Positions 1 through 64,000 of a stretch of DNA of 64,000 bases are shown piece after piece. The translations under genes and the position numbers were made by a program. Source of the stretch: Aeromicrobium fastidiosum (GTDB lineage: Bacteria > Actinomycetota > Actinomycetes > Propionibacteriales > Nocardioidaceae); the NCBI RefSeq assembly GCF_017876595.1, contig NZ_JAGIOG010000001.1:1612001-1676000 (forward strand). Direction: 5' to 3'. How positions within the stretch are numbered: position 1 is the first letter of the stretch; the number at the start of each line of letters is the position of its first letter. The notes beneath the pieces were generated by a model. The model did no database searches and was not told the origin of the DNA. It saw nothing but the letters and a program-made list of their open reading frames with translations.

Positions 1-1080
1 GTAGACCGACCGCAGGCGTCCCACGTCGCGCATGCGCTGCTCGGCCATCCGGTCGGCGGCCAGCGACGGGGAGATGCCCTCGGCCTTCGCGTGCTCGAGC
101 ACGCCCAGGGTCGTGTCGTAGATCGAGGTCGCCCGCATCTTGGCGCGATCGAAGTCGAAGCCCTCGAGCTCGTCGGCGACCTGGATGACGCCACCTGCGT
201 TGACGCAGTAGTCGGGGGCGTACGTGATGCCGCGGTCCTGCAGCTGCTTCTCGATGCCCTCGTGCGCGAGCTGGTTGTTGGCCGCGCCGCACACGACCTG
301 CGCCGTCAGCGCCTGCACCGACTCGTCGTCGAGGGCACCGCCGAGCGCGCACGGGGCGTAGACGTCGAGCGGCTCGCGGATCAGGGCGTCGGTGTCGACG
401 ACGCTGCGGACGCCCGGGTGCGTCTGCAGCAGGGCCATGACGGCCGGAGCATAGGGGTCCGTGACGACGACGTCGGCACCCTCGTCGACCAGGTGCCCGA
501 CGAGGTGACGTCCGACCTTGCCGACTCCGGCCACTCCGATCCGCTTGCCGGCCAGTGACGTGTCGCCCCACAGGTGCTGCGCCGAGGCCCGCATGCCCTG
601 GTAGACGCCGAACGCGGTCAGCACCGAGGAGTCGCCGGCACCGCCGTGCTCGACCGTGCGCCCGGTGACGAAGTCGCACTCGCGGGCGATGAGGTCCATG
701 TCAGGCGAGAAGGTGCCGACGTCGCAGGCCGTGAAGTAGCGACCGTTGAGGGTCTGCACGAACCGTCCGTAGGCGCGCAGCAGAGTCTCGGACTTGAGCG
801 TGTGCGGGTCGCCGATGATGACGGCCTTGCCGCCGCCGAGGTCGAGACCGGCCAGCGCGTTCTTGTAGGCCATGCCCTGCGACAGGTTGAGCACGTCGGT
901 CAGGGCGTCGGCCTCGGACGCATACGGGTAGAAACGCGTGCCGCCGAGCGCCGGCCCGAGGGCGGTCGAGTAGATCGCGATGATCGCCTTGAGGCCGCTG
1001 GCCTCGTCGTGGCAGAAGACGACCTGCTCGTGGCGGGTGCCGAAGGCGGACGGTGTGGGCGGCGTGCTGGGATCGGTCAC
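1..1080 (-). CDS. vdh: Valine/leucine-type amino-acid dehydrogenase (3' end cut by window edge)
   Basis: Glu/Leu/Phe/Val dehydrogenase family enzyme, which oxidatively deaminates branched-chain amino acids with NAD+ to feed acyl-CoA supply. Start is GTG at 1080. The 360 visible codons are close to the full length of Streptomyces valine dehydrogenase (about 364 aa), so only a few C-terminal residues are missing. Seen: an [10 protein letters not shown] segment, the substrate Lys in AYKNALAG, the GGGKAVI glycine-rich turn with a second Lys, and a Rossmann motif [12 protein letters not shown] at about residue 180. It is divergent from the malic enzyme gene. Valine versus leucine preference cannot be read from the sequence. 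Confidence 0.85.
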
Positions 1081-1238
1081 GGTGGCGCTCTCTCTCGATG
1101 TGGCGGAGGGGCGGTGGTGGGCCCCTCCAACGGTCGAGCCGCGGGGTGTTGCGGCTCGGGGCCGACTCTACTCGCGGGAGAGGGGCCTCGGCGGAGACCG
1201 GACAAACATGAGGAAAGCCTCGCGTTTACGATGGTGGG

Positions 1239-2681
<1,443 letters not shown>

Positions 2682-2965
2682 CAGGGCGATCCACGCCGGA
2701 GCCCACAGCCGTGCGGCGAGGATGACCCGCACCACGACGTAGGTGACGACGGCGAACACGCCCGACATCACGAGCAGCAGAACGGCGTCGGAGCCGCGGT
2801 CCTCACCCTTGACGACGTGCGCCACGACGATGAGTCCCAGCACGCCGTGGATCGCGACGGCGAAGAAGGCGATCGCCCCGACGCGTCGCTGCACCCGGCG
2901 CAGCGCGACGAGCTCGGCGGACGGATGGGGGCTGGTGCGGCGGGGGGTGCTCGGGGTTTGGTTGC

Positions 2966-3433
2966 TCATGACTCGTGGCTCTCGTGTGCGGCATCGATGA
3001 TGCGGTGGAGGACGTCGTTGGTGGCGACGAGGTCGGTCTCGGTCATGCCGAGCCGGGCCAGCATCGTCGAAGGGACGGCGAGGGCGCGCCGCCGCAGCTC
3101 GCGCCCCTCGGCGGTCACGCTCACGACCAGCACGCGCTCGTCGTCGGTGGAGCGTCGCCGGGAGACCATGCCGGCCGCCTCGAGTCGCTTGAGCAGCGGC
3201 GACGCGGTGCCGGGATCGAGGTGCAGCAGCGCGCTGAGCTGCTTGACGGACATGCCGTCCGAGGCCGAGCCCGAGGCGTCGTGCTGCCACAGTGCCAGCA
3301 TCACGAGGTACTGCGGATGGGTCAGGCCCAGTGGTTCGAGCACCGATCGGTAGGAGGCCACGACCTCGCGGGACGCGACGGCCAGGGCGAAGCACACCTG
3401 CTCTTCGAGTGCGAGCGGATCGCGAGTGGTCAT
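2966..3433 (-). CDS. MarR-family regulator, OhrR-like peroxide sensor
   Basis: A 155-aa winged-helix repressor. The N-terminus reads LEEQVCFALAVASRE with Cys at residue 14, then LTHPQYLVMLALW. This is the arrangement of OhrR proteins, in which that Cys is oxidised by organic hydroperoxides and releases the DNA. The wing region includes STDDERVLVVSVTAEG. A perfect 8+1+8 palindrome lies ten bases upstream of the ATG (3433), suggesting autoregulation. No Ohr peroxidase gene is in the neighbourhood; the coupled partner is a small membrane protein. OhrR assignment is inferred from the Cys context; a general MarR function is certain. Confidence 0.88.
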   Translation of the reverse strand: MTTRDPLALEEQVCFALAVASREVVASYRSVLEPLGLTHPQYLVMLALWQHDASGSASDGMSVKQLSALLHLDPGTASPLLKRLEAAGMVSRRRSTDDERVLVVSVTAEGRELRRRALAVPSTMLARLGMTETDLVATNDVLHRIIDAAHESHES

Positions 3434-3442
3434 ATCCCGAGC

Positions 3443-3459
3443 GTACCAATGATTGGTAC
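3443..3459. promoter_or_regulatory. Palindromic operator of the OhrR-like regulator
   Basis: GTACCAATGATTGGTAC is an 8-bp perfect inverted repeat around a single central base, located 10-26 nt upstream of the regulator start codon. Its size and position fit a MarR/OhrR operator overlapping the promoter. A TACGCT hexamer (3445-3440, minus strand) seven bases before the ATG could act as a -10 for a leaderless transcript, which is inference. Confidence 0.7.
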
Positions 3460-3483
3460 ACCAAGTATCTGTCGGGCCAGCAT

Positions 3484-3960
3484 CTAGTGTGCGCGGGCGG
3501 CGATGAATGCCTCGAGCGTCTCGACGACGAGCCGGTGGTCGTCGCGCTGCGGCAGGCCCGACACCGCGACGGTGCCGATGCATCCCGTGCCGCGGACGAT
3601 CAGTGGAAACGCCCCGCCGTGCGCCGCGTACCGCGTCGGGTCGAGCCGGGAGTCGGCCTCGAACGTCTTGCCACTCACGCGGAACTGCTCGCCGACGCGC
3701 AGCGACGAGCGTCCATAGCGATCGACGACGGCGCACTTGCGGTCGAGCCAGCCGTCGTTGTCGGCGGAGGCACCGGGGAGCGCGGTGTGGAACAGTCGCT
3801 GGCCGTTGCGGCGCACCGAGATCGCCACGGGCAGGCTCTGCGCGAGCGCGGCCTCACGGAGCGCCGATCCGAGCTGCCACGCATCGGTCTCGTCGAAGGA
3901 CTCCAGCACCAGCCGTGCCTCCTGCGCCTCCAGCTCGTCCAACAGCAGCCGGTCGCTCAT
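3484..3960 (-). CDS. UPF0303 / HbpS-like haem-degrading-domain protein
   Basis: A 158-aa protein of the UPF0303 family (YBR137W/GlcG-HbpS fold). Seen: SLPVAISVRRNGQRLFHTAL, WLDRKCAVVDRYGRSS and a C-terminal CIGTVAVSGLPQRDDHRLVV. Family members bind small ligands or haem, but the substrate here is unknown. It is the last gene of a four-gene operon (TetR, SDR, alcohol dehydrogenase, this gene). Its ATG at 3960 overlaps the alcohol dehydrogenase TGA. The operon context suggests an accessory role in the same oxidative pathway. Confidence 0.8.
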   Translation of the reverse strand: MSDRLLLDELEAQEARLVLESFDETDAWQLGSALREAALAQSLPVAISVRRNGQRLFHTALPGASADNDGWLDRKCAVVDRYGRSSLRVGEQFRVSGKTFEADSRLDPTRYAAHGGAFPLIVRGTGCIGTVAVSGLPQRDDHRLVVETLEAFIAARAH

Positions 3961-5000
3961 GGTGTGCTCCTCGTGTCGATGGATCGGTCGTACGACGGGT
4001 CGATGTGGATCTTGGGGCCGGGGCCTGCGTCCGCAGGGCGGTCGCCGCGCAGGACGGGGCCGACGTCGTCCAGGGTGAGGGTCGCTGCGACGAGGCCCCG
4101 TGGATCGACGGCACCCGAGGCGTAGAGCTCGATCGTGCCGGCGAGCCCGGGTGACGCACTGAGGATGCCGATCGCCCGGACGTCCTTCATGACCAGGGCG
4201 CGGGTGTCGAGGCAGCTGGCGGTGTCGGACAGCCCGATCAGGACGATGCGGCGGCCGGCGTCGACGAGCTCGGCGGCGAGGCCGGGGGAGCCGGGGGCAT
4301 TGGAGGCGTCGATCACGGCGTCCCACCGCAGGTCGGGCAGGGTGTCGGCCGTCCAGGCGCCGTGAGCACCGTGCGCCACGGCGACCTCGAGGGATGCCGC
4401 CGTGGCACCCAGCACGTGCACCTCGCAGCCCTGCGCCAGGGCGAACAGGGCCGCGAGCAGGCCGATCGTGCCGGGCCCGATGACCAGCAGCCGCTCGCCG
4501 GGCGACAGGTCTGCGGCCCGCACGGCGCGCAGCGCGTTGCCGCCCGGCTCGACCATCGCCCCGGCGGTGTCGTCGACGGAGTCGGGGAGGGGAAGCAGCG
4601 CCGTCACGGGAACCGCCATCTGCTCGGCCAGGGCGCCGTCGAAGCCCCGCCGCAGGCCGATCTCGTGCCGCTGGTCGCACACGTGCTGGCGACCAGTGCG
4701 GCAGCGGTGGCAGCGGCCGCAGCCGATCTGGGTGTCGCCGGTCGTGCGTCGTCCCAGCCACGAGGGGTCGACCCCGTCGCCGAGGGCGCTGACCGTCCCG
4801 CACCACTCGTGGCCCGGTCGCAGCGGGTACGCGGCCAGACCGTCGCGCAGGTACTCCATCTCGCCGGAGAACAGCTCGCCGTCGGTGCCGCACACCCCGA
4901 CCCGCGCGATGTCGACCACGACGTGCCCGGGCGCTGCCCGCGGGGGCCCGACGTCCTCGACCGTCCACGTGCCGGGGCCCGTCAGGATGAACGCCCTCAC
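3957..5000 (-). CDS. Zinc-dependent medium-chain alcohol dehydrogenase
   Basis: A 347-aa MDR-family oxidoreductase. The catalytic zinc site is visible as VGVCGTD and PGHEW, the structural zinc site as CGRCHRCRTGRQHVC, and the NAD(P)-binding turn as VIGPGTIGLLAA. It resembles glucose/threonine/sorbitol dehydrogenases, but the substrate cannot be read. The GTG start at 5000 overlaps the SDR stop (GTGA) and its own stop overlaps the downstream ATG, so all are coupled in one TetR-led operon. Confidence 0.87.
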   Translation of the reverse strand: MRAFILTGPGTWTVEDVGPPRAAPGHVVVDIARVGVCGTDGELFSGEMEYLRDGLAAYPLRPGHEWCGTVSALGDGVDPSWLGRRTTGDTQIGCGRCHRCRTGRQHVCDQRHEIGLRRGFDGALAEQMAVPVTALLPLPDSVDDTAGAMVEPGGNALRAVRAADLSPGERLLVIGPGTIGLLAALFALAQGCEVHVLGATAASLEVAVAHGAHGAWTADTLPDLRWDAVIDASNAPGSPGLAAELVDAGRRIVLIGLSDTASCLDTRALVMKDVRAIGILSASPGLAGTIELYASGAVDPRGLVAATLTLDDVGPVLRGDRPADAGPGPKIHIDPSYDRSIDTRSTP

Positions 5001-5818
5001 CGGGGCTTGTCCTGGTGGCCGGAGCGGCGGGCCAGCAGTCGGTCCATGCCGCGGAACAGCGGTCGCATGCCTGACGTGACCGGGCCCGGCAGCAGTGCCA
5101 TGCCCAGCTCGCCGGCGGCCCCCTGCAGGCTGGTGACGCGAGCCGGCCGGTCGATGACGGCCTTGACGAGCCAGTCGGCCGCCTTGTCGGCGCTGAGCAT
5201 CGGCATGGCCTGGTAGATCTCGGTGCGCCCAGACATCTCGGTGCGCACCATCGGGAAGTGCACGACGGTCGTGGACACGCCTTCGCCCCCGAGCTCGGCG
5301 CTCAACGACCGGGTGAACGACTCCAGGGCGGCCTTGCTCGCGAGGTAGGCCGAGAACAGCGGGATGGGCAGCTGGGTCGACATGCTCGACGAGATCACGA
5401 CGTGACCTCGCCCCTGCTCGACGAAGCGCGGCACCAGCCCCAGGGTCAGTCGCACCGCGCCGAAGTAGTTGATCGCCATCGTGCGCTCGTAGTCGTGCAT
5501 CCGGTCGAGCGACTCGGTGATGGGTCGGCGGATCGACCGGGCCGCGTTGTTGACCAGCGTGTCGATGCGGGGGTGGTCGACCAGCAGTCGTCCGACGACG
5601 TCGTCGGTGGCAGCGGGATCGCTCAGGTCGACCGCGTACGCGATGGCCGTGCCTCCGGCGGAGCGGATGTCTCCCACGACCTCGTCGAGCTCGTCCTCGC
5701 GGCGCGCGAGGAGGCACACGGTCGCGCCGCGTCGCGACAGCTTGCGAGCGGCTTGGGCGCCGATGCCGCCCGAGGCGCCCGTGACGACGACCGTCGTGCC
5801 CGCGAGATCGGTCCTCAT
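4997..5818 (-). CDS. Short-chain dehydrogenase/reductase (SDR) family protein
   Basis: A 273-aa classical SDR. Seen: TGASGGIG cofactor motif (about residues 14-21), NNAA, catalytic Ser in SSSMSTQ, and the YLASK active-site pair. The C-terminal extension after residue 220 (ITS-like LLPGPVTSGMRPLFRGMDRLL) is membrane-tropic, as in SDRs acting on lipids. It is encoded between the TetR gene (ATGA overlap) and the alcohol dehydrogenase. Substrate unknown; lipid or steroid is an inference from the divergent fatty-acid-hydroxylase gene. Confidence 0.87.
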   Translation of the reverse strand: MRTDLAGTTVVVTGASGGIGAQAARKLSRRGATVCLLARREDELDEVVGDIRSAGGTAIAYAVDLSDPAATDDVVGRLLVDHPRIDTLVNNAARSIRRPITESLDRMHDYERTMAINYFGAVRLTLGLVPRFVEQGRGHVVISSSMSTQLPIPLFSAYLASKAALESFTRSLSAELGGEGVSTTVVHFPMVRTEMSGRTEIYQAMPMLSADKAADWLVKAVIDRPARVTSLQGAAGELGMALLPGPVTSGMRPLFRGMDRLLARRSGHQDKPR

Positions 5819-6456
5819 GCGTGCGGCTCTGCGCGCGAGCCGGTCGTGCCGGCGTCGCCGAACAGTGCGTCGAGCAGCCGCAGGCACCGCTGCATCATCT
5901 GGTCGGCGGTCTCGTCGGGGTGGTCGATCCACCAGTTGACCAGGGAGTCGACGATGCCCAGCCACACCGACGTCATGGCCGAGACGTCGAGGGCGTCCTC
6001 GTTGCCCGCCAGGGCCATCAGCTCGCCGACACCCTCGTCGGCCAGTCTGCCGATACGGCCGGCGTAGAGCGCGACCGAGTCGCGGATCGGGCCGGTCGAC
6101 GGTGCCGTGGTGTCGAAGAACAGTCGCCACAGGTGGCGGCGGCCCTCGAGGAGGTCGAAGAGCGCCCCGAGGGTCAGCATGCCGCGCTCGATGCCGACGG
6201 CCTCGCCTCGGGCCACGCGCTCCATCTCGTCGGCCAGCAGGGCGCCGCCGCGGTCGAGGCACGCCTCGTAGAGACCCTCCTTGGAGCCGAAGTAGTTGTA
6301 GATCAGCGGCTTGGAGATTCCGGCGTTCTCCGCGACCGTCGCGACCGATGTCGCGGTGAATCCGTGGGTGCCGAAGTGCTCGGACGCGACGTCGAGGATC
6401 TGCGACTCGCGGTCGAGCCGGGGGACGCCCTTCGTGCCGGCATTGGGTCGGGCCAT
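5815..6456 (-). CDS. TetR/AcrR-family repressor
   Basis: A 213-aa regulator with an N-terminal helix-turn-helix (about residues 17-62: ILDVASEHFGTHGFTATSV, then GISKPLIYNYFGSKEGLYEA). It leads the operon with SDR, alcohol dehydrogenase and UPF0303 genes and is divergent from the hydroxylase gene. The shared 76-bp intergenic region holds a GGTAA-C-TTACC inverted repeat, so it probably controls both directions. Ligand unknown. Confidence 0.9.
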   Translation of the reverse strand: MARPNAGTKGVPRLDRESQILDVASEHFGTHGFTATSVATVAENAGISKPLIYNYFGSKEGLYEACLDRGGALLADEMERVARGEAVGIERGMLTLGALFDLLEGRRHLWRLFFDTTAPSTGPIRDSVALYAGRIGRLADEGVGELMALAGNEDALDVSAMTSVWLGIVDSLVNWWIDHPDETADQMMQRCLRLLDALFGDAGTTGSRAEPHA

Positions 6457-6488
6457 GCGAGAAGTCTAGTCATGGCAACTGATCTGGT

Positions 6489-6499
6489 GGTAACTTACC
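6489..6499. promoter_or_regulatory. Candidate TetR operator in divergent intergenic region
   Basis: GGTAACTTACC is a 5+1+5 inverted repeat midway between the divergent TetR operon and hydroxylase gene. This is the expected place for a dual operator. The half-sites are short, so this is a candidate only. Confidence 0.4.
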
Positions 6500-6532
6500 C
6501 AAGAGTCATATAGCTCGAGAATGGAGGCGGTC

Positions 6533-7429
6533 ATGGAGCTGCTCGACCCGCTGAAGAACCCCACGCTGGCCGCGGCGCCGTTCTTCGTCCTGACGCTGCT
6601 GCTCGAGCTCGCGGCGTTCAAGTGGCTCGAGTCCGACGGCGACCTGCGCGGCTACGAGAAGAAGGACGCCCGCACGAGCCTGGTGATGGGCATCGGCTCG
6701 ATCGCGTCCAGCGCGATCTTCAAGGCCGGGACCCTGGTCGTGTTCGTCGCGATGAGCGTCTACCTCGCCCCGTGGCACCTGCCGACCGACACATGGTGGT
6801 CGTGGGCGCTGCTGATCATCGGGCTCGACCTGGCGTTCTACCTGCAGCACCGGTTCGTGCACCGGGTGCGGATCGGCTGGGCGGCCCACCAGGCGCACCA
6901 CTCGAGCGAGTACTTCAACTTCTCGACAGCGCTGCGCCAGAAGTGGAACCCGTGGGCCGAGGCGATCTTCTGGGCACCGTTCCCGCTGCTCGGCTTCGAG
7001 CCGTGGATGCTCTACGTCGCCTTCGGCTTCAACCTGGTGTTCCAGTTCTTCCAGCACACCGAGCGTGTTGGGATGATGTGGTGGCCCATCGAGCTGGTCT
7101 TCAACACCCCGTCGCACCACCGCGTGCACCACGGCAGCGACCCGGAGTACCTCGACAAGAACTATGCCGGCATCTTCATCGTCTGGGACCGGATGTTCGG
7201 CACCTTCCAGAAGGAGCTGCACCGTCCGACGTACGGACTCACGGTGCCGGTCGGCACCTACAACGTCCTGAAGCTGCAGTACGGCCCGTTCGTCTCGTTG
7301 CTGCGGGACGTGCGCGCCGCAGGACGGTGGCGCGACAAGTTCGGCTACGTCTTCATGCCCCCGGGATGGCACCCGGGGGAGTCGCGCGCGGCCGCCGAGC
7401 AAGCGCGCGAGGTCACAGCGCCCGGGTGA
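6533..7429 (+). CDS. Fatty acid hydroxylase / sterol desaturase family protein
   Basis: A 298-aa integral membrane di-iron enzyme. The histidine clusters of the family are all present: HRFVH, HQAHHSSE and HHRVHHGSD, with the first hydrophobic helix near residues 12-25. I chose the ATG at 6533 rather than 6521 because GGAGG at 6523-6527 is five bases upstream of it; the 6521 ATG would lie before this ribosome site. It is divergent from the TetR operon and overlaps the 3' end of the next SDR by 17 nt. The substrate is a lipid in this family, but which one is unknown. Confidence 0.87.
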   Translation: MELLDPLKNPTLAAAPFFVLTLLLELAAFKWLESDGDLRGYEKKDARTSLVMGIGSIASSAIFKAGTLVVFVAMSVYLAPWHLPTDTWWSWALLIIGLDLAFYLQHRFVHRVRIGWAAHQAHHSSEYFNFSTALRQKWNPWAEAIFWAPFPLLGFEPWMLYVAFGFNLVFQFFQHTERVGMMWWPIELVFNTPSHHRVHHGSDPEYLDKNYAGIFIVWDRMFGTFQKELHRPTYGLTVPVGTYNVLKLQYGPFVSLLRDVRAAGRWRDKFGYVFMPPGWHPGESRAAAEQAREVTAPG

Positions 7430-8168
7430 GTCCCCCGTCGACCGGCAGCATCACGCCGGTCAGGAAGCTCGCTGCGGGCGACAGCAGGAAAGCGGCGGCG
7501 CGGCCGAACTCCTCGGGCTCGCCGTAACGACCCAGTGGAATGGTGCGCTCGTTGGCGGTTCGGGCCAGGTCAGCGTCGCCCGTGGCCTCGTCGAGCGACC
7601 TGACCCGGTCGGTCGAGATGCGTCCCGGCAGCAGCGCGTTGACGCGGATGCCGCGGGGACCCAGCTCGTCGGCGAGCGTCTTGGCGGCCATGGCCAGCCC
7701 GGGGCGCAGACCGTTGGAGATGCCGAGCCCGGCGATCGGGGCCTTGACCGAGGTCGACAGCACGAACGCGATGGAGCCGCCGTCGCCCAGCACCTCGGCG
7801 ACCTCGGTGGCCAGTCGGACGGCTCCCAAGAACACTGACTCGAACGCCGTGCGCCACTCGTCCTCGGTGCGGTCCATGATGGGCCCGGCCGCGGGGCCGC
7901 CGACGCTGATCAGCACGCCGTCGATGCGGCCGAACGCCTCCTGCGCGGCGGCGATGAGCTGGGCGGGCGCTGTCGCATCGGCGTTGTCGACCGCGACGCC
8001 GATCGCGCGTGGTCCGAGCTCGGCGGTGGCACGGTCGACCGACTCCTGGCTGCGCGAGGAGATCACGACGTTGGCGCCGTCGGCGACCAGCTGCTGCGCG
8101 GTCGCGAGGCCGAGGCCGCCCGATGCGCCGGTGAGGATGTACGTGCGGTCGGTGAGCCCGAGATCCAT
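7413..8168 (-). CDS. SDR-family oxidoreductase
   Basis: A 251-aa short-chain dehydrogenase. Seen: TGASGGLG at residues 13-20, an ISVGGPA segment where NNAG usually lies, Ser in VLSTSVKAP, and a C-terminal LTGVMLPVDGGLTRAL typical of FabG-like SDRs. The usual catalytic Tyr-x3-Lys is not obvious: the matching stretch reads ISNGLRPGLAMAAKTLA, where Asn replaces Tyr while the Lys is present. This suggests an altered or lost classical activity. It is convergent with the hydroxylase gene. Confidence 0.82.
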   Translation of the reverse strand: MDLGLTDRTYILTGASGGLGLATAQQLVADGANVVISSRSQESVDRATAELGPRAIGVAVDNADATAPAQLIAAAQEAFGRIDGVLISVGGPAAGPIMDRTEDEWRTAFESVFLGAVRLATEVAEVLGDGGSIAFVLSTSVKAPIAGLGISNGLRPGLAMAAKTLADELGPRGIRVNALLPGRISTDRVRSLDEATGDADLARTANERTIPLGRYGEPEEFGRAAAFLLSPAASFLTGVMLPVDGGLTRAL

Positions 8169-8202
8169 GTGACCAGCCTAGAGGGGTGTGTCCGTCGGGT
8201 GA

Positions 8203-8661
8203 TCACGTCCGGGGGACCGGCCAGACGTAGGGCAGGTCGTCGGGGACTCCCGGGAACAGGGGGCCGTAGTCGTCGGGGTCCTTGCGGACCAGGGCCGACT
8301 GGTGGTTGCGGTGCAGCGCGAGCCCGCCGAGCCACCACGGCAGCCCGCCGGTGTCCGCGAGCTCGGCCTGACTGCGGACGTCGACGAGGCCCGCGATGGC
8401 CACGTCCGTCGCGATGGTGCTGCCGCAGCTGTCGTCGTAGCCGCGCGACACCCATTCGTCGACGACCGCGAGCCCGTAGGCGGCGAGCGCCTCGAGGTAT
8501 CCGCGCCACATCGCGGCGGCCGGGTGGTTGCGCCACCCGTAGCCCGGGACGGTGAGTGATCGCACGACCTGGATCGTCTCGACCCGCTGCTTGCCGAGTC
8601 GCGCGCGGTCGAGGCATGCGGCGCTCGTCGCGAAGTCGGCATGGGGGAGGAAGGTCTGCAC
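8203..8661 (-). CDS. MSMEG_6728 family protein
   Basis: A 152-aa conserved actinobacterial protein beginning VQTFLPHADFATSA and containing LDRARLGKQRVET, GWRNHPAAAMWRGYLEAL and LGGLALHRNHQSALVRKD. These blocks are characteristic of the MSMEG_6728 family, which is distantly similar to pyrimidine-dimer glycosylase-like proteins; the function is not established. GTG at 8661 is preferred because longer starts would overlap the divergent DUF3140 gene. Confidence 0.75.
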   Translation of the reverse strand: MQTFLPHADFATSAACLDRARLGKQRVETIQVVRSLTVPGYGWRNHPAAAMWRGYLEALAAYGLAVVDEWVSRGYDDSCGSTIATDVAIAGLVDVRSQAELADTGGLPWWLGGLALHRNHQSALVRKDPDDYGPLFPGVPDDLPYVWPVPRT

Positions 8662-8740
8662 GGCGGCGGGATACCCGAAGGTCTCAAGAGCATGCGTGTG
8701 CCGGGGTGCGAAGGGTCGGACGTCGGCGCAGCATGGACAG

Positions 8741-9079
8741 ATGAGCGCAGACGACACCGACGACAGCATCCGTCACGACTTCGACGACGTCGTGAACATG
8801 ACGGCGTCCGAGCTGGAGGCGTGGCTCGACACCGACGAGTCGAAGCAGGTCGGGCAGAAGTCGGACGGCAAGCGTGAGAGTACCGGGCACGCCTCCGGCC
8901 GCCGCATCATCGAGCTGCCGCGGACGAAGAAGGACGACCTGACCGATGCCGACCTCGCCCACATGAAGAAGGTGCACGGATACGTCGAACGGCACCTGGC
9001 GCAGAAGCCTGACGGGGACGTGTCGGAGACCCCGTGGCGCTATTCGCTGATGAACTGGGGCCACGACCCGATGAAGTGA
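8741..9079 (+). CDS. DUF3140 domain protein
   Basis: A 112-aa acidic/basic soluble protein. Seen: VVNMTASELEAWLDTDES, a GHASGRRIIEL basic stretch, DADLAHMKKVHGYVERHLAQ and a C-terminal WRYSLMNWGHDP. These match DUF3140, sometimes described as DNA-binding, with no proven role. Start ATG at 8741. It is divergent from the MSMEG_6728 gene and convergent with the HNH endonuclease gene. Confidence 0.8.
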   Translation: MSADDTDDSIRHDFDDVVNMTASELEAWLDTDESKQVGQKSDGKRESTGHASGRRIIELPRTKKDDLTDADLAHMKKVHGYVERHLAQKPDGDVSETPWRYSLMNWGHDPMK

Positions 9080-9109
9080 GCCTCGCCTCGGCGAAGGCGG
9101 ATGCTTCGG

Positions 9110-10405
9110 CTACCCGGCGCGGGGTTGCTGTGATGCGAAGCGTGAGTGGCGTTGTGGTCGTTGCTCGGGGTCCACATGGGCCGGTGGGATGAGTTCGACG
9201 ATCCCGTCAGAGCTCATGCGGGCCACCCATTGGCCTTCGTGGACGAGGTGGTGGTGGAAGTGGCAGAGCAGGGCGGCGTTGTCGAGGTCGGTGGGGCCGT
9301 TCTCGGACCAGTAGTTCAGGTGGTGTGCTTCGCACCAGGAGGGTGGGCGGTCGCACGTGGGGAAGACGCAACCACGGTCGCGGGTGGCGAGGACGAGTCG
9401 TTGGTGGCGGTCGTAGAGGCGGCGGGTGGTGCCCAGATCGATGACGCGTTTGGAACTGTCGAGGTACATCGCGACCAAATTGGCGTTGCACGCCAACCTC
9501 TGTGCTTTGGTCGCGGACATCCTGGTGCCGGACGTGGTGGTGGCGGTGCCTTGACCTGTGCGGAGGTCGTCGACGTCGACCATCACCGCGACGGTCGCCG
9601 CCAAGCCCCCGGCCAGGGGCAGGGCTTCTGTGGGTAGGTGGTTGATGAGCTCGGTGAAGGCGTGGCCCATCTTCTGATCGCGGGGCAGGCCGGCCCAGTC
9701 GTCGGCACCCATGCCGAACGATTCGGCAGCCAACTGGTTGCGGCGTGGGGCGATGATCCCCTCGATCGCTGCTCTGAGGGTGTCGGCGTCGGTGTCGGGC
9801 ACGACGAAGGACCCGTGGGTGGTGCCGTCACCACGCCGGCCCATCTGGAACCTGGTGCGGGCACGGGCCCGTTCTTCCTGCGCGCGGAGCTGTTCGCCGA
9901 GGTGTTCGTCGAATCCGTCGGGGTCGATGACCTCGAGCACCCGGTTCGCCAGCCGCTGCAACCCATCGAGGTCATGCTCGCCGGCCAACGCGATGAGGTG
10001 GGCTTCGGCGTCACCACGCTCGACGTCGCCGCACCAGTCCGGCAACGCGGTGATGGCTTTCATGATGATCGAGGCCTGCTCAGTGCTGAGCTGACCGGAC
10101 GCCCACGCGGCACGGGTGGCCTCAGTACGCTCGCCGGTGACCTTCGCCATCCCGACCAGCTTGGACGCAGCACCCTTGGTGATGTTCGCCGAGCTCGCCA
10201 GCCACGCTGTCGTCGACGTCGCACCGTCGTCCTTCGGCAGCCCCATGTCATCGGCACACCCGGCCAGGCGCGACATGACAGCGTCCAACGCGGTGCGAGT
10301 CGTCTGCACCGCCGCGATCACCTCACGCACCTCGGCCGAAGTCAACGTCCATGGCTCGAGCGCAGCGACCTCATCGGTCAGGCTGGACAACTGCTCGATC
10401 AACAT
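9110..10405 (-). CDS. DUF222 domain HNH endonuclease-like protein
   Basis: A 431-aa protein with an N-terminal helical DUF222 domain (about residues 1-300) and a C-terminal HNH nuclease fold (RDRGCVFPTCDRPPSWCEAHH, then NAALLCHFHHHLVHEG). These proteins are multicopy in Nocardioidaceae and mycobacteria; the role is unproven, and some are linked to 13E12-type repeats. ATG at 10405 is preferred over a TTG at 10429. A second, distant member lies at 47.1-48.2 kb. Confidence 0.88.
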   Translation of the reverse strand: MLIEQLSSLTDEVAALEPWTLTSAEVREVIAAVQTTRTALDAVMSRLAGCADDMGLPKDDGATSTTAWLASSANITKGAASKLVGMAKVTGERTEATRAAWASGQLSTEQASIIMKAITALPDWCGDVERGDAEAHLIALAGEHDLDGLQRLANRVLEVIDPDGFDEHLGEQLRAQEERARARTRFQMGRRGDGTTHGSFVVPDTDADTLRAAIEGIIAPRRNQLAAESFGMGADDWAGLPRDQKMGHAFTELINHLPTEALPLAGGLAATVAVMVDVDDLRTGQGTATTTSGTRMSATKAQRLACNANLVAMYLDSSKRVIDLGTTRRLYDRHQRLVLATRDRGCVFPTCDRPPSWCEAHHLNYWSENGPTDLDNAALLCHFHHHLVHEGQWVARMSSDGIVELIPPAHVDPEQRPQRHSRFASQQPRAG

Positions 10406-10544
10406 GCGACGTACCCCAGAGTGGATCAATAGAACGTATGTTCGACTCTACGCAAGAGTAGCGGCGCGAAACAGGGCCTAAAGTCCCGAAATCACCGTCG
10501 TTGCAGGCGGAGGGGATCACCCGCGACGGGACGCCGTCGTTCGA

Positions 10545-12038
10545 CTACGGCTTCTTGGGTCCTTTGTCGTCCTTCTTGTCGCCCGGCCCACCGGCAGCGG
10601 GACCGGCGTCGTCGGCGGGCTCCGTCGGGGTCGTCTCGGACGGCGGGGCGGTGGTCTCGGGAGCCTCCTTCGCGACGGTCAGGATGACAGTGCTGCCGGG
10701 CTCCACGGAGCCCGATGGCGACACTCCGGTGACGGTGCCGGCGGGAGCGGGCGAGGTCTCTTCCTCGCGCCGGACGGACAGCCCGAGCTGCTTGAGCTGG
10801 TCGGCCGCGTCGTCGTAGGTCAGCCCGATGAGGGAGTTGCGGTCGACCGTGACGTCGTCGGGCTCCTCGCTCGACTGGGTGGGCTCGGGCGTCTCCGACG
10901 GTGTCGGATCGTCGGTCGGCGAGTCGCTGGTCGCTGTCGTGCTGCCGGGATCGGCCGGGTCGTCGTCCCCGCCGAGTGCCTGTGCCCCCAACACGGCAGC
11001 GAGCACCAGCAGCACCGCGATGACGGCCAGCACGATCCAGTGCGACGACCTCCGCTCGCGCTCGTCAGCTCCCGACGGGGGCGGGAGGACGGGCGGAGCC
11101 ACTGGGGCCGTGGGAGCCGCCGTGGGCGGTGGAGGGGGAGCGGCAGCGGCCGGCTGGACGGTCGTCGCCTGCGCGGCAGGCGGAATCGCGGACGTCACCG
11201 GAGGGACGATCTGCGTGGCCGGGGACGTCTCGGCGTTCGCGAGCGACGCCACGATCGCGGCGCTCGACGGACGGTCGTCGGGCTCCTTCTGCGTCAGTGA
11301 CGTGATGAGGGTGCGCAGCGCCGCCGGCACCGAGTCGTCCAGCGGGGGCAGGTCCGTCGTCAGCTGCGCCATCGCGGTGGCGACGGCGGTGTCACGGCGG
11401 AAGGGCGAGACCCCAGTGAGGCAGTGGTAGGCCACGATGCCGAGGGAGTACAGGTCGGAGCGGGCGGTCGCCGGTCGTCCCGCCGCCTGCTCGGGGCTGA
11501 AGTACTCGGCGGTGCCGATGATCGAACCGGTCGCCGTCAGCGGCTCGCTCCCGGCCGACCAGGCGATGCCGAAGTCGACCAGCACCGCGCGGCCCTGGGG
11601 CGTCACGACGATGTTGGACGGCTTGAGGTCGCGGTGCACGATGCCGGCGAGGTGGGCCGTCTCGAGCGCGTCGGCGACCTGCCCGACGAGCTTCGCGACA
11701 CCGTCGGCGGGGATGGCTCCCCGCTCGGCGAGCAGGCGGCTCAGCGGCGTCCCCTCGATGAGCTGCATCACGATGAACGGCTCGTGCTCGGGCGACGACT
11801 CGTCCTCGCCGACGTCGTACACCTGGGCGATGCCGGGGTGGTGCAGCGAGCCGGCCAGCGTCGCCTCGGCCTTGAAGCGCGCGCGGGCCGTGGTGTCGTC
11901 CTCGCCGCCGCCGACGCGCAGGATCTTGATCGCGACAGATCGGCCCAGGCGGGTGTCAGTGGCGCGATGCACGCGGCCCATGCCCCCGGTGCCGATCGCC
12001 TCGCCGAGCTCGTAGCGTCCGTTCAGCAGTGTCCCCAT
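10545..12038 (-). CDS. Membrane Ser/Thr protein kinase with one PASTA domain
   Basis: A 497-aa PknB-type kinase. N-terminal kinase domain: glycine loop IGTGGMG (residues 15-21), Lys38 in VAIK, catalytic HRDLKPSN, DFG, and GTAEYFSPEQ. A Pro/Ala-rich linker follows, then one transmembrane helix (WIVLAVIAVLLVLAAVLGAQ). The external part is Thr/Ser/Pro-rich with one PASTA repeat (NSLIGLTYDDAADQLKQLGL). PknB homologues usually carry several PASTA repeats, so this is a short receptor. Such kinases sense muropeptides and control wall synthesis. No phosphatase or substrate gene is adjacent. Confidence 0.9.
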   Translation of the reverse strand: MGTLLNGRYELGEAIGTGGMGRVHRATDTRLGRSVAIKILRVGGGEDDTTARARFKAEATLAGSLHHPGIAQVYDVGEDESSPEHEPFIVMQLIEGTPLSRLLAERGAIPADGVAKLVGQVADALETAHLAGIVHRDLKPSNIVVTPQGRAVLVDFGIAWSAGSEPLTATGSIIGTAEYFSPEQAAGRPATARSDLYSLGIVAYHCLTGVSPFRRDTAVATAMAQLTTDLPPLDDSVPAALRTLITSLTQKEPDDRPSSAAIVASLANAETSPATQIVPPVTSAIPPAAQATTVQPAAAAPPPPPTAAPTAPVAPPVLPPPSGADERERRSSHWIVLAVIAVLLVLAAVLGAQALGGDDDPADPGSTTATSDSPTDDPTPSETPEPTQSSEEPDDVTVDRNSLIGLTYDDAADQLKQLGLSVRREEETSPAPAGTVTGVSPSGSVEPGSTVILTVAKEAPETTAPPSETTPTEPADDAGPAAGGPGDKKDDKGPKKP

Positions 12039-12192
12039 CCGACCGATGCTAGGCGCAGCGGGTGAACGACGCAGGCCGGGGCGGCCTGTCGGCGGTGGCT
12101 GGGTCGCCTGTCGAGCGTGCTGAGCGCCGCTGACCCGGCCGGGGTCGAATCCCCCCCAGGCAGCCTGGGTCCGACCGCTGACCCGGGCCCGA

Positions 12193-12239
12193 CAAAAAGA
12201 CACAGCCCCCGCAAAAACCGCGGGGGCTGTGTCTTTTTG
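12193..12239 (-). terminator. Bidirectional rho-independent terminator after tRNA-Phe
   Basis: A perfect 20-bp stem (12193-12212 with 12220-12239) around a 7-nt loop. The outer arm is CAAAAAGACACAG on one side and CTGTGTCTTTTTG on the other, so a U-run is present in both directions. It begins three bases after the tRNA-Phe 3' end. Confidence 0.9.
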
Positions 12240-12242
12240 CTG

Positions 12243-12316
12243 TGGCCAGGGCCGGGGTCGAACCGGCGACCCTCCGCTTTTCAGGCGGATGCTCGTACCA
12301 ACTGAGCTACCTGGCC
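12243..12316 (-). tRNA. tRNA-Phe (GAA)
   Basis: Cloverleaf on the minus strand: 7-bp acceptor GGCCAGG/CCTGGCC, D-arm with AGCTCAGTTGGTA, anticodon stem TCCGC/GCGGA enclosing loop CTGAAAA (anticodon GAA), and T-loop GGTTCGACCCC. CCA is not encoded. Confidence 0.95.
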
Positions 12317-12379
12317 ACCGCTCGCGAACGAGCGACGTTCACCTTATCGCACGCTCGCGGACGGCCGCGACAGTAGTAC

Positions 12380-13717
12380 TCAGGTCTGGTCGGCCAGGCG
12401 CTGCAGCAGCAGGGCCTCGGCGACGCAGACGCGGCTGAACTCGCCGAGGTGCAGGCCCTCGTCGATGCCGTGGGCGCGGGTGTCGGGGTCCTCGACGCCC
12501 GTCACGAGCACGGCCGCGTCGGGGAACAGGCGGGCGAACTCGGCGATGAAGGGGATCGAGCCGCCCATGCCCATGTCGACGGGCTCGGTGCCGTCCCAGG
12601 CGTCGCGGAACGCCGACCGGGCGGCGTCGTAGGCGGGCCCGTTGGCATCCACCGTGAACGGCTCGCCGAGGTCGCCGCGCTCGACGGTGACCCTTGCGCC
12701 GAACGGTGCGTGGCTCTCGAGATGGGTGACGAGGGCGTCCAGGTGGGTCGCCGCGTCGCCGCCGGGCGCGACACGCATGCCGATCTTGGCGCGGGCGCTC
12801 GGCGACAGGGTGTTGGACGCCGTGGCGACGGGCGTGGCGTCGATGCCCAGCACGCTCACGGCGGGCTCCGCCCACAGCCGCTGGACGATCGAGCCCCGGC
12901 CGATCTGCTGGACGCCGGGCAGGACGGACGACTCCTCGCGGAACCGGTCCTCGGGGTACTCCAGGTCGGCCGCGACGCCGCGGTGCAGGCCCTCGACCGC
13001 GACGGCCCCGTCGGCGTCGTGCAACGTGGCCAGCAGCTGAGCCAGCGTGGTCAGGGCATCGGGCACGACGCCGCCCCAGATGCCGGAGTGCACCGCGTGA
13101 CCGAGCGTCTCGACCGTGACGACGCAGTCGACCATGCCGCGCAGCGTGACCGTCAACGCCGGCACGCCGATCGACCAGTTGGCCGAGTCGGCGATCACGA
13201 TCGCGTCGGCCGTCAGCTCGTCGCGGTGCCGCTCCAGGAGGGCGACGAGGCTGGGCGATCCTGACTCCTCCTCGCCCTCGACGAACACCGTGACGCCGAC
13301 CGGCGGGTTGCCGCCGTGCGCGCGGAACGCCGCGAGGTGCGCCGCCAGCCCGGCCTTGTCGTCGGCCGCTCCGCGGGCGTACAGGCGGTCGCCGCGGCGG
13401 GTCGGCTCGAACGGCGGGGACGTCCACAGTGCTGGGTCGCCCGTCGGCTGGACGTCGTGGTGCGCGTACAGCAGGACGGTCGGTGCCCCGGGCGGGGCCG
13501 GGTGGTGCGCGATGACCGCGGGGGCCCCGCCCGCCTCGACGATGCGCACCTGGGCGAACCCCGCCTCACGCAGCAGCCGCTCGACCTCGTCGGCCGAGCG
13601 ACGCACGTCGTCATGGTGCTCGGGCTGCGCCCAGATCGACGGGATGCGGACGAGGGCCTCGAGGTCGTCGAGGACGGACGGGAGCACGTCGTGCACCCGC
13701 GAGGTGAGATCGGTCAT
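12380..13717 (-). CDS. M20-family dipeptidase
   Basis: A 445-aa zinc metallopeptidase of the M20 (ArgE/DapE/CPG2) family. Seen: zinc-binding YAHHDVQP, GAADDKAG with the catalytic Asp, VEGEEESGSPS with the catalytic Glu, and the dimerisation domain with HSGIWGG. Probably cytosolic di- or oligopeptide hydrolysis. It stands alone between tRNA-Phe and the RutE-like gene. Confidence 0.9.
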   Translation of the reverse strand: MTDLTSRVHDVLPSVLDDLEALVRIPSIWAQPEHHDDVRRSADEVERLLREAGFAQVRIVEAGGAPAVIAHHPAPPGAPTVLLYAHHDVQPTGDPALWTSPPFEPTRRGDRLYARGAADDKAGLAAHLAAFRAHGGNPPVGVTVFVEGEEESGSPSLVALLERHRDELTADAIVIADSANWSIGVPALTVTLRGMVDCVVTVETLGHAVHSGIWGGVVPDALTTLAQLLATLHDADGAVAVEGLHRGVAADLEYPEDRFREESSVLPGVQQIGRGSIVQRLWAEPAVSVLGIDATPVATASNTLSPSARAKIGMRVAPGGDAATHLDALVTHLESHAPFGARVTVERGDLGEPFTVDANGPAYDAARSAFRDAWDGTEPVDMGMGGSIPFIAEFARLFPDAAVLVTGVEDPDTRAHGIDEGLHLGEFSRVCVAEALLLQRLADQT

Positions 13718-13749
13718 GACCCCAGCCTGTCACCCGGCCCGGACGAGCG

Positions 13750-14364
13750 TCAGACGGTGCGGACCGCGTCGTCGGCAGAAATGCGCGGCAGGCGGTCGAA
13801 CCAGGCGTTCTCGCCCGGGTGCCCGATGTTGATGACGAGCTGCGTGCGCCAGCTGGTGCCCGCGAAGAACTCGCCGTCGATGCCCGCGGCGTCGAAGCCG
13901 CCGACGGGTCCGGCGTGCAGGCCGGCCGCGCGGAGCCCGATGATGAAGTAGCCCGTCTGCAGGGCCGTGTTGTAGCGGGCGACCTCGGCGCGCTTGGCCT
14001 CGTCACCGGCGAACATGTCGCCGATGCCCGGCTTGTGCGGGAAGTGCACGTCCATCGAGGTGTGGAAGTCGGTGTCGGCGGCGACGACCGCGACGATCGG
14101 CGCGGCGGCCGCCTTGGCCTGGTTGCCCTCGGCCATGTGCGGGACGAGGCGCTCGCGGCCCTCGCCCTGCTCGACCAGCAGCAGGCGCATCGGCTGGATG
14201 TTCATCATCGTGGGGCCGAGCTTGACCAGCTCGAACACCTCGCGGACCTCGTCGGCCGAGACGGGCTCGTCGCTGAAGGTGTTGAGCGAGCGCGCCTCGC
14301 GGAACAGGACGTCGAGTGCGGCGTCGTCGATCACGAACGGGGAGACGGCAGTGGAAGAAGTCAT
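13750..14364 (-). CDS. RutE/HadB-like malonic semialdehyde reductase (nitroreductase fold)
   Basis: A 204-aa FMN-dependent nitroreductase-family protein. RSLNTFSDEPVSADEV near residue 26, LGPTMMNIQPMRLLLV, and GLRAAGLHAGPVGGFDAAGI match the RutE subfamily, which reduces malonic semialdehyde to 3-hydroxypropionate. The rut pyrimidine operon is absent here, so the physiological substrate may differ. It is followed upstream by the tRNA-Asp terminator. Confidence 0.82.
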   Translation of the reverse strand: MTSSTAVSPFVIDDAALDVLFREARSLNTFSDEPVSADEVREVFELVKLGPTMMNIQPMRLLLVEQGEGRERLVPHMAEGNQAKAAAAPIVAVVAADTDFHTSMDVHFPHKPGIGDMFAGDEAKRAEVARYNTALQTGYFIIGLRAAGLHAGPVGGFDAAGIDGEFFAGTSWRTQLVINIGHPGENAWFDRLPRISADDAVRTV

Positions 14365-14397
14365 GCAACGTTCAACTACCGACGGGGCAAAGAAAAT

Positions 14398-14425
14398 CCC
14401 ACGTCACTCCGAAGAGTGACGTGGG
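14398..14425 (-). terminator. UUCG-loop terminator after tRNA-Asp
   Basis: A 12-bp perfect stem, CCCACGTCACTC with GAGTGACGTGGG, closed by a TTCG tetraloop on the minus strand. It is followed by ATTTTCTTTG, giving a U-rich tail. It lies about 11 nt beyond the encoded CCA of tRNA-Asp. Confidence 0.9.
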
Positions 14426-14435
14426 CTCTCTCACA

Positions 14436-14512
14436 TGGCGACCCCGACCGGACTCGAACCGGCGACCTCCGCCGTGACAGGGCGGCGCGCTAACCAACTG
14501 CGCTACGGGGCC
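14436..14512 (-). tRNA. tRNA-Asp (GTC)
   Basis: Minus-strand cloverleaf with acceptor GGCCCCG/CGGGGTC (one G-U pair), D-loop AGTTGGTTAG, anticodon stem CCGCC/GGCGG with loop CTGTCAC (anticodon GTC), and T-arm GGTTCGAGTCC. The 3' CCA is encoded. Confidence 0.95.
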
Positions 14513-14656
14513 ATGCTGTGCGGCGAACCGCGAACGCAACTCTATCGCACGGTCTGCTCAGCGACCAAAAGGGGTCAGGCCTACCGCATCCGGACGGTGC
14601 CGAGACGCCTGTCCGACAGGTGAGCACGCCTCTCCTGGCGGTCGGGATCGGCTTGC

Positions 14657-15178
14657 ATGGTGCCCATGACCGCACGTCCCACCACCATCGCGCCCCTGTC
14701 ACTGGCCGATCTCGCCGCTCTGTCGCGGGAGGTCGCCGACGACGTCCGTGCGGGCCTCCACGAGGTCCACGCCGACTCGGAGAGCCGCTGGCACGTGCGT
14801 CTGCGATGTGACGACGAGGTGGACGTCTGGCTCATCAGCTGGACGCAGGAGCAGGGCACGCAGCTGCACGACCACGGCGGCTCGTCGGGTGCCTTCACCG
14901 TCGTCAGCGGCACCCTCAGCGAGGCCGTGTGGACCCCGGGCGCGGAAGTGCTGACCGAGACCGAGCGTCACGAGGGCGATGCCGTGATCTTCGGGGAGCA
15001 CTACGTGCACGACGTCCGCAACGTGCACGCCGAGACGGCCGTCAGCGTGCACGCGTACTCACCGCCGTTGTCGCAGATGAACTACTACGACGTCGACGGT
15101 CACCAGCTGACCCGGCTCGCCTCGGTGTGGACCGACGACCCCGAGGCTCCCGCCCCCGATCTGCGGGCCGCCTCATGA
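14657..15178 (+). CDS. Cysteine dioxygenase
   Basis: A 173-aa cupin that oxidises cysteine to cysteine sulfinate with ferrous iron. The iron triad is visible as His71 and His73 (QLHDHGGSSGAF) and His118 (HYVHDVRN). The residue aligning with the Cys of the mammalian Cys-Tyr cofactor is Gly (HDHGGSSG), as is usual in bacterial enzymes. The start may be 14657 or the in-frame ATG at 14666. It overlaps the rhodanese gene by ATGA, which makes a small sulfur-metabolism operon. Confidence 0.88.
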   Translation: MVPMTARPTTIAPLSLADLAALSREVADDVRAGLHEVHADSESRWHVRLRCDDEVDVWLISWTQEQGTQLHDHGGSSGAFTVVSGTLSEAVWTPGAEVLTETERHEGDAVIFGEHYVHDVRNVHAETAVSVHAYSPPLSQMNYYDVDGHQLTRLASVWTDDPEAPAPDLRAAS

Positions 15179-15597
15179 CCGTCACGTACGCCTCGGTCGA
15201 CGAGCTCCTCGCGTCGGCGCGCGGTGGACTCGAACGGGTGTCTCCGCTGGTGGCACGCGATCGCGTGGCCGCAGGTGCCGTCATCGTCGACATCCGGCCG
15301 GCCTGGCAGCGCGAGCTGGACGGCGAGATCCCCGGATCGCTGATCGTGGAGCGCAACCACCTCGAGTGGCGGCTGCACCCCGGTTCAGGCGCGAACCTGC
15401 CCGTGGCCGTCCCGGGCCAGGAGTGGATCGTGGTCTGCACCGAGGGCTACACGTCATCGCTCGCGGCGGCCGCGCTGGTCTCGCTGGGGCTGCCCGCCGC
15501 CGACATCGTCGGCGGGATCCACGCGTGGCGAGCAGCCGGACTGCCGGTCGTCCCCGGCCCGACGGCGGTCGAGCACCGGGTGCCCCCGGTGCAGTGA
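15175..15597 (+). CDS. Single-domain rhodanese
   Basis: A 140-aa rhodanese-like sulfurtransferase. Seen: VIVDIRPAWQRE, and an active-site loop VVCTEGYTSSLAA with the persulfide Cys, then DIVGGIHAWRAAGLPV. It is translationally coupled to cysteine dioxygenase (ATG at 15175 in the previous stop). The pair is a recurrent arrangement, and the rhodanese probably handles sulfite or sulfane sulfur released from cysteine catabolism. Confidence 0.88.
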   Translation: MTVTYASVDELLASARGGLERVSPLVARDRVAAGAVIVDIRPAWQRELDGEIPGSLIVERNHLEWRLHPGSGANLPVAVPGQEWIVVCTEGYTSSLAAAALVSLGLPAADIVGGIHAWRAAGLPVVPGPTAVEHRVPPVQ

Positions 15598-15606
15598 ACT
15601 CGACGT

Positions 15607-16212
15607 TCAGGTCCCGTCCGTCTCGTCGCGGAAGACCGAGTGCAGGGACATCTGCTCCGCGAGCACGGCCATCGCGGCTGTCGTGCCGGGCAGCAGGCTG
15701 ATACCGACCACCAGGAGCGCTTGCTGCCGGCTCTCGTCGACGGACTGGTAGGCGGCCAGGCCGATGGAAGGCAGGTCGCCGGCGGCGTCGAGCGCGACGT
15801 CGCGCAGCACTGAACCCGTGCGAACGTTCGCGTGGAAACCGATGCCTCGGCCCATCGCGGGGGTGGTGACGACGGGTGTCACGGCCGGCAGCCGGCTCCA
15901 GCCCATCGAGCGTGCCAGCAGGGTCTCCGCAGGCACGCCGGGCGGGGCTGGACCGACGGCGGCGAGGTAGTGCCAGCTCGTCGGCACGTCGAAGACTGCG
16001 CCTGCAGGTCCGCCGGCGACGCCGTGATAGATCCATCCGCCGGCCGCCAGGCGCTTGCGGAAGGCATCGATGCCGTCTGCCAGCAGATCGAGACGGGGTG
16101 GGGCTAGGTCGGGCATCCACTGCTGCAGGACGGCTCGGAATCGTGCGCGGCCCGATGCGATCGACTCCGGTACGGCCACCGTCGACAAGCCGGGCACGGC
16201 GAGGTCGATCAT
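15607..16212 (-). CDS. Unrecognised protein, third gene of a type VII-like cassette
   Basis: A 201-aa protein without a signal peptide or clear transmembrane helix. Seen: a WMPDLAPPRLDLLADGIDAF segment near residue 40, GGWIYHGVAGGP, and later LLPGTTAAMAVLAEQMSLHS. I do not recognise a family. The ATG at 16212 overlaps the preceding stop, so it is coupled to the putative secreted protein. This position is usual for an immunity protein or a dedicated chaperone, which is inference from context only. Confidence 0.65.
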   Translation of the reverse strand: MIDLAVPGLSTVAVPESIASGRARFRAVLQQWMPDLAPPRLDLLADGIDAFRKRLAAGGWIYHGVAGGPAGAVFDVPTSWHYLAAVGPAPPGVPAETLLARSMGWSRLPAVTPVVTTPAMGRGIGFHANVRTGSVLRDVALDAAGDLPSIGLAAYQSVDESRQQALLVVGISLLPGTTAAMAVLAEQMSLHSVFRDETDGT

Positions 16213-17219
16213 GCGACGATCTCGGGCGGTTGGATCCATGGACCGCCCCGGACGATCCGCTCGACGACATCAACGCCTTCTTCGATCGGCAACGTCAGGA
16301 TGTCGATCAGGTCGCTGACGTCGCGCGCCTGTCCGATCATCTCGACGGCGTCGTCAACCCGGGTGAATGCCTGACTCGCGAACCGCAGCCCCACGAGTCC
16401 GGCCGCCACGCCGATGACGTCGTCGATGAAGCTCTCGTCGGTGACGACGGCGAGCCAGTCGCCGCGGTGCTCGGTGAGCAACGGTCCGACGCTCGCGACG
16501 AGGCCCAGCGTCGACAGGACGCCGGACAGCACCGGGATCGGTAGGAGGGAGGCCACGCCCAGCGCGTCGGACAGGAAGGCCAAGGCCGGACTGGCCATCA
16601 TGACGAGGGCGAACGTCTCGTCGCCGAAGGTCAGGAAGTCGATGCCCCACTGCTCGGCGGCCTGCTGGAAGGCCAGGGCGATGGCCACCGCGAGCGTCGG
16701 AGCCGTCGGGGCCAGCGAGATCGCCGAACCCAAGGAGTTCGCGAGCTCGGCACCGCGGGTCTCGTAGAGCTCCTTCAGGCTCCAGGCCAGTCCTTGGATG
16801 CCGTCGCGGTGCGCCTGGGCCGTGTCGAGGCGATGTCGGGCCTGCTCGTCCTCCGGGTCGGCGGCGACCTGCGCTGAGAAGCGGTCGACATCACCCTGGG
16901 CGACGAGCGCCTCAGCCTCGAGGCGGCGCGCCCGCGCCTGGAAGTCGCGCAGCTCGATCGACCACGTCGAGATGACGTCCTGGGCGACGCCGAAGGCTTC
17001 GGTGGCGGCGGCCACCCGAGGCGCGAACTGGTGCGCGAGAAGATCGCGGAATGCGACGGCAGCCTCGCCGAGCCACTCGCGCTGGTCGGCGGCGACCAGG
17101 AGCGCATCCACCTCGGCCATGGACTCGCTGGCACCGGAGATGACGCCCGCCAGGGCGGAGACGTCGTCGGGGTCGCCCGGTGCCGGGTCGAAGCCGAGGG
17201 TCGGGTAGGAGGGAATCAC
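16209..17219 (-). CDS. Putative type VII-secreted protein with long hydrophobic helical body
   Basis: A 336-aa protein. The N-terminus (PTLGFDPAPGDPDDVSALAG) and a helical region with WLGEAAVAFRDLLAHQF resemble the WXG/T7SS-signal domains of long ESX-type substrates. A charged coiled-coil-like stretch (about residues 95-150) is followed by apolar segments (SALAFLSDALGVASLLPIPV, VLSTLGLVASVGPLL). No toxin domain is recognisable at the C-terminus. The GTG at 17219 overlaps the upstream gene's TGA, and the downstream gene overlaps by ATGA. No secretion machinery is encoded in the window. Confidence 0.65.
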   Translation of the reverse strand: MIPSYPTLGFDPAPGDPDDVSALAGVISGASESMAEVDALLVAADQREWLGEAAVAFRDLLAHQFAPRVAAATEAFGVAQDVISTWSIELRDFQARARRLEAEALVAQGDVDRFSAQVAADPEDEQARHRLDTAQAHRDGIQGLAWSLKELYETRGAELANSLGSAISLAPTAPTLAVAIALAFQQAAEQWGIDFLTFGDETFALVMMASPALAFLSDALGVASLLPIPVLSGVLSTLGLVASVGPLLTEHRGDWLAVVTDESFIDDVIGVAAGLVGLRFASQAFTRVDDAVEMIGQARDVSDLIDILTLPIEEGVDVVERIVRGGPWIQPPEIVA

Positions 17220-17647
17220 GGTCCGGCGCTCCGACCGCCCGTCGCCGGCGCGGGCCAGGTCGGCCACGGCGGACCCGTCGGCAACGGGTTGCCGTTGGCG
17301 GAAGGCTGCCACGCCGGTTGCGTGGACCGACCTCCGTCGGCAGACCTCAGCGGTCCGGGCTTGTCGTTGTTGAGCTCGGCCGCTAGGTCTTCGTCGGCGG
17401 TGATGAAGGCGAGCCGGATGTCATCGAGTGCCTCGACGGCCTCGGCGGAGCATCGCCCCAGCTCGTCGATGCCGTACGCCCACGCGTCGGAGAACTCCTC
17501 GACTGCCAGCGTCAGCCTCGTCCGGCCCAGATCGTGCAACGTGGCGGACTGCATCGCCCGTGCGGGGCGTTCGAGCACCCGCTCCATGGTGGCCAACGTC
17601 GTCTCGATGCGCTGCAGCATCTCGTCGGTGAAGTACAGGTCGGCCAT
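17216..17647 (-). CDS. Small helical ESX/WXG-like protein with proline-rich tail
   Basis: A 143-aa protein. Residues 1-95 look all-helical (LQRIETTLATMERVLERPA, then FSDAWAYGIDELGRCSAEAV), resembling WXG100-like or type VII partner proteins. The C-terminal tail is Pro/Trp/Gly-rich. First gene of a coupled three-gene cassette. The hairpin Trp-x-Gly is approximate (WAYG), so the family call is tentative. Confidence 0.6.
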   Translation of the reverse strand: MADLYFTDEMLQRIETTLATMERVLERPARAMQSATLHDLGRTRLTLAVEEFSDAWAYGIDELGRCSAEAVEALDDIRLAFITADEDLAAELNNDKPGPLRSADGGRSTQPAWQPSANGNPLPTGPPWPTWPAPATGGRSAGP

Positions 17648-17773
17648 GGCCCCCCTCGGATCGGGTGCAGACAGCATAAGTGAGAGGACGTCGCGAGTGC
17701 ACCGGGTCCTCGCCGGGGCGACGCCAGCACGAGCTCGTCTGCCGAGGAATGGCCCGACGAGAAGCGGACGACG

Positions 17774-18547
17774 TCAGTCGAAGAACACGATGCGCACCAG
17801 CGCGAGCGTGCCGACCACGAGGATCACGGCCCGCAGGGCGTTGGGCGGGAGCCGGCGGCCGATGCGGGCCCCGAGGTAGCCGCCGATCAGGCTGCCGCCG
17901 GCGATGAGGCCGACGACCTTCCAGTCGATGTGCTCGCGCGCCACGAGCACGAAGACGATCGCGGCGACGCCGTTGACGGCACCGGCGAGGACGTTCTTGA
18001 GAGCGTTGATGCCCTGCATGCCGATCGTGAGCATGACGCCGAACAGGCCGACCAGCAAGATGCCCTGGGCGGCACCGAAGTAGCCGCCGTAGACCCCGAG
18101 CGCGAAGACCAGCAGCACCAGCGAGACCCGCGGACGGGCAGAGGCAACGGCGTCGGCGTCGGCCCCTCGTCGCGCCGCCGTCCGGCGTTGCAGCGTCGGA
18201 CCGACGACCACCATCAGCAGGCCGATCGCGATCAGCACCGGCACGATCGCGCCGAACGCCTCCGCGGGCAGCACCAGGAGGAGCAGTGCCCCGACCAGGC
18301 CGCCGGCGACGGACGCCGGCAGCAGCCTGACCACCAGGCCGAGGTGCTGGCGCGCCTCCGCGCGATAGCCGTAGATGCCCGACGCGCTGCCGGCCAGGAG
18401 CCCGATGTTGTTCGAGACGTTGGCGGTCAGCGGCGGGTAACCGAACAGCAGCAGCACCGGGAACGTCACGAGCGTCCCGGAGCCGACGACCGTGTTGATC
18501 ATGCCGGCCCAGATGCCCGCGGCGAAGATCGCGCCCAGCTCGAGCAC
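17774..18547 (-). CDS. TSUP/TauE-SafE family sulfite or organosulfur permease
   Basis: A 257-aa inner-membrane protein with about eight hydrophobic segments. The two TSUP signature repeats are visible: GMINTVVGSGTLVTFP with NVSNNIGLLAGS, and the second-half GGYFGAAQGILLV with GINALKNVLAG. The family exports sulfite/sulfoacetate or related anions. GTG start at 18547. Nothing adjacent fixes the substrate. Confidence 0.88.
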   Translation of the reverse strand: MLELGAIFAAGIWAGMINTVVGSGTLVTFPVLLLFGYPPLTANVSNNIGLLAGSASGIYGYRAEARQHLGLVVRLLPASVAGGLVGALLLLVLPAEAFGAIVPVLIAIGLLMVVVGPTLQRRTAARRGADADAVASARPRVSLVLLVFALGVYGGYFGAAQGILLVGLFGVMLTIGMQGINALKNVLAGAVNGVAAIVFVLVAREHIDWKVVGLIAGGSLIGGYLGARIGRRLPPNALRAVILVVGTLALVRIVFFD

Positions 18548-18609
18548 AGCGTCTCCGATCGCAGTCCGGCCGCGGAGGTCCCCACGTCAGCTGCCATCGT
18601 GCCCGAAGG

Positions 18610-20796
18610 TCAGGCGGGCTGCAGACCCGCAGGCTCGGGCTCATGGTCGTCCTCCTCAGTGCGGCGGACGTCGCCCAGGCCCTGCAGGCGTCCCTTGAAC
18701 CCCAGCAGGAGCGCCGGCAGCAGCACGAGCCGCACGACGGTCGCGTCGAGCAGGATCGCGACCGACAGCCCGACGCCCATCTGCTTCATCTCCAGCAGGT
18801 CGAGCGTCGCGAACACCGCGAACACCGACACCATGACCGCGGCGGCGCTGGTCACGACGCTCGCCGTGTCCCGGACGCCGTGCTCGACCGCGGCCTCGTA
18901 CGGGAGACCGCGGCGCAGCCCCTCGCGCACCCGGCTCAGCACGAACACGTGGTAGTCCATCGACAGGCCGACCAGCACCACGAAGCAGAACAGCGGGATC
19001 CAGTCGACGACGAACCCCGACGACGTGTAGCCCAGCAGGCCGTCGGCCCACGAGTGCTGGAACACCAGGGTCAGGACGCCGAACGCCGCACCGACCGACA
19101 GCAGGTTGAGCGCCGTCGTGATGAGGGCCAGCGTGAGGTTGCGGAACGTCCACATCATCATCAGGGCGGTCAGTGCCAGCACGAACCCGATGACCAGCGG
19201 GAGCCGCGACGTCTGGTGCTCGTAGTCGTACGTCTCGGCGACGCCGCCGCCGACCGCAGAGGTGACGCCGGGCAAATCGCGGACGGCATTCCTGACGGTG
19301 ACATCGCGCAGCTGCTCGACGGCTCGGTCGTTGCGGGGGTCGCCGTCACGGTGCGCGGCCGACATCGTCAGGGCCAGCGTGCGCCCGTCCTTCGAGGCCC
19401 GGACGTCCTGGTCGCCGGCATCGGTGACGCCGGACGAGACGGCGTCCGCCGCGATGTCACCCAGCGCCGATCGCGCGGCGTCCGCACCGCCCCGCGTGGT
19501 CTTCAGGACGACCTCGAACGTCGGGTGCTCGGACGGGAAGCTCTGCTGCACGCGCTGGAAGGCCTGCACGGCGGGGATGTCCTGCGGCAGCGCGTCGACC
19601 GTCGACTGGTGGGTCGACATGCCGAGCGCGGGCACGGCCAGCGCGACGAGCGCCCCCACGGCCAGCGCGGCGGACAGGAAGGGCCGGCGGACGACCGGTC
19701 CGACCAGACGGCTGCTGATGCCGCCGGTGCCGATGCGGCGGTTGAGCCGCCACAGCAGGGGGATGCGGGGACGGTCGACGAAACGTCCGAACGCCACCAG
19801 CATCGCCGGCAGCACCGTCAGGGAGCCGACGATCGCGACCAGGACCACGATGATCGCGCCGGCGGCGATGGAGGTGAAGACGGGCTCGCCCGACAGGAAC
19901 AGCCCCGACATCGCGACCATCACGGCGAATCCCGACACGACGACGGCGCGTCCGGCGGTGGCTGCAGCGATCTCGACCGCGTCGATCGTGGAGCGTCCGC
20001 GCTGACGTTCCTCCCGCTCGCGCTTGAGGTAGAACAGCGAGTAGTCGACGCCGACGGCCATGCCGATCAGCAGCACGATGTTGGCGACCGATCCGGAGTC
20101 GGGGGCGAGGTACGACAGCGGCGCGTAGAGGCCGAGCGCCGTGACGACCGAGGTGATCGCCAGCAGCACGGGGATGCCCGCGGCGATGAACGCGCCGAAC
20201 GCGACCAGCATGATCAGGAACGTGATCGGCAGGCTCGACGTCTCGGCGGTCGCGAGGTCCTCGCCGACCTTGTCGTTCACGCCCGCGTCGAGGGACGCCG
20301 CGCCGGCCTGTTGCACGTCCAGCTCGGGATGGTCCTCCTGCACGCGCTCAGTGGCCCGGATCAGCGCGCCGACGTGATCGGCGGCCGTCTCGGCGTCACC
20401 GGTCATCTCGATCGGCACCAGGACGGCGTCCTTCTTCGGTGACACGACGGGCGGGCCGACGTCCGAGACGCCCTTGACGTCCGTGGCCGCCCTGCTGACC
20501 TGCGTCGCCACGGAGGAGGCGCGGTCGAGGTCGAGCGGCCCGCTCGGGGCCGTGATGAGCACCGACTCGGTCGGGCTGGCGACCAGGCCGGCGTCGTCGA
20601 GCATCGCGGCGGCCCGGCCGGACTCGCCGACGCGGAAGCTGTCGTCGGGCAGGGTGCGGCCGGGCACGAGGGACGACAGGGCGACGGCGACCGCGACGAG
20701 CGCGAACCACCCGCCGATCGCACGCCAGGGGTGCGTCGCGCTCCAACGGGCGACGCGGACGGTCGAGGCTCTGCGGGGACTGGGTGGGCGAGACAT
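18610..20796 (-). CDS. MMPL-family RND transporter
   Basis: A 728-aa actinobacterial MMPL (lipid or drug efflux) protein with two sets of membrane helices. Seen: N-terminal helix near WRAIGGWFALVAVAVALSS, two large external domains, and the proton-relay GMAVGVDYSLFYLKRERE and its repeat VGLSMDYHVFVLSRVREG. The ATG at 20796 follows a GAGGAG ribosome site. The gene is divergent from a two-component system, which probably controls it. The open frame continues to 22032 only as a shadow of the opposite genes. Confidence 0.92.
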   Translation of the reverse strand: MSRPPSPRRASTVRVARWSATHPWRAIGGWFALVAVAVALSSLVPGRTLPDDSFRVGESGRAAAMLDDAGLVASPTESVLITAPSGPLDLDRASSVATQVSRAATDVKGVSDVGPPVVSPKKDAVLVPIEMTGDAETAADHVGALIRATERVQEDHPELDVQQAGAASLDAGVNDKVGEDLATAETSSLPITFLIMLVAFGAFIAAGIPVLLAITSVVTALGLYAPLSYLAPDSGSVANIVLLIGMAVGVDYSLFYLKREREERQRGRSTIDAVEIAAATAGRAVVVSGFAVMVAMSGLFLSGEPVFTSIAAGAIIVVLVAIVGSLTVLPAMLVAFGRFVDRPRIPLLWRLNRRIGTGGISSRLVGPVVRRPFLSAALAVGALVALAVPALGMSTHQSTVDALPQDIPAVQAFQRVQQSFPSEHPTFEVVLKTTRGGADAARSALGDIAADAVSSGVTDAGDQDVRASKDGRTLALTMSAAHRDGDPRNDRAVEQLRDVTVRNAVRDLPGVTSAVGGGVAETYDYEHQTSRLPLVIGFVLALTALMMMWTFRNLTLALITTALNLLSVGAAFGVLTLVFQHSWADGLLGYTSSGFVVDWIPLFCFVVLVGLSMDYHVFVLSRVREGLRRGLPYEAAVEHGVRDTASVVTSAAAVMVSVFAVFATLDLLEMKQMGVGLSVAILLDATVVRLVLLPALLLGFKGRLQGLGDVRRTEEDDHEPEPAGLQPA

Positions 20797-20869
20797 CGAG
20801 GTCTCCTCTGGGAGGCGGGGTGGGTTGCCTCCAGCCTCGTGATCCGGTGCCCCGCGCACGATGGTGCTG

Positions 20870-20892
20870 GGACCCGCTGTCGAGGTGGGTCC
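20870..20892. promoter_or_regulatory. Inverted repeat between MMPL gene and two-component system
   Basis: GGACCC, an 11-nt spacer, then GGGTCC lies in the 138-bp divergent region. Symmetry and position suit a site for the NarL-type response regulator encoded next door. No proof beyond position. Confidence 0.35.
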
Positions 20893-20934
20893 AGGCCCAC
20901 TGTGGTCGGCGCTCACGTCTGGGAGGCTCGAGCC

Positions 20935-22248
20935 ATGACCACTCCGATCGCCTTGGCTGTGCCGCGCCGCGAGAGCTTCGTCGCCGGCCTGCGCCGCCGC
21001 GTCGCGCTCACCGGGGTCTCGCTGGGATACGTCCTGCTGGCACCCCTCGCCCTCGTGATGCTGTGCGCGCTGACGACGGCCCTCAGCGTCGCGGTCGTCG
21101 GCGTCGGTCTCGTGCTGCTCCTGGTGCTGGTGCCGCTGACCGGGCAGCTGGCGGGGCTGCACCGCCGGCTGGCCGGACGGCTGCTGGGCGTCACGATCGA
21201 CACGCCCTACGCCCCGGCGCGCACGGGATCGTGGTGGGCCCGCCTGCGCGGGTGGGCCGCTGACCCCGCTCGCTGGCGCGACGTCGCCTGGACGTACGTG
21301 TCGGTGACGCTCGGCTGGGCGCTCGCGTGGCTCGGCTTTGGCCTGGGGCTCGCGGTGGTCTGGTACGCGGTCTTCCCGGGCGTCTACGCGCTGGTGCCCG
21401 AGGGGGCCCTCGCGAACGACTACGGCTTCGTCAACCTCGACACCCAGTCGGAGGCGTACCTCAACTGGGTCCTGGTGCCGGTCGTTTTCGCGCTGTGGTG
21501 GTGGCTCGAGCCCGTCCTCGTCCGCTGGATCGCGCAGCTCGACCGGGCGATGCTGGCACCGTCGCGGGCGGCGCTCGAACGGCGCGTGGCCGAGGTGTCG
21601 CAGTCGCGGGCCGAGTCGATCGACCACTCGGCCGCCGAGCTGCGGCGCATCGAGCGCGACCTGCACGACGGGGCCCAGGCGCGGCTCGTGGCGCTCGGCA
21701 TGAACCTCGGACTGGCCCAGGAGCTCCTGGCGGACGACCCCGATGCGGCAGCTCGCCTCATCGCGGAGGCGCGCGCCGTGACGACGTCCGCCCTCGGCGA
21801 CCTGCGGTCGGTCGTGCGCGGCATCCACCCGCCGGTGCTGGCCGACCGGGGACTGGCCGGCGCGGTCCAGGCGTTGGCGCTCGACATGTCGTTGCCGGTC
21901 TCGGTCACGGTCGTGCTGCCGGGACGTCCGCCTGCCCCCGTCGAGTCGGCCATGTACTTCGCCACGACCGAGCTGCTGGCCAACGTCGTCAAGCACGCGG
22001 GTGCCCGCCGGGCGTCGATCGACGTCGGGCACGACGGGCGGGTGCTGCGGGTCGTCGTCGAGGACGACGGTGCCGGCGGTGCCTCGGTGTCGTCGGGATC
22101 GGGCCTGGCCGGGGTGGGTCGACGGCTCGCGGCGTTCGACGGCACGATGGTCGTGGCCAGTCCCGCCGGGGGACCGACCACGATCACCCTGGAGGTGCCG
22201 TGCGCGTTGTCATCGCCGAGGACCTCGCCCTCCTCCGGGACGGCCTGA
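20935..22248 (+). CDS. NarL-type sensor histidine kinase
   Basis: A 437-aa membrane kinase. Membrane segments (around residues 25-65 and 120-190) are followed by a HisKA_3 dimerisation domain with the phosphorylatable His in RRIERDLHDGAQARLVALGM. The ATPase domain includes TELLANVVKHAG and GSGLAGVGRRLAAF. ATG at 20935 follows GGGAGG. Its 3' end overlaps the response regulator by 49 nt, so the pair is co-expressed. Confidence 0.9.
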   Translation: MTTPIALAVPRRESFVAGLRRRVALTGVSLGYVLLAPLALVMLCALTTALSVAVVGVGLVLLLVLVPLTGQLAGLHRRLAGRLLGVTIDTPYAPARTGSWWARLRGWAADPARWRDVAWTYVSVTLGWALAWLGFGLGLAVVWYAVFPGVYALVPEGALANDYGFVNLDTQSEAYLNWVLVPVVFALWWWLEPVLVRWIAQLDRAMLAPSRAALERRVAEVSQSRAESIDHSAAELRRIERDLHDGAQARLVALGMNLGLAQELLADDPDAAARLIAEARAVTTSALGDLRSVVRGIHPPVLADRGLAGAVQALALDMSLPVSVTVVLPGRPPAPVESAMYFATTELLANVVKHAGARRASIDVGHDGRVLRVVVEDDGAGGASVSSGSGLAGVGRRLAAFDGTMVVASPAGGPTTITLEVPCALSSPRTSPSSGTA

Positions 22249-22847
22249 CCCGGCTGCTCGAGGCGTACGGCTGCGAGGTCGTCGCGGCCGTCGAGGACGC
22301 GGTCGCCCTCGCCGAGGCGCTTCGCGTGCACGAGCCGGACATCGCGGTCGTCGACGTGCGGATGCCGCCGACGTTCACCGACGAGGGGCTGCGGGCCGCG
22401 ATCGCTGCGCGTGCCGAGCGTCCTGGGCTTCCGGTCCTGGTGCTGTCGCAGTACGTCGAGCAGCTGTACGCGCGAGAGCTGCTGAGCAGCGGTGACGGGG
22501 CGGTGGGCTACCTGCTCAAGGACCGGGTGGCCGATGTCGCGACCTTCGTCGACGCGGTGCGCACCGTGGCCGCCGGCGGGACGGTGCTCGACCCCGAGGT
22601 CGTGTCGGCGCTCATCGCCCGTGCGCCCGACGACGGGCCGGTGTCGCGGCTGACCCCGCGGGAGCGCGAGGTGCTGGGCCTCATGGCGGAGGGTCGCTCG
22701 AACGCCGCGATCGCCGCAGCCCTGTTCGTCACCGAGAAGGCCATCAGCAAGCACACCAGCAACATCTTCATGAAGCTCGACCTCGACCCCGACGACGACA
22801 GCAGCAACCGCCGGGTCATGGCCGTCATCGCCTACCTGCAGGCGTGA
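22200..22847 (+). CDS. NarL/LuxR-family response regulator
   Basis: A 215-aa regulator. The receiver domain has the acidic pocket VIAEDLALLRDG, phospho-acceptor Asp in DIAVVDVRMPP and Lys in YLLKDRV. The C-terminal LuxR helix-turn-helix reads LTPREREVLGLMAEGRSNAA then KAISKHTSNIFMKL. GTG at 22200 is preferred, five bases after GGAGG (22191). It is likely to control the divergent MMPL exporter. Confidence 0.9.
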   Translation: MRVVIAEDLALLRDGLTRLLEAYGCEVVAAVEDAVALAEALRVHEPDIAVVDVRMPPTFTDEGLRAAIAARAERPGLPVLVLSQYVEQLYARELLSSGDGAVGYLLKDRVADVATFVDAVRTVAAGGTVLDPEVVSALIARAPDDGPVSRLTPREREVLGLMAEGRSNAAIAAALFVTEKAISKHTSNIFMKLDLDPDDDSSNRRVMAVIAYLQA

Positions 22848-22851
22848 GGTC

Positions 22852-23724
22852 TCACGTCCGTTCCGGGTCGAAGATCCAGGGCGCGCGGGGGATGGCGGCG
22901 ACGTCGAACGTCCGCAGCAGCTCGTGCGGCGTCGAGCCCTCGAGGCCCAGCGAGGCCGCGATGAGCGCAAGGACGTCGACGCCCCGGGCCTCGAGCTCGC
23001 TGCGCGACACCGCCCCGTCGCGCTTCGCGAGCCGCTGGCCCGCGGAGTTGAGCGCCAGGGGCACGTGCACGTACGTCGGGGGAGTGGCACCTAGGAGCGT
23101 CGCGAGGTAGGCCTGCCGTGGTGCCGAGCTCAGCAGGTCGTCGCCGCGCACGACCTGGTCGATGCCCTGCTGGGCGTCGTCGACCACGACCGCGAGGTTG
23201 TAGGCGACTGCGCCGTCTCCTCGGCGCAGCACGACGTCGTCGACCACGCCGCTGAACGCACCGTGGAGCTCGTCGTCGACCGTGAACGTCGACACCTCCG
23301 CGCGCAGGCGCAGGGCCGCGGGACGGTCGCGACGTCGCTCGTCGCGCTCGGCCTCCGTGAGGTCGCGGCACGTCCCCGGATAGGCACCCGGCGGGGCGTG
23401 GGGTGCCGAGGGCGCGTCGAGGATCTCGCGGCGCGTGCAGAAGCACTCGAAGACGAGGCCACGTCCGGCCAACGAGGCCAGCGCGGCGTCGTAGAGGCGA
23501 GCCCGCTCCGACTGGCGCACGACCGGGCCGTCCCAGTCGAGGCCGATGGCCGCCAGGTCGTCCAGCTGGCGCTGCTCGGCCCCCTCGCGCACCCGGTCGA
23601 GGTCCTCGACGCGCAGGACGAAGGAGCGTCCGGTCGATCGTGCGCACAGCCAGGCCAGCAGGGCCGTGCGCAGGTTGCCGACGTGCAGGTCGCCCGACGG
23701 CGACGGCGCGAACCGGCCGGTCAC
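22852..23724 (-). CDS. gluQ: Glutamyl-Q tRNA(Asp) synthetase
   Basis: A 290-aa truncated glutamyl-tRNA synthetase paralogue that glutamylates queuosine in tRNA-Asp. Seen: class I HIGH-type motif as FAPSPSGDLHVGNLRTAL, zinc-binding CFCTRREIL plus a later Cys in YPGTCRDL, and the KMSKS-like segment QRLAKRDGAVS. The C-terminal anticodon-binding domain is missing, which defines GluQ-RS. GTG at 23724 overlaps the GNAT stop (GTGA). Confidence 0.92.
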   Translation of the reverse strand: MTGRFAPSPSGDLHVGNLRTALLAWLCARSTGRSFVLRVEDLDRVREGAEQRQLDDLAAIGLDWDGPVVRQSERARLYDAALASLAGRGLVFECFCTRREILDAPSAPHAPPGAYPGTCRDLTEAERDERRRDRPAALRLRAEVSTFTVDDELHGAFSGVVDDVVLRRGDGAVAYNLAVVVDDAQQGIDQVVRGDDLLSSAPRQAYLATLLGATPPTYVHVPLALNSAGQRLAKRDGAVSRSELEARGVDVLALIAASLGLEGSTPHELLRTFDVAAIPRAPWIFDPERT

Positions 23725-24221
23725 TCGAGGCCGAGCCGCGAGCGCTCCTCGACCTGACCCTCCCACACGAAACGCAGGGTCTCGGTCGACTTCTCGTACG
23801 AGCGGTAGACCTCGTCGAGCTGGTAGCCGTGGCGCTCGTAGACGGCTTGTGCGCGGGTGTTGGTGTGCGCGGTGCTCAGCTCGACGGCGACGGCTCCGGC
23901 ATCGGCGGCCATGCGGGCGACGGTCTGCAGCAGCTCGTCGACGGCTCCCGTGCCGCGGGCGTGCTCGACGACGTAGAGGTCGTTGAGCACCCAGACCCTC
24001 GCGAGACGGGTGGACGAGAAGAAGGGGTATATCTGCGCGAAGCCGACGACCTCGTCGTCGTCGAGGCCCAGCAGGACGATGGACTCGTCGCGCACGATGC
24101 GAGCAGCCAGGAACGCCCCCGCCTTGGCGGTGTCGTAGGGCTCCCCGTAGAACTCACGGTAGGCCGCGAAGAGCTGGGCGGCCTCGAGCACGTCGGCGAG
24201 CTCGGCGCGGATGACGGTCAC
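23721..24221 (-). CDS. GNAT-family N-acetyltransferase
   Basis: A 166-aa acetyltransferase. Seen: VLNDLYVVEHARGTGAVDEL, the acetyl-CoA-binding motif A in the slightly altered form ARGTGAVDELL, and a C-terminal RAQAVYERHGYQLDEVYRSY. The substrate is unknown. It is coupled to gluQ by a GTGA overlap. GTG at 24221 is the best start; longer frames have no support. Confidence 0.87.
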   Translation of the reverse strand: MTVIRAELADVLEAAQLFAAYREFYGEPYDTAKAGAFLAARIVRDESIVLLGLDDDEVVGFAQIYPFFSSTRLARVWVLNDLYVVEHARGTGAVDELLQTVARMAADAGAVAVELSTAHTNTRAQAVYERHGYQLDEVYRSYEKSTETLRFVWEGQVEERSRLGLE

Positions 24222-24249
24222 CCGTCCAGCCTCCCACGAACCGGCCGGT

Positions 24250-24930
24250 TCAGGGCGCTGACGCGATGGCCCGTCGCATCGTCTCGGCCAGGTACGCGGC
24301 ACCCTCGCGGTTGGGGTGCTTGTCGTCGAGCGTCATGCGCGACGGGAGCGTGCGGGTCTCGACGTACGTGAAGCCCTCGTGCTTGCGGTTGGCGAACAGC
24401 CGCATGTAGCCCTGGATGCGGTAGCCGCGCTTGCGGTCGGCCTTGCCCCACGGCGACACCAGCAGCACGTGGCTGCGCGGGATGCCCAGCGCGTCGACGC
24501 GGGCCCCCAGGCGGTCGAGGTACGCCCCGATGCCCTTCTTCTGCTGGGCCTTGGTCAAGGTCTTCTTGGTGTTCGTGCTCGTGCACCCGTACATGTCGTT
24601 GCGACCGCCCTGGATGATGACGTAGTCGACCTTGGTCAGTGCCTGCAGCCGCTGCCCGTAGGTCGTGCCGAGGCACTTGTTGCCGCGCACGTTCATGCCC
24701 GATCCTGCCTCCGCCAGGGTGCGCACCGAGGCGGACAGCTCGCGGCCGAGCATGGCCCACCACCCGTCCGAGACGCTGCCGGGCTCGTCGCGGAACCATG
24801 ACGTGATGGAGTCGCCGACCACGATGATGCTGGGTCCGGTCGGTGCCGGGTCGGCGGCGTTCGCCGGAGCTGCGAGGACGACGGTAGACGTCACGACGGC
24901 AGCGACGGACAGGGCGAGGGCGCGGAGCAT
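24250..24930 (-). CDS. Secreted SGNH/GDSL-family hydrolase
   Basis: A 226-aa exported esterase-like protein. A Sec signal peptide covers about residues 1-26 (MLRALALSVAAVV, ending AAPANAA). Block I is IIVVGDSITSWF with the nucleophile Ser, block III reads IIQGGRNDMYG, and block V is DDKHPNREGAAYL with Asp and His of the triad. The substrate is probably an ester on the envelope or in the medium. Monocistronic. Confidence 0.88.
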   Translation of the reverse strand: MLRALALSVAAVVTSTVVLAAPANAADPAPTGPSIIVVGDSITSWFRDEPGSVSDGWWAMLGRELSASVRTLAEAGSGMNVRGNKCLGTTYGQRLQALTKVDYVIIQGGRNDMYGCTSTNTKKTLTKAQQKKGIGAYLDRLGARVDALGIPRSHVLLVSPWGKADRKRGYRIQGYMRLFANRKHEGFTYVETRTLPSRMTLDDKHPNREGAAYLAETMRRAIASAP

Positions 24931-25018
24931 AGGGAGAAGGCCTCTGGTCGGTGGGGAGGTCCGCACATCGTACGTCGTGGGGGTTGCGGGGCGACGCGGC
25001 TGGACAACCGAACAACTT

Positions 25019-25060
25019 GTTAAGTTTAACTCCTTGTCACGGTGGTGTGTTAAATTTAAC
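25019..25060. promoter_or_regulatory. Twin palindromes in front of the AAA ATPase gene
   Basis: GTTAAGTTTAAC (25019-25030) and the perfect palindrome GTTAAATTTAAC (25049-25060) are spaced exactly 30 bp apart, about three helical turns. They are the only AT-rich patch in the surroundings. The second lies three bases before the ATG, where a -10 of a leaderless transcript would be. This looks like a cooperative operator. Confidence 0.75.
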
Positions 25061-25063
25061 AGC

Positions 25064-26296
25064 ATGCGCACTGCCGTCGAGAACCCGTTCGTGCCTGGAT
25101 CGGACACGATCCCTGAGGTGTGGGCCGGTCGCACGAGCCAGGTCGGCGACTTCGAGAACGTCGTCCGGCCGCGGCGGATGGCGGGCCTGTCCGAGCGGGG
25201 ACGCACGATCTTGGGAGAACCGGGACTGGGCAAGTCGACTTTGGTGCGCCGGTTGGCTGAGCGTGCTCGTCGCAACCACGGCGACTGGACAACCGCACAG
25301 CTGCGGATGCCGGTGGGTGCCGATCCGCTGCAGATCGTCGCGACTGCACTGCTGGGCCTGGCTGCGGATGCCGGGTTGGCGGCGGCCACGGAGAAGCGCT
25401 TGCGCACGCTGATCGACCGGGTCAAGGCGATCTCGGTCGCCGGGTGGGGGCTCACGCTCGAGCCCACTGCCGGGCCCCAGCCGTTCGTTGCGCTGACGGA
25501 CCTGCTGATCGAGATCGGGCTGGCCGCGCACGAGCAGAAGCGGCTGGTGATGATCCACGTTGACGAGGTGCAGAACATCACCGACCAGGCGGCGTTGTCG
25601 CAGCTGCTGGTCTGCCTCGGTGACGCGTTGACGTACGAGCACACCGTCGTCGTTCCTGGAGGGGCACACATCGACCGGGTGCTGCCGGTAGCGGTCTATC
25701 TGACAGGGCTGCCGGACTTCGACGACATGGCCGGCGCGCGCAAGGGTGCCACGTTCACGCGCCGCTTCAAGACGATCACGCTGGCACCGATCTCCGACGA
25801 CGACTTCAAGCTGGCATTGACATCTTTCCTGGACCCCGGGTGGCCGGTCGAGGTCGACGGGTTGCCGGCGACGGTTCGGATGACGCAGGAGGCGCGGGAC
25901 GCGATCGTTGCCTGCTGCTGCGGGGAGCCGTTCCTCTTCCAGCTGGCAGGGCAGGAAGCCTGGTACGCGTCGCCGGACTCGCCGCTGATCACCGTCGACG
26001 ACGTGCGCCAGGGGTGGGAGGAGGCCAAGCCCGAGGCGGTGACGCACGTGGAGCGCATCCTCGGGCGTCTGCCCGAGCGGGAGCAGCAGCTGATCCGGGC
26101 GATGTCCCTCCTCGACCCGCAAGAGCGCACCGCGTCGGCGATCGCCGCCCGGATGGGGTTCGACTCAGCGACGCAGATCGGCCCGTTCGCGTCCCGTCTC
26201 GATACGGTGCGGGGGATCATCAACCGCGGCAAGCCGTACTCGTTCCGCCATCGCGCGATCGAGGCGTACCTGACGACGGAGTGGCCGCACATCTGA
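25064..26296 (+). CDS. Stand-alone AAA-family ATPase
   Basis: A 410-aa P-loop ATPase. Walker A is GEPGLGKST (residues 51-59) and Walker B is RLVMIHVDEVQ with Asp167-Glu168. Further on are an arginine-rich sensor area (ATFTRRFKTITL) and a C-terminal winged-helix-like part (LPEREQQLIRAMSLLDPQ, then SAIAARMGFDS). The architecture resembles STAND/archaeal-type ATPases found as orphans in actinobacteria, with no proven function. ATG at 25064 is chosen because longer frames would run through both palindromes. The gene is probably leaderless and autoregulated. Confidence 0.8.
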   Translation: MRTAVENPFVPGSDTIPEVWAGRTSQVGDFENVVRPRRMAGLSERGRTILGEPGLGKSTLVRRLAERARRNHGDWTTAQLRMPVGADPLQIVATALLGLAADAGLAAATEKRLRTLIDRVKAISVAGWGLTLEPTAGPQPFVALTDLLIEIGLAAHEQKRLVMIHVDEVQNITDQAALSQLLVCLGDALTYEHTVVVPGGAHIDRVLPVAVYLTGLPDFDDMAGARKGATFTRRFKTITLAPISDDDFKLALTSFLDPGWPVEVDGLPATVRMTQEARDAIVACCCGEPFLFQLAGQEAWYASPDSPLITVDDVRQGWEEAKPEAVTHVERILGRLPEREQQLIRAMSLLDPQERTASAIAARMGFDSATQIGPFASRLDTVRGIINRGKPYSFRHRAIEAYLTTEWPHI

Positions 26297-26325
26297 GACA
26301 GGGCGGGACGTGGAGCCAGCGGCAT

Positions 26326-26341
26326 ACCCGCCCCGGCGGGT
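26326..26341 (+). terminator. Weak hairpin after the AAA ATPase gene
   Basis: ACCCGCC-CC-GGCGGGT forms a 7-bp GC-rich stem 30 nt downstream of the ATPase stop. The loop is only two bases and there is no real U-run, so termination here is uncertain. Confidence 0.3.
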
Positions 26342-26393
26342 TGCTGAGACGCACGCCACATCGTCACTCGACGGATCGCTGCTAGATTGCGAC

Positions 26394-26549
26394 GGCCAGT
26401 CAACTCAGTGATGAGCCAGGGAACCCGGTGTGAGTCCGGGACTGTCGCGCAGCGGTGAGGGTGACGGGCGGAGCACGAGGCCACTGGACCGATACGGGTC
26501 TGGGAAGGCGCGCCGCCTGGTTGATCCCGAGTCCGAAGACCTGCTGGCC
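26394..26549 (+). ncRNA. Cobalamin riboswitch upstream of B12 importer operon
   Basis: B12-box architecture: P1 GGCCAG (26394-26399) pairs with CTGGCC (26544-26549). The conserved core GAGCCAGGGAACCCGGTG, then GTCCGGGACTGTCGCGCAG and the 3' GAGTCCGAAGACCTGC are all present. Twelve bases of the 3' core (26527-26538, CCGAGTCCGAAG) are exactly complementary to 26599-26610, immediately before the btuF-like ribosome site. This gives an obvious switching helix. Adenosylcobalamin should repress the transporter genes. Confidence 0.93.
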
Positions 26550-26622
26550 GTGGACCCGATCGTCCGCGTCACCCACTCACCAGGCTTCGCGAAAAAGCCT
26601 TCGGACTCGGAAGAGATCTCTC

Positions 26623-27618
26623 ATGACGTCATCTCGTCGTACCCTGCTGCCCCCTGCCCTCCTGGTCGCCGCGGCGCTCTGCCTGTCCGCCTGCGGCGGT
26701 GCTCCGGAGGCGGAGAAGACCGCCGCGGCCGACTCCGCCGACCACCCCGTCAAGGCCACGAGCTGCGGGTTCACGTCCACCGTCGCCGCCGCGCCCGAGC
26801 GGGCCGTGACGATGAACCAGGGCGCCACGGAGGTCATGCTGGCGCTCGGTCTCGAGGACCGGCTCGCCGGTACGGCATACCTCGACGACTCCGTGCCGAC
26901 CAAGTGGCAGAAGGCCTACGACTCGGTGAAGGTCCTCTCCAAGGAGTACCCCGACCACGAGAGCCTGCTGGCGGCCCGGCCCGACTTCGTCTACGCGTCG
27001 TACATCAGCGCCTTCGATCCCGAGGTCGCCGGCTCGCCCGCCGAGCTGGCCACGCTCGACATCGGCTCCTACAACTCTCCCCTCGGGTGCGGTGACAACG
27101 ACCTTCCCGCCGTCTCGTTCGACACGGTCTGGGACGAGATCGAGACCGTCGCCACGGTCTTCGGGGTCCCCGAGCGCGCCGATGCGATCAAGGCCGAGCA
27201 GCAGAAGGCCCTCGGGACCCTGGCGAAGCAGGGCGCCGGCGACGGTGTCGACGTCTTCTGGTTCGACTCCGGCGACAAGACCCCGCTGGCCGGGGCGGGA
27301 GAGGGCGGGCCGCAGCTGATCCTCGACGCGGTCGGAGCCACGAACCTGTTCTCCGACCTGAAGGGCGGCTGGGCCGACGTCAGCTGGGAGCGGGTCGTCA
27401 AGGCCGACCCCGACGTCATCGTGCTCGGCGACGCGAGCTGGTCGTCGGCGGACGACAAGATCGCCCTCCTGCAGAAGGATCCGGCCCTCAAGCAGCTCGA
27501 GGCCGTGCGCGAGAAGCGGTTCGTGGTGCTGCCGTACTCCGAGACCACCCCCGGCGTGCGTCTGGCCGACGGCGCGCAGGCCGTGGCCGACGGGCTCGAC
27601 GCGCTCGACCTGCGCTGA
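26623..27618 (+). CDS. Cobalamin-type ABC transporter substrate-binding lipoprotein (BtuF-like)
   Basis: A 331-aa periplasmic-binding-fold lipoprotein. The signal peptide ends in the lipobox CLSACGG (Cys about residue 23). The class III SBP fold is indicated by AAAPERAVTMNQGATEVMLAL and a C-terminal VVLPYSETTPGVRLADG. The riboswitch upstream argues for B12 or another corrinoid rather than a siderophore. ATG at 26623 follows GGAAGAGA. It starts a four-gene operon with overlapping stops and starts. Confidence 0.88.
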   Translation: MTSSRRTLLPPALLVAAALCLSACGGAPEAEKTAAADSADHPVKATSCGFTSTVAAAPERAVTMNQGATEVMLALGLEDRLAGTAYLDDSVPTKWQKAYDSVKVLSKEYPDHESLLAARPDFVYASYISAFDPEVAGSPAELATLDIGSYNSPLGCGDNDLPAVSFDTVWDEIETVATVFGVPERADAIKAEQQKALGTLAKQGAGDGVDVFWFDSGDKTPLAGAGEGGPQLILDAVGATNLFSDLKGGWADVSWERVVKADPDVIVLGDASWSSADDKIALLQKDPALKQLEAVREKRFVVLPYSETTPGVRLADGAQAVADGLDALDLR

Positions 27619-28672
27619 TGCACCAACAGGTCAGCCCGCGGTCTGCCGGGACCGCGGGCACGGCAGCCCCGTTCGCGCTGCTCGGGGTGGTGCTGGTCGG
27701 GACGATGACCGTCGCCCTCGGCATCGGGGCGGTCGGCATCCCGGTGCCCACGGTCGTCGACGTCCTCCTGCAGCGCCTCGGCGCAGGTGTCGACGTGTCG
27801 GCGCTCGACGACCAGATCGTCTGGCAGCTGCGGATGCCGCGGGTGCTCGGTGCCGCCGCGACGGGGGCAGGCCTCGCGCTGTGCGGTGCCGTGCTCCAGT
27901 CGTTGACCCGCAACGACCTCGCCGATCCCTACCTGCTGGGCATCTCCGGCGGGGCGACCGTCGGTGCCGTCAGCGTCATCGTCCTGGGAGTCAGCCTGGC
28001 CGGTCTGGTCTCGGCCACGATGATCACGCTCGGGGCCTTCGCGGGGGCGTTGGCGGCGATGGCGCTGGTGCTGGCCCTGGCGACGGGACGGTCGGGGGCG
28101 CTGCCGCCGGGACGCACTGTGCTGGCCGGTGTCGCGATCGGCCAGATCTGCGCGGCGTACACGTCGTTCGTCGTCATCATGTCGGGCGACCACGACGCAG
28201 CACGCCGGGTGCTGAGCTGGACGCTGGGATCGCTGGCCGGGCTGCGCTGGCACTCGTCGCTGTTCCTGTGCGTGGCGGCGCTCGTCGCGGGCGTCCTGAT
28301 CATGGCGTTCACGTCGGACCTCGACGCCTTCGCGTTCGGTGAGTCGTCGGCCGGGTCGTTGGGCGTCTCGATCACCGCGACCCGGTGGACGCTGCTGGTC
28401 GGGACGGCCCTGCTGACGGCCTCGCTCGTGGCGTTCACGGGAGCCATCGGTTTCGTGGGGCTCGTGGTGCCGCACGTCGTCCGACTCGTGTGGGGTCCGC
28501 TGCACCGACGGCTGCTCCCGCTCAGCGCCCTGCTCGGCGCGATCCTGCTCGTGTGGGCCGACACCATCGCGCGGTCACTCGTGTCTGGCCAGGAGATCCC
28601 CATCGGCGTCGTCACCGCCGTGGTGGGAGCGCCGTTCTTCGCCTGGTTCCTGCGGCGCGAGGGGAGGGACGC

Positions 28673-28676
<4 letters not shown>
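27618..28676 (+). CDS. FecCD/BtuC-family ABC permease
   Basis: A 352-aa membrane permease with about ten helices. Seen: RMPRVLGAAATGAGLALCGA, LTRNDLADPYLLGISGGA and the coupling-region FTGAIGFVGLVVPHVVR, then LVSGQEIPIGVVTAVVGAPF. These are standard BtuC/FhuB motifs. ATG at 27618 overlaps the binding-protein stop (TGATG). Together with its neighbours it makes a B12 importer. Confidence 0.92.
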
Positions 28677-29430
<754 letters not shown>

Positions 29431-29434
<4 letters not shown>

Positions 29435-30075
29435 CTGCGCTGGTGCTCGTGGGCATGTCGATCGCCGAGGTGAACGACCGCCACGTCCTCGCGGCTCGCG
29501 CCGCGGACGAGGGCGCGACGGTCGCGTTCCTGCAGCACGGGGAGCCGTCGCTGGTCGACGAGCTCACCCGCCTGGCCGGCGACGGGGTCGACGTCATCCG
29601 CCTCGAGCCCGTCGTGCTGACGGATGCCCGGTCGCCGGGGCGGTCGTGGGTGCGCCGGGTCGCGGGGCACTGGCTGCGCGAGGCGCGCCGGCGTCCGACG
29701 ATCCTGGTCGGCGGCACACCTGTCACGGGGGAGGAAGCCGCACTCACGTCATCCGCGTGGGAGCACGTGCCGGGACACTCCCGGCACCTGCTGGTGTGCC
29801 GCGGCCCGCGGTGCTCGGCCCGTGGGGCCCAGCAGACGTCCGAGGCGTTCGACTCGGCGCTCCGCGAGGCGGGGCTCGGCGACGACGACGTGCTGGTCAC
29901 GCAGACCGGCTGCCTGTTCCCGTGCAACCAGGCACCCGTCGTCGTGCTGCACCCCGACGACGCGTGGTTCGGCGGGGTCGACGAGGCGGCAGCGCGACGC
30001 ATCGTGATCGAGCGGCTGGGCTGGGGACTGTCTGTCAGCGATCTGCTGCTGCCGCGCAAGAAACACCAGATCTAG
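29431..30075 (+). CDS. [2Fe-2S] thioredoxin-like ferredoxin-domain protein with CbiX-like N-terminus
   Basis: A 214-aa protein. The N-terminal half (MTALVLVGMSIAE, then VAFLQHGEPSLVDELTRLA) resembles chelatase-type sirohydrochlorin-binding folds. The C-terminal half is a thioredoxin-like ferredoxin with four cysteines: LLVCRGPRCSARGA and TQTGCLFPCNQAPV. It is the last gene of the riboswitch-controlled B12 importer operon (ATGA overlap). A role in reducing or processing incoming corrinoid is plausible but is inference. Confidence 0.75.
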
Positions 30076-30111
30076 TAGTTACAAGCGTGTGGTTTCCATA
30101 TACAGTGGTTG

Positions 30112-30322
30112 ACGCAGCTGGTTCGGCTCCTCAGCCAGGGGAGTCGTGGCAACAGGGAACCCGGTGAAAATCCGGGACTGCCCCGCAGCGGTAAGTGGGA
30201 ACGACCTTCGTCATCAGCACTGGGACTCGTCTGCATCGTCAGGCGGCCTGGGAAGCGACGAACAGTAGGCGGCGGCGCGCGAGCGTCGCCTGGCCCGTGA
30301 GTCCGAAGACCTGCCAGTGCCG
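30112..30322 (+). ncRNA. Cobalamin riboswitch upstream of class I ribonucleotide reductase
   Basis: A second B12 aptamer: CAGGGAACCCGGTGAAAATC, GGGACTGCCCCGCAGCGGTAAG, and the 3' GAGTCCGAAGACCTGCCAG. Ends are approximate. Between the aptamer and nrdA, CACCCCTC (30422-30429) is exactly complementary to the ribosome site GAGGGGTG (30461-30468), and another ACCCCTC occurs at 30410-30416. Translation control by ribosome-site masking is therefore likely. A TATACA hexamer at 30099-30104 may be the -10 of its promoter. Confidence 0.92.
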
Positions 30323-30421
30323 CACCGTCCAGACGACGGTGTGGGTCCGCGACCTCGTGGGAAGGTCAGGGGATCAGGTCGTGCTGCCACGTCTCCGACA
30401 CCGGAGCCGACCCCTCCTCTG

Positions 30422-30468
30422 CACCCCTCAGGCTCGGACTGCGTCCACGCACCAGTTCACGAGGGGTG
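30422..30468 (+). promoter_or_regulatory. Anti-Shine-Dalgarno hairpin before nrdA
   Basis: CACCCCTC at 30422-30429 can pair over eight bases with the nrdA ribosome site GAGGGGTG at 30461-30468, leaving a 31-nt loop. This would be the expression platform of the upstream riboswitch. Pairing is seen; switching is inferred. Confidence 0.65.
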
Positions 30469-30474
30469 AACCGC

Positions 30475-32982
30475 ATGACCATCACAGTCATCAAGCGCGA
30501 CGGATCGCGCGCACCGTACGACGGCTACGAGATCGCCAGGTCCATCGAAGAGGCCAGCACAGGGCTCGACGACCAGGTCGCCCGCGTCACGCAGCTGCAG
30601 TCTGAGCTCGAGATCACGCTGTTCGACGGCATCACGAGCGAGCAGCTGGACGAGGCTGTCGTCCAGGTCGCGCTGCAGAACGTCAAGGACGACCCGGCGT
30701 TCGACACCATCGCGTCGCGCCTGCTGGTCAAGACGCTCTACAAGAAGATCTTCGGCGAGGGCGTGACCCGCGACGAGGTCTACTCCTTCCACGGTCCGGC
30801 CTTCGTCGCCTCGGTGCTGCGGGGTGTCGAGCTGGACCTGCTCGACGCGCGCCTGGCCGAACTGTTCGACCTCGAGGTGCTGGGTGCCGCGCTCGACCCC
30901 GACCGCGACGACCTGATCCGCTACATCGGTGCCCAGACCATGCGCACGCGCTACATGATCTGCGAGCCCGACGGCACACCGCTGGAGGTGCCGCAGTTCT
31001 TCTGGATGCGCGTCGCGATGGGCCTGTCGCTCAACGAGGCCGATCCCACGGCGTCCGCGATCGCCTTCTACGACAAGATGTCACGGCTCGAGTACCTCGC
31101 CGCGGGTTCGACGCTCGTCAACGCCGGGACGTCGTATAGCCAGCTCTCCAACTGCTTCGTGATGCAGATGGAGGACGACATCGAGCACATCGCCAAGAGC
31201 GTCCGCGACGTCATGTGGCTGACGAAGGGCACCGGTGGCATCGGCATGTCGGTCAGCAAGCTGCGCTCCGAGGGCTCGCCGATCCGGTCCAACAACACGT
31301 CGTCGACCGGGCCGATCCCGTTCATGCACACGATCGACTCCACGCTGCGGGCCATCAGCCGCGGCGGCAAGAAGTTCGGTGCCCTCTGCTTCTACATGGA
31401 GAACTGGCACCTCGACTTCGCCCAGTTCCTCGACCTGCGGGCCAACTCCGGCGACCCGTACCGGCGCACCCGCACCGCCAACACCGCGGTGTGGATCTCC
31501 GACGAGTTCATGAAGCGCGTGCAGGACGACGGCGACTGGTTCCTGTTCGACCCACTCGACGTCCCCGACCTGACCGAGCTGTACGGCGCGGCCTTCTCGG
31601 CCCGCTACGCCGAGTACGTCGCGATGGCCGAGGCGGGACAGCGGCGGCACAAGAAGCTGCGCGCCCGCGAGCAGTTCCGCGCGATCCTGGTGTCGCTGCA
31701 GGCCAGTTCCCACCCGTGGCTGACGTGGAAGGACACCATCAACACCCGCGCGCTCAATCACAACACCGGCACGATCCACCTGTCGAACCTCTGCACCGAG
31801 ATCACGCTGCCGCAGGACCGCGACAACGTGGCGGTCTGCAACCTCGCGTCGATCAACCTCTCGCGGCACGTGACCGGACGGCGCCAGCAGGCCCGCATCG
31901 ATTGGATGCGTCTGGCCGAGTCGACCCGGCTCGCGGTGCGTCAGCTCGACAACCTGATCGACATCACGATCTCGTCGGTGCCGGAGTCGGAGCACTCCAA
32001 TGCGATGAACCGCGCGCTCGGCCTCGGCGTCATGGGTTTCACCGACATCGTCGAGCGCTTCGGCCACTCGTACGAGTCGGAGCAGTCGTACGAGCTGATG
32101 GACGAGATCATGGAGTTCATCAGCTGGCACGCCATCGACGCCTCCGCCGACCTAGCGCGTGAGCGTGGGGCTTACCCCAACTTCGAGGGGTCGCGCTGGA
32201 GCCAGGGGATGGTGCCGATCGACTCGATCGACCTGCTCGAGTCTGATCGCGGTGTGCCGGTCGACGTCGACCGCACGACCCGGCTCGACTGGGAGTCGCT
32301 GCGGGGCAAGGTCTCGGCCGGTATCCGCAACTCCACGCTGATGGCGATCGCCCCGACGGCGTCCATCGGCCTCGTGGCCGGTACGACACCGGGGCTCGAC
32401 CCGCAGTTCAGCCAGATCTTCAGCCGCGCGACGAGCTCGGGCAAGTTCCTCGAGGTCAACCGCAACCTCGTCGAGGACCTGCGCGCGCTCGGCCTGTGGG
32501 AGCAGGTACGCGAAGACCTGCTGCGCCACCAGGGCGACCTGTCGAAGGTGGAGGGGGTCCCGGCCGAGCTGCAGGAGATCTACCGGACAAGCTTCCAGCT
32601 GTCGCCCTACGCGTTCATCAACGTCGCGGCCCGCGCCCAGAAATGGATCGACCAGGCCATCAGCCGCAACATCTACCTGCAGAGTCGTGATGTCGGCGAG
32701 ATGGTCGAGCTGTACGCCGCCGCGTGGCGCATGGGCGTCAAGACGACGTACTACCTGCACATGATGCCCAGGCACACCGCCGAGCAGAGCACCGTCAAGG
32801 TCAACAAGGCCGAGGCCTCGACCTCCGCCGGAGGAGCGGCGCGTCGCGGCTTCGGCGCGGCGAGGACGACCCCGCCCCTTGAGCCTGTCGAAAGGGCCGA
32901 CCGCGTCGAGCTCGACGTGATCGACGGTGCCGCCTGCCCGGTCGATCCGCAGGAACGACTGAACTGCGAGTCGTGCCAGTGA
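30475..32982 (+). CDS. nrdA: Class I ribonucleoside-diphosphate reductase, large subunit
   Basis: An 835-aa catalytic subunit reducing ribonucleoside diphosphates. N-terminal ATP-cone: ITVIKRDGSRAPYDGYEIA (residues 2-20). The active-site Cys is in QLSNCFVM, with NLCTEITLP, VAVCNLASINLS, the radical-relay tyrosines in TTYYLHM, and the shuttle pair at the extreme end, CESCQ. The C-terminal linker contains LEPVERAD, encoded by a copy of a dispersed repeat (32876-32896). ATG at 30475 lies eight bases after GAGGGG. B12 riboswitch control implies that a B12-dependent class II enzyme exists elsewhere in the genome. Confidence 0.95.
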   Translation: MTITVIKRDGSRAPYDGYEIARSIEEASTGLDDQVARVTQLQSELEITLFDGITSEQLDEAVVQVALQNVKDDPAFDTIASRLLVKTLYKKIFGEGVTRDEVYSFHGPAFVASVLRGVELDLLDARLAELFDLEVLGAALDPDRDDLIRYIGAQTMRTRYMICEPDGTPLEVPQFFWMRVAMGLSLNEADPTASAIAFYDKMSRLEYLAAGSTLVNAGTSYSQLSNCFVMQMEDDIEHIAKSVRDVMWLTKGTGGIGMSVSKLRSEGSPIRSNNTSSTGPIPFMHTIDSTLRAISRGGKKFGALCFYMENWHLDFAQFLDLRANSGDPYRRTRTANTAVWISDEFMKRVQDDGDWFLFDPLDVPDLTELYGAAFSARYAEYVAMAEAGQRRHKKLRAREQFRAILVSLQASSHPWLTWKDTINTRALNHNTGTIHLSNLCTEITLPQDRDNVAVCNLASINLSRHVTGRRQQARIDWMRLAESTRLAVRQLDNLIDITISSVPESEHSNAMNRALGLGVMGFTDIVERFGHSYESEQSYELMDEIMEFISWHAIDASADLARERGAYPNFEGSRWSQGMVPIDSIDLLESDRGVPVDVDRTTRLDWESLRGKVSAGIRNSTLMAIAPTASIGLVAGTTPGLDPQFSQIFSRATSSGKFLEVNRNLVEDLRALGLWEQVREDLLRHQGDLSKVEGVPAELQEIYRTSFQLSPYAFINVAARAQKWIDQAISRNIYLQSRDVGEMVELYAAAWRMGVKTTYYLHMMPRHTAEQSTVKVNKAEASTSAGGAARRGFGAARTTPPLEPVERADRVELDVIDGAACPVDPQERLNCESCQ
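32876..32896. repeat. Dispersed 21-bp repeat, copy 1 (inside nrdA)
   Basis: CCTTGAGCCTGTCGAAAGG (plus flanking C/G), imperfectly palindromic at its ends. Other copies are at 47518-47537 and 60178-60198. Here it encodes LEPVER in the poorly conserved C-terminal linker of NrdA. Confidence 0.8.
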
Positions 32983-33965
32983 GCGGCGGCATCCTCGGGA
33001 CCGGCATCCGCGAGGGGCTCCTGCTCAAGCCCGTCACCTACCAGTGGGCCATGGATCTGTACGACCAGGCGGTCGCCAACACGTGGTTCCCCAACGAGAT
33101 CCAGCTCGGCGAGGATCTCGCCGACTTCGAGCGGATGAGCGACGAGGAGCGTCACGCGCTGACGTTCCTGATGAGCTACTTCAACCCCAACGAGCTGCTC
33201 GTCAACAAGGCGCTGGCGTTCGGCGTCTACCCGTACGTCAACGCCGCCGAGTGCCATCTCTACCTCGCCAAGCAGATGTGGGAGGAGGCCAATCACTGCA
33301 TGAGCTTCGAGTACGTCCTCGAGACGTTCCCGATCGACCGCGAGGCCGCCTACGACTCGCACGTCACGGTGCCGTCGATGGCTGCCAAGGAGGAGTTCGA
33401 GATCCGCTTCATCACGCGGATGACCGAGCAGACCCTCGACATCACGACGACCGAGGGCAAGCAGGACTTCGTCCGCAACCTCGTGGCGTACAACGTGATT
33501 CTCGAGGGCATCTGGTTCTACTCGGGCTTCATGGTGGCGCTGAGCTTTCGGCAACGCAACCTCCTGCGTAACTTCGCGTCGCTGATCGACTGGGTCGTGC
33601 GCGACGAGAGCCTGCACCTGAAGTTCGGCATCAACCTGATCCTGACGGTGCTGGAGGAGAACCCCGACGTCGCGACGGAGGAGTTCGCCGCCGAGATCCA
33701 GCAGATGATCCTCGACGCCGTCGACATGGAGGAGGCCTACAACCGGGACCTCCTGCCGAGCGGCATCCTCGGTCTCAACGCCGACTACATCAACCAGTAC
33801 GTGCGTTACCTGGCGGACCGGCGGCTCGAGGAGCTCGGCTTCGGGCCGCACTACAACGTCGCCAACCCGGCGAAGTGGATGGCCACGGCCAACGACACGT
33901 TGCAGCTCGTGAACTTCTTCGAGTCGACCAACACGTCGTACGAGGTCAATGCCAAGCAGGCCTGA
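32979..33965 (+). CDS. nrdB: Class I ribonucleotide reductase small subunit lacking the radical tyrosine
   Basis: A 328-aa R2 protein. All metal ligands are visible: Asp49 (DLADFER), Glu103 and His106 (WEEANHCMSF), Glu176 (VILEGIWFY), Glu210 and His213 (RDESLH). The residue four after His106, where E. coli has radical Tyr122, is Phe110 (codon 33306-33308). This is the signature of class Ic-type Mn/Fe R2 proteins, in which a high-valent metal replaces the tyrosyl radical. GTG at 32979 overlaps the nrdA stop; an in-frame GTG at 32973 is possible. The C-terminal Tyr needed for radical transfer is present (NTSYEVNAKQA). Confidence 0.93.
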   Translation: MSGGILGTGIREGLLLKPVTYQWAMDLYDQAVANTWFPNEIQLGEDLADFERMSDEERHALTFLMSYFNPNELLVNKALAFGVYPYVNAAECHLYLAKQMWEEANHCMSFEYVLETFPIDREAAYDSHVTVPSMAAKEEFEIRFITRMTEQTLDITTTEGKQDFVRNLVAYNVILEGIWFYSGFMVALSFRQRNLLRNFASLIDWVVRDESLHLKFGINLILTVLEENPDVATEEFAAEIQQMILDAVDMEEAYNRDLLPSGILGLNADYINQYVRYLADRRLEELGFGPHYNVANPAKWMATANDTLQLVNFFESTNTSYEVNAKQA

Positions 33966-34004
33966 CGTGGATCGCCTGCCGAGGAGCGGTCACGGACTGC
34001 TGAG

Positions 34005-34077
34005 CACCCCCAACGGGATTCGAACCCGTGCTACCGCCGTGAAAGGGCGGCGTCCTAGGCCGCTAGACGATGGGGGC
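34005..34077 (-). tRNA. tRNA-Glu (TTC)
   Basis: Minus-strand cloverleaf: acceptor GCCCCCA/TGGGGGT, D-arm TCGTCTAGCGGCCTAGGA, anticodon stem CCGCC/GGCGG with loop CTTTCAC (anticodon TTC), and T-arm GGGTTCGAATCCC. CCA is not encoded. Confidence 0.95.
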
Positions 34078-34103
34078 CGGAACCCGATCAGCATAATGGA
34101 CGC

Positions 34104-34454
34104 ATGATCCAGCTGAGCGAGGACCGGTTCGCCGAGCTGGTCGAGGCGGCGTTCGCGGGGGTGCCGGACGAGCTGGCCGCGCTGCTCGACAACGTCGTGC
34201 TGTTCATCGAGGCCGACGCCCCGGCCGACGATCCGACCCTGCTGGGGCTCTACGACGGCATCCCGCTGACCGAGCGTGACGGCACGTACGCGGGCGCGAT
34301 GCCCGACCGCATCTTCGTCTACCGCAACCCGACGCTCGAGATCTGCGACACCGAGGACCAGGTCGTCGAGGAGGTCGGCATCACGGTCGTGCACGAGATC
34401 GCGCACCACTTCGGCATCGACGACGACCGGCTGCACGAGCTCGGCTATGCGTGA
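34104..34454 (+). CDS. Small zincin-like metallopeptidase family protein
   Basis: A 116-aa cytosolic protein of the possible-zinc-metallopeptidase family (PF06262-like). The zinc motif VVHEIAHHFGID (HExxH with a following Asp) lies at about residues 95-106. These proteins are conserved in actinobacteria without a known substrate. Its 3' end overlaps the pirin start by eight bases. Confidence 0.85.
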   Translation: MIQLSEDRFAELVEAAFAGVPDELAALLDNVVLFIEADAPADDPTLLGLYDGIPLTERDGTYAGAMPDRIFVYRNPTLEICDTEDQVVEEVGITVVHEIAHHFGIDDDRLHELGYA

Positions 34455-35106
34455 GGTCCGGCGCGCGGGGCAGCGCTTCCGCACCGTCGGCGACGGGGTG
34501 CAGACGTGGCACAGCTTCTCGTACGGCGTGCACTACGACCCCGAGCAGATCGGATTCGGCCCGGTCATGGCGGTCAACGCCGAGCACGTCGAGCCGGGCA
34601 GGGGCTACGACGTCCACCACCACGCCGACGTCGAGATCGTCACGTGGGTGCTGCAGGGCGTGCTGCGCCACGAGGACTCGACGGGGCAGTCGGGAGACAT
34701 CCGGCCGGGGACGGCACAGCGGCTGAGCGCGGGTACGGGCGTGCGGCACTCCGAGCGCAACGCGTCGGACGACGAGCCGCTGGTGTTCGTGCAGATGATG
34801 CTGCGCTCCGACCACGACGGCGATCCCGACTACGCCCAGGTCGACGTCCTGCCTGTGCCCGGCACCCTGGTCCCCGCGGTGTCGGTGCGAGCGTCCGCCG
34901 AGCTGTTCGTGGTGCGGCTCGACGCGGGGCAGGCGGTCGAGGTGCCGGCCTTCGCCCGCAGCCTCGTGATCGTCACACGGGGGGCGATCGGGGTCGACGG
35001 CACCGGGCTGACGGCGGGTGACGAGCTGCGGTCGAGCAACGAGGGGCCGCACGAGCTGGCGGCGACGGTGCCCGCCGAGGTGCTCGTGTGGCAGCTTGGC
35101 GGCTGA
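34447..35106 (+). CDS. Pirin-like bicupin
   Basis: A 219-aa bicupin. N-terminal cupin metal site: GYDVHHHADVEIVTWVLQG and SAGTGVRHSERN, the His/Glu set typical of pirins, some of which have quercetinase activity. The C-terminal cupin looks degenerate (VVRLDAGQAVEVPAFARS). It starts inside the metallopeptidase gene, so the two are co-transcribed. Confidence 0.87.
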   Translation: MREVRRAGQRFRTVGDGVQTWHSFSYGVHYDPEQIGFGPVMAVNAEHVEPGRGYDVHHHADVEIVTWVLQGVLRHEDSTGQSGDIRPGTAQRLSAGTGVRHSERNASDDEPLVFVQMMLRSDHDGDPDYAQVDVLPVPGTLVPAVSVRASAELFVVRLDAGQAVEVPAFARSLVIVTRGAIGVDGTGLTAGDELRSSNEGPHELAATVPAEVLVWQLGG

Positions 35107-35115
35107 CCACGGCGC

Positions 35116-35136
35116 TTCGTTGCGCCACGCAACGAA
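35116..35136. terminator. Inverted repeat between pirin and tmsA genes
   Basis: TTCGTTGCG and CGCAACGAA form a perfect 9-bp stem with a CCA loop, ten bases after the pirin stop. No U-run follows, so it could be a terminator or a protein-binding site near the tmsA promoter. Confidence 0.4.
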
Positions 35137-35180
35137 CCCCCTGAGGTCTCCCGTCACCGCAGGGTCCTAGGCTGACGGGC

Positions 35181-36539
35181 GTGAAAGGTTGGCATGCACA
35201 CGCCGAGGCGGTCGAACGGCTCCTGACGTCCTACGCGAACATCCCGCCGGGTGCGAGGGTGCGTCTGGCCAAGAAGACGTCCAACCTGTTCCGCCCACGG
35301 TCGGCCGACGACGCCCCGGGGCTCGACGTCAGCGGTCTCGACGGCGTCATCGCGATCGACGCCATCGCGGGCACGGCCGACGTGCAGGGCGTCTGCACCT
35401 ACGAGCACCTCGTCGAGGCGACGCTGTCGCTGGGTTTCATCCCCTACGTCGTCCCGCAGCTGCGCACCATCACCCTCGGCGGGGCCGTGACGGGCCTCGG
35501 TATCGAGTCGACGTCGCTGCGCAACGGCCTGCCGCACGAGTCGGTGCTCGAGATGGACATCCTCACGGGCTCCGGCGAGCTCGTCACCGCGACGCCCGAC
35601 AACGAGCACGCCGACCTGTTCGAGGCCTTCCCCAACTCGTACGGCAGCCTCGGCTACGCCACGCGGCTGCGCATCAAGCTCGAGAAGGTGCCGCCCTACG
35701 TCACGCTCCGCCACGTGCGCATGGCCGACGCGGCCCAGGCCGTCAAGGCCATCGCCGACATCGCCGAGACCGGGCACTGGCACGGGGAGCGCGTCGACGG
35801 CATCGACGGCACCGCGTTCACGCCCGACGAGATCTACCTGACGCTCGCGACGTTCACCGACGTCCCGCAGCGCGTCAGCGACTACACCGGCATGGACGTC
35901 TACTACCGCTCGATCCAGCAGCGCGAGATCGACGCGCTCACGATGAACGACTACATCTGGCGCTGGGACACCGACTGGTTCTGGTGCTCGGGGGCGTTCG
36001 GCGCGCAGAAGCCGCTGATCCGTCGCCTGTGGCCCAGGCGGTTCCGTCGCAGCGACGTGTTCCACAAGATCGTGGGCCTCGACGAGCGCTTCGGCATCAT
36101 CCGCACGCTCGACCGCATCAAGAAGATCCCCGGCCGCGAGCGGGTCATCCAGGACGTCGAGGTGCCCCTCGACAAGCTGCCGGAGTTCCTCGAGTGGTTC
36201 GACGCCGAGGTCGGCATGCGTCCGGTGTGGCTGTGCCCGCTGCGCACGACCCGCGCCTGGCCGGTCTACCCGCTCGATCCGAGCGACGTCTACGTCAACG
36301 TCGGCTTCTGGGGCACCGTCGAGGTGCCGGCCGACGCGCCGGCGGGCCTCGTCAACCGTCGCATCGAGGACGCCGTGCACGGCATGGGCGGGCACAAGTC
36401 GCTGTACTCCGAGGCCTTCTACGACCAGGCCACGTTCGACCAGATGTACGGCGGAGACGTGCTCGCCGCCGTGCGCTCCCGATACGACCCCGACAGCAGG
36501 CTGAGCACCCTGTACGAGAAAGCGGTGAAGAACTCATGA
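35181..36539 (+). CDS. tmsA: FAD-dependent reductase of 10-methyl fatty acid synthesis
   Basis: A 452-aa FAD-binding PCMH-type oxidoreductase. Seen: TADVQGVCTYEHLVEATLSL, FAD-binding QLRTITLGGAVTGLGIES, and AFPNSYGSLGYATRLRIKL. It matches the Rv0449c/TmsA/BfaA family, which reduces the 10-methylene acyl chain to the 10-methyl form using NADPH. It is immediately followed by, and coupled to, the methyltransferase that makes that intermediate. The product, tuberculostearic-type acid, is typical of Aeromicrobium and relatives. GTG start at 35181. Confidence 0.85.
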   Translation: MKGWHAHAEAVERLLTSYANIPPGARVRLAKKTSNLFRPRSADDAPGLDVSGLDGVIAIDAIAGTADVQGVCTYEHLVEATLSLGFIPYVVPQLRTITLGGAVTGLGIESTSLRNGLPHESVLEMDILTGSGELVTATPDNEHADLFEAFPNSYGSLGYATRLRIKLEKVPPYVTLRHVRMADAAQAVKAIADIAETGHWHGERVDGIDGTAFTPDEIYLTLATFTDVPQRVSDYTGMDVYYRSIQQREIDALTMNDYIWRWDTDWFWCSGAFGAQKPLIRRLWPRRFRRSDVFHKIVGLDERFGIIRTLDRIKKIPGRERVIQDVEVPLDKLPEFLEWFDAEVGMRPVWLCPLRTTRAWPVYPLDPSDVYVNVGFWGTVEVPADAPAGLVNRRIEDAVHGMGGHKSLYSEAFYDQATFDQMYGGDVLAAVRSRYDPDSRLSTLYEKAVKNS

Positions 36540-37825
36540 GCGTTGAGACCGGAGTGCGGATGTCGATCGCCGATGCGCTGGGCAAGCTGATGAAGGAGGG
36601 CCTGCCGTTCCGGTTCGAGGCCTTCGACGGCAGCTCGGCCGGCCCGCTCGACGCACCGTTCACGCTGCGACTGCTCAACGAGCGCGGTCTGTCGTACCTC
36701 ATGACGGCTCCGGGCGACCTCGGCTTCGCCCGGGCGTACGTGGCCGGCGACCTCGAGCTCGAGGGCGTCCACCCGGGAGACCCCTACGAGGCCATGGTGC
36801 TCATCATGAGCCAGCTGCGGTTCAAGGTGCCGTCGGCCGGCGAGATGGTGCAGATCGTCCGCAGCCTCGGCTTCGGCAACCTCAAGCCCCCGCCGCCGCC
36901 CGAGGAGGAGCACCTGCCCAAGTGGCGCCGTGCCCTCGAGGGCCTGCGGCACAACAAGAAGCGCGACGCCGAGGCGATCCACCACCACTACGACGTCTCC
37001 AACCGCTTCTACGAGCTCGTGCTGGGCCCGTCGATGACCTACACGTGCGCGGTCTACCCGACGCTCGAGTCGTCGCTCGAGGAGGCGCAGTACGAGAAGT
37101 ACGACCTGATCTGCCGCAAGCTCGACCTCAAGCCCGGTGACCGTCTGCTCGACATCGGCTGCGGCTGGGGCGGCATGGTCCGCCACGCGGCGCAGCACTA
37201 CGGCGTCCAGGTGCTCGGCGTGACGCTGTCGCGCGAGCAGGCCACGTGGGCGCAGCAGAAGATCAAGGAGCAGGGCCTCGACCACCTCGCCGAGGTGCGG
37301 TTCTCCGACTACCGCGACGTGCCGGAGGGCGAGTTCGACGCGATCAGCTCGATCGGCCTGACCGAGCACATCGGCGTCAAGCAGTACCCCGACTACTTCG
37401 CCTTCCTCGAGGGCAAGCTGCGCGTCGGCGGCCGTCTGCTCAACCACTGCATCACCCGGCCCAACAACAAGACCACCACGACGGGTGCGTTCATCGATCG
37501 CTACGTGTTCCCCGACGGCGAGCTCACGGGCGTCGGGCGCATCACGGTCGCGGCCCAGGACGCGGGTCTCGAGGTGCGCCACGTCGAGAACCTCCGCGAG
37601 CACTACGCCATGACGCTCAAGGGCTGGTGCGACAACCTGGTCGAGCACTGGGACGAGGCGCTCGGCGAGGTCACGATCGGACGCGCCAAGGTGTGGGGCA
37701 TCTACATGGCCGGTTCGCGGCTGGCCTTCGAGCGCAACGAGATCGAGCTGCACCACGTCCTGGCCGTCAAGCCCGACCGCACGGGCAACGCGAGCTGGCC
37801 CCTGCGTCCCACCTGGGGCAGCTGA
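36536..37825 (+). CDS. tmsB: SAM-dependent methyltransferase of 10-methyl fatty acid synthesis (CFA-synthase family)
   Basis: A 429-aa cyclopropane-synthase-like enzyme. Seen: HHHYDVSNRFYELVLGPSMT, SAM-binding LLDIGCGWGGMVRHAA, GVTLSREQ, and SSIGLTEHIG, then MTLKGWCDNL. The family methylenates the double bond of phospholipid-bound oleate; with the adjacent FAD reductase the product is 10-methylstearate rather than a cyclopropane. ATGA overlap with tmsA. A mycobacterial UfaA1-like counterpart is Rv0447c. Confidence 0.88.
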   Translation: MSVETGVRMSIADALGKLMKEGLPFRFEAFDGSSAGPLDAPFTLRLLNERGLSYLMTAPGDLGFARAYVAGDLELEGVHPGDPYEAMVLIMSQLRFKVPSAGEMVQIVRSLGFGNLKPPPPPEEEHLPKWRRALEGLRHNKKRDAEAIHHHYDVSNRFYELVLGPSMTYTCAVYPTLESSLEEAQYEKYDLICRKLDLKPGDRLLDIGCGWGGMVRHAAQHYGVQVLGVTLSREQATWAQQKIKEQGLDHLAEVRFSDYRDVPEGEFDAISSIGLTEHIGVKQYPDYFAFLEGKLRVGGRLLNHCITRPNNKTTTTGAFIDRYVFPDGELTGVGRITVAAQDAGLEVRHVENLREHYAMTLKGWCDNLVEHWDEALGEVTIGRAKVWGIYMAGSRLAFERNEIELHHVLAVKPDRTGNASWPLRPTWGS

Positions 37826-37846
37826 GCCGCGGCTAGTCTCGTGGGC

Positions 37847-40297
37847 GTGACCGATCACCTCGACGTCCTGCGCGACCAGCTCGACTACGTCGACGTCGAC
37901 CCCTACGCGGTCGCGGCCCACGCACTGCGGTTCGGGACGCCCGACGCGCTCGACCTGCTGGCGCTCATGGCGTCGGAGGGGCGCGACGGGTATGCCGTGC
38001 TGCGGGCGGCCGCGGACCGGTACGCCGCCGATGGGACGCTGCCGACCGGGCTGGTGCCGCGGGCCGTGGGTGCTCTCGGGCAGGCCCTGATCGGCAGGCA
38101 CCACCGATCGGACGGCTCGTACGTCGCGTCGGCGCGCATGCACCGCCTGGCCCACGCGATCGGCACAGCGGACGACCAGCCGACGGGCTTCGCCAAGCTG
38201 CTGGTGCAGACCCAGCTGGCCGCAGGCGATCTCGCCGCCCTCGACGCGCTGCTGGCGTCCGGGCCCGACCTGGTCGACGAGCACCTGGCGTGGATCGTGC
38301 GCACCGACCGGCTCCGCGGCGATGACACCAGCCCTGCGGCGATGGCGGCGTGGAGCGACTCGTTCGCGGAGATCTTCGCGGAGGGACAGGCCCCCGTCCG
38401 GCTCGGCACCGGCGAGGGACGTCCGTTCGACCGGCTCGAAGCCATGCCGTCGGCCGCCACGCAAACGGCCGGCGAGGCCCCGCTCGTCACCGTGGTGATG
38501 TCGGTGTTCGCGCCCGACGAGAGCTTCCGCACCGCGGTGCGGTCGATCCTCGACCAGACCCACCGCCACCTCGAGCTGCTCGTGGTCGACGACTGCTCAC
38601 CCGACGCGGAGGCCACGATCGCCGCGGTCGGCGACTGGGACGAGCGGGTCACGGTGCTGCGCATGCCCGAGAACGGCGGCACCTACCGGGTGCGCAACCA
38701 CGCGCTGTCCCACGCGCGCGGCGAGCTCGTGACGTTCCAGGACTCCGACGACTGGTCGCACCCCGAACGGCTCGCCCGCCAGGTCGCGGCGCTCGAGGCG
38801 CGTCCCGACGCCGTTGCGTCCCTCAGCTCGTGGGTGCGCATGACGCCCGATCTCGAGCTCAACCGCGTCGGCTACGCGGCGACCCGCGTCAACGCCTCGT
38901 CGCTGATGTTCCGGCGCGCGCCGGTCGTCGAGCGGCTCGGCGGCTTCGACACCGTCCGCAAGGACGCCGACTCGGAGTTCCGCGACCGCTTGGCGGCCGC
39001 CTACGGCGACGACGCGATCGTCGTGCTGCCCGACGTGCTGGCGGTCGCCCAGCTCACCGCTGACTCGCTGTCGCGCGACGACTTCGCCTTCGGCTGGTGG
39101 GCACCGACGCGCGAGGCCTACGGCACGTCGTACGCCCACTGGCACGACCGCATCCGCAGCGGGTCGGCGTCGCCGCGCCTCGACCCGGCGGGCCCACGGA
39201 CGTTCTGGGCACCGGCGAGCTTCGTCGACCGGGTGCCCGAGCCGGTCACGTGCGACGTCGCCTACGTGTCCGACTGGCGGGTGGGCATCAACCGTTATGA
39301 CGGAGCCCCGCGGCGGGTGCGGGCGCTGCTCGACGCCGGCCTCACGGTGCACGCCGGTCAGTCCGTCAATCTGCGCCACGCCTACCGCACTCGGCGCGAG
39401 CAGGTGCCGGAGATCGGGCAGCTGCGGGCCGAGCGCGACCTCGGCTGGCTCGTCTGGACCGAGCCCGTGCACGCCGCCGTCACGGTCATCGACTCCGCCG
39501 AGCTGTTGATGTTCCCGCGCCACGCCGCCGACGTTCGGGTCACGACCGGCCGACTCGTCGTGGCGGCCGGCACCTCGCCCCGGCAGTCGTCGCGCGGGTG
39601 GACGCTGTACGACCCGGCCACCGTCGAGCGGCACGGACGCGAGCTGTTCGGGGTCGACGTCGAGTGGCTCCCCGCCCACGCGGGTGTCGCCGACGACCTG
39701 CGCGCGGCCGGGGCGACGACGACGATTCTGCCGCCGCGGGGCATCGCGGTGGTCGATCCCGGCCTCGCCCGTCCTGCCGTCGTCGGCACGCCGCCCGTCA
39801 TCGGGGCGGCGCGTCTCGAGAAGATCGGCAAGAACCGTCTCCCCGGGGCGCAGCTGCTGCAGTACCTCCCGGCCGACCCCGCCTACGCCGTCCGGGTGCT
39901 CGACGACGACGAGGTCGTCGCCAAGCTGTTCCGCAAGAACCCCATGCCGGCGAGCTGGACGATCGTCGAGGGCGTCCCGCTCGACGTCTTCGCGGCCGGC
40001 GTCGACGTGTTCTTCGGCTACGCCCCCGAGGCATGGGGCGACGGGCCGACGTGGCCCATGATCTCCGCGCTGGCGTCAGGGGCGGTGCTGGTCGTCGACC
40101 CGCGCCACCGGTCGACGTTCGGCGACGCCGCCGTCTACGCCGGTCCCGACGAGGCGCGGCGCACGATCGACGAGTTGGTGGCCGATCCACGGGCCTACGC
40201 GCGGCAGCGTGAGCGGGGCGACGCCTTCGTCCGCGCCGCGCTCGATCCGGCTGCCTTCGCGGCTGACTGCGCGGGCTGGCTTCGGCCCATCGGATAA
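37847..40297 (+). CDS. Large two-domain glycosyltransferase (GT2 plus GT-B-like)
   Basis: An 816-aa cytoplasmic protein. Residues 1-200 are a helical N-terminal region. A GT2 (GT-A) domain follows: VTVVMSVFAPDESFRTAVRS, LLVVDDCSPD, and the DxD-type FQDSDDWSHPERLARQ. The C-terminal 350 residues resemble a GT-B half (RLEKIGKNRLPGAQLLQYL, ISALASGAVLVVDPRHRSTF). It is homologous throughout to the 820-aa protein at 44.5-47.0 kb. Probably builds a teichoic-acid-like or other cell-wall glycopolymer. GTG at 37847 is chosen; another GTG lies two codons upstream. Confidence 0.82.
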   Translation: MTDHLDVLRDQLDYVDVDPYAVAAHALRFGTPDALDLLALMASEGRDGYAVLRAAADRYAADGTLPTGLVPRAVGALGQALIGRHHRSDGSYVASARMHRLAHAIGTADDQPTGFAKLLVQTQLAAGDLAALDALLASGPDLVDEHLAWIVRTDRLRGDDTSPAAMAAWSDSFAEIFAEGQAPVRLGTGEGRPFDRLEAMPSAATQTAGEAPLVTVVMSVFAPDESFRTAVRSILDQTHRHLELLVVDDCSPDAEATIAAVGDWDERVTVLRMPENGGTYRVRNHALSHARGELVTFQDSDDWSHPERLARQVAALEARPDAVASLSSWVRMTPDLELNRVGYAATRVNASSLMFRRAPVVERLGGFDTVRKDADSEFRDRLAAAYGDDAIVVLPDVLAVAQLTADSLSRDDFAFGWWAPTREAYGTSYAHWHDRIRSGSASPRLDPAGPRTFWAPASFVDRVPEPVTCDVAYVSDWRVGINRYDGAPRRVRALLDAGLTVHAGQSVNLRHAYRTRREQVPEIGQLRAERDLGWLVWTEPVHAAVTVIDSAELLMFPRHAADVRVTTGRLVVAAGTSPRQSSRGWTLYDPATVERHGRELFGVDVEWLPAHAGVADDLRAAGATTTILPPRGIAVVDPGLARPAVVGTPPVIGAARLEKIGKNRLPGAQLLQYLPADPAYAVRVLDDDEVVAKLFRKNPMPASWTIVEGVPLDVFAAGVDVFFGYAPEAWGDGPTWPMISALASGAVLVVDPRHRSTFGDAAVYAGPDEARRTIDELVADPRAYARQRERGDAFVRAALDPAAFAADCAGWLRPIG

Positions 40298-40328
40298 CCT
40301 GTCCGGGGCCTGCCGGGCCTCACCGCGA

Positions 40329-40364
40329 CCGAGAGCACCGAGAGCACCGAGATCACCGAGAGCG
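40329..40364 (+). repeat. Four 9-bp tandem repeats
   Basis: Four copies of CCGAGAGCA-type units (one CCGAGATCA, last CCGAGAGCG) directly upstream of the acyltransferase gene. It could vary in length by slippage and alter the leader; no known role. Confidence 0.8.
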
Positions 40365-40381
40365 CCCCTGGGAGGGAAGTC

Positions 40382-42496
40382 ATGTCGTCCGCACAGCACC
40401 GCTCGGGTGACACGACCCTCACGAAGCCCGATCACGGCCGCACGATCCGGCTCGACATCGAGGGCATGCGCACGATCGCCGTCGGCTCGGTGCTGATCGC
40501 GCACGCGGGCGTGCCGTTCGCGGCCGGAGGGTTCGTCGGTGTCGACGTCTTCTTCGTGCTGTCGGGCTTCTTGATCACGGGGCTGCTGGCGCGCGAGGTC
40601 TCGCGCACGGGCCGGGTCAGCCTCGGCAACTTCTGGGCCCGCCGCATGAAGCGGCTGCTGCCGGCCAGCGCGACGGTGCTGGTGTTCTCCACCCTCGTGA
40701 CCTATCTCTACCTGCCGATCACGCAGCGGGAGGACTTCGGCGGCGACATCCGCTCGGCCGCCCTCTACGTCGTCAACTGGCGGCTGGCCGCCCGCGGCGT
40801 CGACTACCTCGCCGAGGACGTCGGCCAGTCCCCGGTGCAGCACTACTGGTCGCTCGCGGTCGAGGAGCAGTTCTACGTCGTCTGGCCCATCCTGATGCTC
40901 GTCATCGGCCTCCTCGCGGCACGGCGGTGGAAGCTGGGGGCGTTCGCGGTGCTCGGCGTCGCGACGGTCGCGTCCTTCGCGTACTCGGTGCAGCAGACCG
41001 CCGACAGCCCGGCAACGGCCTACTTCGTGTCGACGACCCGCATCTGGGAGCTCGGCATCGGTGCGCTGCTGGCCCTCGCCGCGACCCGGGTGGAGCGCCT
41101 CCCGAGCGTCCTGCGCGCCATCGGCGGATGGCTGGGCATCGCGCTGATCGCCTTCGCGGTGTTCGTCTTCGACGAGAAGACGACGTGGCCCGGCACCAAC
41201 GCCCTCGTGCCGACGGTCGGTGCCGCGCTCATGATCGCGAGCGGCCTGCGATCGACGCCGGGCTCGCCGCAACGGCTGTTGAGCCTGCCGCCGATGGTGT
41301 GGATCGGCGGCCTGTCGTACTCGATCTACCTGTGGCACTGGCCGATCCTCGTGGCGGCGCAGGCCAAATATCCCGACCTCCAGCTGCGCTGGGTCGTGCT
41401 GCTGATGATCGCCTCGATCGTCCCGGCCTACCTCAGCAACCGGTTCATCGAGAATCCCGTCCGCTTCGGCACGTTCTTCAAGCCGACGGGACGCGCGATC
41501 GGTCTCGGCCTGGCCCTCACAGCGGTCGGCGTCGGCGTCGGCTGGGGGCTCAGCGTCTCGGCCACCGCAGGCGGCGTCACCGAGGCCGACACGGCCGCGA
41601 GCCCCGGCGCGGCGGCGTTGCTCGACCCGGCCAACAAGGACGTCGACTGGAGCGCGATCCGGTCGGTGGAGCGCATGCGACCGCTCGCGACCGAGGCGGT
41701 CGATGACCGTCCGGGGTTCTACGACGACGGCTCGGGCTGCCAGGTCGACGACGGCATCGCCGAGCCCAAGGCCTGCACCTACGGCGACACCTCCTCGCAG
41801 CGCACCGTCGTCATCGTCGGCGACTCCAAGATGGCGCAGTGGCAGCCCACCTTCGCCACGATGGCCAAGCGCGAGGGCTGGAAGCTCGTCCAGCTGACCA
41901 AGTCGTCGTGCACCTTCGCCGATGTCGAGTTCGCCCGCGAGAACCGCGTCGACTGCCGTGCCTGGGGCCGAACGGTGCTCAAGGACATCCTCGACCTCAA
42001 GCCCGATCTCGTGATCGAGTCGCACCGGTTCATCGATGCCCTCCCGCCCGGACGCACCGATGACGCCGACTCGACCGAGGAGGCCATGGTCAACGGCCTC
42101 ACGAGCTACTGGCGCACCATCACCGACGCAGGCATCCCGCTCGTGACGCTGCTCGACAACCCGTCTCCGCCCAACGCACCGGTCTACGAGTGCGTCGCCG
42201 CGGCACCCGACGACTTGAGCAGCTGCTCGTTCGAGCTCGCCGGGGCGGTCAAGGCGTCCGGTGCGGTCGCGCAGCGCAAGGCGGCCGCCGAGGTGCCGGG
42301 CGTCGGCATCATGGACATGACGTCGACGATCTGCCCCGACGGCGACCGGTGCGCGGCCGTCATTGGCAACGTGCTCGTCTACCGTCAGGGCACGCACCTG
42401 ACCAAGACCTTCATCGACACCGCGGAGCGTCAGCTGTCGGCCGCGCTCTACGACGCCTCCGACGGCGCGTTCGGCACGACCATCGATACGCCCTAG
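40382..42496 (+). CDS. OafA/YrhL-type acyltransferase with fused SGNH domain
   Basis: A 704-aa protein. The N-terminal acyltransferase-3 membrane domain (about ten helices) has RLDIEGMRTIAVGSVLIAHA, GFVGVDVFFVLSGFLITG and HYWSLAVEEQFYVVWP. The C-terminal extracytoplasmic SGNH domain has VVIVGDSKMAQW with the nucleophile Ser and IDALPPGRTD, with TSTICPDGDRCAAVIGN near the end. This design O-acetylates extracellular polysaccharide or peptidoglycan. The stop overlaps the opposing gene's stop in a CTAG. It lies between the two large glycosyltransferases. Confidence 0.88.
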   Translation: MSSAQHRSGDTTLTKPDHGRTIRLDIEGMRTIAVGSVLIAHAGVPFAAGGFVGVDVFFVLSGFLITGLLAREVSRTGRVSLGNFWARRMKRLLPASATVLVFSTLVTYLYLPITQREDFGGDIRSAALYVVNWRLAARGVDYLAEDVGQSPVQHYWSLAVEEQFYVVWPILMLVIGLLAARRWKLGAFAVLGVATVASFAYSVQQTADSPATAYFVSTTRIWELGIGALLALAATRVERLPSVLRAIGGWLGIALIAFAVFVFDEKTTWPGTNALVPTVGAALMIASGLRSTPGSPQRLLSLPPMVWIGGLSYSIYLWHWPILVAAQAKYPDLQLRWVVLLMIASIVPAYLSNRFIENPVRFGTFFKPTGRAIGLGLALTAVGVGVGWGLSVSATAGGVTEADTAASPGAAALLDPANKDVDWSAIRSVERMRPLATEAVDDRPGFYDDGSGCQVDDGIAEPKACTYGDTSSQRTVVIVGDSKMAQWQPTFATMAKREGWKLVQLTKSSCTFADVEFARENRVDCRAWGRTVLKDILDLKPDLVIESHRFIDALPPGRTDDADSTEEAMVNGLTSYWRTITDAGIPLVTLLDNPSPPNAPVYECVAAAPDDLSSCSFELAGAVKASGAVAQRKAAAEVPGVGIMDMTSTICPDGDRCAAVIGNVLVYRQGTHLTKTFIDTAERQLSAALYDASDGAFGTTIDTP

Positions 42497-44175
42497 ACAG
42501 CCCCGCGCGTCGCCACGAGGCGCTCGATCGCCTCGACCGCACGTCGCGAGTTGCCGCGGTCGTGGAACGTGAATGCGGCCTGCGCGCGCTGCTCGTAGAC
42601 CGGCTCGCGGCGGTGGTCGCCGTCGAGGTAGGCCTCGATCGCGTCGATCGTCGACTCGACGTCGTGGGTCACGGGCCCGAAGCCGTCGCGCTCGTGGTCG
42701 AACCACGACGGCTCGGCGTGGCCCGCGTCGAACTCCTCGCGGTCGAAGTGCGTGTAGATCAGCGGGGTGCCGAGGTAGGCGAGGTCGAAGTGCACCGAGG
42801 AGTAGTCGGTGATGAACAGGTCGCACCGGCGCATGACGTCCTGGATGTCGGACGCCCCGCCGTCGAGGATCGTGACCCGCTCGCCGACGGCCGCGGCACC
42901 GTCGAACTGGGCCATCAGGTTGTAGTGCGGCATGAGCTCGAAGCGGTGGTCGTGCTGCTCGAGCAGGGCGTGCAACCGCGGGCTGCGCAGCAGGCCGTCG
43001 ACGAACCGCTGGTAGGTCGACCCCTCGAATGGCACCTCGCCCGTCGCGCCCGACGTCCGCAGCTCGGTGCTGTAGAGCTCGGGGGCCAGGTAGCGCCGCC
43101 ACGTCGGCATGAACAGGATCGTGCGGCTGGGCGGCGTCGGCACGAGCGCGTCGAAGCGGGGCAGGCCGGTCTCGACGACCTGCTGGTCGTAGCCGGACGT
43201 GTGCCGGATCGCCTCGGTCTCGCGGCTGCTCGCGGTCAGGTAGAGGTCGTAGCCGCCGGTGCGTCGCCGCACGTCGGTGGTCTTGTCGTTGATGCCGTGC
43301 TTGAGGTAGACGCGGTAGGCACCGGTGCGCCAGCCGAGCTGACGCATGTAGTGCTGCTTGGGCCACTGCGACGGCACCATGTGCTTGATCGAGTAGGCAT
43401 TGGCCAGCACCGTCGCGTGCACCATCAGCAGCCGGTGCCGCAGCGACGAGTGCCGCACGACGCGTCCGAGCCGGCTCAGCTCGTCGAACCGGTCGCTCGA
43501 CGGGTCGAGCACGTAGTAGGCCCGGACGTCGGGGCGCTCACGGCGCAGGTAGGTGAACAGGTGGTAGCCGTTGTCGCGGGCCGTGTCGGCGCGCTCGCCG
43601 ACGAGCCAGACCTGACGGCCGAGGAACAGCGGACGGGTGAGGGCGCGCACGGGCTGCACGAACGCGAACGGACGCCGCCGCAGCACGTCCTTGACCGCAC
43701 GGGCGGCCAGCGCCGCCGTCCAGCGCAGCCCCGCGAACCGCCGCGGATACGCCTGCGCCACGAACTCCGCGTGCTCGGTGACGGACGGGAACAGCTGCAC
43801 CCGCCTGCCGTCGACCGCGATCGGGCGCGACGAGGCCAGCGAGCCGGGAGCCGCGCCGACCGGCACGACGGACGCACCGAGCGAGATCTCCATGCCTGTG
43901 GTGCCGACCGGCACCTGCTCGATCGGCACGTCCGCGACGAAGCCGGTCCAGCGGTCCGCGCCGTCCTCGTGCCGCAGGCGGGGCTCGGTGGCGACGGTGA
44001 GCTCGCGGGTGCCGTCGGGACGCAGCCAGTGCAGCAGCAGCTGCTGGTCGGCGGGCTGCTCCCCGTCGGTGCCGGGCCGGCGGCACGTGCCGACCAGGCG
44101 GAGGACGCGTCCCGCATCGACGACGTCGACCCCGTGCAGGCTGGCCGCGATCAGCTGGACCGGCTCGTCACTCAC
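42493..44175 (-). CDS. CDP-glycerol:poly(glycerophosphate) glycerophosphotransferase-like protein
   Basis: A 560-aa TagF/TagB-family enzyme. Residues 1-190 form an extra N-terminal domain. The catalytic region has VYLKHGINDKTTDVRRRT, LFMPTWRRYLAPELYST and the CDP-glycerol-binding ITDYSSVHFDLAYLGTPLIY, then FDREEFDAGH. It would polymerise or add glycerol/ribitol phosphate units for a teichoic acid. GTG at 44175 overlaps the preceding stop; the frame further upstream is a shadow of the glycosyltransferase gene. Confidence 0.87.
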   Translation of the reverse strand: MSDEPVQLIAASLHGVDVVDAGRVLRLVGTCRRPGTDGEQPADQQLLLHWLRPDGTRELTVATEPRLRHEDGADRWTGFVADVPIEQVPVGTTGMEISLGASVVPVGAAPGSLASSRPIAVDGRRVQLFPSVTEHAEFVAQAYPRRFAGLRWTAALAARAVKDVLRRRPFAFVQPVRALTRPLFLGRQVWLVGERADTARDNGYHLFTYLRRERPDVRAYYVLDPSSDRFDELSRLGRVVRHSSLRHRLLMVHATVLANAYSIKHMVPSQWPKQHYMRQLGWRTGAYRVYLKHGINDKTTDVRRRTGGYDLYLTASSRETEAIRHTSGYDQQVVETGLPRFDALVPTPPSRTILFMPTWRRYLAPELYSTELRTSGATGEVPFEGSTYQRFVDGLLRSPRLHALLEQHDHRFELMPHYNLMAQFDGAAAVGERVTILDGGASDIQDVMRRCDLFITDYSSVHFDLAYLGTPLIYTHFDREEFDAGHAEPSWFDHERDGFGPVTHDVESTIDAIEAYLDGDHRREPVYEQRAQAAFTFHDRGNSRRAVEAIERLVATRGAV

Positions 44176-44516
44176 TTGCCCTTGGCCTCCAGCTCGGCGA
44201 TCGCGTCGAGGATCGACTGCCGGGCGTGCGCGAGGTCGGTGAGGGTGCGCGCCGACGAGCGGTCGACCGCGGCGCGCAGCTCGTCGACCGTGCCGACCCC
44301 GCTGGTGCCGGCCTCCTCGCCGGGCGACGTCAGCAGGTAGCCGACGATCGTCGCCTGCAGGGCCAGGATGCACAGCAGGCTGAGGTCGTACTCGTCGGCG
44401 ATCGTCGCGATGACACCGATCACGACGAGCACCGCCGTCGCGACGACCAGCACGAGGGTGCGCTCGGCGATGAGTCGACGCACGAGCGTCTTTGCGGTGC
44501 GCTGCCAGGTGCTCAT
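44172..44516 (-). CDS. Small two-helix membrane protein in glycopolymer operon
   Basis: A 114-aa protein with two hydrophobic helices (about residues 20-60: TLVLVVATAVLVVIGVIATI and LSLLCILALQATIVGYLLTS) and a charged helical C-terminus (RTLTDLAHARQSILDAIAEL). I do not recognise the family. It overlaps the genes on both sides (ATGA, GTGA), so it belongs to the glycosyltransferase-TagF operon and may anchor or regulate that complex. Confidence 0.7.
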   Translation of the reverse strand: MSTWQRTAKTLVRRLIAERTLVLVVATAVLVVIGVIATIADEYDLSLLCILALQATIVGYLLTSPGEEAGTSGVGTVDELRAAVDRSSARTLTDLAHARQSILDAIAELEAKGK

Positions 44517-46975
44517 CGGACTCCTCGGGTGCTGACGGGCATGGTGGTGAGGGCCTTGACGGCCGCGGCGTACGAGGCGGGGGCGAGGTCAGTCTCGCAG
44601 AACCGCAGGGAGCGTTGCTGCTGCGCGGCGTGCAGCTGCGGGTCGGACGCCAGCCGCTCGATGGTGCCGGCGACGTCCGGGTCGTCGAGGTAGAGCGCGG
44701 CGTCGCCGAGCAGCGGACGCAGAGCCGGCTCGACCACGACGACGCACCCACGCGACATCGCCTCGAGGGCCGGACGCAGGAGCGTCGCGCCGGGCACCTT
44801 GGTGGGCGGCACGACCACGATGTCGCACAGGTCGTGGAAGGCCGTCGTGCCGATCGCGCCGGCCGAGAAGCGCAGGGCGTCCGGACGGAGAGGACCCCGG
44901 GGCTCGCCCTCCAGCACGCGCACGTCGGCCGACGCCGGCAGCAGGCCACCCAGTCCTCGGCGGTCGGCGATCTCGAGCGCCTCGGTGGCCGCGTCGACGA
45001 TGCCGACGACGGGGGCACCGGGGACGAGCCGCCGTCGCGGGAAGCGGGCGGGCCGCACGACCTGCATCGCCCGCGGCGGGTGGACGGTGCCCGTGGCACC
45101 TGACGCGGTGATCGCGGCGGCGACCTCGGCGGTCGCGGGCAGCCACTGGACGTCGACCCCGAACATCGTGCGCACGACCGACTCGACGTGCGCCGGGTCC
45201 CACCCGACGGGCAGGCGGTCGGCGACCACGGCGACCGCCTCGGGACGCATCGCGACGGAGTCGGCCGAGCGGGGCAGCGCCAGCAGGTCGACATCGCGCA
45301 CGAGCAGCACCTTGGGCGTCATGGGAGCGCCCAGCAGGGCCCAGTCGGTCACCCGGCGGTACATCAGCTCGAGCAGGTCGGCACGTGGGTAGTGGCGCTG
45401 ACGCGACGAGAAGCGCAGGGCGTCCATCCGGGCGACGCCGACCGTGAGACCGGCGTCGGCCAGCGCGGCCACCTCGTCGGCTGCTCCCGCGTGTGCCAGC
45501 GGACCCGGACGCGGATCGGTCAGCACCACGACGTCGGGGGCCAGGTCGGCATAGTCGACGCCCTCCATGTCGGGCGGCGCGGGGAATGCGCGGGTTCCGT
45601 CCGGCAGCGACGAGTGTGGCGGCGTGAGGCCGGCCGCGATCTTGCCGTGCCAGTGGCGGAACGCCGAGTGGTAGGTCGCGCGTGCAGGACGGTGCCAGCT
45701 GGGCCGGAAGTCCTCGCGCGACAGCGAGCCGCCGGTCAGCTGGTACAGCGACAGCGGCACCTTGAGGTTGACGATGCTCTTCAGGCCGTAGACCGTCGCG
45801 ATGCGCTCGATGTACTCGGTGTCGGCACCCTTGCGCATCAGGTCGAACGGGCCCAGGGCGTCGAACACCTCGCGCTTCATGAGCAGCGATGGGGCGCTGT
45901 GCGCGAACGCCAGCGAGCCGACGCGGGTGATGTAGAGATCGGTGTGCAGGCGGATGGCCTTCGACAGCGTCGCGACGACCTTCGCATCGGCGAACTCGGC
46001 CATCTGGCGCTCGAGCCGGCGCGGGTGCGACCAGTCGTCGCCGTCCTGGATGCCGAGGTACTCGCCGCGTGCGATCGAGAGACCGTGGTTGCGCGCCCGG
46101 TACGCCCCGCCGTTGACCGGCATGCGGTGGTAGCTGACCCGCTCGTCGAGAGCAGTCGCCCGCTCGAAGACGTCCTCGAAGCCGGCCGGGCTGTGGTCGT
46201 CCACGAGGATGACCTCGAGGTTGGCCCACGTCTGCTCGAGGATCGACCGGGTCGCGGTGAGCAGGCTCTCGGTCGGCGACCAGACGGGCATCACGATGCT
46301 GATGAGCGGCCCGTCGACCGAGCCGGCGGGGGCGTCGGTGCGGACCGTGTCGAACGGGCTGTCCGTGGCCTCGAAGCGCATCGGGTCGAGGCCACGCTCG
46401 AGGAACGGCGCGTTGAACCGCTCCTGCCACGTCTCGAGCGGGGCCGGCTCGATGCCGCGGAACGGGCTGACGATGTCGAGGTTGACCGCCCAGTGGTACC
46501 AGGACTCGGCGCTGTTGGTCGTGACGTCGGGCGTCGCCTGCGAGGTGTGCCGGCGCACGTAGTCGGCCCGGCCGACGGCGAGGTGCGCCTGGACGTCCTG
46601 CCGGTCGTACTCATAGGGGTTGCCGTCGCGGTCGGCGATCGTGCGGGCGAGGGCGAACAGATCGGCCGCGGTGCGGAAGTTGCCGTCGGAGCCGAAGGCG
46701 CGACCGAGCATCAGGTACGCGAAGCCGTACAGCGACGGGCCGTGCAAGGGTGCCAGCGTCGCGGCGTCGGGCGCGCGGCCGGCGGTCGCCTCGGCGGCCA
46801 TGCCGGCGAGCTCGTCGACGCCGTAGTGGCCGCGTGACGCTTTGCGCGCCAGCATCTCCTCGCCGCCCTCGTACTCGTAGCGCAGCAGCGTCGCAGCGAG
46901 CCGTGCGCTCGACATGACACCGGAGTCGGCGAGGTCGGCGAGGTGCGGGGGCAGGCCGTGGATCGGGGTGTTCAC
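44513..46975 (-). CDS. Large two-domain glycosyltransferase (GT2 plus GT-B-like)
   Basis: An 820-aa paralogue of the 816-aa protein encoded at 37.8 kb. Seen: a helical N-terminus, then a GT2 domain with ISIVMPVWSPTESLLTATRS, VILVDDHSP, and GIQDGDDWSHPRRLERQM. The C-terminal part has VVGIVDAATEALEIADRRG and ALEAMSRGCVVVVEPALRPL. First gene of an operon with the membrane protein and the glycerophosphotransferase. GTG start at 46975. Donor and acceptor unknown; a wall polymer is inferred from the neighbours. Confidence 0.85.
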   Translation of the reverse strand: MNTPIHGLPPHLADLADSGVMSSARLAATLLRYEYEGGEEMLARKASRGHYGVDELAGMAAEATAGRAPDAATLAPLHGPSLYGFAYLMLGRAFGSDGNFRTAADLFALARTIADRDGNPYEYDRQDVQAHLAVGRADYVRRHTSQATPDVTTNSAESWYHWAVNLDIVSPFRGIEPAPLETWQERFNAPFLERGLDPMRFEATDSPFDTVRTDAPAGSVDGPLISIVMPVWSPTESLLTATRSILEQTWANLEVILVDDHSPAGFEDVFERATALDERVSYHRMPVNGGAYRARNHGLSIARGEYLGIQDGDDWSHPRRLERQMAEFADAKVVATLSKAIRLHTDLYITRVGSLAFAHSAPSLLMKREVFDALGPFDLMRKGADTEYIERIATVYGLKSIVNLKVPLSLYQLTGGSLSREDFRPSWHRPARATYHSAFRHWHGKIAAGLTPPHSSLPDGTRAFPAPPDMEGVDYADLAPDVVVLTDPRPGPLAHAGAADEVAALADAGLTVGVARMDALRFSSRQRHYPRADLLELMYRRVTDWALLGAPMTPKVLLVRDVDLLALPRSADSVAMRPEAVAVVADRLPVGWDPAHVESVVRTMFGVDVQWLPATAEVAAAITASGATGTVHPPRAMQVVRPARFPRRRLVPGAPVVGIVDAATEALEIADRRGLGGLLPASADVRVLEGEPRGPLRPDALRFSAGAIGTTAFHDLCDIVVVPPTKVPGATLLRPALEAMSRGCVVVVEPALRPLLGDAALYLDDPDVAGTIERLASDPQLHAAQQQRSLRFCETDLAPASYAAAVKALTTMPVSTRGVR

Positions 46976-47053
46976 CGGTGGGACTGCTCGCTTCCGGGTC
47001 GACGACGTCGCAGGGCTTCGGGGGTGCCTCGCCAGAATACGGGCTCGGTCGAC

Positions 47054-48205
47054 TCAGGCCGCGTGGTGCTCCGACGCGTCGTTGGGGCGGGTGGTCCACC
47101 GCAGGACGCCGTGGCCCTTCATGATGTGGTGCCTTCGGCACAAGGGGCCGAGGTTCTCGGCCCGGGTGGGTCCGTGGGGCCAGGGGGTGACGTGGTCCTG
47201 GTCGCACCGAGTGGCGGGCACCATGCAGCCGGGTGCCTGACAGACCTCGTGGAGGTACTGCAGCGCCAGGTCGAGGATGTCGGGCGCGAACCTGCCGAGG
47301 TACTCGTGGCTGAGGATGTCGCCGGACACCGGATGGGTGACGATTCTGTGCCAGAAGGTGCTGCCGCCAGAGACGACGTCGGCGATCCACCGGGCGGGGA
47401 CGGCCCAGCGTCCGTCGGCGGACTCGGCGAACCCGGCCACAGCACCCGCGAGGACGTCGGCGTCGATCGTGACGGCGATGTTCGCCGCGACGGCCGAGCT
47501 GGTGCGTACCTCGTCGTCCCTTGAGCCTGTCGAAAGGCACCAGGCCACCAGGAGGTCAGCCTCCCGCTGGGCGACGGTGCGGTCGTCATCGTCGGGTGCG
47601 GGCTTGCGGGCCTCGGTGCGGAGGCGGTGCTCGATCGCGGCGGCTTCGTGGGAGGGCAGGTAGGCGTTGAGCCAAGACATGGCGTCGTCGCCGTGGGTCA
47701 CGGACACGTGCCGGTCGCGGCGCTGGGCCTCGGCGCGCTCGACCGCGAGGTCGGGCTCGACCCGCTGGACGAATCGCCTCAGCCATTGCCGGAGCTCTGC
47801 GGGCGTGTGCTCGGCGGCGTAGCCGACGACCAGCCGCTCGAGCCGGTGCACCGACTCAGCCCGCTGCAGCTTCTCGAGCGTTGCCGAGATGTCGCGCACG
47901 CGATTCCAGTCGAGGGTGCCGTGGGAGAACGCGGCCCACACCGAAGGTGTCTGTTGGCGGATACGGTCGGCCACCGACAGGCGCAGCTGGACCTGCCCCT
48001 CGGACAGCTGGGTGGCCTCGGCGATCGCGAGCGCGATCGCCGACCGTTCGACCTGTCGCAACCGTGCCGGCTCGACGTGAGCGGTGCGGGCCATCTCGGC
48101 GTCGCGGTAGTCGAGCATCCGGGCGACCTCGAACCACTCGGCTCGCGCACGCCAGCTCGTCACATCGCCGAGATCGGCGAGGATCGAAGCGGTCGAGGTG
48201 GCCAT
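47054..48205 (-). CDS. DUF222 domain HNH endonuclease-like protein (second copy)
   Basis: A 383-aa protein with a DUF222 helical domain and a C-terminal HNH-like fold (CQAPGCMVPATRCDQDHVTPW, then LCRRHHIMKGHG). It is distant from the copy at 9.1-10.4 kb. A copy of the dispersed 20-bp repeat lies in the middle of the gene and encodes LSTGSRDDE in frame. It marks the left edge of the AT-richer island. Confidence 0.87.
   Translation of the reverse strand: MATSTASILADLGDVTSWRARAEWFEVARMLDYRDAEMARTAHVEPARLRQVERSAIALAIAEATQLSEGQVQLRLSVADRIRQQTPSVWAAFSHGTLDWNRVRDISATLEKLQRAESVHRLERLVVGYAAEHTPAELRQWLRRFVQRVEPDLAVERAEAQRRDRHVSVTHGDDAMSWLNAYLPSHEAAAIEHRLRTEARKPAPDDDDRTVAQREADLLVAWCLSTGSRDDEVRTSSAVAANIAVTIDADVLAGAVAGFAESADGRWAVPARWIADVVSGGSTFWHRIVTHPVSGDILSHEYLGRFAPDILDLALQYLHEVCQAPGCMVPATRCDQDHVTPWPHGPTRAENLGPLCRRHHIMKGHGVLRWTTRPNDASEHHAA
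47518..47537. repeat. Dispersed repeat, copy 2 (inside DUF222 gene)
   Basis: CCCTTGAGCCTGTCGAAAGG, identical over 20 bases to the copy inside nrdA. Read on the minus strand it encodes Leu-Ser-Thr-Gly-Ser within the DUF222 protein without breaking the frame. Confidence 0.8.
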
Positions 48206-48587
48206 ACATCTAACCTAGAACCAGCCACTGACAGTTGGTTCGGGCCAGGATTGGGCTGTGCACAGCGGAGTCACGTTCCTGGCCGACCTGCCGAGATGTG
48301 GCAGCGGAGAGTATCGAATACTCCAAGTTGCCACCGGATCGCGCACCAGTCCTGTATCGGTCCCGGGGTCAGTTGAGCAGTCACCCCCACACCCGGCAAC
48401 GAGTCCCCCCGGCCCTGACGCGTGTCTCTAGCCTCTCCCAAACTGCGTTCTCGCAATCCGACGACGATTGTCTAGGCGGGAGACGTGATCCACCGTGTCC
48501 GACTGGGACTAATCATCGCGGAGCCATCTCGGAGTCCTGCGCGAACCTCGAGCAGGACGGCTTCCAATTCCGGATGAAGGATCAAAG
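48206..48587. other. Intergenic region, no gene seen
   Basis: A 382-bp stretch between divergent genes. GC content falls visibly here and stays low to about 53.7 kb. I see no convincing ORF, RNA or repeat. Promoters for both flanking genes must lie here, but no clear -35/-10 pair stands out. Confidence 0.5.
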
Positions 48588-49511
48588 ATGAGTTCCAGAA
48601 GAACACGATCTCTAGCAGTCGCGGCTATCGTCGGTGCCCTGTTCGCGGTATCGAACCCGCGGACTGCCACGGCCTCGGTCCAGGCGACCGACGATTCGGG
48701 CCCAGTCTTCGACGGAATCGGGCCCGGTGTCGATTACGTCCCTGGCGTCGATCCTGAAGCTGACGCCCGGCGTGCGTTGTACACGGCATACGGTGAGGCT
48801 GTGCAAGGGCGTTTGGATGCATCCGCGCTCACCGAAGCGGTAGAAACCTTCGAGGACACCACTGGCGAATCGGTTACCGAAGGTGCTGCCCCGATTCCTG
48901 AGCTGGCGAAGGTCACAACAGGGATGGTCGCTGGCAAGGCTGCAACTACAGCTGCCACGACCGCGCACTCGCTGGCAGTTCCGTACTACTCACAGGGGAC
49001 GGACAACAACTACTGCGGACCGGCGACGGCCAAGATGATCTTGGCTTGGGAGGGCCACAACACGAGCGCCTACAACCCCTCCCACAACAACACCGAATCG
49101 CGCCTCGCGACTTCGGACTACTTGAAGACCGATCTGCACGGGGCGACTAACTGGGGCACGAAAGACATGGAACTGGGTTTCGACAAGTTCTACGGAAGCA
49201 ACTATTTGCTGCAAGACGACTCGCCGAGCGTCAGTTCGTACGTAGGCACGGTTGTTTCACACATCGACGGTTTTGACGCACCAGCCGTCGGAACCCACGA
49301 ACCCGCGGGCGGCTATCACTACAACGGGCATCCGGCCGGGCAGACCATCAGGCACTGGCTTGTCGTCAAGGGTTACACCACTAATGCTGTGGGAACGACC
49401 TACCTCGACTCCTCCACGTCGATCTGGACTGGCGTGGATCAACAGTTCAACTACGGGAACAGCGCGTTCGTGCCGCGATACATCACGGGCTACTACGGTA
49501 TTGCTTCATGA
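48588..49511 (+). CDS. Secreted C39-like cysteine peptidase
   Basis: A 307-aa exported protein. A Sec signal peptide covers residues 1-30 (LAVAAIVGALFAVSNP, ending ATAS). A pro-like region follows, and the peptidase C39-2 domain starts near residue 128. The catalytic Cys143 is in NNYCGPATAKMILAW, His256 in TIRHWLVVKGY, and Asp274 in TTYLDSSTS. Unlike bacteriocin-processing C39 domains it is not fused to an ABC transporter. ATG at 48588 follows AAGGATCAAAG. Codon use is more AT-rich than in neighbouring core genes. It is coupled to the lipoprotein gene by ATGA. Confidence 0.82.
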   Translation: MSSRRTRSLAVAAIVGALFAVSNPRTATASVQATDDSGPVFDGIGPGVDYVPGVDPEADARRALYTAYGEAVQGRLDASALTEAVETFEDTTGESVTEGAAPIPELAKVTTGMVAGKAATTAATTAHSLAVPYYSQGTDNNYCGPATAKMILAWEGHNTSAYNPSHNNTESRLATSDYLKTDLHGATNWGTKDMELGFDKFYGSNYLLQDDSPSVSSYVGTVVSHIDGFDAPAVGTHEPAGGYHYNGHPAGQTIRHWLVVKGYTTNAVGTTYLDSSTSIWTGVDQQFNYGNSAFVPRYITGYYGIAS

Positions 49512-50734
49512 GAATGGTGGGGGCGCGGTCTCTGATCGCTTCGTTTCTTTTGATTCTCGGAGGATGTAGTGGTGGTACTTCGTCCCCACCGCCTGCGGGT
49601 GTCCCGTCAGCGAGTGCAAGTTCTGGCGCAACAGGCGGTACAACGCCGCCCAGCATCCCTGTAGCCAAATTCGAAAGACCCCTGACGGAAGCCACCTTGA
49701 TCCGAGATGGTGTCGACGCCAAGACGGTTGCGGTCTTGAGGCAGGAGTTCGGCTCGGAACAGGCCATCTACTACGGCCTGGACCGGCGCGCCGGGATCGC
49801 CTTCGGGAGCATCAGCAAGTTGGACGGTGAGTCAGGATTGGCACCACGAGATGCCTTCATCACCGATCTGAAGACCAAAGAAATGGTCCGGATCTCCAAC
49901 GGGCGAACACGCCCTGACCCCACTCAGTTCACGTCGATGACGTTTTCCAACGGGCACCTCGTCTGGGTAGAGACCGACTCCGACAACTTATCGGCCAGCA
50001 ACTGGGTGATGTACGCGTACGAGCTGGGTCCCGGTGGCCAAATTCGCGGCGGGCATACCGTCGAGTTAGCCAGAGCTCCAGACGTCGGCGTGAAGCCCGT
50101 ACCGATGGCAGCAGGCTCAACAGTGCCAAGGATCTCGGGCTCGGAGGTGTATTTCGCCGCAGTCTCTGCCGTTCGAAAGAACAAGAACGAGACGTCGGCA
50201 TACAGAGTTCCTCTCGACGGCTCGTCGAAAATGTCCCTCTTCGAACGAGACGTGGATGGTGTATTCGCAGACGACGACTGGGTCTACTTCGGCCGGGGCG
50301 ATGACCTTCTACGCCGTTCTGTCCGCGCCGGATCAAAGGCTGAGCCAGTGGCAGCTATGGACAGTATTCGTTCGTTTTGCGGCGGGGCGTTCGCACACGG
50401 CATGTTCGTAGCGTGCAGCAACAGGGCCCGCACCCAGAACCTCAAGATATTCGACACGAAAGACAACCTGATCGCCGATATCGACGTAGGTGAGAACTCG
50501 ATCTCCGCGTCCACGTTGGACATCACAAGCGACCTCGTTGCCTTCGACATCGTCAGTGGGATGGGAAGCAGGATCCACCGGTATGTCTTCGATGTGCACA
50601 GCGGTCGTCTGAGTCTCCTCAGCAAGAAGAACGTCAACACCATCGCGAGTGGGTCCGGCCGGATTCAGCAACTTCGGGTCCAGCCGGAAAAAGGGATCGC
50701 CGAGTCGTTCGAATTTGTCGAGATCCTTGCATGA
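49508..50734 (+). CDS. Lipoprotein with predicted beta-propeller-like repeats
   Basis: A 408-aa lipoprotein. A short signal peptide ends in LILGGCSGG (lipobox Cys at residue 20), followed by a Ser/Pro/Gly linker. The body has repeated strand-rich motifs (DWVYFGRGDDLLRRS, GSEVYFAAVSAV, HGMFVACSNR) suggestive of a beta-propeller. I do not recognise a family. The start lies in the C39 peptidase stop, so the two exported proteins are made together and may interact at the cell surface. Confidence 0.75.
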   Translation: MRMVGARSLIASFLLILGGCSGGTSSPPPAGVPSASASSGATGGTTPPSIPVAKFERPLTEATLIRDGVDAKTVAVLRQEFGSEQAIYYGLDRRAGIAFGSISKLDGESGLAPRDAFITDLKTKEMVRISNGRTRPDPTQFTSMTFSNGHLVWVETDSDNLSASNWVMYAYELGPGGQIRGGHTVELARAPDVGVKPVPMAAGSTVPRISGSEVYFAAVSAVRKNKNETSAYRVPLDGSSKMSLFERDVDGVFADDDWVYFGRGDDLLRRSVRAGSKAEPVAAMDSIRSFCGGAFAHGMFVACSNRARTQNLKIFDTKDNLIADIDVGENSISASTLDITSDLVAFDIVSGMGSRIHRYVFDVHSGRLSLLSKKNVNTIASGSGRIQQLRVQPEKGIAESFEFVEILA

Positions 50735-51388
50735 TGCTGACGGATGCCTGCTTAGGCTGAGCACGTCGAAGATGAATGCAATTCAGACCGTGCCGGAGCA
50801 GCGCGCCGAGACCCGCCGTGACCAAGGCCCTGAAGGCACCAATTCTTCGCGGGCACGGCGGCGCGTGATGAACGTCTGGAACACTGGACGCTTGACGGCG
50901 ACTGACGGCGACTGACGGCGACTGACGGCGACCAGGGCGGCGTCGGTCGTGTCGGTCCTCTCGGCACCGGCGATCGGATGTCGCGGTAGGTCGAGACAGT
51001 GACCTCGATCTGTGTTCAGTCAGCACGCGACAAATCCGTCCGACCGTGGGCTCCCACCGGTGGTCGGCATGGAGTCGAGCAGAACCTGTTGGAGCGGTCG
51101 ACCTCCGCTGCGACGAAACTCGATGCTGTCTCCAACATGCCGTCGGTCCGGCCCAACCCGGCGTTCCTCCTGAACGCTCGGATCTCGCACGCGCTCACAC
51201 TGGAACGCCGATAGGCCGTTCTCGCTGCCAACAGCGCGCCCCGATTGGAGATAAGGCGAGCCCGCGCGGTGCACGGATCGGAGCCTGCGCGCCAGCTTCT
51301 TGCTGTCACTGTTGAGGACCGCGGATCACCGTCCGTCGCCATTTCTCCTGCAGCGGTGACGCATCGTCGTGTTGGCCGATGAGTGAGC
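50735..51388. other. Gene-poor DNA of the island
   Basis: 654 bp with no coding region I can support. Both strands have short frames with no recognisable domain or ribosome site. It contains four exact 10-bp tandem repeats (50893-50932). Probably decayed sequence. Confidence 0.5.
50893..50932 (+). repeat. Four 10-bp tandem repeats
   Basis: Four exact copies of TGACGGCGAC in a row within gene-poor DNA. Likely a slippage product. Confidence 0.9.
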
Positions 51389-51772
51389 ATGAACTACTCG
51401 AACTTCGTAGCCAAAAGCCTGCCCGCGTTGCTGCTTGGAACCGTTCTGTTCCTGCAGCCCAACATTGCTCAAGCAAACGAGATGAGCCCAAACATCATGT
51501 CTCAATGCTCGGCCGGCTATTTCTGTGTGTGGTCTGGAACAAATTTCACCGGGCAGTTTCAACGCATCGCAGCGACAAACTCGTACCGGGGCATCACGCT
51601 CACAGCGACCAAGTCGTACTACAACAACCGCATGCAACGGACGTGGTTGCATTCAGATCCGTCTGGCGGCGGATCCAGTTTGTGCATCAACCCAGGTGCC
51701 GCCAAGGCGAACACAAGTGGATGGCAGGCGGAAGCCGAAGCAGCCTACCTCGCGACTGTCACTTCTTGCTGA
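51389..51772 (+). CDS. Secreted peptidase inhibitor I36-family-like protein
   Basis: A 127-aa exported protein. A signal peptide covers about residues 1-30 (LPALLLGTVLFLQPNIAQAN). The mature part has QCSAGYFCVWSGTNFTGQF and SYYNNRMQRTWLHSD, the Cys/aromatic pattern of the I36 (SMI, beta-gamma-crystallin-like) peptidase inhibitor family, with two more Cys near the end. ATG at 51389; a GTG two codons upstream is possible. It lies on the same island as the C39-like peptidase, which raises the possibility of a peptidase-inhibitor pair. Confidence 0.78.
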   Translation: MNYSNFVAKSLPALLLGTVLFLQPNIAQANEMSPNIMSQCSAGYFCVWSGTNFTGQFQRIAATNSYRGITLTATKSYYNNRMQRTWLHSDPSGGGSSLCINPGAAKANTSGWQAEAEAAYLATVTSC

Positions 51773-51820
51773 CAGTGGGAAACAGCACGCGGTCTACGGT
51801 GGGCCGGGCTGCCGTATATC

Positions 51821-52375
51821 GTGACGCTTGTGACCGAAGAGGACTTCCGAAACCTCTACGACGCTCTCCGCGACTCGGTCCATCTTTTCGCGTTGCGACG
51901 CGTCGGATTTGAAGCAGCAGGTGATGTCGTTGCCGAGACGTTCGAAATTGCCTGGAAGAAGCGAGACGAGTTCCCCACCGACCCGACGGCTTGGGCTGGG
52001 TGGGTCGTAGGCATCGCGAAAAACAAGGTGCTGCAAGAGCTACAACGACGGACGCGTAAACATCACGACAACAGGTTCGTGGAGGACCGGCAGTCTTCCC
52101 AACCCATGCTGGCGCACGACGATGTGGCCCAGACCGTTGTCGACTCAGACGCCGCCCGCCTCATCTACGACCAACTGACGCCGGCCGAACAATGGCTATT
52201 CGACGTGGCCTTCATTCGAGAACTGACGCCGAAGGACGGGGCCAAGATTCTCAATATATCGGTATCTGCTTTCACCAGCCGAGTCAATCGCCTACGCCGA
52301 CGCTTGGGTGCTTTGGAACTGAAGGGAAACGTTGAGCCTCAACACCCGCTGTGGTCAGGAGGCGCACCCTTGTGA
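51821..52375 (+). CDS. ECF-type RNA polymerase sigma factor
   Basis: A 184-aa sigma-70 family protein. Region 2: AAGDVVAETFEIAWKKRDEF, then WVVGIAKNKVLQELQRR. Region 4 helix-turn-helix: LTPAEQWLFDVAFIREL, then KILNISVSAFTSRVNRLRRR. Start GTG at 51821, or the in-frame GTG at 51830. Its stop overlaps the start of a membrane protein with an anti-sigma-like layout. It may direct the adjacent secreted-protein genes. Confidence 0.83.
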   Translation: MTLVTEEDFRNLYDALRDSVHLFALRRVGFEAAGDVVAETFEIAWKKRDEFPTDPTAWAGWVVGIAKNKVLQELQRRTRKHHDNRFVEDRQSSQPMLAHDDVAQTVVDSDAARLIYDQLTPAEQWLFDVAFIRELTPKDGAKILNISVSAFTSRVNRLRRRLGALELKGNVEPQHPLWSGGAPL

Positions 52376-53484
52376 ACTCTGAATACGACGATCAAGAAGC
52401 AGCGAGCCAGATCGAACAGTTCCGTCGAGACGCTGAACGACTGGGTTTCGGACGGTCCGCTGACCTGTTCGGGGCTAATCAACTAGAGACGTCTGACGAT
52501 TTCATACTTCGTATGAAATCTGCGGCGACGGAGCGCCGTCGGCCCGAAACGAAGCCCCGAGACAAGTCGTCGACACGGCGTTGGAAGACCCGACCTAGAA
52601 TGGTCGCTGCAGCAATTGCGGCCGCAGCCACGGCCGCTCTCGTCTTCGGGATGGGGCAGTTTGGGGATTCTCCAGCGTCGGCCGACACACCTGCTGTTCT
52701 CGATTTCGAGTTCGCGTCGGCCGTGCGCATCGCTTACGCGCCTGGCACCGACCCCGATTCGACACTGGCTCTGCTGGCGAGCGCCGCTGATGCGGACCTT
52801 CGGCATGGACCCGCACACCAGGGACCTATCCAGTACAAGAAGTCCGACAACTGGTACATCGAAAACGATGACGGCAAAACCTCCCGGATTGTCCCACGCG
52901 TCACAGAGACTTGGCTGCGCCCAGACGGATCTCTTACAACTCGTGAGGCGGTAGGTAAGCCGTTGACCCAGGACGGGCGCGGAGCAACCGGTTCCGCCAG
53001 CCGAAAGGCGGTCAGCGAGACGCTTCCCCCTGGAACGGTCGATGCCGCTTTTGCCGAATCCCTACCCCTCGACCCATCACGACTGTCCACCGCCTTACTC
53101 GTTCACAGCGGGTGTCAGTCGACAGAACTGAGCGACGTCAGGTCGATGTGCCTGTACAGGGAAGTAGTAGACCTGACGGAGACGTACGTCCTACCGCGTG
53201 GCTTGACAGAAGCAATCTGGACCATGCTTCGATCCGAAGTAGGCTTCCGAAGTTTGGGGACGGTAAAGGACCGCGCTGGACGGGACGCTCTGGGCCTGTC
53301 GATCATCGACTCGAACCGGCCCACCGTGCGGCATCTCCTTCTGGGAGACTCTGACGACGGCCGGATCGTCGGGTTTGAAGAGATCCTCATTAAGCGGGAT
53401 CCAGATATGGACACCCGTCCGCCATCGGTACTTTCGTTCTCAACGGTCTTGAAATCCGAGCGCTCGACGACGGTGCCGGAATGA
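52372..53484 (+). CDS. Membrane protein coupled to sigma factor (CU044_5270-like)
   Basis: A 370-aa protein. A cytoplasmic, charged N-terminus (residues 1-70) is followed by a single membrane helix (MVAAAIAAAATAALVFGMG) and a large external domain. Proteins of this layout regularly follow ECF sigma genes in actinobacteria (CU044_5270 family). A regulatory, possibly anti-sigma, role is likely but no zinc motif is present. AGGAGG at 52357-52362 fixes the GTG start at 52372, and GTGA overlaps the sigma stop. Confidence 0.75.
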   Translation: MNSEYDDQEAASQIEQFRRDAERLGFGRSADLFGANQLETSDDFILRMKSAATERRRPETKPRDKSSTRRWKTRPRMVAAAIAAAATAALVFGMGQFGDSPASADTPAVLDFEFASAVRIAYAPGTDPDSTLALLASAADADLRHGPAHQGPIQYKKSDNWYIENDDGKTSRIVPRVTETWLRPDGSLTTREAVGKPLTQDGRGATGSASRKAVSETLPPGTVDAAFAESLPLDPSRLSTALLVHSGCQSTELSDVRSMCLYREVVDLTETYVLPRGLTEAIWTMLRSEVGFRSLGTVKDRAGRDALGLSIIDSNRPTVRHLLLGDSDDGRIVGFEEILIKRDPDMDTRPPSVLSFSTVLKSERSTTVPE

Positions 53485-53702
53485 CCAATGTCGACGTCGG
53501 CTTTGCTGAGCTCGCCGGCCCGATGCCCAGTTGACGGTTCTCCTCCAGCACGTCGGTGGTCATACCTCGCGCACGGCCTTGGTATTCCTGGCAGCCCAGC
53601 CACATGGCGGACGGCCGCGGACTTATCTGTGTGCTCAGGTATCGCCTCGGCAAGCATCCGCAGCGCACGCTCATGAGTCTCGGGCTCAAACGTGTTCGGC
53701 AC
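53480..53702 (-). pseudogene. IS3-family transposase orfA remnant
   Basis: The frame opens MPNTFEPETHERALRMLAEA, then SAAVRHVAGLPGIP, typical of the first helices of IS3 OrfA. It then drifts out of frame near 53590; a neighbouring frame continues with MTTDVLEENRQL, which fits later OrfA sequence. No orfB or terminal repeats are visible. A decayed insertion at the island edge. Confidence 0.6.
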
Positions 53703-54009
53703 CCCTCCCGGCTGCCAAGGCGCAGCATCGACCCACCACTGGTGGTTGAAAATGGCACCCCACTTCGCGGGGAGGTCTGGCCATCGTCCGGAGTGGCCTG
53801 CTCACGCTGGTCGGCGGGCCGCCGTCGCTTTTCCCTGAACCACGTCTCAGCCCGGTGCTCAGAATGATCCCGCTGCAGATCCATGTCCCGCGTCAGCTCG
53901 GTCGCAGTGACATCACCCGCCACCGGGCAGAAGAAAGTTCCAACGGGCGGGAGATCCTCGCGCGGACGTGATCCGGTTGTCGCGGTGGTCCGCGGGCAGC
54001 CATGACGCC
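53485..54009. other. Right junction of the island with transposase debris
   Basis: A 525-bp stretch without an intact gene. It carries the IS3 orfA remnant (53480-53702, minus). GC content rises back to the genome level at about 53940. The rest has no recognisable coding sequence. Confidence 0.6.
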
Positions 54010-55149
54010 ATGGTCGACGGCAGGCACGTGGCGCACTTCGTGATGATGAATCCCAACAAGCGAGGTCCGGTCGAGCTGCTGTTCCCGGTTCTCGCACGCG
54101 AGTGGGCTGCCCGCGGGGGCCGCACGTCCTGCTGGTTCACCGCGGAGCCACCGGCCTGGTATGCCGCGATGCTCGATGACGCCGGGGTCGAGCACGGTGT
54201 GATCGACGGCGTCACCGACGGAGTCATCGACAAGGACGCGTGGAACGCGGCCGTCGAGCGAGCAGCCCTCGACCTGCGGCCCGACCTCGTGCACATCCAT
54301 CACGGCTGGCACGGATCGGCCGCTGCCCTGGCACGGCAGGGCATCCTGGCGGTGCAGACGGAGCACTCGTGACGCTCTCCGCAGCGGCTCGAGCCGCTGC
54401 GACGGCTGGTGCGTCACCACGGCCAGCGTGCGGTCAAGCGCTTCATCGCCGTGGCCGAGCTCATCAACGTGCAGACCCAGCGCGACTTCATGGTGCCGGC
54501 GGCCAAGGTCGTGACCGTGCACAACGGCGTCGACACCGAGCACTTCCGGCACCGCCCCGACGAACGAGCAGCACTGCGGCACGAGCTGCTGGGCATCGAC
54601 GACGACCGCCTGGTCATCGCGCAGGCCGCCTTCCTGGACGCCCGCAAGCGTCAGGCGATGCTGATCGAGGCGATGCCCACGGTGCTGCTCGCCGATCCGC
54701 GCACCCACCTCGCACTCGCGGGCGGGGGCGACGACGAGCCGATGCTGCGTGAGCTGATCACGTCGCTCGGTCTCGGCGACAACGTCAGCCTGCTCACCGG
54801 CGACAACGACATCGCTGCGCTCTACGCGGCCTCGGACGTCGCCACGCTCGTGTCGACCCACGAGGGCCTGCCCGGCAGCGCGATCGAGGCGCTCGCCTGC
54901 GGGCTGCCGCTGCTCATCGCGCCCAACGGTGGCAGCGTCGAGGTCATCGAGCACGAGGTCAGCGGCCTGTTCCTGCACGACGAGACCGTTGCCGGCACGG
55001 CAGCCGCGCTCACTCGGCTGGTGACGGACGCCGGCCTGCGCGAGCGACTCGCTGTCGCGGGGCTCGAGCGGGTCCGCGAACGGTTCGACATCCGGGTCAC
55101 GGCCCGGCGTACGGCTGACGTGCACGAGAGCGTCCTGGCAGCCGGCTGA
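54010..55149 (+). pseudogene. GT4-type glycosyltransferase interrupted by an in-frame stop
   Basis: The reading frame is continuous in homology from MVDGRHVAHFVMMNPNKRGP through KVVTVHNGVDTEHFRH, LYAASDVATLVSTHEGLPGS and ALACGLPLLIAPNGGSVEVI, a complete GT-B retaining transferase of about 380 aa. One TGA codon at 54370-54372 (after VQTEHS, before RSPQRLEPLRRL) splits it in the same frame. This is a single nonsense change, not a frameshift. The second half could restart at GTG 54409, but lacks the acceptor domain. Probably inactive unless read through, or unless the base is a sequencing error. Confidence 0.8.
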
Positions 55150-55163
55150 TCGCCTCCAACCCC

Positions 55164-56945
55164 GTGACCCTCTCATCTGGCCGCTGGCGGCGCGCGGTGA
55201 TCGTCGGCGTCATCGTCCTGTTCGCCTGTGGCGCGGCGACCGTGTCGCTGACACGGAACGACGACAGGTCGGGCGTCCTGCCCTACTCGGCGCCGGACGT
55301 CGTCAACCCGATGCGCGGGCAGTTCGACAACATCCTCACCGGCCTCTTCCCACAGTCGAACGAGGCGAACCGCGATCTGCCCGCATGGCCCGGGACGCGG
55401 GACGCGGCGCTGCGATTCACGTGGCGGTCGCTGCAGCCGGTCGACCCCGCTGACCTGCCGGCCGATGCACCGGACGACGAGCGCTACGACTTCAGCGTCA
55501 TCGATCGGGCGCTCGACGCCTACGAAGCCCGCGGCATGAGGCTCACGCTGCGCATCTCGTCGTACGACTCGTGCTGCGAGCAGCTGCGGCCGGGGGACGT
55601 CAACATCGGGGTGCCCGACTGGCTCGCCGCGAGGGACGGTGCGGTTGACCGGTACGACCGCGACGGCACCGTGCAGGTCATCCCCGACTGGAACAGCGTC
55701 GCCTACCTCGACGGGTTCACGTCCTTGGTGGCAGCGCTCGGCCGCCGCTACGACGGCGACGAGCGGCTGGCGATCTTCGAGATGTCCGGTTGCGGCGACT
55801 TCAGCGAGAACGTCCTGCCGGTGCTGAGGGACGATCTCGACGCCCCGGGCCCCGCCGAGGAGGTCAGCGAGGAGGTCCTCGGCCACTACAGCCAGTACCG
55901 CGACCAGTTCATCACCGCGGCGTCCGCCCGGCGCCTCGTCGCCGCCAACCTGCGTGCCTTCCCGCGGACGCAGATGCTCACGGCACCTGGGAACGCGCTG
56001 ATCGTCAAGGAGCTCATGCGTGACAGCGACGCCCTCGACGCCGTCACGCACCCGGTCGGGATCAGGTCGGACTGCCTCGGCGTGCAGGAGGTGCTGCCGA
56101 CATGGGCGACCGACCCGTCGTCGGAGTACGTCAAGCGTGGCGACGCGATCATCGACGTCGTGAAGCGGCGTCTCGTCGAGGCGCCGGTCGTGACCGAGTG
56201 GTGCCAGGTCGTCGCGGAGACGGGCTCCGACCTGGACCTGAGGCAGGTCGACGTCGACCAGGACGGCGGCGACGAGATGCCCACCGCCGCCACGGCCACC
56301 GACACCGTGGCCTTCGATGCCGACGCCGACCTCGAGCCCGGCACCTACACCGTCACGGCGGTGGTCTCGTGGGACGAGCACAAGGCCGGGGCGACCCACC
56401 GCGTCGACCTCGGACCCATGCTGCCCGCGCGGGCGGCTGTCTCAGGCCAGGTCGACGATGACGGGGGCGTGGTCGCTGGCGCCCTTGCCCTTGCGCTCGT
56501 CGCGGTCGATCCACGCGTTCTCGACCCGGGCGGCGAGGGCGGGGGAGGACAGGACGAAGTCGATGCGCAGGCCGCGCTTCTTCGGGAACGCGAGCTGCTG
56601 GTAGTCCCAGTAGGTGTAGACGCCGGGGCCCGGTGTGAACGGCCGGACGACGTCGGCGTAGCCCGCGTCGACGACGGCCTGGAAGGCGTCGCGCTCGGGC
56701 TGCGACACGTGCGTCTTGCCCTCGAACGCCGTCACGTCCCACACGTCGTCGTCGGTGGGGATGACGTTCCAGTCGCCCGTCAGCGCGATCTGCGCCGTGG
56801 GGTCGTCGGCGAGCCACTGGGCCGAGGCCTGTCGCAGGCGCTCGAGCCACTGCAGCTTGTAGTCGTAGTGCGGGTGGCCGAGCTCGCGGCCGTTGGGCAC
56901 GTAGAGGCTCCAGACGCGCACGCCGCCGCACGTGGCTCCGATTGA
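55164..56945 (+). CDS. DUF4832-like putative glycosidase whose frame runs on into xthA antisense
   Basis: A signal-anchored protein (helix near residue 12: VIVGVIVLFACGAATVSL). The body begins VVNPMRGQFDNILTGLFP, then RFTWRSLQPVDPADLPADAP and YEARGMRLTLRISSYDSCC, a TIM-barrel-like DUF4832/glycosidase layout with IFEMSGCGDFSEN. The natural protein probably ends near PGTYTVTAVVSWDEHKAGA (about 56440). The frame has no stop there and continues about 500 nt across the opposite-strand exonuclease III gene. The 3' end looks lost by deletion. GTG start at 55164. Confidence 0.55.
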   Translation: MTLSSGRWRRAVIVGVIVLFACGAATVSLTRNDDRSGVLPYSAPDVVNPMRGQFDNILTGLFPQSNEANRDLPAWPGTRDAALRFTWRSLQPVDPADLPADAPDDERYDFSVIDRALDAYEARGMRLTLRISSYDSCCEQLRPGDVNIGVPDWLAARDGAVDRYDRDGTVQVIPDWNSVAYLDGFTSLVAALGRRYDGDERLAIFEMSGCGDFSENVLPVLRDDLDAPGPAEEVSEEVLGHYSQYRDQFITAASARRLVAANLRAFPRTQMLTAPGNALIVKELMRDSDALDAVTHPVGIRSDCLGVQEVLPTWATDPSSEYVKRGDAIIDVVKRRLVEAPVVTEWCQVVAETGSDLDLRQVDVDQDGGDEMPTAATATDTVAFDADADLEPGTYTVTAVVSWDEHKAGATHRVDLGPMLPARAAVSGQVDDDGGVVAGALALALVAVDPRVLDPGGEGGGGQDEVDAQAALLRERELLVVPVGVDAGARCERPDDVGVARVDDGLEGVALGLRHVRLALERRHVPHVVVGGDDVPVARQRDLRRGVVGEPLGRGLSQALEPLQLVVVVRVAELAAVGHVEAPDAHAAARGSD

Positions 56946-57233
56946 GCGGGCCTCGACGATCTCGGGGTCGCCGAACATCGGCTGGTCGTCGGCGAACTGG
57001 GTCGCGACGTCGTCGAGTCCGACGCGCGAGATCAGCGCGACGCCGTTCCACTGGCTCAGCCCGCGGTGGACGTATTCGTAGCCCATCGCGGAGAGCTCGA
57101 GGCCGGGAAACTGGTCCTCGCGGCACTTGGTCTCCTGGACGGCCAGGACGTCGATGTCGTGACGTTCGAGGAAGCCCGTGACGCGGTCGATGCGGCTGCG
57201 GATGGAGTTGACGTTCCAGGTGGCGATACGCAC
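56442..57233 (-). CDS. xthA: Exodeoxyribonuclease III
   Basis: A 263-aa Mg-dependent AP endonuclease/3'-5' exonuclease for base-excision repair. Seen: RIATWNVNSIRSRI, catalytic Glu in LAVQETKCREDQFP, GDWNVIPTDDDVWD, and the C-terminal LRIDFVLSS plus GASDHAPVIVDL with the catalytic His. GTG at 57233. It is followed on the same strand by nothing intact; the truncated glycosidase frame converges on it. It is nine bases from the Mrp operon end. Confidence 0.93.
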   Translation of the reverse strand: MRIATWNVNSIRSRIDRVTGFLERHDIDVLAVQETKCREDQFPGLELSAMGYEYVHRGLSQWNGVALISRVGLDDVATQFADDQPMFGDPEIVEARSIGATCGGVRVWSLYVPNGRELGHPHYDYKLQWLERLRQASAQWLADDPTAQIALTGDWNVIPTDDDVWDVTAFEGKTHVSQPERDAFQAVVDAGYADVVRPFTPGPGVYTYWDYQQLAFPKKRGLRIDFVLSSPALAARVENAWIDRDERKGKGASDHAPVIVDLA

Positions 57234-57242
57234 GTCACGAAC

Positions 57243-57611
57243 CTATCGCGTCGGGCTGACGGGGCCGCCGTCGTCCTCGGTGTCCCAGCGGCCGTCGTCG
57301 TCGAACTCGCACACCGTCAGCTGGTCGCGGCGCGCGAACCCGGTGCGGAACGCCGCGCGACCGACCATGTGCGCCGACACGGGCGCGGTCAGCAGCTGGA
57401 AGACCGCGATCAGCACGATGACCGTGACGTCGGACAGGTCGCGTAGCCGCAGGGCCAGCCCGGTGAGGATCAGCAGCAGGCCGACGGTCTGCGGCTTGGT
57501 GGCCGCGTGCATGCGGCTCAGCACGTCGGGGAACCGCACGATGCCGATGGCCGCGATCGTGGCCATGAGCGATCCCGAGACGAGCAGCGTGCCGGCGATG
57601 ACGTCGATCAT
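57243..57611 (-). CDS. mrpG: Mrp Na+/H+ antiporter subunit G
   Basis: A 122-aa membrane protein with three helices: VIAGTLLVSGSLMATIAAIG, PQTVGLLLILTGLALRL and VTVIVLIAVFQLLTAPVSAH. The loop IVRFPDVLSRMHAATKPQT is the MnhG signature. Last gene of the operon, coupled to subunit F by ATGA. The hydrophilic C-terminal tail is acidic. Confidence 0.93.
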   Translation of the reverse strand: MIDVIAGTLLVSGSLMATIAAIGIVRFPDVLSRMHAATKPQTVGLLLILTGLALRLRDLSDVTVIVLIAVFQLLTAPVSAHMVGRAAFRTGFARRDQLTVCEFDDDGRWDTEDDGGPVSPTR

Positions 57612-57994
57612 GGCGTCCCCTCCCCGCGCGGCAGCCGGGCACCCGTGTCGTCGCGGTCGCCGGTCTGGTCGTCGTCGAAGGGCTGCCGGGCGACCATGTC
57701 GTCGGGATCGGTCGGCTCGGCGTCATAGGCCCGCCGGTCGGTGTCGGGTGCCGCGAAGCGCGCGATGCTGACCGAGCTGAGGAATCCGACCAGGGCCAGC
57801 ACGACCAGGATCGAGAGCGTCGTGCCGTGGCGCTCGACGGCGGCCTCGATGCCGATCGCACCGGCGCTGGCCGCGACGAAGACGTCGGCGGCGACGGTGC
57901 GGTCGAGCATCGTCGGACCGCGGACGATACGGACGATGCAGAGCACTCCCGTGATCGACAGCAGGACGACGCAGATGGTGCCGACGACGGTCAT
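57608..57994 (-). CDS. mrpF: Mrp antiporter subunit F
   Basis: A 128-aa subunit. Membrane helices include ICVVLLSITGVLCIVRIV and STLS-like SILVVLALVGFLSSVSIA, with the conserved RGPTMLDRTVAADV motif. The C-terminal 40 residues are an acidic hydrophilic extension beyond the usual 90-95 aa. Coupled by ATGA overlaps on both sides. Confidence 0.92.
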   Translation of the reverse strand: MTVVGTICVVLLSITGVLCIVRIVRGPTMLDRTVAADVFVAASAGAIGIEAAVERHGTTLSILVVLALVGFLSSVSIARFAAPDTDRRAYDAEPTDPDDMVARQPFDDDQTGDRDDTGARLPRGEGTP

Positions 57995-58542
57995 GCGTGT
58001 GCCTCCTGGTGTCCGCGGCACGCCACGACCTCGTGGTCTGCGCCGAGTGCCGCGATGACGCGACGCTCCTGCGCGAGGGCCTTCTCGCGCGCGCGCTCGA
58101 CCTTGGCCGGGGTGCTGCCGTCGAGCAGGTGCAGCCAGATGATGCCCCGCCGGCTGTCGAGCTCGATCAACAGCGAGCCGGGCACCAGAGAGATGAGCTC
58201 GGCGGTGATCGTGAGCAGGAGCTCCGAGCGCGTCGCGAGCTGCACGCGGATGACTGCGCTGGCCGGCGGGGCGGCGGGCCGGATCGCGAGCCACGCCACC
58301 TGCACGCTCGCGCTGATCAGGTCGACGAGGAACGTCGCGACGAGACGGACGGCGGCGAGCGGCCTGAACCGTCCCTGCCAGCCGACCGCCGGGAACGGGA
58401 AGACCGTCATGACGACCAGCGAGACGAGCGCCCCGCCCAGCACCGTGATCGGGCCGACGTTGCCCCACAGCAGCACCCACACGAGCGTCAGCGCGACGAC
58501 GACGGGCAGGCGGCTCAGGAGGTCGCGGCCGGCGGCTCTCAT
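57991..58542 (-). CDS. mrpE: Mrp antiporter subunit E
   Basis: A 183-aa subunit. Seen: two N-terminal helices (VVVALTLVWVLLWGNVGPIT, VLGGALVSLVVMTVFPF), then LITA-type ITAELISLVPGSLLIELDSR and WLHLLDGS, characteristic of MnhE. ATGA overlaps with subunits D and F. Confidence 0.92.
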   Translation of the reverse strand: MRAAGRDLLSRLPVVVALTLVWVLLWGNVGPITVLGGALVSLVVMTVFPFPAVGWQGRFRPLAAVRLVATFLVDLISASVQVAWLAIRPAAPPASAVIRVQLATRSELLLTITAELISLVPGSLLIELDSRRGIIWLHLLDGSTPAKVERAREKALAQERRVIAALGADHEVVACRGHQEAHA

Positions 58543-60146
58543 GCGCCACCCCCGAGCACCGCGACGATGTAGGGGCTGCGCTGCATCAGCTCGTCTGCGG
58601 CGCGGGTCGTGAACGCGAGCATGGGGCCGGCGACGACCGTCAGCGCGACCGAGCAGCCCACCAGCAGCACCGTCGGCAGCACCATGCCGAGCGGGAGGCG
58701 CTGCTCATCGCTCTCGTCGGCGACCTTCCAGGTGCTGGTGCGCTCGGTCTTGGTCGAGACGCCCGATCGTCCGTGCATCGAGCCGCCGTGCGAGTCGGAC
58801 CCGAGGTCGTCGCCCGCCTCGTGCTCGGGCTCGGCGGGCTGCCAGAAGGCACGGTTCCAGACCTTGGCGATCGCATAGAGGGTCAGCAGGCTCGTGACGA
58901 CCGCCGCGGCGACGGCGACGTACGACAGCCACCGGTGGTCGTCGACACCGGCCTGCACCAGCGCGAGCTTGCCGAGGAATCCCGAGAACGGCGGGATGCC
59001 GGCGAGATTCATGGCCGGCACGAAGAACATGACCGACAGCACCGGGGCGGCGCGGGCGAGACCGCCCAGCTTGTCGAGGTTGGTCGTGCTGCTGCGGTAC
59101 TCGATGAGTCCCGCCACGAGGAACAGCGTCGTCTGCACCGTGATGTGGTGCGCGATGTAGAAGATGGCACCCGACAGCCCCGCGGTGCTGCCGAGCGCGA
59201 CGCCGAACAGCATGTAGCCGATGTGGCTGACGAGCGTGAACGACAGGATGCGCTTGATGTCGGACTGCGCGACCGCGCCGAGGATGCCGACGACCATCGT
59301 GAACACCGCGGCCCACAGCAGCAGCGTGCGCAGGTCGCTGTCGGGGAAGAGCAGCGTCTGCGTGCGGATGATCGCGTAGATGCCGACCTTGGTGAGCAGG
59401 CCCGCGAACACCGCGGTGACGGGAGCGGGCGCCGTCGGGTAGGAGTCGGGCAGCCAGGCCGAGAGCGGGAACACCGCGGCCTTGATGCAGAACGTCGTGA
59501 GCAGCAGCAGCTGCAGCAGGGTCGACACCTCGGGAGGCAGATCGGCGATGCGGCCCGAGAGCGCCGCGAAGTTGACCGTGCCGGTGGCGGCGTAGACGCA
59601 CGCGATCGCGACGAGGAAGACGACCGACGAGATCATGCTGACGACGATGTAGATCGTGCCCGAGCGAACCCGTGCGCCGGTGCCGCCCAGCGTGATCAGC
59701 ACGTACGACGAGACCAGCAGGATCTCGAAGCCGACGAACAGGTTGAACAGGTCGGCCGACAAGAAGGCGTTGGAGACGCCGGCGCTCAGCACCAGGAACG
59801 TCGGGTGGAACACCGACAGCGGCGCGTCGCGGCCGAACTCGACGATGCCCTGGCCGAAGGAGTAGAGCAGGACGCAGAGCGTCACGATCGTCGAGACCAG
59901 CAGCATCAGCGCCGACAGCCGGTCGGCGACCAGGCTGATGCCGATGTCGGCGGGCCAGCCGCCGACGTTGACGGTCTGCGGTCCGAAGTGGTCGGCGCGG
60001 TAGAGCAGCACCGCCGACACCGTGACGACCAGCGCCAGGATCGCGATGCTGATGACGCGCTGGGCGCGGGCCGATCGCCCGAACACCAGGCACAGTCCCG
60101 CGCCCAGCAGGGGCAGGATGACGGGAAGGAGCACGATCTGGTTCAC
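58539..60146 (-). CDS. mrpD: Mrp antiporter subunit D
   Basis: A 535-aa proton-translocating subunit of the NuoN/MnhD family with about 14 helices. Seen: FVGFEILLVSSYVLITLGG, TFCIKAAVFPLSAWLPDSYP with Lys in the transport path, and VGIYAIIRTQTLLFPDS. An inserted hydrophilic loop near residues 435-480 (HEAGDDLGSDSHGGSM) is unusual. GTG at 60146 overlaps the subunit C stop. Confidence 0.93.
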   Translation of the reverse strand: MNQIVLLPVILPLLGAGLCLVFGRSARAQRVISIAILALVVTVSAVLLYRADHFGPQTVNVGGWPADIGISLVADRLSALMLLVSTIVTLCVLLYSFGQGIVEFGRDAPLSVFHPTFLVLSAGVSNAFLSADLFNLFVGFEILLVSSYVLITLGGTGARVRSGTIYIVVSMISSVVFLVAIACVYAATGTVNFAALSGRIADLPPEVSTLLQLLLLTTFCIKAAVFPLSAWLPDSYPTAPAPVTAVFAGLLTKVGIYAIIRTQTLLFPDSDLRTLLLWAAVFTMVVGILGAVAQSDIKRILSFTLVSHIGYMLFGVALGSTAGLSGAIFYIAHHITVQTTLFLVAGLIEYRSSTTNLDKLGGLARAAPVLSVMFFVPAMNLAGIPPFSGFLGKLALVQAGVDDHRWLSYVAVAAAVVTSLLTLYAIAKVWNRAFWQPAEPEHEAGDDLGSDSHGGSMHGRSGVSTKTERTSTWKVADESDEQRLPLGMVLPTVLLVGCSVALTVVAGPMLAFTTRAADELMQRSPYIVAVLGGGA

Positions 60147-60673
60147 GAGTCCTCGCCCCCTGAGTCGTCCGCTTCGCCCCGTGAGCCTGTCGAAAGGGCC
60201 TCCGGCACCGTCGCGTCCGGCACCTCGTGGATCTCGGGGTGCTGCGCCGGGGCGTCGGAACCCTCCTCGTCGGGGAGTGCCGCATCGGCGGCGTCGAAGC
60301 TCGCGGAGGTCTCGTCCTGCTCGGCGCGGCGACGGATCAGGTCGTCCTCGACGTCGTCCTGGACGTCGTCGTGGCCCGTGAGCTGCCACGCGCGGTAGGC
60401 CAGGGCCAGGCCGAACGCCGTGACGCCGAGGGTGATGACGATTGCCGTCAGCACCATGGCCTGGGGCAGCGGGTCGCTCATGGGCTTGTCTGACAGGCCG
60501 ACGATGGGGGCGGTGCCGGCGGGTCCGGAGACCACCAGGAACAGCACGCTGACGCCGTTGCCGATCAGCACGAAGCCGATCAGGATGCGCGTCAGGCTGC
60601 GCTCGAGCACCAGCGTCACGCCGGCCGCGACCATGACGCCTACCAGGATCACCAGGGGGAGGTTGGGGGTCAT
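60143..60673 (-). CDS. mrpC: Mrp antiporter subunit C with extended acidic tail
   Basis: A 176-aa NuoK-like subunit. Three helices: LVILVGVMVAAGVTLVLERS, RILIGFVLIGNGVSVLFLVV and QAMVLTAIVITLGVTAFGLA. Normal MnhC is about 110-125 aa; here an acidic tail of about 60 residues follows, and its end (PEALSTGSRGEADDS) is encoded by a copy of the dispersed repeat. Confidence 0.92.
   Translation of the reverse strand: MTPNLPLVILVGVMVAAGVTLVLERSLTRILIGFVLIGNGVSVLFLVVSGPAGTAPIVGLSDKPMSDPLPQAMVLTAIVITLGVTAFGLALAYRAWQLTGHDDVQDDVEDDLIRRRAEQDETSASFDAADAALPDEEGSDAPAQHPEIHEVPDATVPEALSTGSRGEADDSGGEDS
60178..60198. repeat. Dispersed repeat, copy 3 (inside mrpC)
   Basis: Like the other two copies apart from one base (GTGAGCCTGTCGAAAGG in place of TTGAGCC). 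It encodes ALSTGSR in the extra C-terminal tail of MrpC. Confidence 0.8.
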
Positions 60674-63537
60674 GCGGTGGCCCTTTCGGCACCGGCGGCA
60701 CGGTCGGCATCGGCCTCGATCTGGTGGTCGATGCCGCCGCCCAGGCTGCGCAGCACGTCGAGCGCCAGCCCGATGACCACGAGGTAGACGCCAACGTCGA
60801 AGAACACCGAGGTCACGAGGTGCAGCGTGCCGAGAACGGGGATGTGGACGTCGACGATCGCGCTCTGCAGCACGCCGCCGCCCAGCAGCGTCGGGATGAG
60901 CCCGGAGAGCGCGGCCGTGGCCAGGCCGATGCCCAGCACGACGCCCGCGTCGATGGGGGCGGCCTCGTCGAGCTCGGCACGACCGCCCGCGAGGTAGCGG
61001 ATCATGAGGGCGAGGCCGGCGACCAGGCCACCGGCGAAGCCGCCGCCGGGCAGGTTGTGGCCGACCAGCATGAGGTAGACCGAGAACACCATGACGGTGT
61101 GGAAGATCAGCCGGGTCACGACCTCGAAGACGACCGAGCGGCGGGCGTCGGTCGACGGTCGACCCGCCCGCAGCCAGCGGCCGTTGGCGCTCGGGTCGGA
61201 GCCGATCGTGGGCTCGGCGCGGCGTGGGCGTCCGGACCGGTCGGTGATGAGGAAGATCAGGCTCGCGACGCCCGTGGCCGCGACGACCAGCACCGACAGC
61301 TCGCCGAGCGTGTCCCAGGCGCGGATGTCGACGAGCGTCACGTTGACGATGTTGTCGCCGCCGCCGTACTCGACGGCGGGCTTGGCGAAGCCGTCGGAGA
61401 CGGGACGTGCGGTGCGTGCGTTGGCCGCGACGAGGGCGAACCCCGCCACCGCGGTGCCGGTCGCGACGCCGATCGCGACCCTGACCCAGCGCGCGACGTT
61501 GAACGGCCGGTCGGAGAAGAACGGTGGCAGCCGGCGCAGCACCAGCACGAACGTCACGAGCAGGAACGTCTCGACGAGGATCTGCGTCAGCGCGAGGTCG
61601 GGCGCACCGTGCGCGACGAACAGAAGGGCGGTGCCGTAACCCGTGATACCCACCAGCAGGACGGCGCGCAGACGCCGGCGAGAACGCACCGTGAGGATCG
61701 CCGCCCCACCCATCAGCACGGCCGCCGCCAGCTGGATGCGGCTGTCGGCACCGCGCACGGAGACGTCGTCCCACGCGCCCACCAGGGCGGCACCCGGCAC
61801 GAGGATCAGGACGACGAGGATCACGCCGAGGTAGATCGGGAGGGAGCCGCGCTGCGTCAGGCCGGTGACCTCGACCGACAACCGGTCGACGCCTCGCATG
61901 ATCCAGTAGTACGCGCGTTCCGCGTCCGGCACGCGCACGTGGTCGGCGACGGAGTGCTGGAGGGCCGCCACGGGCCTGCGCCACCAGAACAGCGCGAGCC
62001 CGGCGACGACGCACAGGACGGACAGCGCCAGTGCGAGGCTGAAGCCGTGCCACAGGGTCAGCTCGGCCTCGTGGGCCCCGGGCGCGAACTCCTCGGCGTA
62101 CGACATGACGCGCGGCGTGAGCCAGGGGCCGGCGAGCCCCGTGACCACGGTCAGCACCGCGAGGACGACGGGTGCCGCCTGGAAGCCGGGCGAGAAGTCC
62201 TTGGGCATGCAGGCCGGCTGGCCGGGCTTGGTCGCGAAGATGCCCCACACGAAGCGGGCGCTGTAGGCGACGGTCAGGATGCTGCCCGCGACGATGCCGG
62301 CGAGGGCCAGCACCGACCATCCGCCCCAGCCGAGGTCGTCGCCGAGGTCGGCGAAGGCCGCGAAGCCCGCCTCCTTTGCGGTGAAGCCGAACAGCGGCGG
62401 CAGTCCGGCCATCGAGCCCGCAGCGACGAGCGTCACGACGAACAGCGTCGGGCGTGCCTGCCGCATACCCGACAGCTCGCGCAGGTCGCGGGTGCCGACC
62501 GACCGGTCGACGATGCCGACGACGAGGAACAGGGTCGACTTGAACAGGCCGTGGGCGCACACCAGGGCGAGCCCTGCGAAGGCCGCCGAGCGGCTGCCGG
62601 CACCGACCATCGCGACGAGGAATCCGAGCTGGCTCACGGTGCCGTAGGCCAGCAGCAGCTTGACGTCGTACTGCCGCAGCGCGCGGAGCCCGCCGAGGAT
62701 CATCGTGACGATGCCGAGCCCGACCAGCACCGGCCGCCACCCGGGCACCTCGGCGAAGGACGGGGCCAGCAGCGCGATGAGGAAGATGCCGGCCTTGACC
62801 ATCGCGGCAGCGTGCAGGTAGGCGCTGACCGGGGTGGGCGCGGCCATGGCACCGGGCAGCCAGAAGTGGAACGGGGCCAGTGCCGACTTGGAGATCGCTC
62901 CGACGACGATCAGCAGCACGGCGACCGTGACGCTGCTGCCGGTCGGGGCGGCCTCGAGGATCTCCTGCAGGCGGGGGCTGCCGGCCTGGTCGGCGAGCAT
63001 CACGAGGCCCACGAGCATCGCGAGGCCGCCGAAGGTCGTGACGAGCAGCGCGTTGATCGCGGCGCGACGGTTGGCCCGGCGCTCGGGGTTGTGCCCGATC
63101 AGCAGGAACGACAGCACCGTCGTGAGCTCCCAGAAGATGTAGAGCACGTAGACGTTGTCGGACAGCACGAGCCCGAGCATCGATCCGGCGAACGCCGTCA
63201 GGACGCCCGAGAACCGCCAGATCTCGTGGTCGCCGGGCTTGAAGTACCACGTGCAGTAGACCAGCACGAGCGCCCCGACCCCCGTGACGACCAGGGCGAG
63301 GATGCCGCTGAGCGGGGTGATGACGAAGTCGAGGTCGAGCCCGATCGTGGGGATCCAGGTCAGGCGCTGGTGCTCGGGGGCACCGCCGTCGGTGACGCGG
63401 GCGACGTGCGGGAGCAGCCAGGCGAACGAGGCGGCAGGTGCCAGGGCCAGCGCGAGGAACGCTCGGCGTCCCATGAACCGGACGAGGACGGGGGCCCCCG
63501 CTGCAGCAAGAAAATGGAGCGTCAGGAGGGCAGTCAT
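60670..63537 (-). CDS. mrpA: Mrp antiporter subunit A fused to subunit B
   Basis: A 955-aa fusion. Residues 1-750 are the NuoL-like MrpA (IFWELTTVLSFLLIGHNPE, GAISKSALAPFHFWLPGAM, HGAPDLALTQILVETFLLVT). After a linker comes the MnhB domain (VFEVVTRLIFHTVMVFSVYL, GHNLPGGGFAGGLVAGLAL, LVTSVFFDVGVYLVVIGLAL). This A-B fusion is usual in actinobacteria. First gene of the six-gene operon that exports Na+ in exchange for protons. ATG at 63537 follows GGAGGG on the coding strand only weakly; the upstream frame has no support. Confidence 0.93.
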   Translation of the reverse strand: MTALLTLHFLAAAGAPVLVRFMGRRAFLALALAPAASFAWLLPHVARVTDGGAPEHQRLTWIPTIGLDLDFVITPLSGILALVVTGVGALVLVYCTWYFKPGDHEIWRFSGVLTAFAGSMLGLVLSDNVYVLYIFWELTTVLSFLLIGHNPERRANRRAAINALLVTTFGGLAMLVGLVMLADQAGSPRLQEILEAAPTGSSVTVAVLLIVVGAISKSALAPFHFWLPGAMAAPTPVSAYLHAAAMVKAGIFLIALLAPSFAEVPGWRPVLVGLGIVTMILGGLRALRQYDVKLLLAYGTVSQLGFLVAMVGAGSRSAAFAGLALVCAHGLFKSTLFLVVGIVDRSVGTRDLRELSGMRQARPTLFVVTLVAAGSMAGLPPLFGFTAKEAGFAAFADLGDDLGWGGWSVLALAGIVAGSILTVAYSARFVWGIFATKPGQPACMPKDFSPGFQAAPVVLAVLTVVTGLAGPWLTPRVMSYAEEFAPGAHEAELTLWHGFSLALALSVLCVVAGLALFWWRRPVAALQHSVADHVRVPDAERAYYWIMRGVDRLSVEVTGLTQRGSLPIYLGVILVVLILVPGAALVGAWDDVSVRGADSRIQLAAAVLMGGAAILTVRSRRRLRAVLLVGITGYGTALLFVAHGAPDLALTQILVETFLLVTFVLVLRRLPPFFSDRPFNVARWVRVAIGVATGTAVAGFALVAANARTARPVSDGFAKPAVEYGGGDNIVNVTLVDIRAWDTLGELSVLVVAATGVASLIFLITDRSGRPRRAEPTIGSDPSANGRWLRAGRPSTDARRSVVFEVVTRLIFHTVMVFSVYLMLVGHNLPGGGFAGGLVAGLALMIRYLAGGRAELDEAAPIDAGVVLGIGLATAALSGLIPTLLGGGVLQSAIVDVHIPVLGTLHLVTSVFFDVGVYLVVIGLALDVLRSLGGGIDHQIEADADRAAGAERATA

Positions 63538-63666
63538 GGCGTCCCCCCACCCTATCGGAGGGGGTGGCGGACCGCCGAATTCGCCGATGTCGGGACAGGT
63601 GGTGCCCGTGGGGCGCACGATGGTGGTCGCTGTAGGGAGCAGCCGCCCCGGGGAGGGGGCCTCATC

Positions 63667-64000
63667 ATGCGCGATCTCATCATGCGCCGCGCCGTCGTCG
63701 TGCTCGCGACGCTGGCCGCGGCCGTCTGCGCCGGCGGTGCGCCCGCAGGAGCCGTGGGTGCCGCCGGCGCGCCCCCGGTCGAGCTGCCGGCGGCCCCGGT
63801 CGGGCTCACGTCCGCCGTGCCGCAGCCCGCGACGCTCGACCCCGTCTCGCCCTACCTGCCGCAGGTCTCGTGCAACCCCGTCGACATGGTCGGGCCCCGC
63901 ATGCTGCGCGACCTGCTGTTGAGGACGTACGGCATCGGACGTGCCGGCGGCATCTCGCGCGGCTGCACCGAGGGGTTGTCGGAGCACAGCGAGGGCCGGG
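63667..64000 (+). CDS. Secreted protein (3' end outside the window)
   Basis: The first 111 codons of an exported protein. A signal peptide covers about residues 1-28 (RRAVVVLATLAAAVCAGGAP), then a Pro/Ala linker. The mature start has VSCNPVDMVGPRMLRDLLLR, then GIGRAGGISRGCTEGLSEHS. The Cys pair and the end (SEHSEGR) resemble the conserved region of actinobacterial secreted proteins that are often followed by wall-binding repeats; function not established. ATG at 63667 lies seven bases after GGAGGGGG. It is divergent from mrpA. Confidence 0.75.
   Translation, partial: MRDLIMRRAVVVLATLAAAVCAGGAPAGAVGAAGAPPVELPAAPVGLTSAVPQPATLDPVSPYLPQVSCNPVDMVGPRMLRDLLLRTYGIGRAGGISRGCTEGLSEHSEGR

What the first reader, a model, noticed from the sequence alone, without database searches (positions are those of the whole stretch)
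33300..33308. NrdB has phenylalanine where the tyrosyl radical should be
In the sequence NrdB keeps all six metal ligands (Asp49, Glu103, His106, Glu176, Glu210, His213). The residue four after His106, matching E. coli Tyr122, is Phe110. Class Ic enzymes such as that of Chlamydia have this change and use a Mn/Fe cofactor instead of a tyrosyl radical. The enzyme is also under a B12 riboswitch, so the cell would switch from a B12-dependent class II enzyme to a radical-free-tyrosine class I enzyme when B12 runs out. The class and cofactor are inference.
Basis: partly seen in the sequence, partly recalled or inferred. Interest (0 to 1): 0.72.

Follow-up and report, generated by a model that had tools for sequence, protein, structure and literature searches.

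The report
Tyrosine-free ribonucleotide reductase under B12 riboswitch
This soil actinobacterium has a DNA-building-block enzyme that lacks the usual radical-carrying tyrosine, so it probably works with a manganese-iron centre as the Chlamydia enzyme does, and it sits behind a vitamin B12 sensor as the likely backup for a B12-dependent enzyme.

Summary
The switch idea holds. A cobalamin riboswitch precedes nrdA; the genome has nrdR-nrdJ and no other R2. In 50 relatives the riboswitch precedes nrdA in 20 of 22 with nrdJ and in none of 26 testable without. In 24 genomes this Phe enzyme is the only reductase found, so it must work.
Two additions. In the own family a shared leader precedes either this Phe/Glu enzyme or a Tyr/Asp enzyme (13 of 13 testable loci). 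The clade has Trp where class Ic has its activation tyrosine, Tyr222.
The Mn/Fe cofactor is inferred. The kind is known; the variant and setting seem new.

The parts
32979..33965 (+). nrdB, R2 subunit of class I ribonucleotide reductase, 328 codons including the start GTG
   Evidence: NCBIfam NF007186 400 bits (cut-off 237), Pfam PF00268 249 bits; GTG start overlaps the nrdA stop
33306..33308 (+). Phe110, at the radical-tyrosine position
   Evidence: aligned with the Phe of C. trachomatis R2; Phe in 80 of 80 relatives
33192..33194 (+). Glu72, first metal ligand (not Asp49)
   Evidence: aligned with the Chlamydia ligand Glu; Glu in 80 of 80 relatives
33285..33296 (+). Glu103 and His106, metal ligands
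   Evidence: alignment
33504..33506 (+). Glu176, metal ligand
   Evidence: alignment
33606..33617 (+). Glu210 and His213, metal ligands
   Evidence: alignment
33591..33593 (+). Trp205, at the position of Chlamydia Tyr222 (activation electron relay)
   Evidence: Trp in 120 of 120 nearest proteins, Tyr in 120 of 120 Chlamydia-like ones
33084..33086 (+). Trp36, equivalent of Chlamydia Trp51 / E. coli Trp48
   Evidence: alignment
33603..33605 (+). Asp209, radical-transfer Asp next to ligand Glu210 (role recalled)
   Evidence: alignment
33939..33941 (+). Tyr321, C-terminal radical-transfer tyrosine (E. coli Tyr356; role recalled)
   Evidence: alignment
30475..32982 (+). nrdA, catalytic subunit with one ATP cone found
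   Evidence: NF005101 1510 bits, ATP-cone PF03477; cysteines and Tyr-Tyr pair aligned with 5im3
30101..30332 (+). cobalamin riboswitch aptamer upstream of nrdA
   Evidence: RF00174, 88.6 bits, full length
30351..30367 (+). hairpin with conserved loop after the aptamer, shared by Phe-type and Tyr-type nrdAB leaders
   Evidence: motif found in 29 of 31 leaders; 111 of 116 inner-stem cells Watson-Crick, shuffled mean 85, maximum 99 of 1000 shuffles
26380..26562 (+). second cobalamin riboswitch, before the uptake genes
   Evidence: RF00174, 101.3 bits
26626..29434 (+). binding protein, permease and ATPase of an ABC transporter, probably for cobalamin
   Evidence: PF01497 for the binding protein, best NCBIfam hits below cut-off for all three; substrate inferred from the riboswitch

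Best explanation
nrdAB encodes a functional class I reductase of the class Ic type. R2 binds two metals through Glu72, Glu103, His106, Glu176, Glu210 and His213; having no tyrosine at the radical site, it holds the oxidising equivalent on the metals, most likely Mn(IV)/Fe(III), and passes it through Trp36/Asp209 and Tyr321 to the Tyr-Tyr pair and active-site Cys of NrdA. During activation the extra electron probably enters through Trp36 and Trp205, where Chlamydia uses Trp51 and Tyr222. The operon is the B12-independent backup of NrdJ: with B12 present the riboswitch keeps nrdAB low and NrdJ works; without B12 nrdAB is expressed. Shown: residues, gene content, riboswitch, co-distribution. Inferred: metal identity, electron route, direction of the switch in this species.
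Against: The conserved class Ic relay residue Tyr222 is Trp here. I saw no metal data for any member of this clade. The trees do not show that all Glu/Phe R2s share one origin: with the trait columns blanked, support is 66/0 in one tree, and in the other they are not one clade, though one clade is not rejected (p-AU 0.43); grouping this clade with the Tyr/Asp actinobacterial R2s is not rejected either (p-AU 0.24 and 0.14). The co-distribution of riboswitch and nrdJ rests on two changes of each trait in the tree, so it is not many independent cases, and two nrdJ-positive relatives lack the riboswitch at nrdA (L049, L084).
Confidence: 0.7

Rival explanations
1. A metal-centred oxidant other than Mn/Fe, for example Mn2(III/IV) as in class Id, activated by superoxide.
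For: Class Id shares the Glu at ligand 1 and needs no NrdI (PMC8463856, PMC6754362, passages); the own genome has no NrdI; the metal cannot be read from sequence.
Confidence: 0.17
2. Fe/Fe enzyme with a radical on another aromatic, such as Tyr112 two residues after Phe110.
For: Tyr112 is invariant in the 25 aligned relatives and in the 80 loci.
Against: The Chlamydia and Saccharopolyspora enzymes have the same Tyr, and the Chlamydia enzyme works with Mn/Fe (PMC8463856, passages).
Confidence: 0.06
3. A degenerate R2 that has lost its radical residue and is dead.
For: In the family sample 45 of 61 genomes have no R2 at all, so in cells with B12 it can be spared.
Against: All ligands and transfer residues are conserved in 80 of 80 relatives, and in 24 of 50 relatives no other reductase was found.
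Confidence: 0.02

Closest known systems
Class Ic ribonucleotide reductase (R2c) of Chlamydia trachomatis, PDB 1syy, 4m1i, 4d8f
   Different: Trp205 in place of Tyr222; under a cobalamin riboswitch and partnered with nrdJ; free-living actinobacteria; a separate supported clade in the tree
R2 of Saccharopolyspora erythraea, PDB 6y2n (PMC7467353, passages)
   Same: actinobacterial Phe/Glu R2 with a solved structure
   Different: groups with the Chlamydia-type R2s and has Tyr at the 205 position; the passages I read call it only R2 and name no subclass
Streptomyces coelicolor nrdABS and nrdJ (PMC4991794, passages)
   Same: nrdAB under a cobalamin riboswitch with NrdJ as the primary enzyme in vegetative growth
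   Different: called class Ia there; two large Streptomyces-like genomes of the phylum sample (my label, genomes unnamed) have Asp/Tyr; the S. coelicolor protein itself was not tested
Propionibacterium acnes nrdAB and nrdRJ (PMC3848588, passages)
   Same: order Propionibacteriales, cobalamin riboswitch before nrdAB, separate nrdRJ operon, RNA-seq sign of early termination
   Different: also has nrdDG, itself annotated with a cobalamin riboswitch; the radical site of its NrdB is not discussed in the passages and was not tested here

Membership tests
Class Ic (R2c) | no Tyr at the radical site (Phe) | tested here: met
Class Ic (R2c) | Glu at metal ligand 1 (Phe/Glu pairing, PMC8463856) | tested here: met
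Class Ic (R2c) | Tyr222 relay residue, described as conserved among R2c (PMC4118035); conserved rather than defining | tested here: not met
   Trp205; Trp in 120 of 120 nearest proteins
Class Ic (R2c) | Mn(IV)/Fe(III) cofactor | not testable with these tools
   needs purified protein
Class Ic (R2c) | nearest solved fold is class Ic | tested here: met
   ranks 1-6 C. trachomatis, rank 7 6y2n
Class Ia | radical Tyr with Asp at ligand 1 | tested here: not met
   Phe110 and Glu72
Class Ib | radical Tyr and an NrdI activase | tested here: not met
   Phe110; no PF07972 match in the genome; NrdF model 86 bits against cut-off 355
Class Id | Tyr/Glu pairing | tested here: not met
   Glu72 present, Tyr absent
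Class Ie | DOPA formed on the radical Tyr, without a metal cofactor | tested here: not met
   no Tyr at the site and all six carboxylate/His ligands kept
R2-like ligand-binding oxidase (R2lox) | matches the R2lox models above cut-off | tested here: not met
   R2lox models at most 81 bits, below cut-offs of 194 or more; nrdA lies directly upstream
Cobalamin riboswitch | RF00174 above the gathering score, full length, upstream of the gene | tested here: met
   88.6 bits against 31.5

The most novel reading that the evidence does not exclude
In actinobacteria a conserved B12-riboswitch leader serves as a socket for whole class I reductases: a Tyr-radical enzyme or a tyrosine-free Mn/Fe enzyme can stand behind a homologous leader, so the cell's fallback from cobalt chemistry is either iron or manganese plus iron. 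The Phe enzyme is a distinct class Ic subtype that relays its activation electron through two tryptophans, and in many Microbacteriaceae it has become the only reductase.
Probability: 0.35. Interest if true: 0.62.

Novelty: new variant of a known kind. Interest (0 to 1): 0.46.

Why it matters
The class Ic biochemistry that I read of rests on one obligate intracellular pathogen. A large clade of ordinary soil and water actinobacteria with the same Phe/Glu site, in many as the only reductase found, gives harmless and cultivable hosts in which to ask why a cell would give up the tyrosyl radical for Mn/Fe. The Trp205 change makes the role of the Tyr222 relay testable by nature's own variant. The family offers relatives with a Tyr or a Phe enzyme behind the same kind of B12 switch.

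Tried and rejected
Class Ib, Id, Ie and R2lox: rejected, see membership table. Degenerate R2: rejected by the genomes in which no other reductase was found. A plain B12-box text search upstream of nrdA gave one hit among the window and the loci although riboswitches are there; it was replaced by covariance searches. One search scored only 40 of up to several hundred candidates per genome with strict filters, which is why the 28 nrdJ-negative loci were scanned directly: 11, 13, 4; two of them (L026, L087) hold no sequence before nrdA. The first structure prediction with 25 close sequences was poor (pLDDT 63.8) and was replaced by one with 74 diverse sequences (88.6); residues 307-328 stay under 50. 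The first extraction of R2s took antisense frames and only 47 of 80 loci; replaced. One origin of all Glu/Phe R2s: neither shown nor rejected. Independent-pairs test of nrdJ against riboswitch: only 2 usable pairs, no power. Anti-Shine-Dalgarno pairing in the leader: better than shuffled linkers at p 0.05 or less in 9 of 27 leaders, 4 of 31 skipped; suggestive only. No intrinsic terminator found in 30000-30520; the fold of 30300-30490 had z -1.4. In situ replacement of one nrdAB type by the other: of four Tyr-type loci compared, one (L138) holds two of the window's flanking genes and one (L139) a distant 33% ATPase match; of seven Phe-type loci only L142 holds the uptake genes, so not supported. 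Literature: ten searches of open-licence papers and the passages read gave no description of this clade's cofactor; one search matched 435 papers and the ten listed had no mention of reductases, so it tells little; subscription papers are not covered, and the original 2004 list of class Ic members (recalled) was not read.

Full report
What is there. The window comes from a one-contig 3.9 Mb actinobacterial genome; the nearest named relative of its NrdB among the loci kept is Aeromicrobium endophyticum, 97% identical. nrdB runs from a GTG at 32979, which overlaps the nrdA stop, to 33965. The codon at 33306-33308 is Phe110, four residues after His106. Against the C. trachomatis R2 it aligns without gaps on Phe127, and Glu72 aligns on the first metal ligand, a Glu in Chlamydia and an Asp in class Ia (reference numbers partly recalled). 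The ligand set is Glu72, Glu103, His106, Glu176, Glu210, His213.

How conserved. In 80 of 80 relatives kept from the genome collection (of 565 that matched; the best 80 were returned) twelve key positions are identical: Trp36, Glu72, Glu103, His106, Phe110, Tyr112, Glu176, Trp205, Asp209, Glu210, His213, Tyr321. In 360 database proteins from three searches (the best 120 of each), 359 have Glu/Phe at positions 72/110 and one has Glu/Met; two of the 120 nearest have Lys for the ligand Glu176, and a few in the other sets lack His106 or Tyr321. From a phylum sample of 296 genomes, 87 of them with a match, I fetched 20 R2s by hand out of 58 places above 200 bits: 13 have Asp/Tyr, 4 Glu/Phe and 3 Glu/Leu; none has Asp/Phe or Glu/Tyr. 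The many weaker R2-like matches were left out. So in these samples the loss of the tyrosine goes with the Glu ligand.

A difference from class Ic. A review states that Tyr222, conserved among R2c, and Trp51 together mediate the one-electron reduction of Mn(IV)/Fe(IV) to the active state (PMC4118035, one passage). Trp51 is kept as Trp36. Tyr222 is Trp205 here: Trp in 120 of 120 nearest proteins; in a second set of 120, Tyr in 103, Trp in 15 and Phe in 2; Tyr in 120 of 120 Chlamydia-like ones. Five of the 15 bear names: Marinithermus, Thermomicrobium, a Thermomicrobiaceae bacterium, a Firmicutes bin and Candidatus Fervidibacter. In a tree built with the columns of residues 72, 110 and 205 blanked, six proteins of this clade and eight of the 15 other Trp-bearing ones form one group with support 100/99. 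The eight Tyr/Asp R2s of the actinobacterial type most like Streptomyces also have Trp at this place, so Trp alone marks no cofactor.

Is it functional? The own genome has this R2 only, no NrdI, no NrdD and a full nrdR-nrdJ. Of 50 relatives, chosen by hand from the 80 loci, 49 have exactly one R2, this one (Leifsonia aquatica has a second), and 28 have no NrdJ above the cut-off, 26 of them Microbacteriaceae by record title. NrdD occurs in 4 of the 49 relatives tested, 2 of them without NrdJ (L087 was left out to make room for the own genome). That leaves 24 genomes in which this Phe enzyme is the only reductase found: 28 without NrdJ, minus L087, minus two with NrdD, minus the one with a second R2. 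Many are draft genomes or bins, so single absences may be false, but the group is consistent. NrdA shows the cysteines and the Tyr-Tyr pair in alignment with 5im3 (which residues are catalytic is recalled).

Regulation. A full cobalamin riboswitch lies at 30101-30332 before nrdA, and a second at 26380-26562 before an ABC uptake operon. Over the 50 relatives the riboswitch stands directly before nrdA in 20 of 22 with NrdJ. The two exceptions (L049, L084) and the 28 loci without NrdJ were scanned directly: none has one, and 26 of the 28 hold the region before nrdA. The tree needs only two changes for each trait and gives two usable independent pairs, so the association is consistent but not statistically independent. 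In Propionibacterium acnes the authors report a cobalamin riboswitch before nrdAB, a separate nrdRJ operon and nrdAB transcription that appears largely to end before the first gene, and they infer that much of the reductase is then made from nrdJ (PMC3848588, passages). In Streptomyces coelicolor the riboswitch-controlled NrdAB is called class Ia (PMC4991794, passages).

The socket. In a sample of 61 genomes of the own family, 54 have NrdJ above cut-off, 45 have no R2 and 16 have a match. Of these 16, 8 are this Glu/Phe R2 (own genome included), 6 are an Asp/Tyr R2, and 2 are weak matches not looked at further; all 14 full R2s lie in genomes with NrdJ above cut-off. NrdA of the five Asp/Tyr loci with a full nrdA is only 34 to 36% identical to the window's. 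All 12 fetched loci with the region before nrdA intact (7 Phe type, 5 Tyr type) have the riboswitch there; with the window that makes 13 of 13, and one Tyr-type locus is cut by a contig end (L123). At least two genomes of this sample are also among the 50 above (G358 and G011, G371 and G009 show the same coordinates). Twelve leaders of both types align over the aptamer and beyond it. They share a hairpin, stem GACC/GGUC with loop NCG(U/A)GGGAN, found in 29 of 31 leaders; L048 lacks it, and L127 has one changed loop base and was cut short in my extraction. Its four inner pairs are Watson-Crick in 111 of 116 cells against a shuffled mean of 85 and maximum of 99 in 1000 shuffles, with compensatory changes. 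Related sequences inflate such a test. The neighbouring genes are mostly not shared, within the Phe type either, so either leader and operon travel together or the surroundings have been rearranged.

How it most likely works. Metal-centred oxidant, most likely Mn(IV)/Fe(III), in a working class I enzyme; backup for NrdJ when B12 is short. Certainty: tyrosine-free oxidant high; Mn/Fe moderate; B12 switch high by homology, untested in this species.

Known or new. Phe/Glu R2s as class Ic are known (PMC8463856, passages; PMC3019208, passages), and the first of these names an environmental actinobacterial cluster among unexplored ones and lists it with Ia-like clusters. Whether this clade is that cluster I could not tell. 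B12 riboswitches before nrdAB are known in Streptomyces and P. acnes. I saw no statement of this clade's Phe/Glu site, the Trp205 change, the sole-reductase status or the exchange of enzyme types behind one leader in the passages read; the searches are named under Tried and rejected and cover open-licence papers only.

Noticed in passing
   Followed up: partly
L004 1177-2583 (own genome C1 around 3339.7-3340.5 kb, minus strand): A 468-aa protein with pieces of the reductase barrel (class II NrdJ model 205 bits, below cut-off), next to a kinase-like gene; not a complete NrdJ.
   Followed up: partly
L079 (contig titled Candidatus Saccharibacteria, 1.16 Mb): NrdB is 88% identical to the window's but NrdA only 59%, and its NrdA has the one long branch flagged in its tree; possible transfer from an actinobacterial host or a mislabelled bin.
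   Followed up: no
P0102 and P0111: Two database R2s of this clade have Lys instead of the metal ligand Glu176; sequence error or dead copies.
   Followed up: no
window 29437-30075: Gene between the transporter and the nrdAB riboswitch: C-terminal part weakly like a thioredoxin-like 2Fe-2S ferredoxin (24.0 bits, cut-off 24.8); role unknown.
   Followed up: partly
L142 15193-15308: A third, weak cobalamin riboswitch match downstream of nrdB in one relative (32.5 bits).
   Followed up: no
window 34005-34077: tRNA gene on the minus strand directly after nrdB.
   Followed up: no
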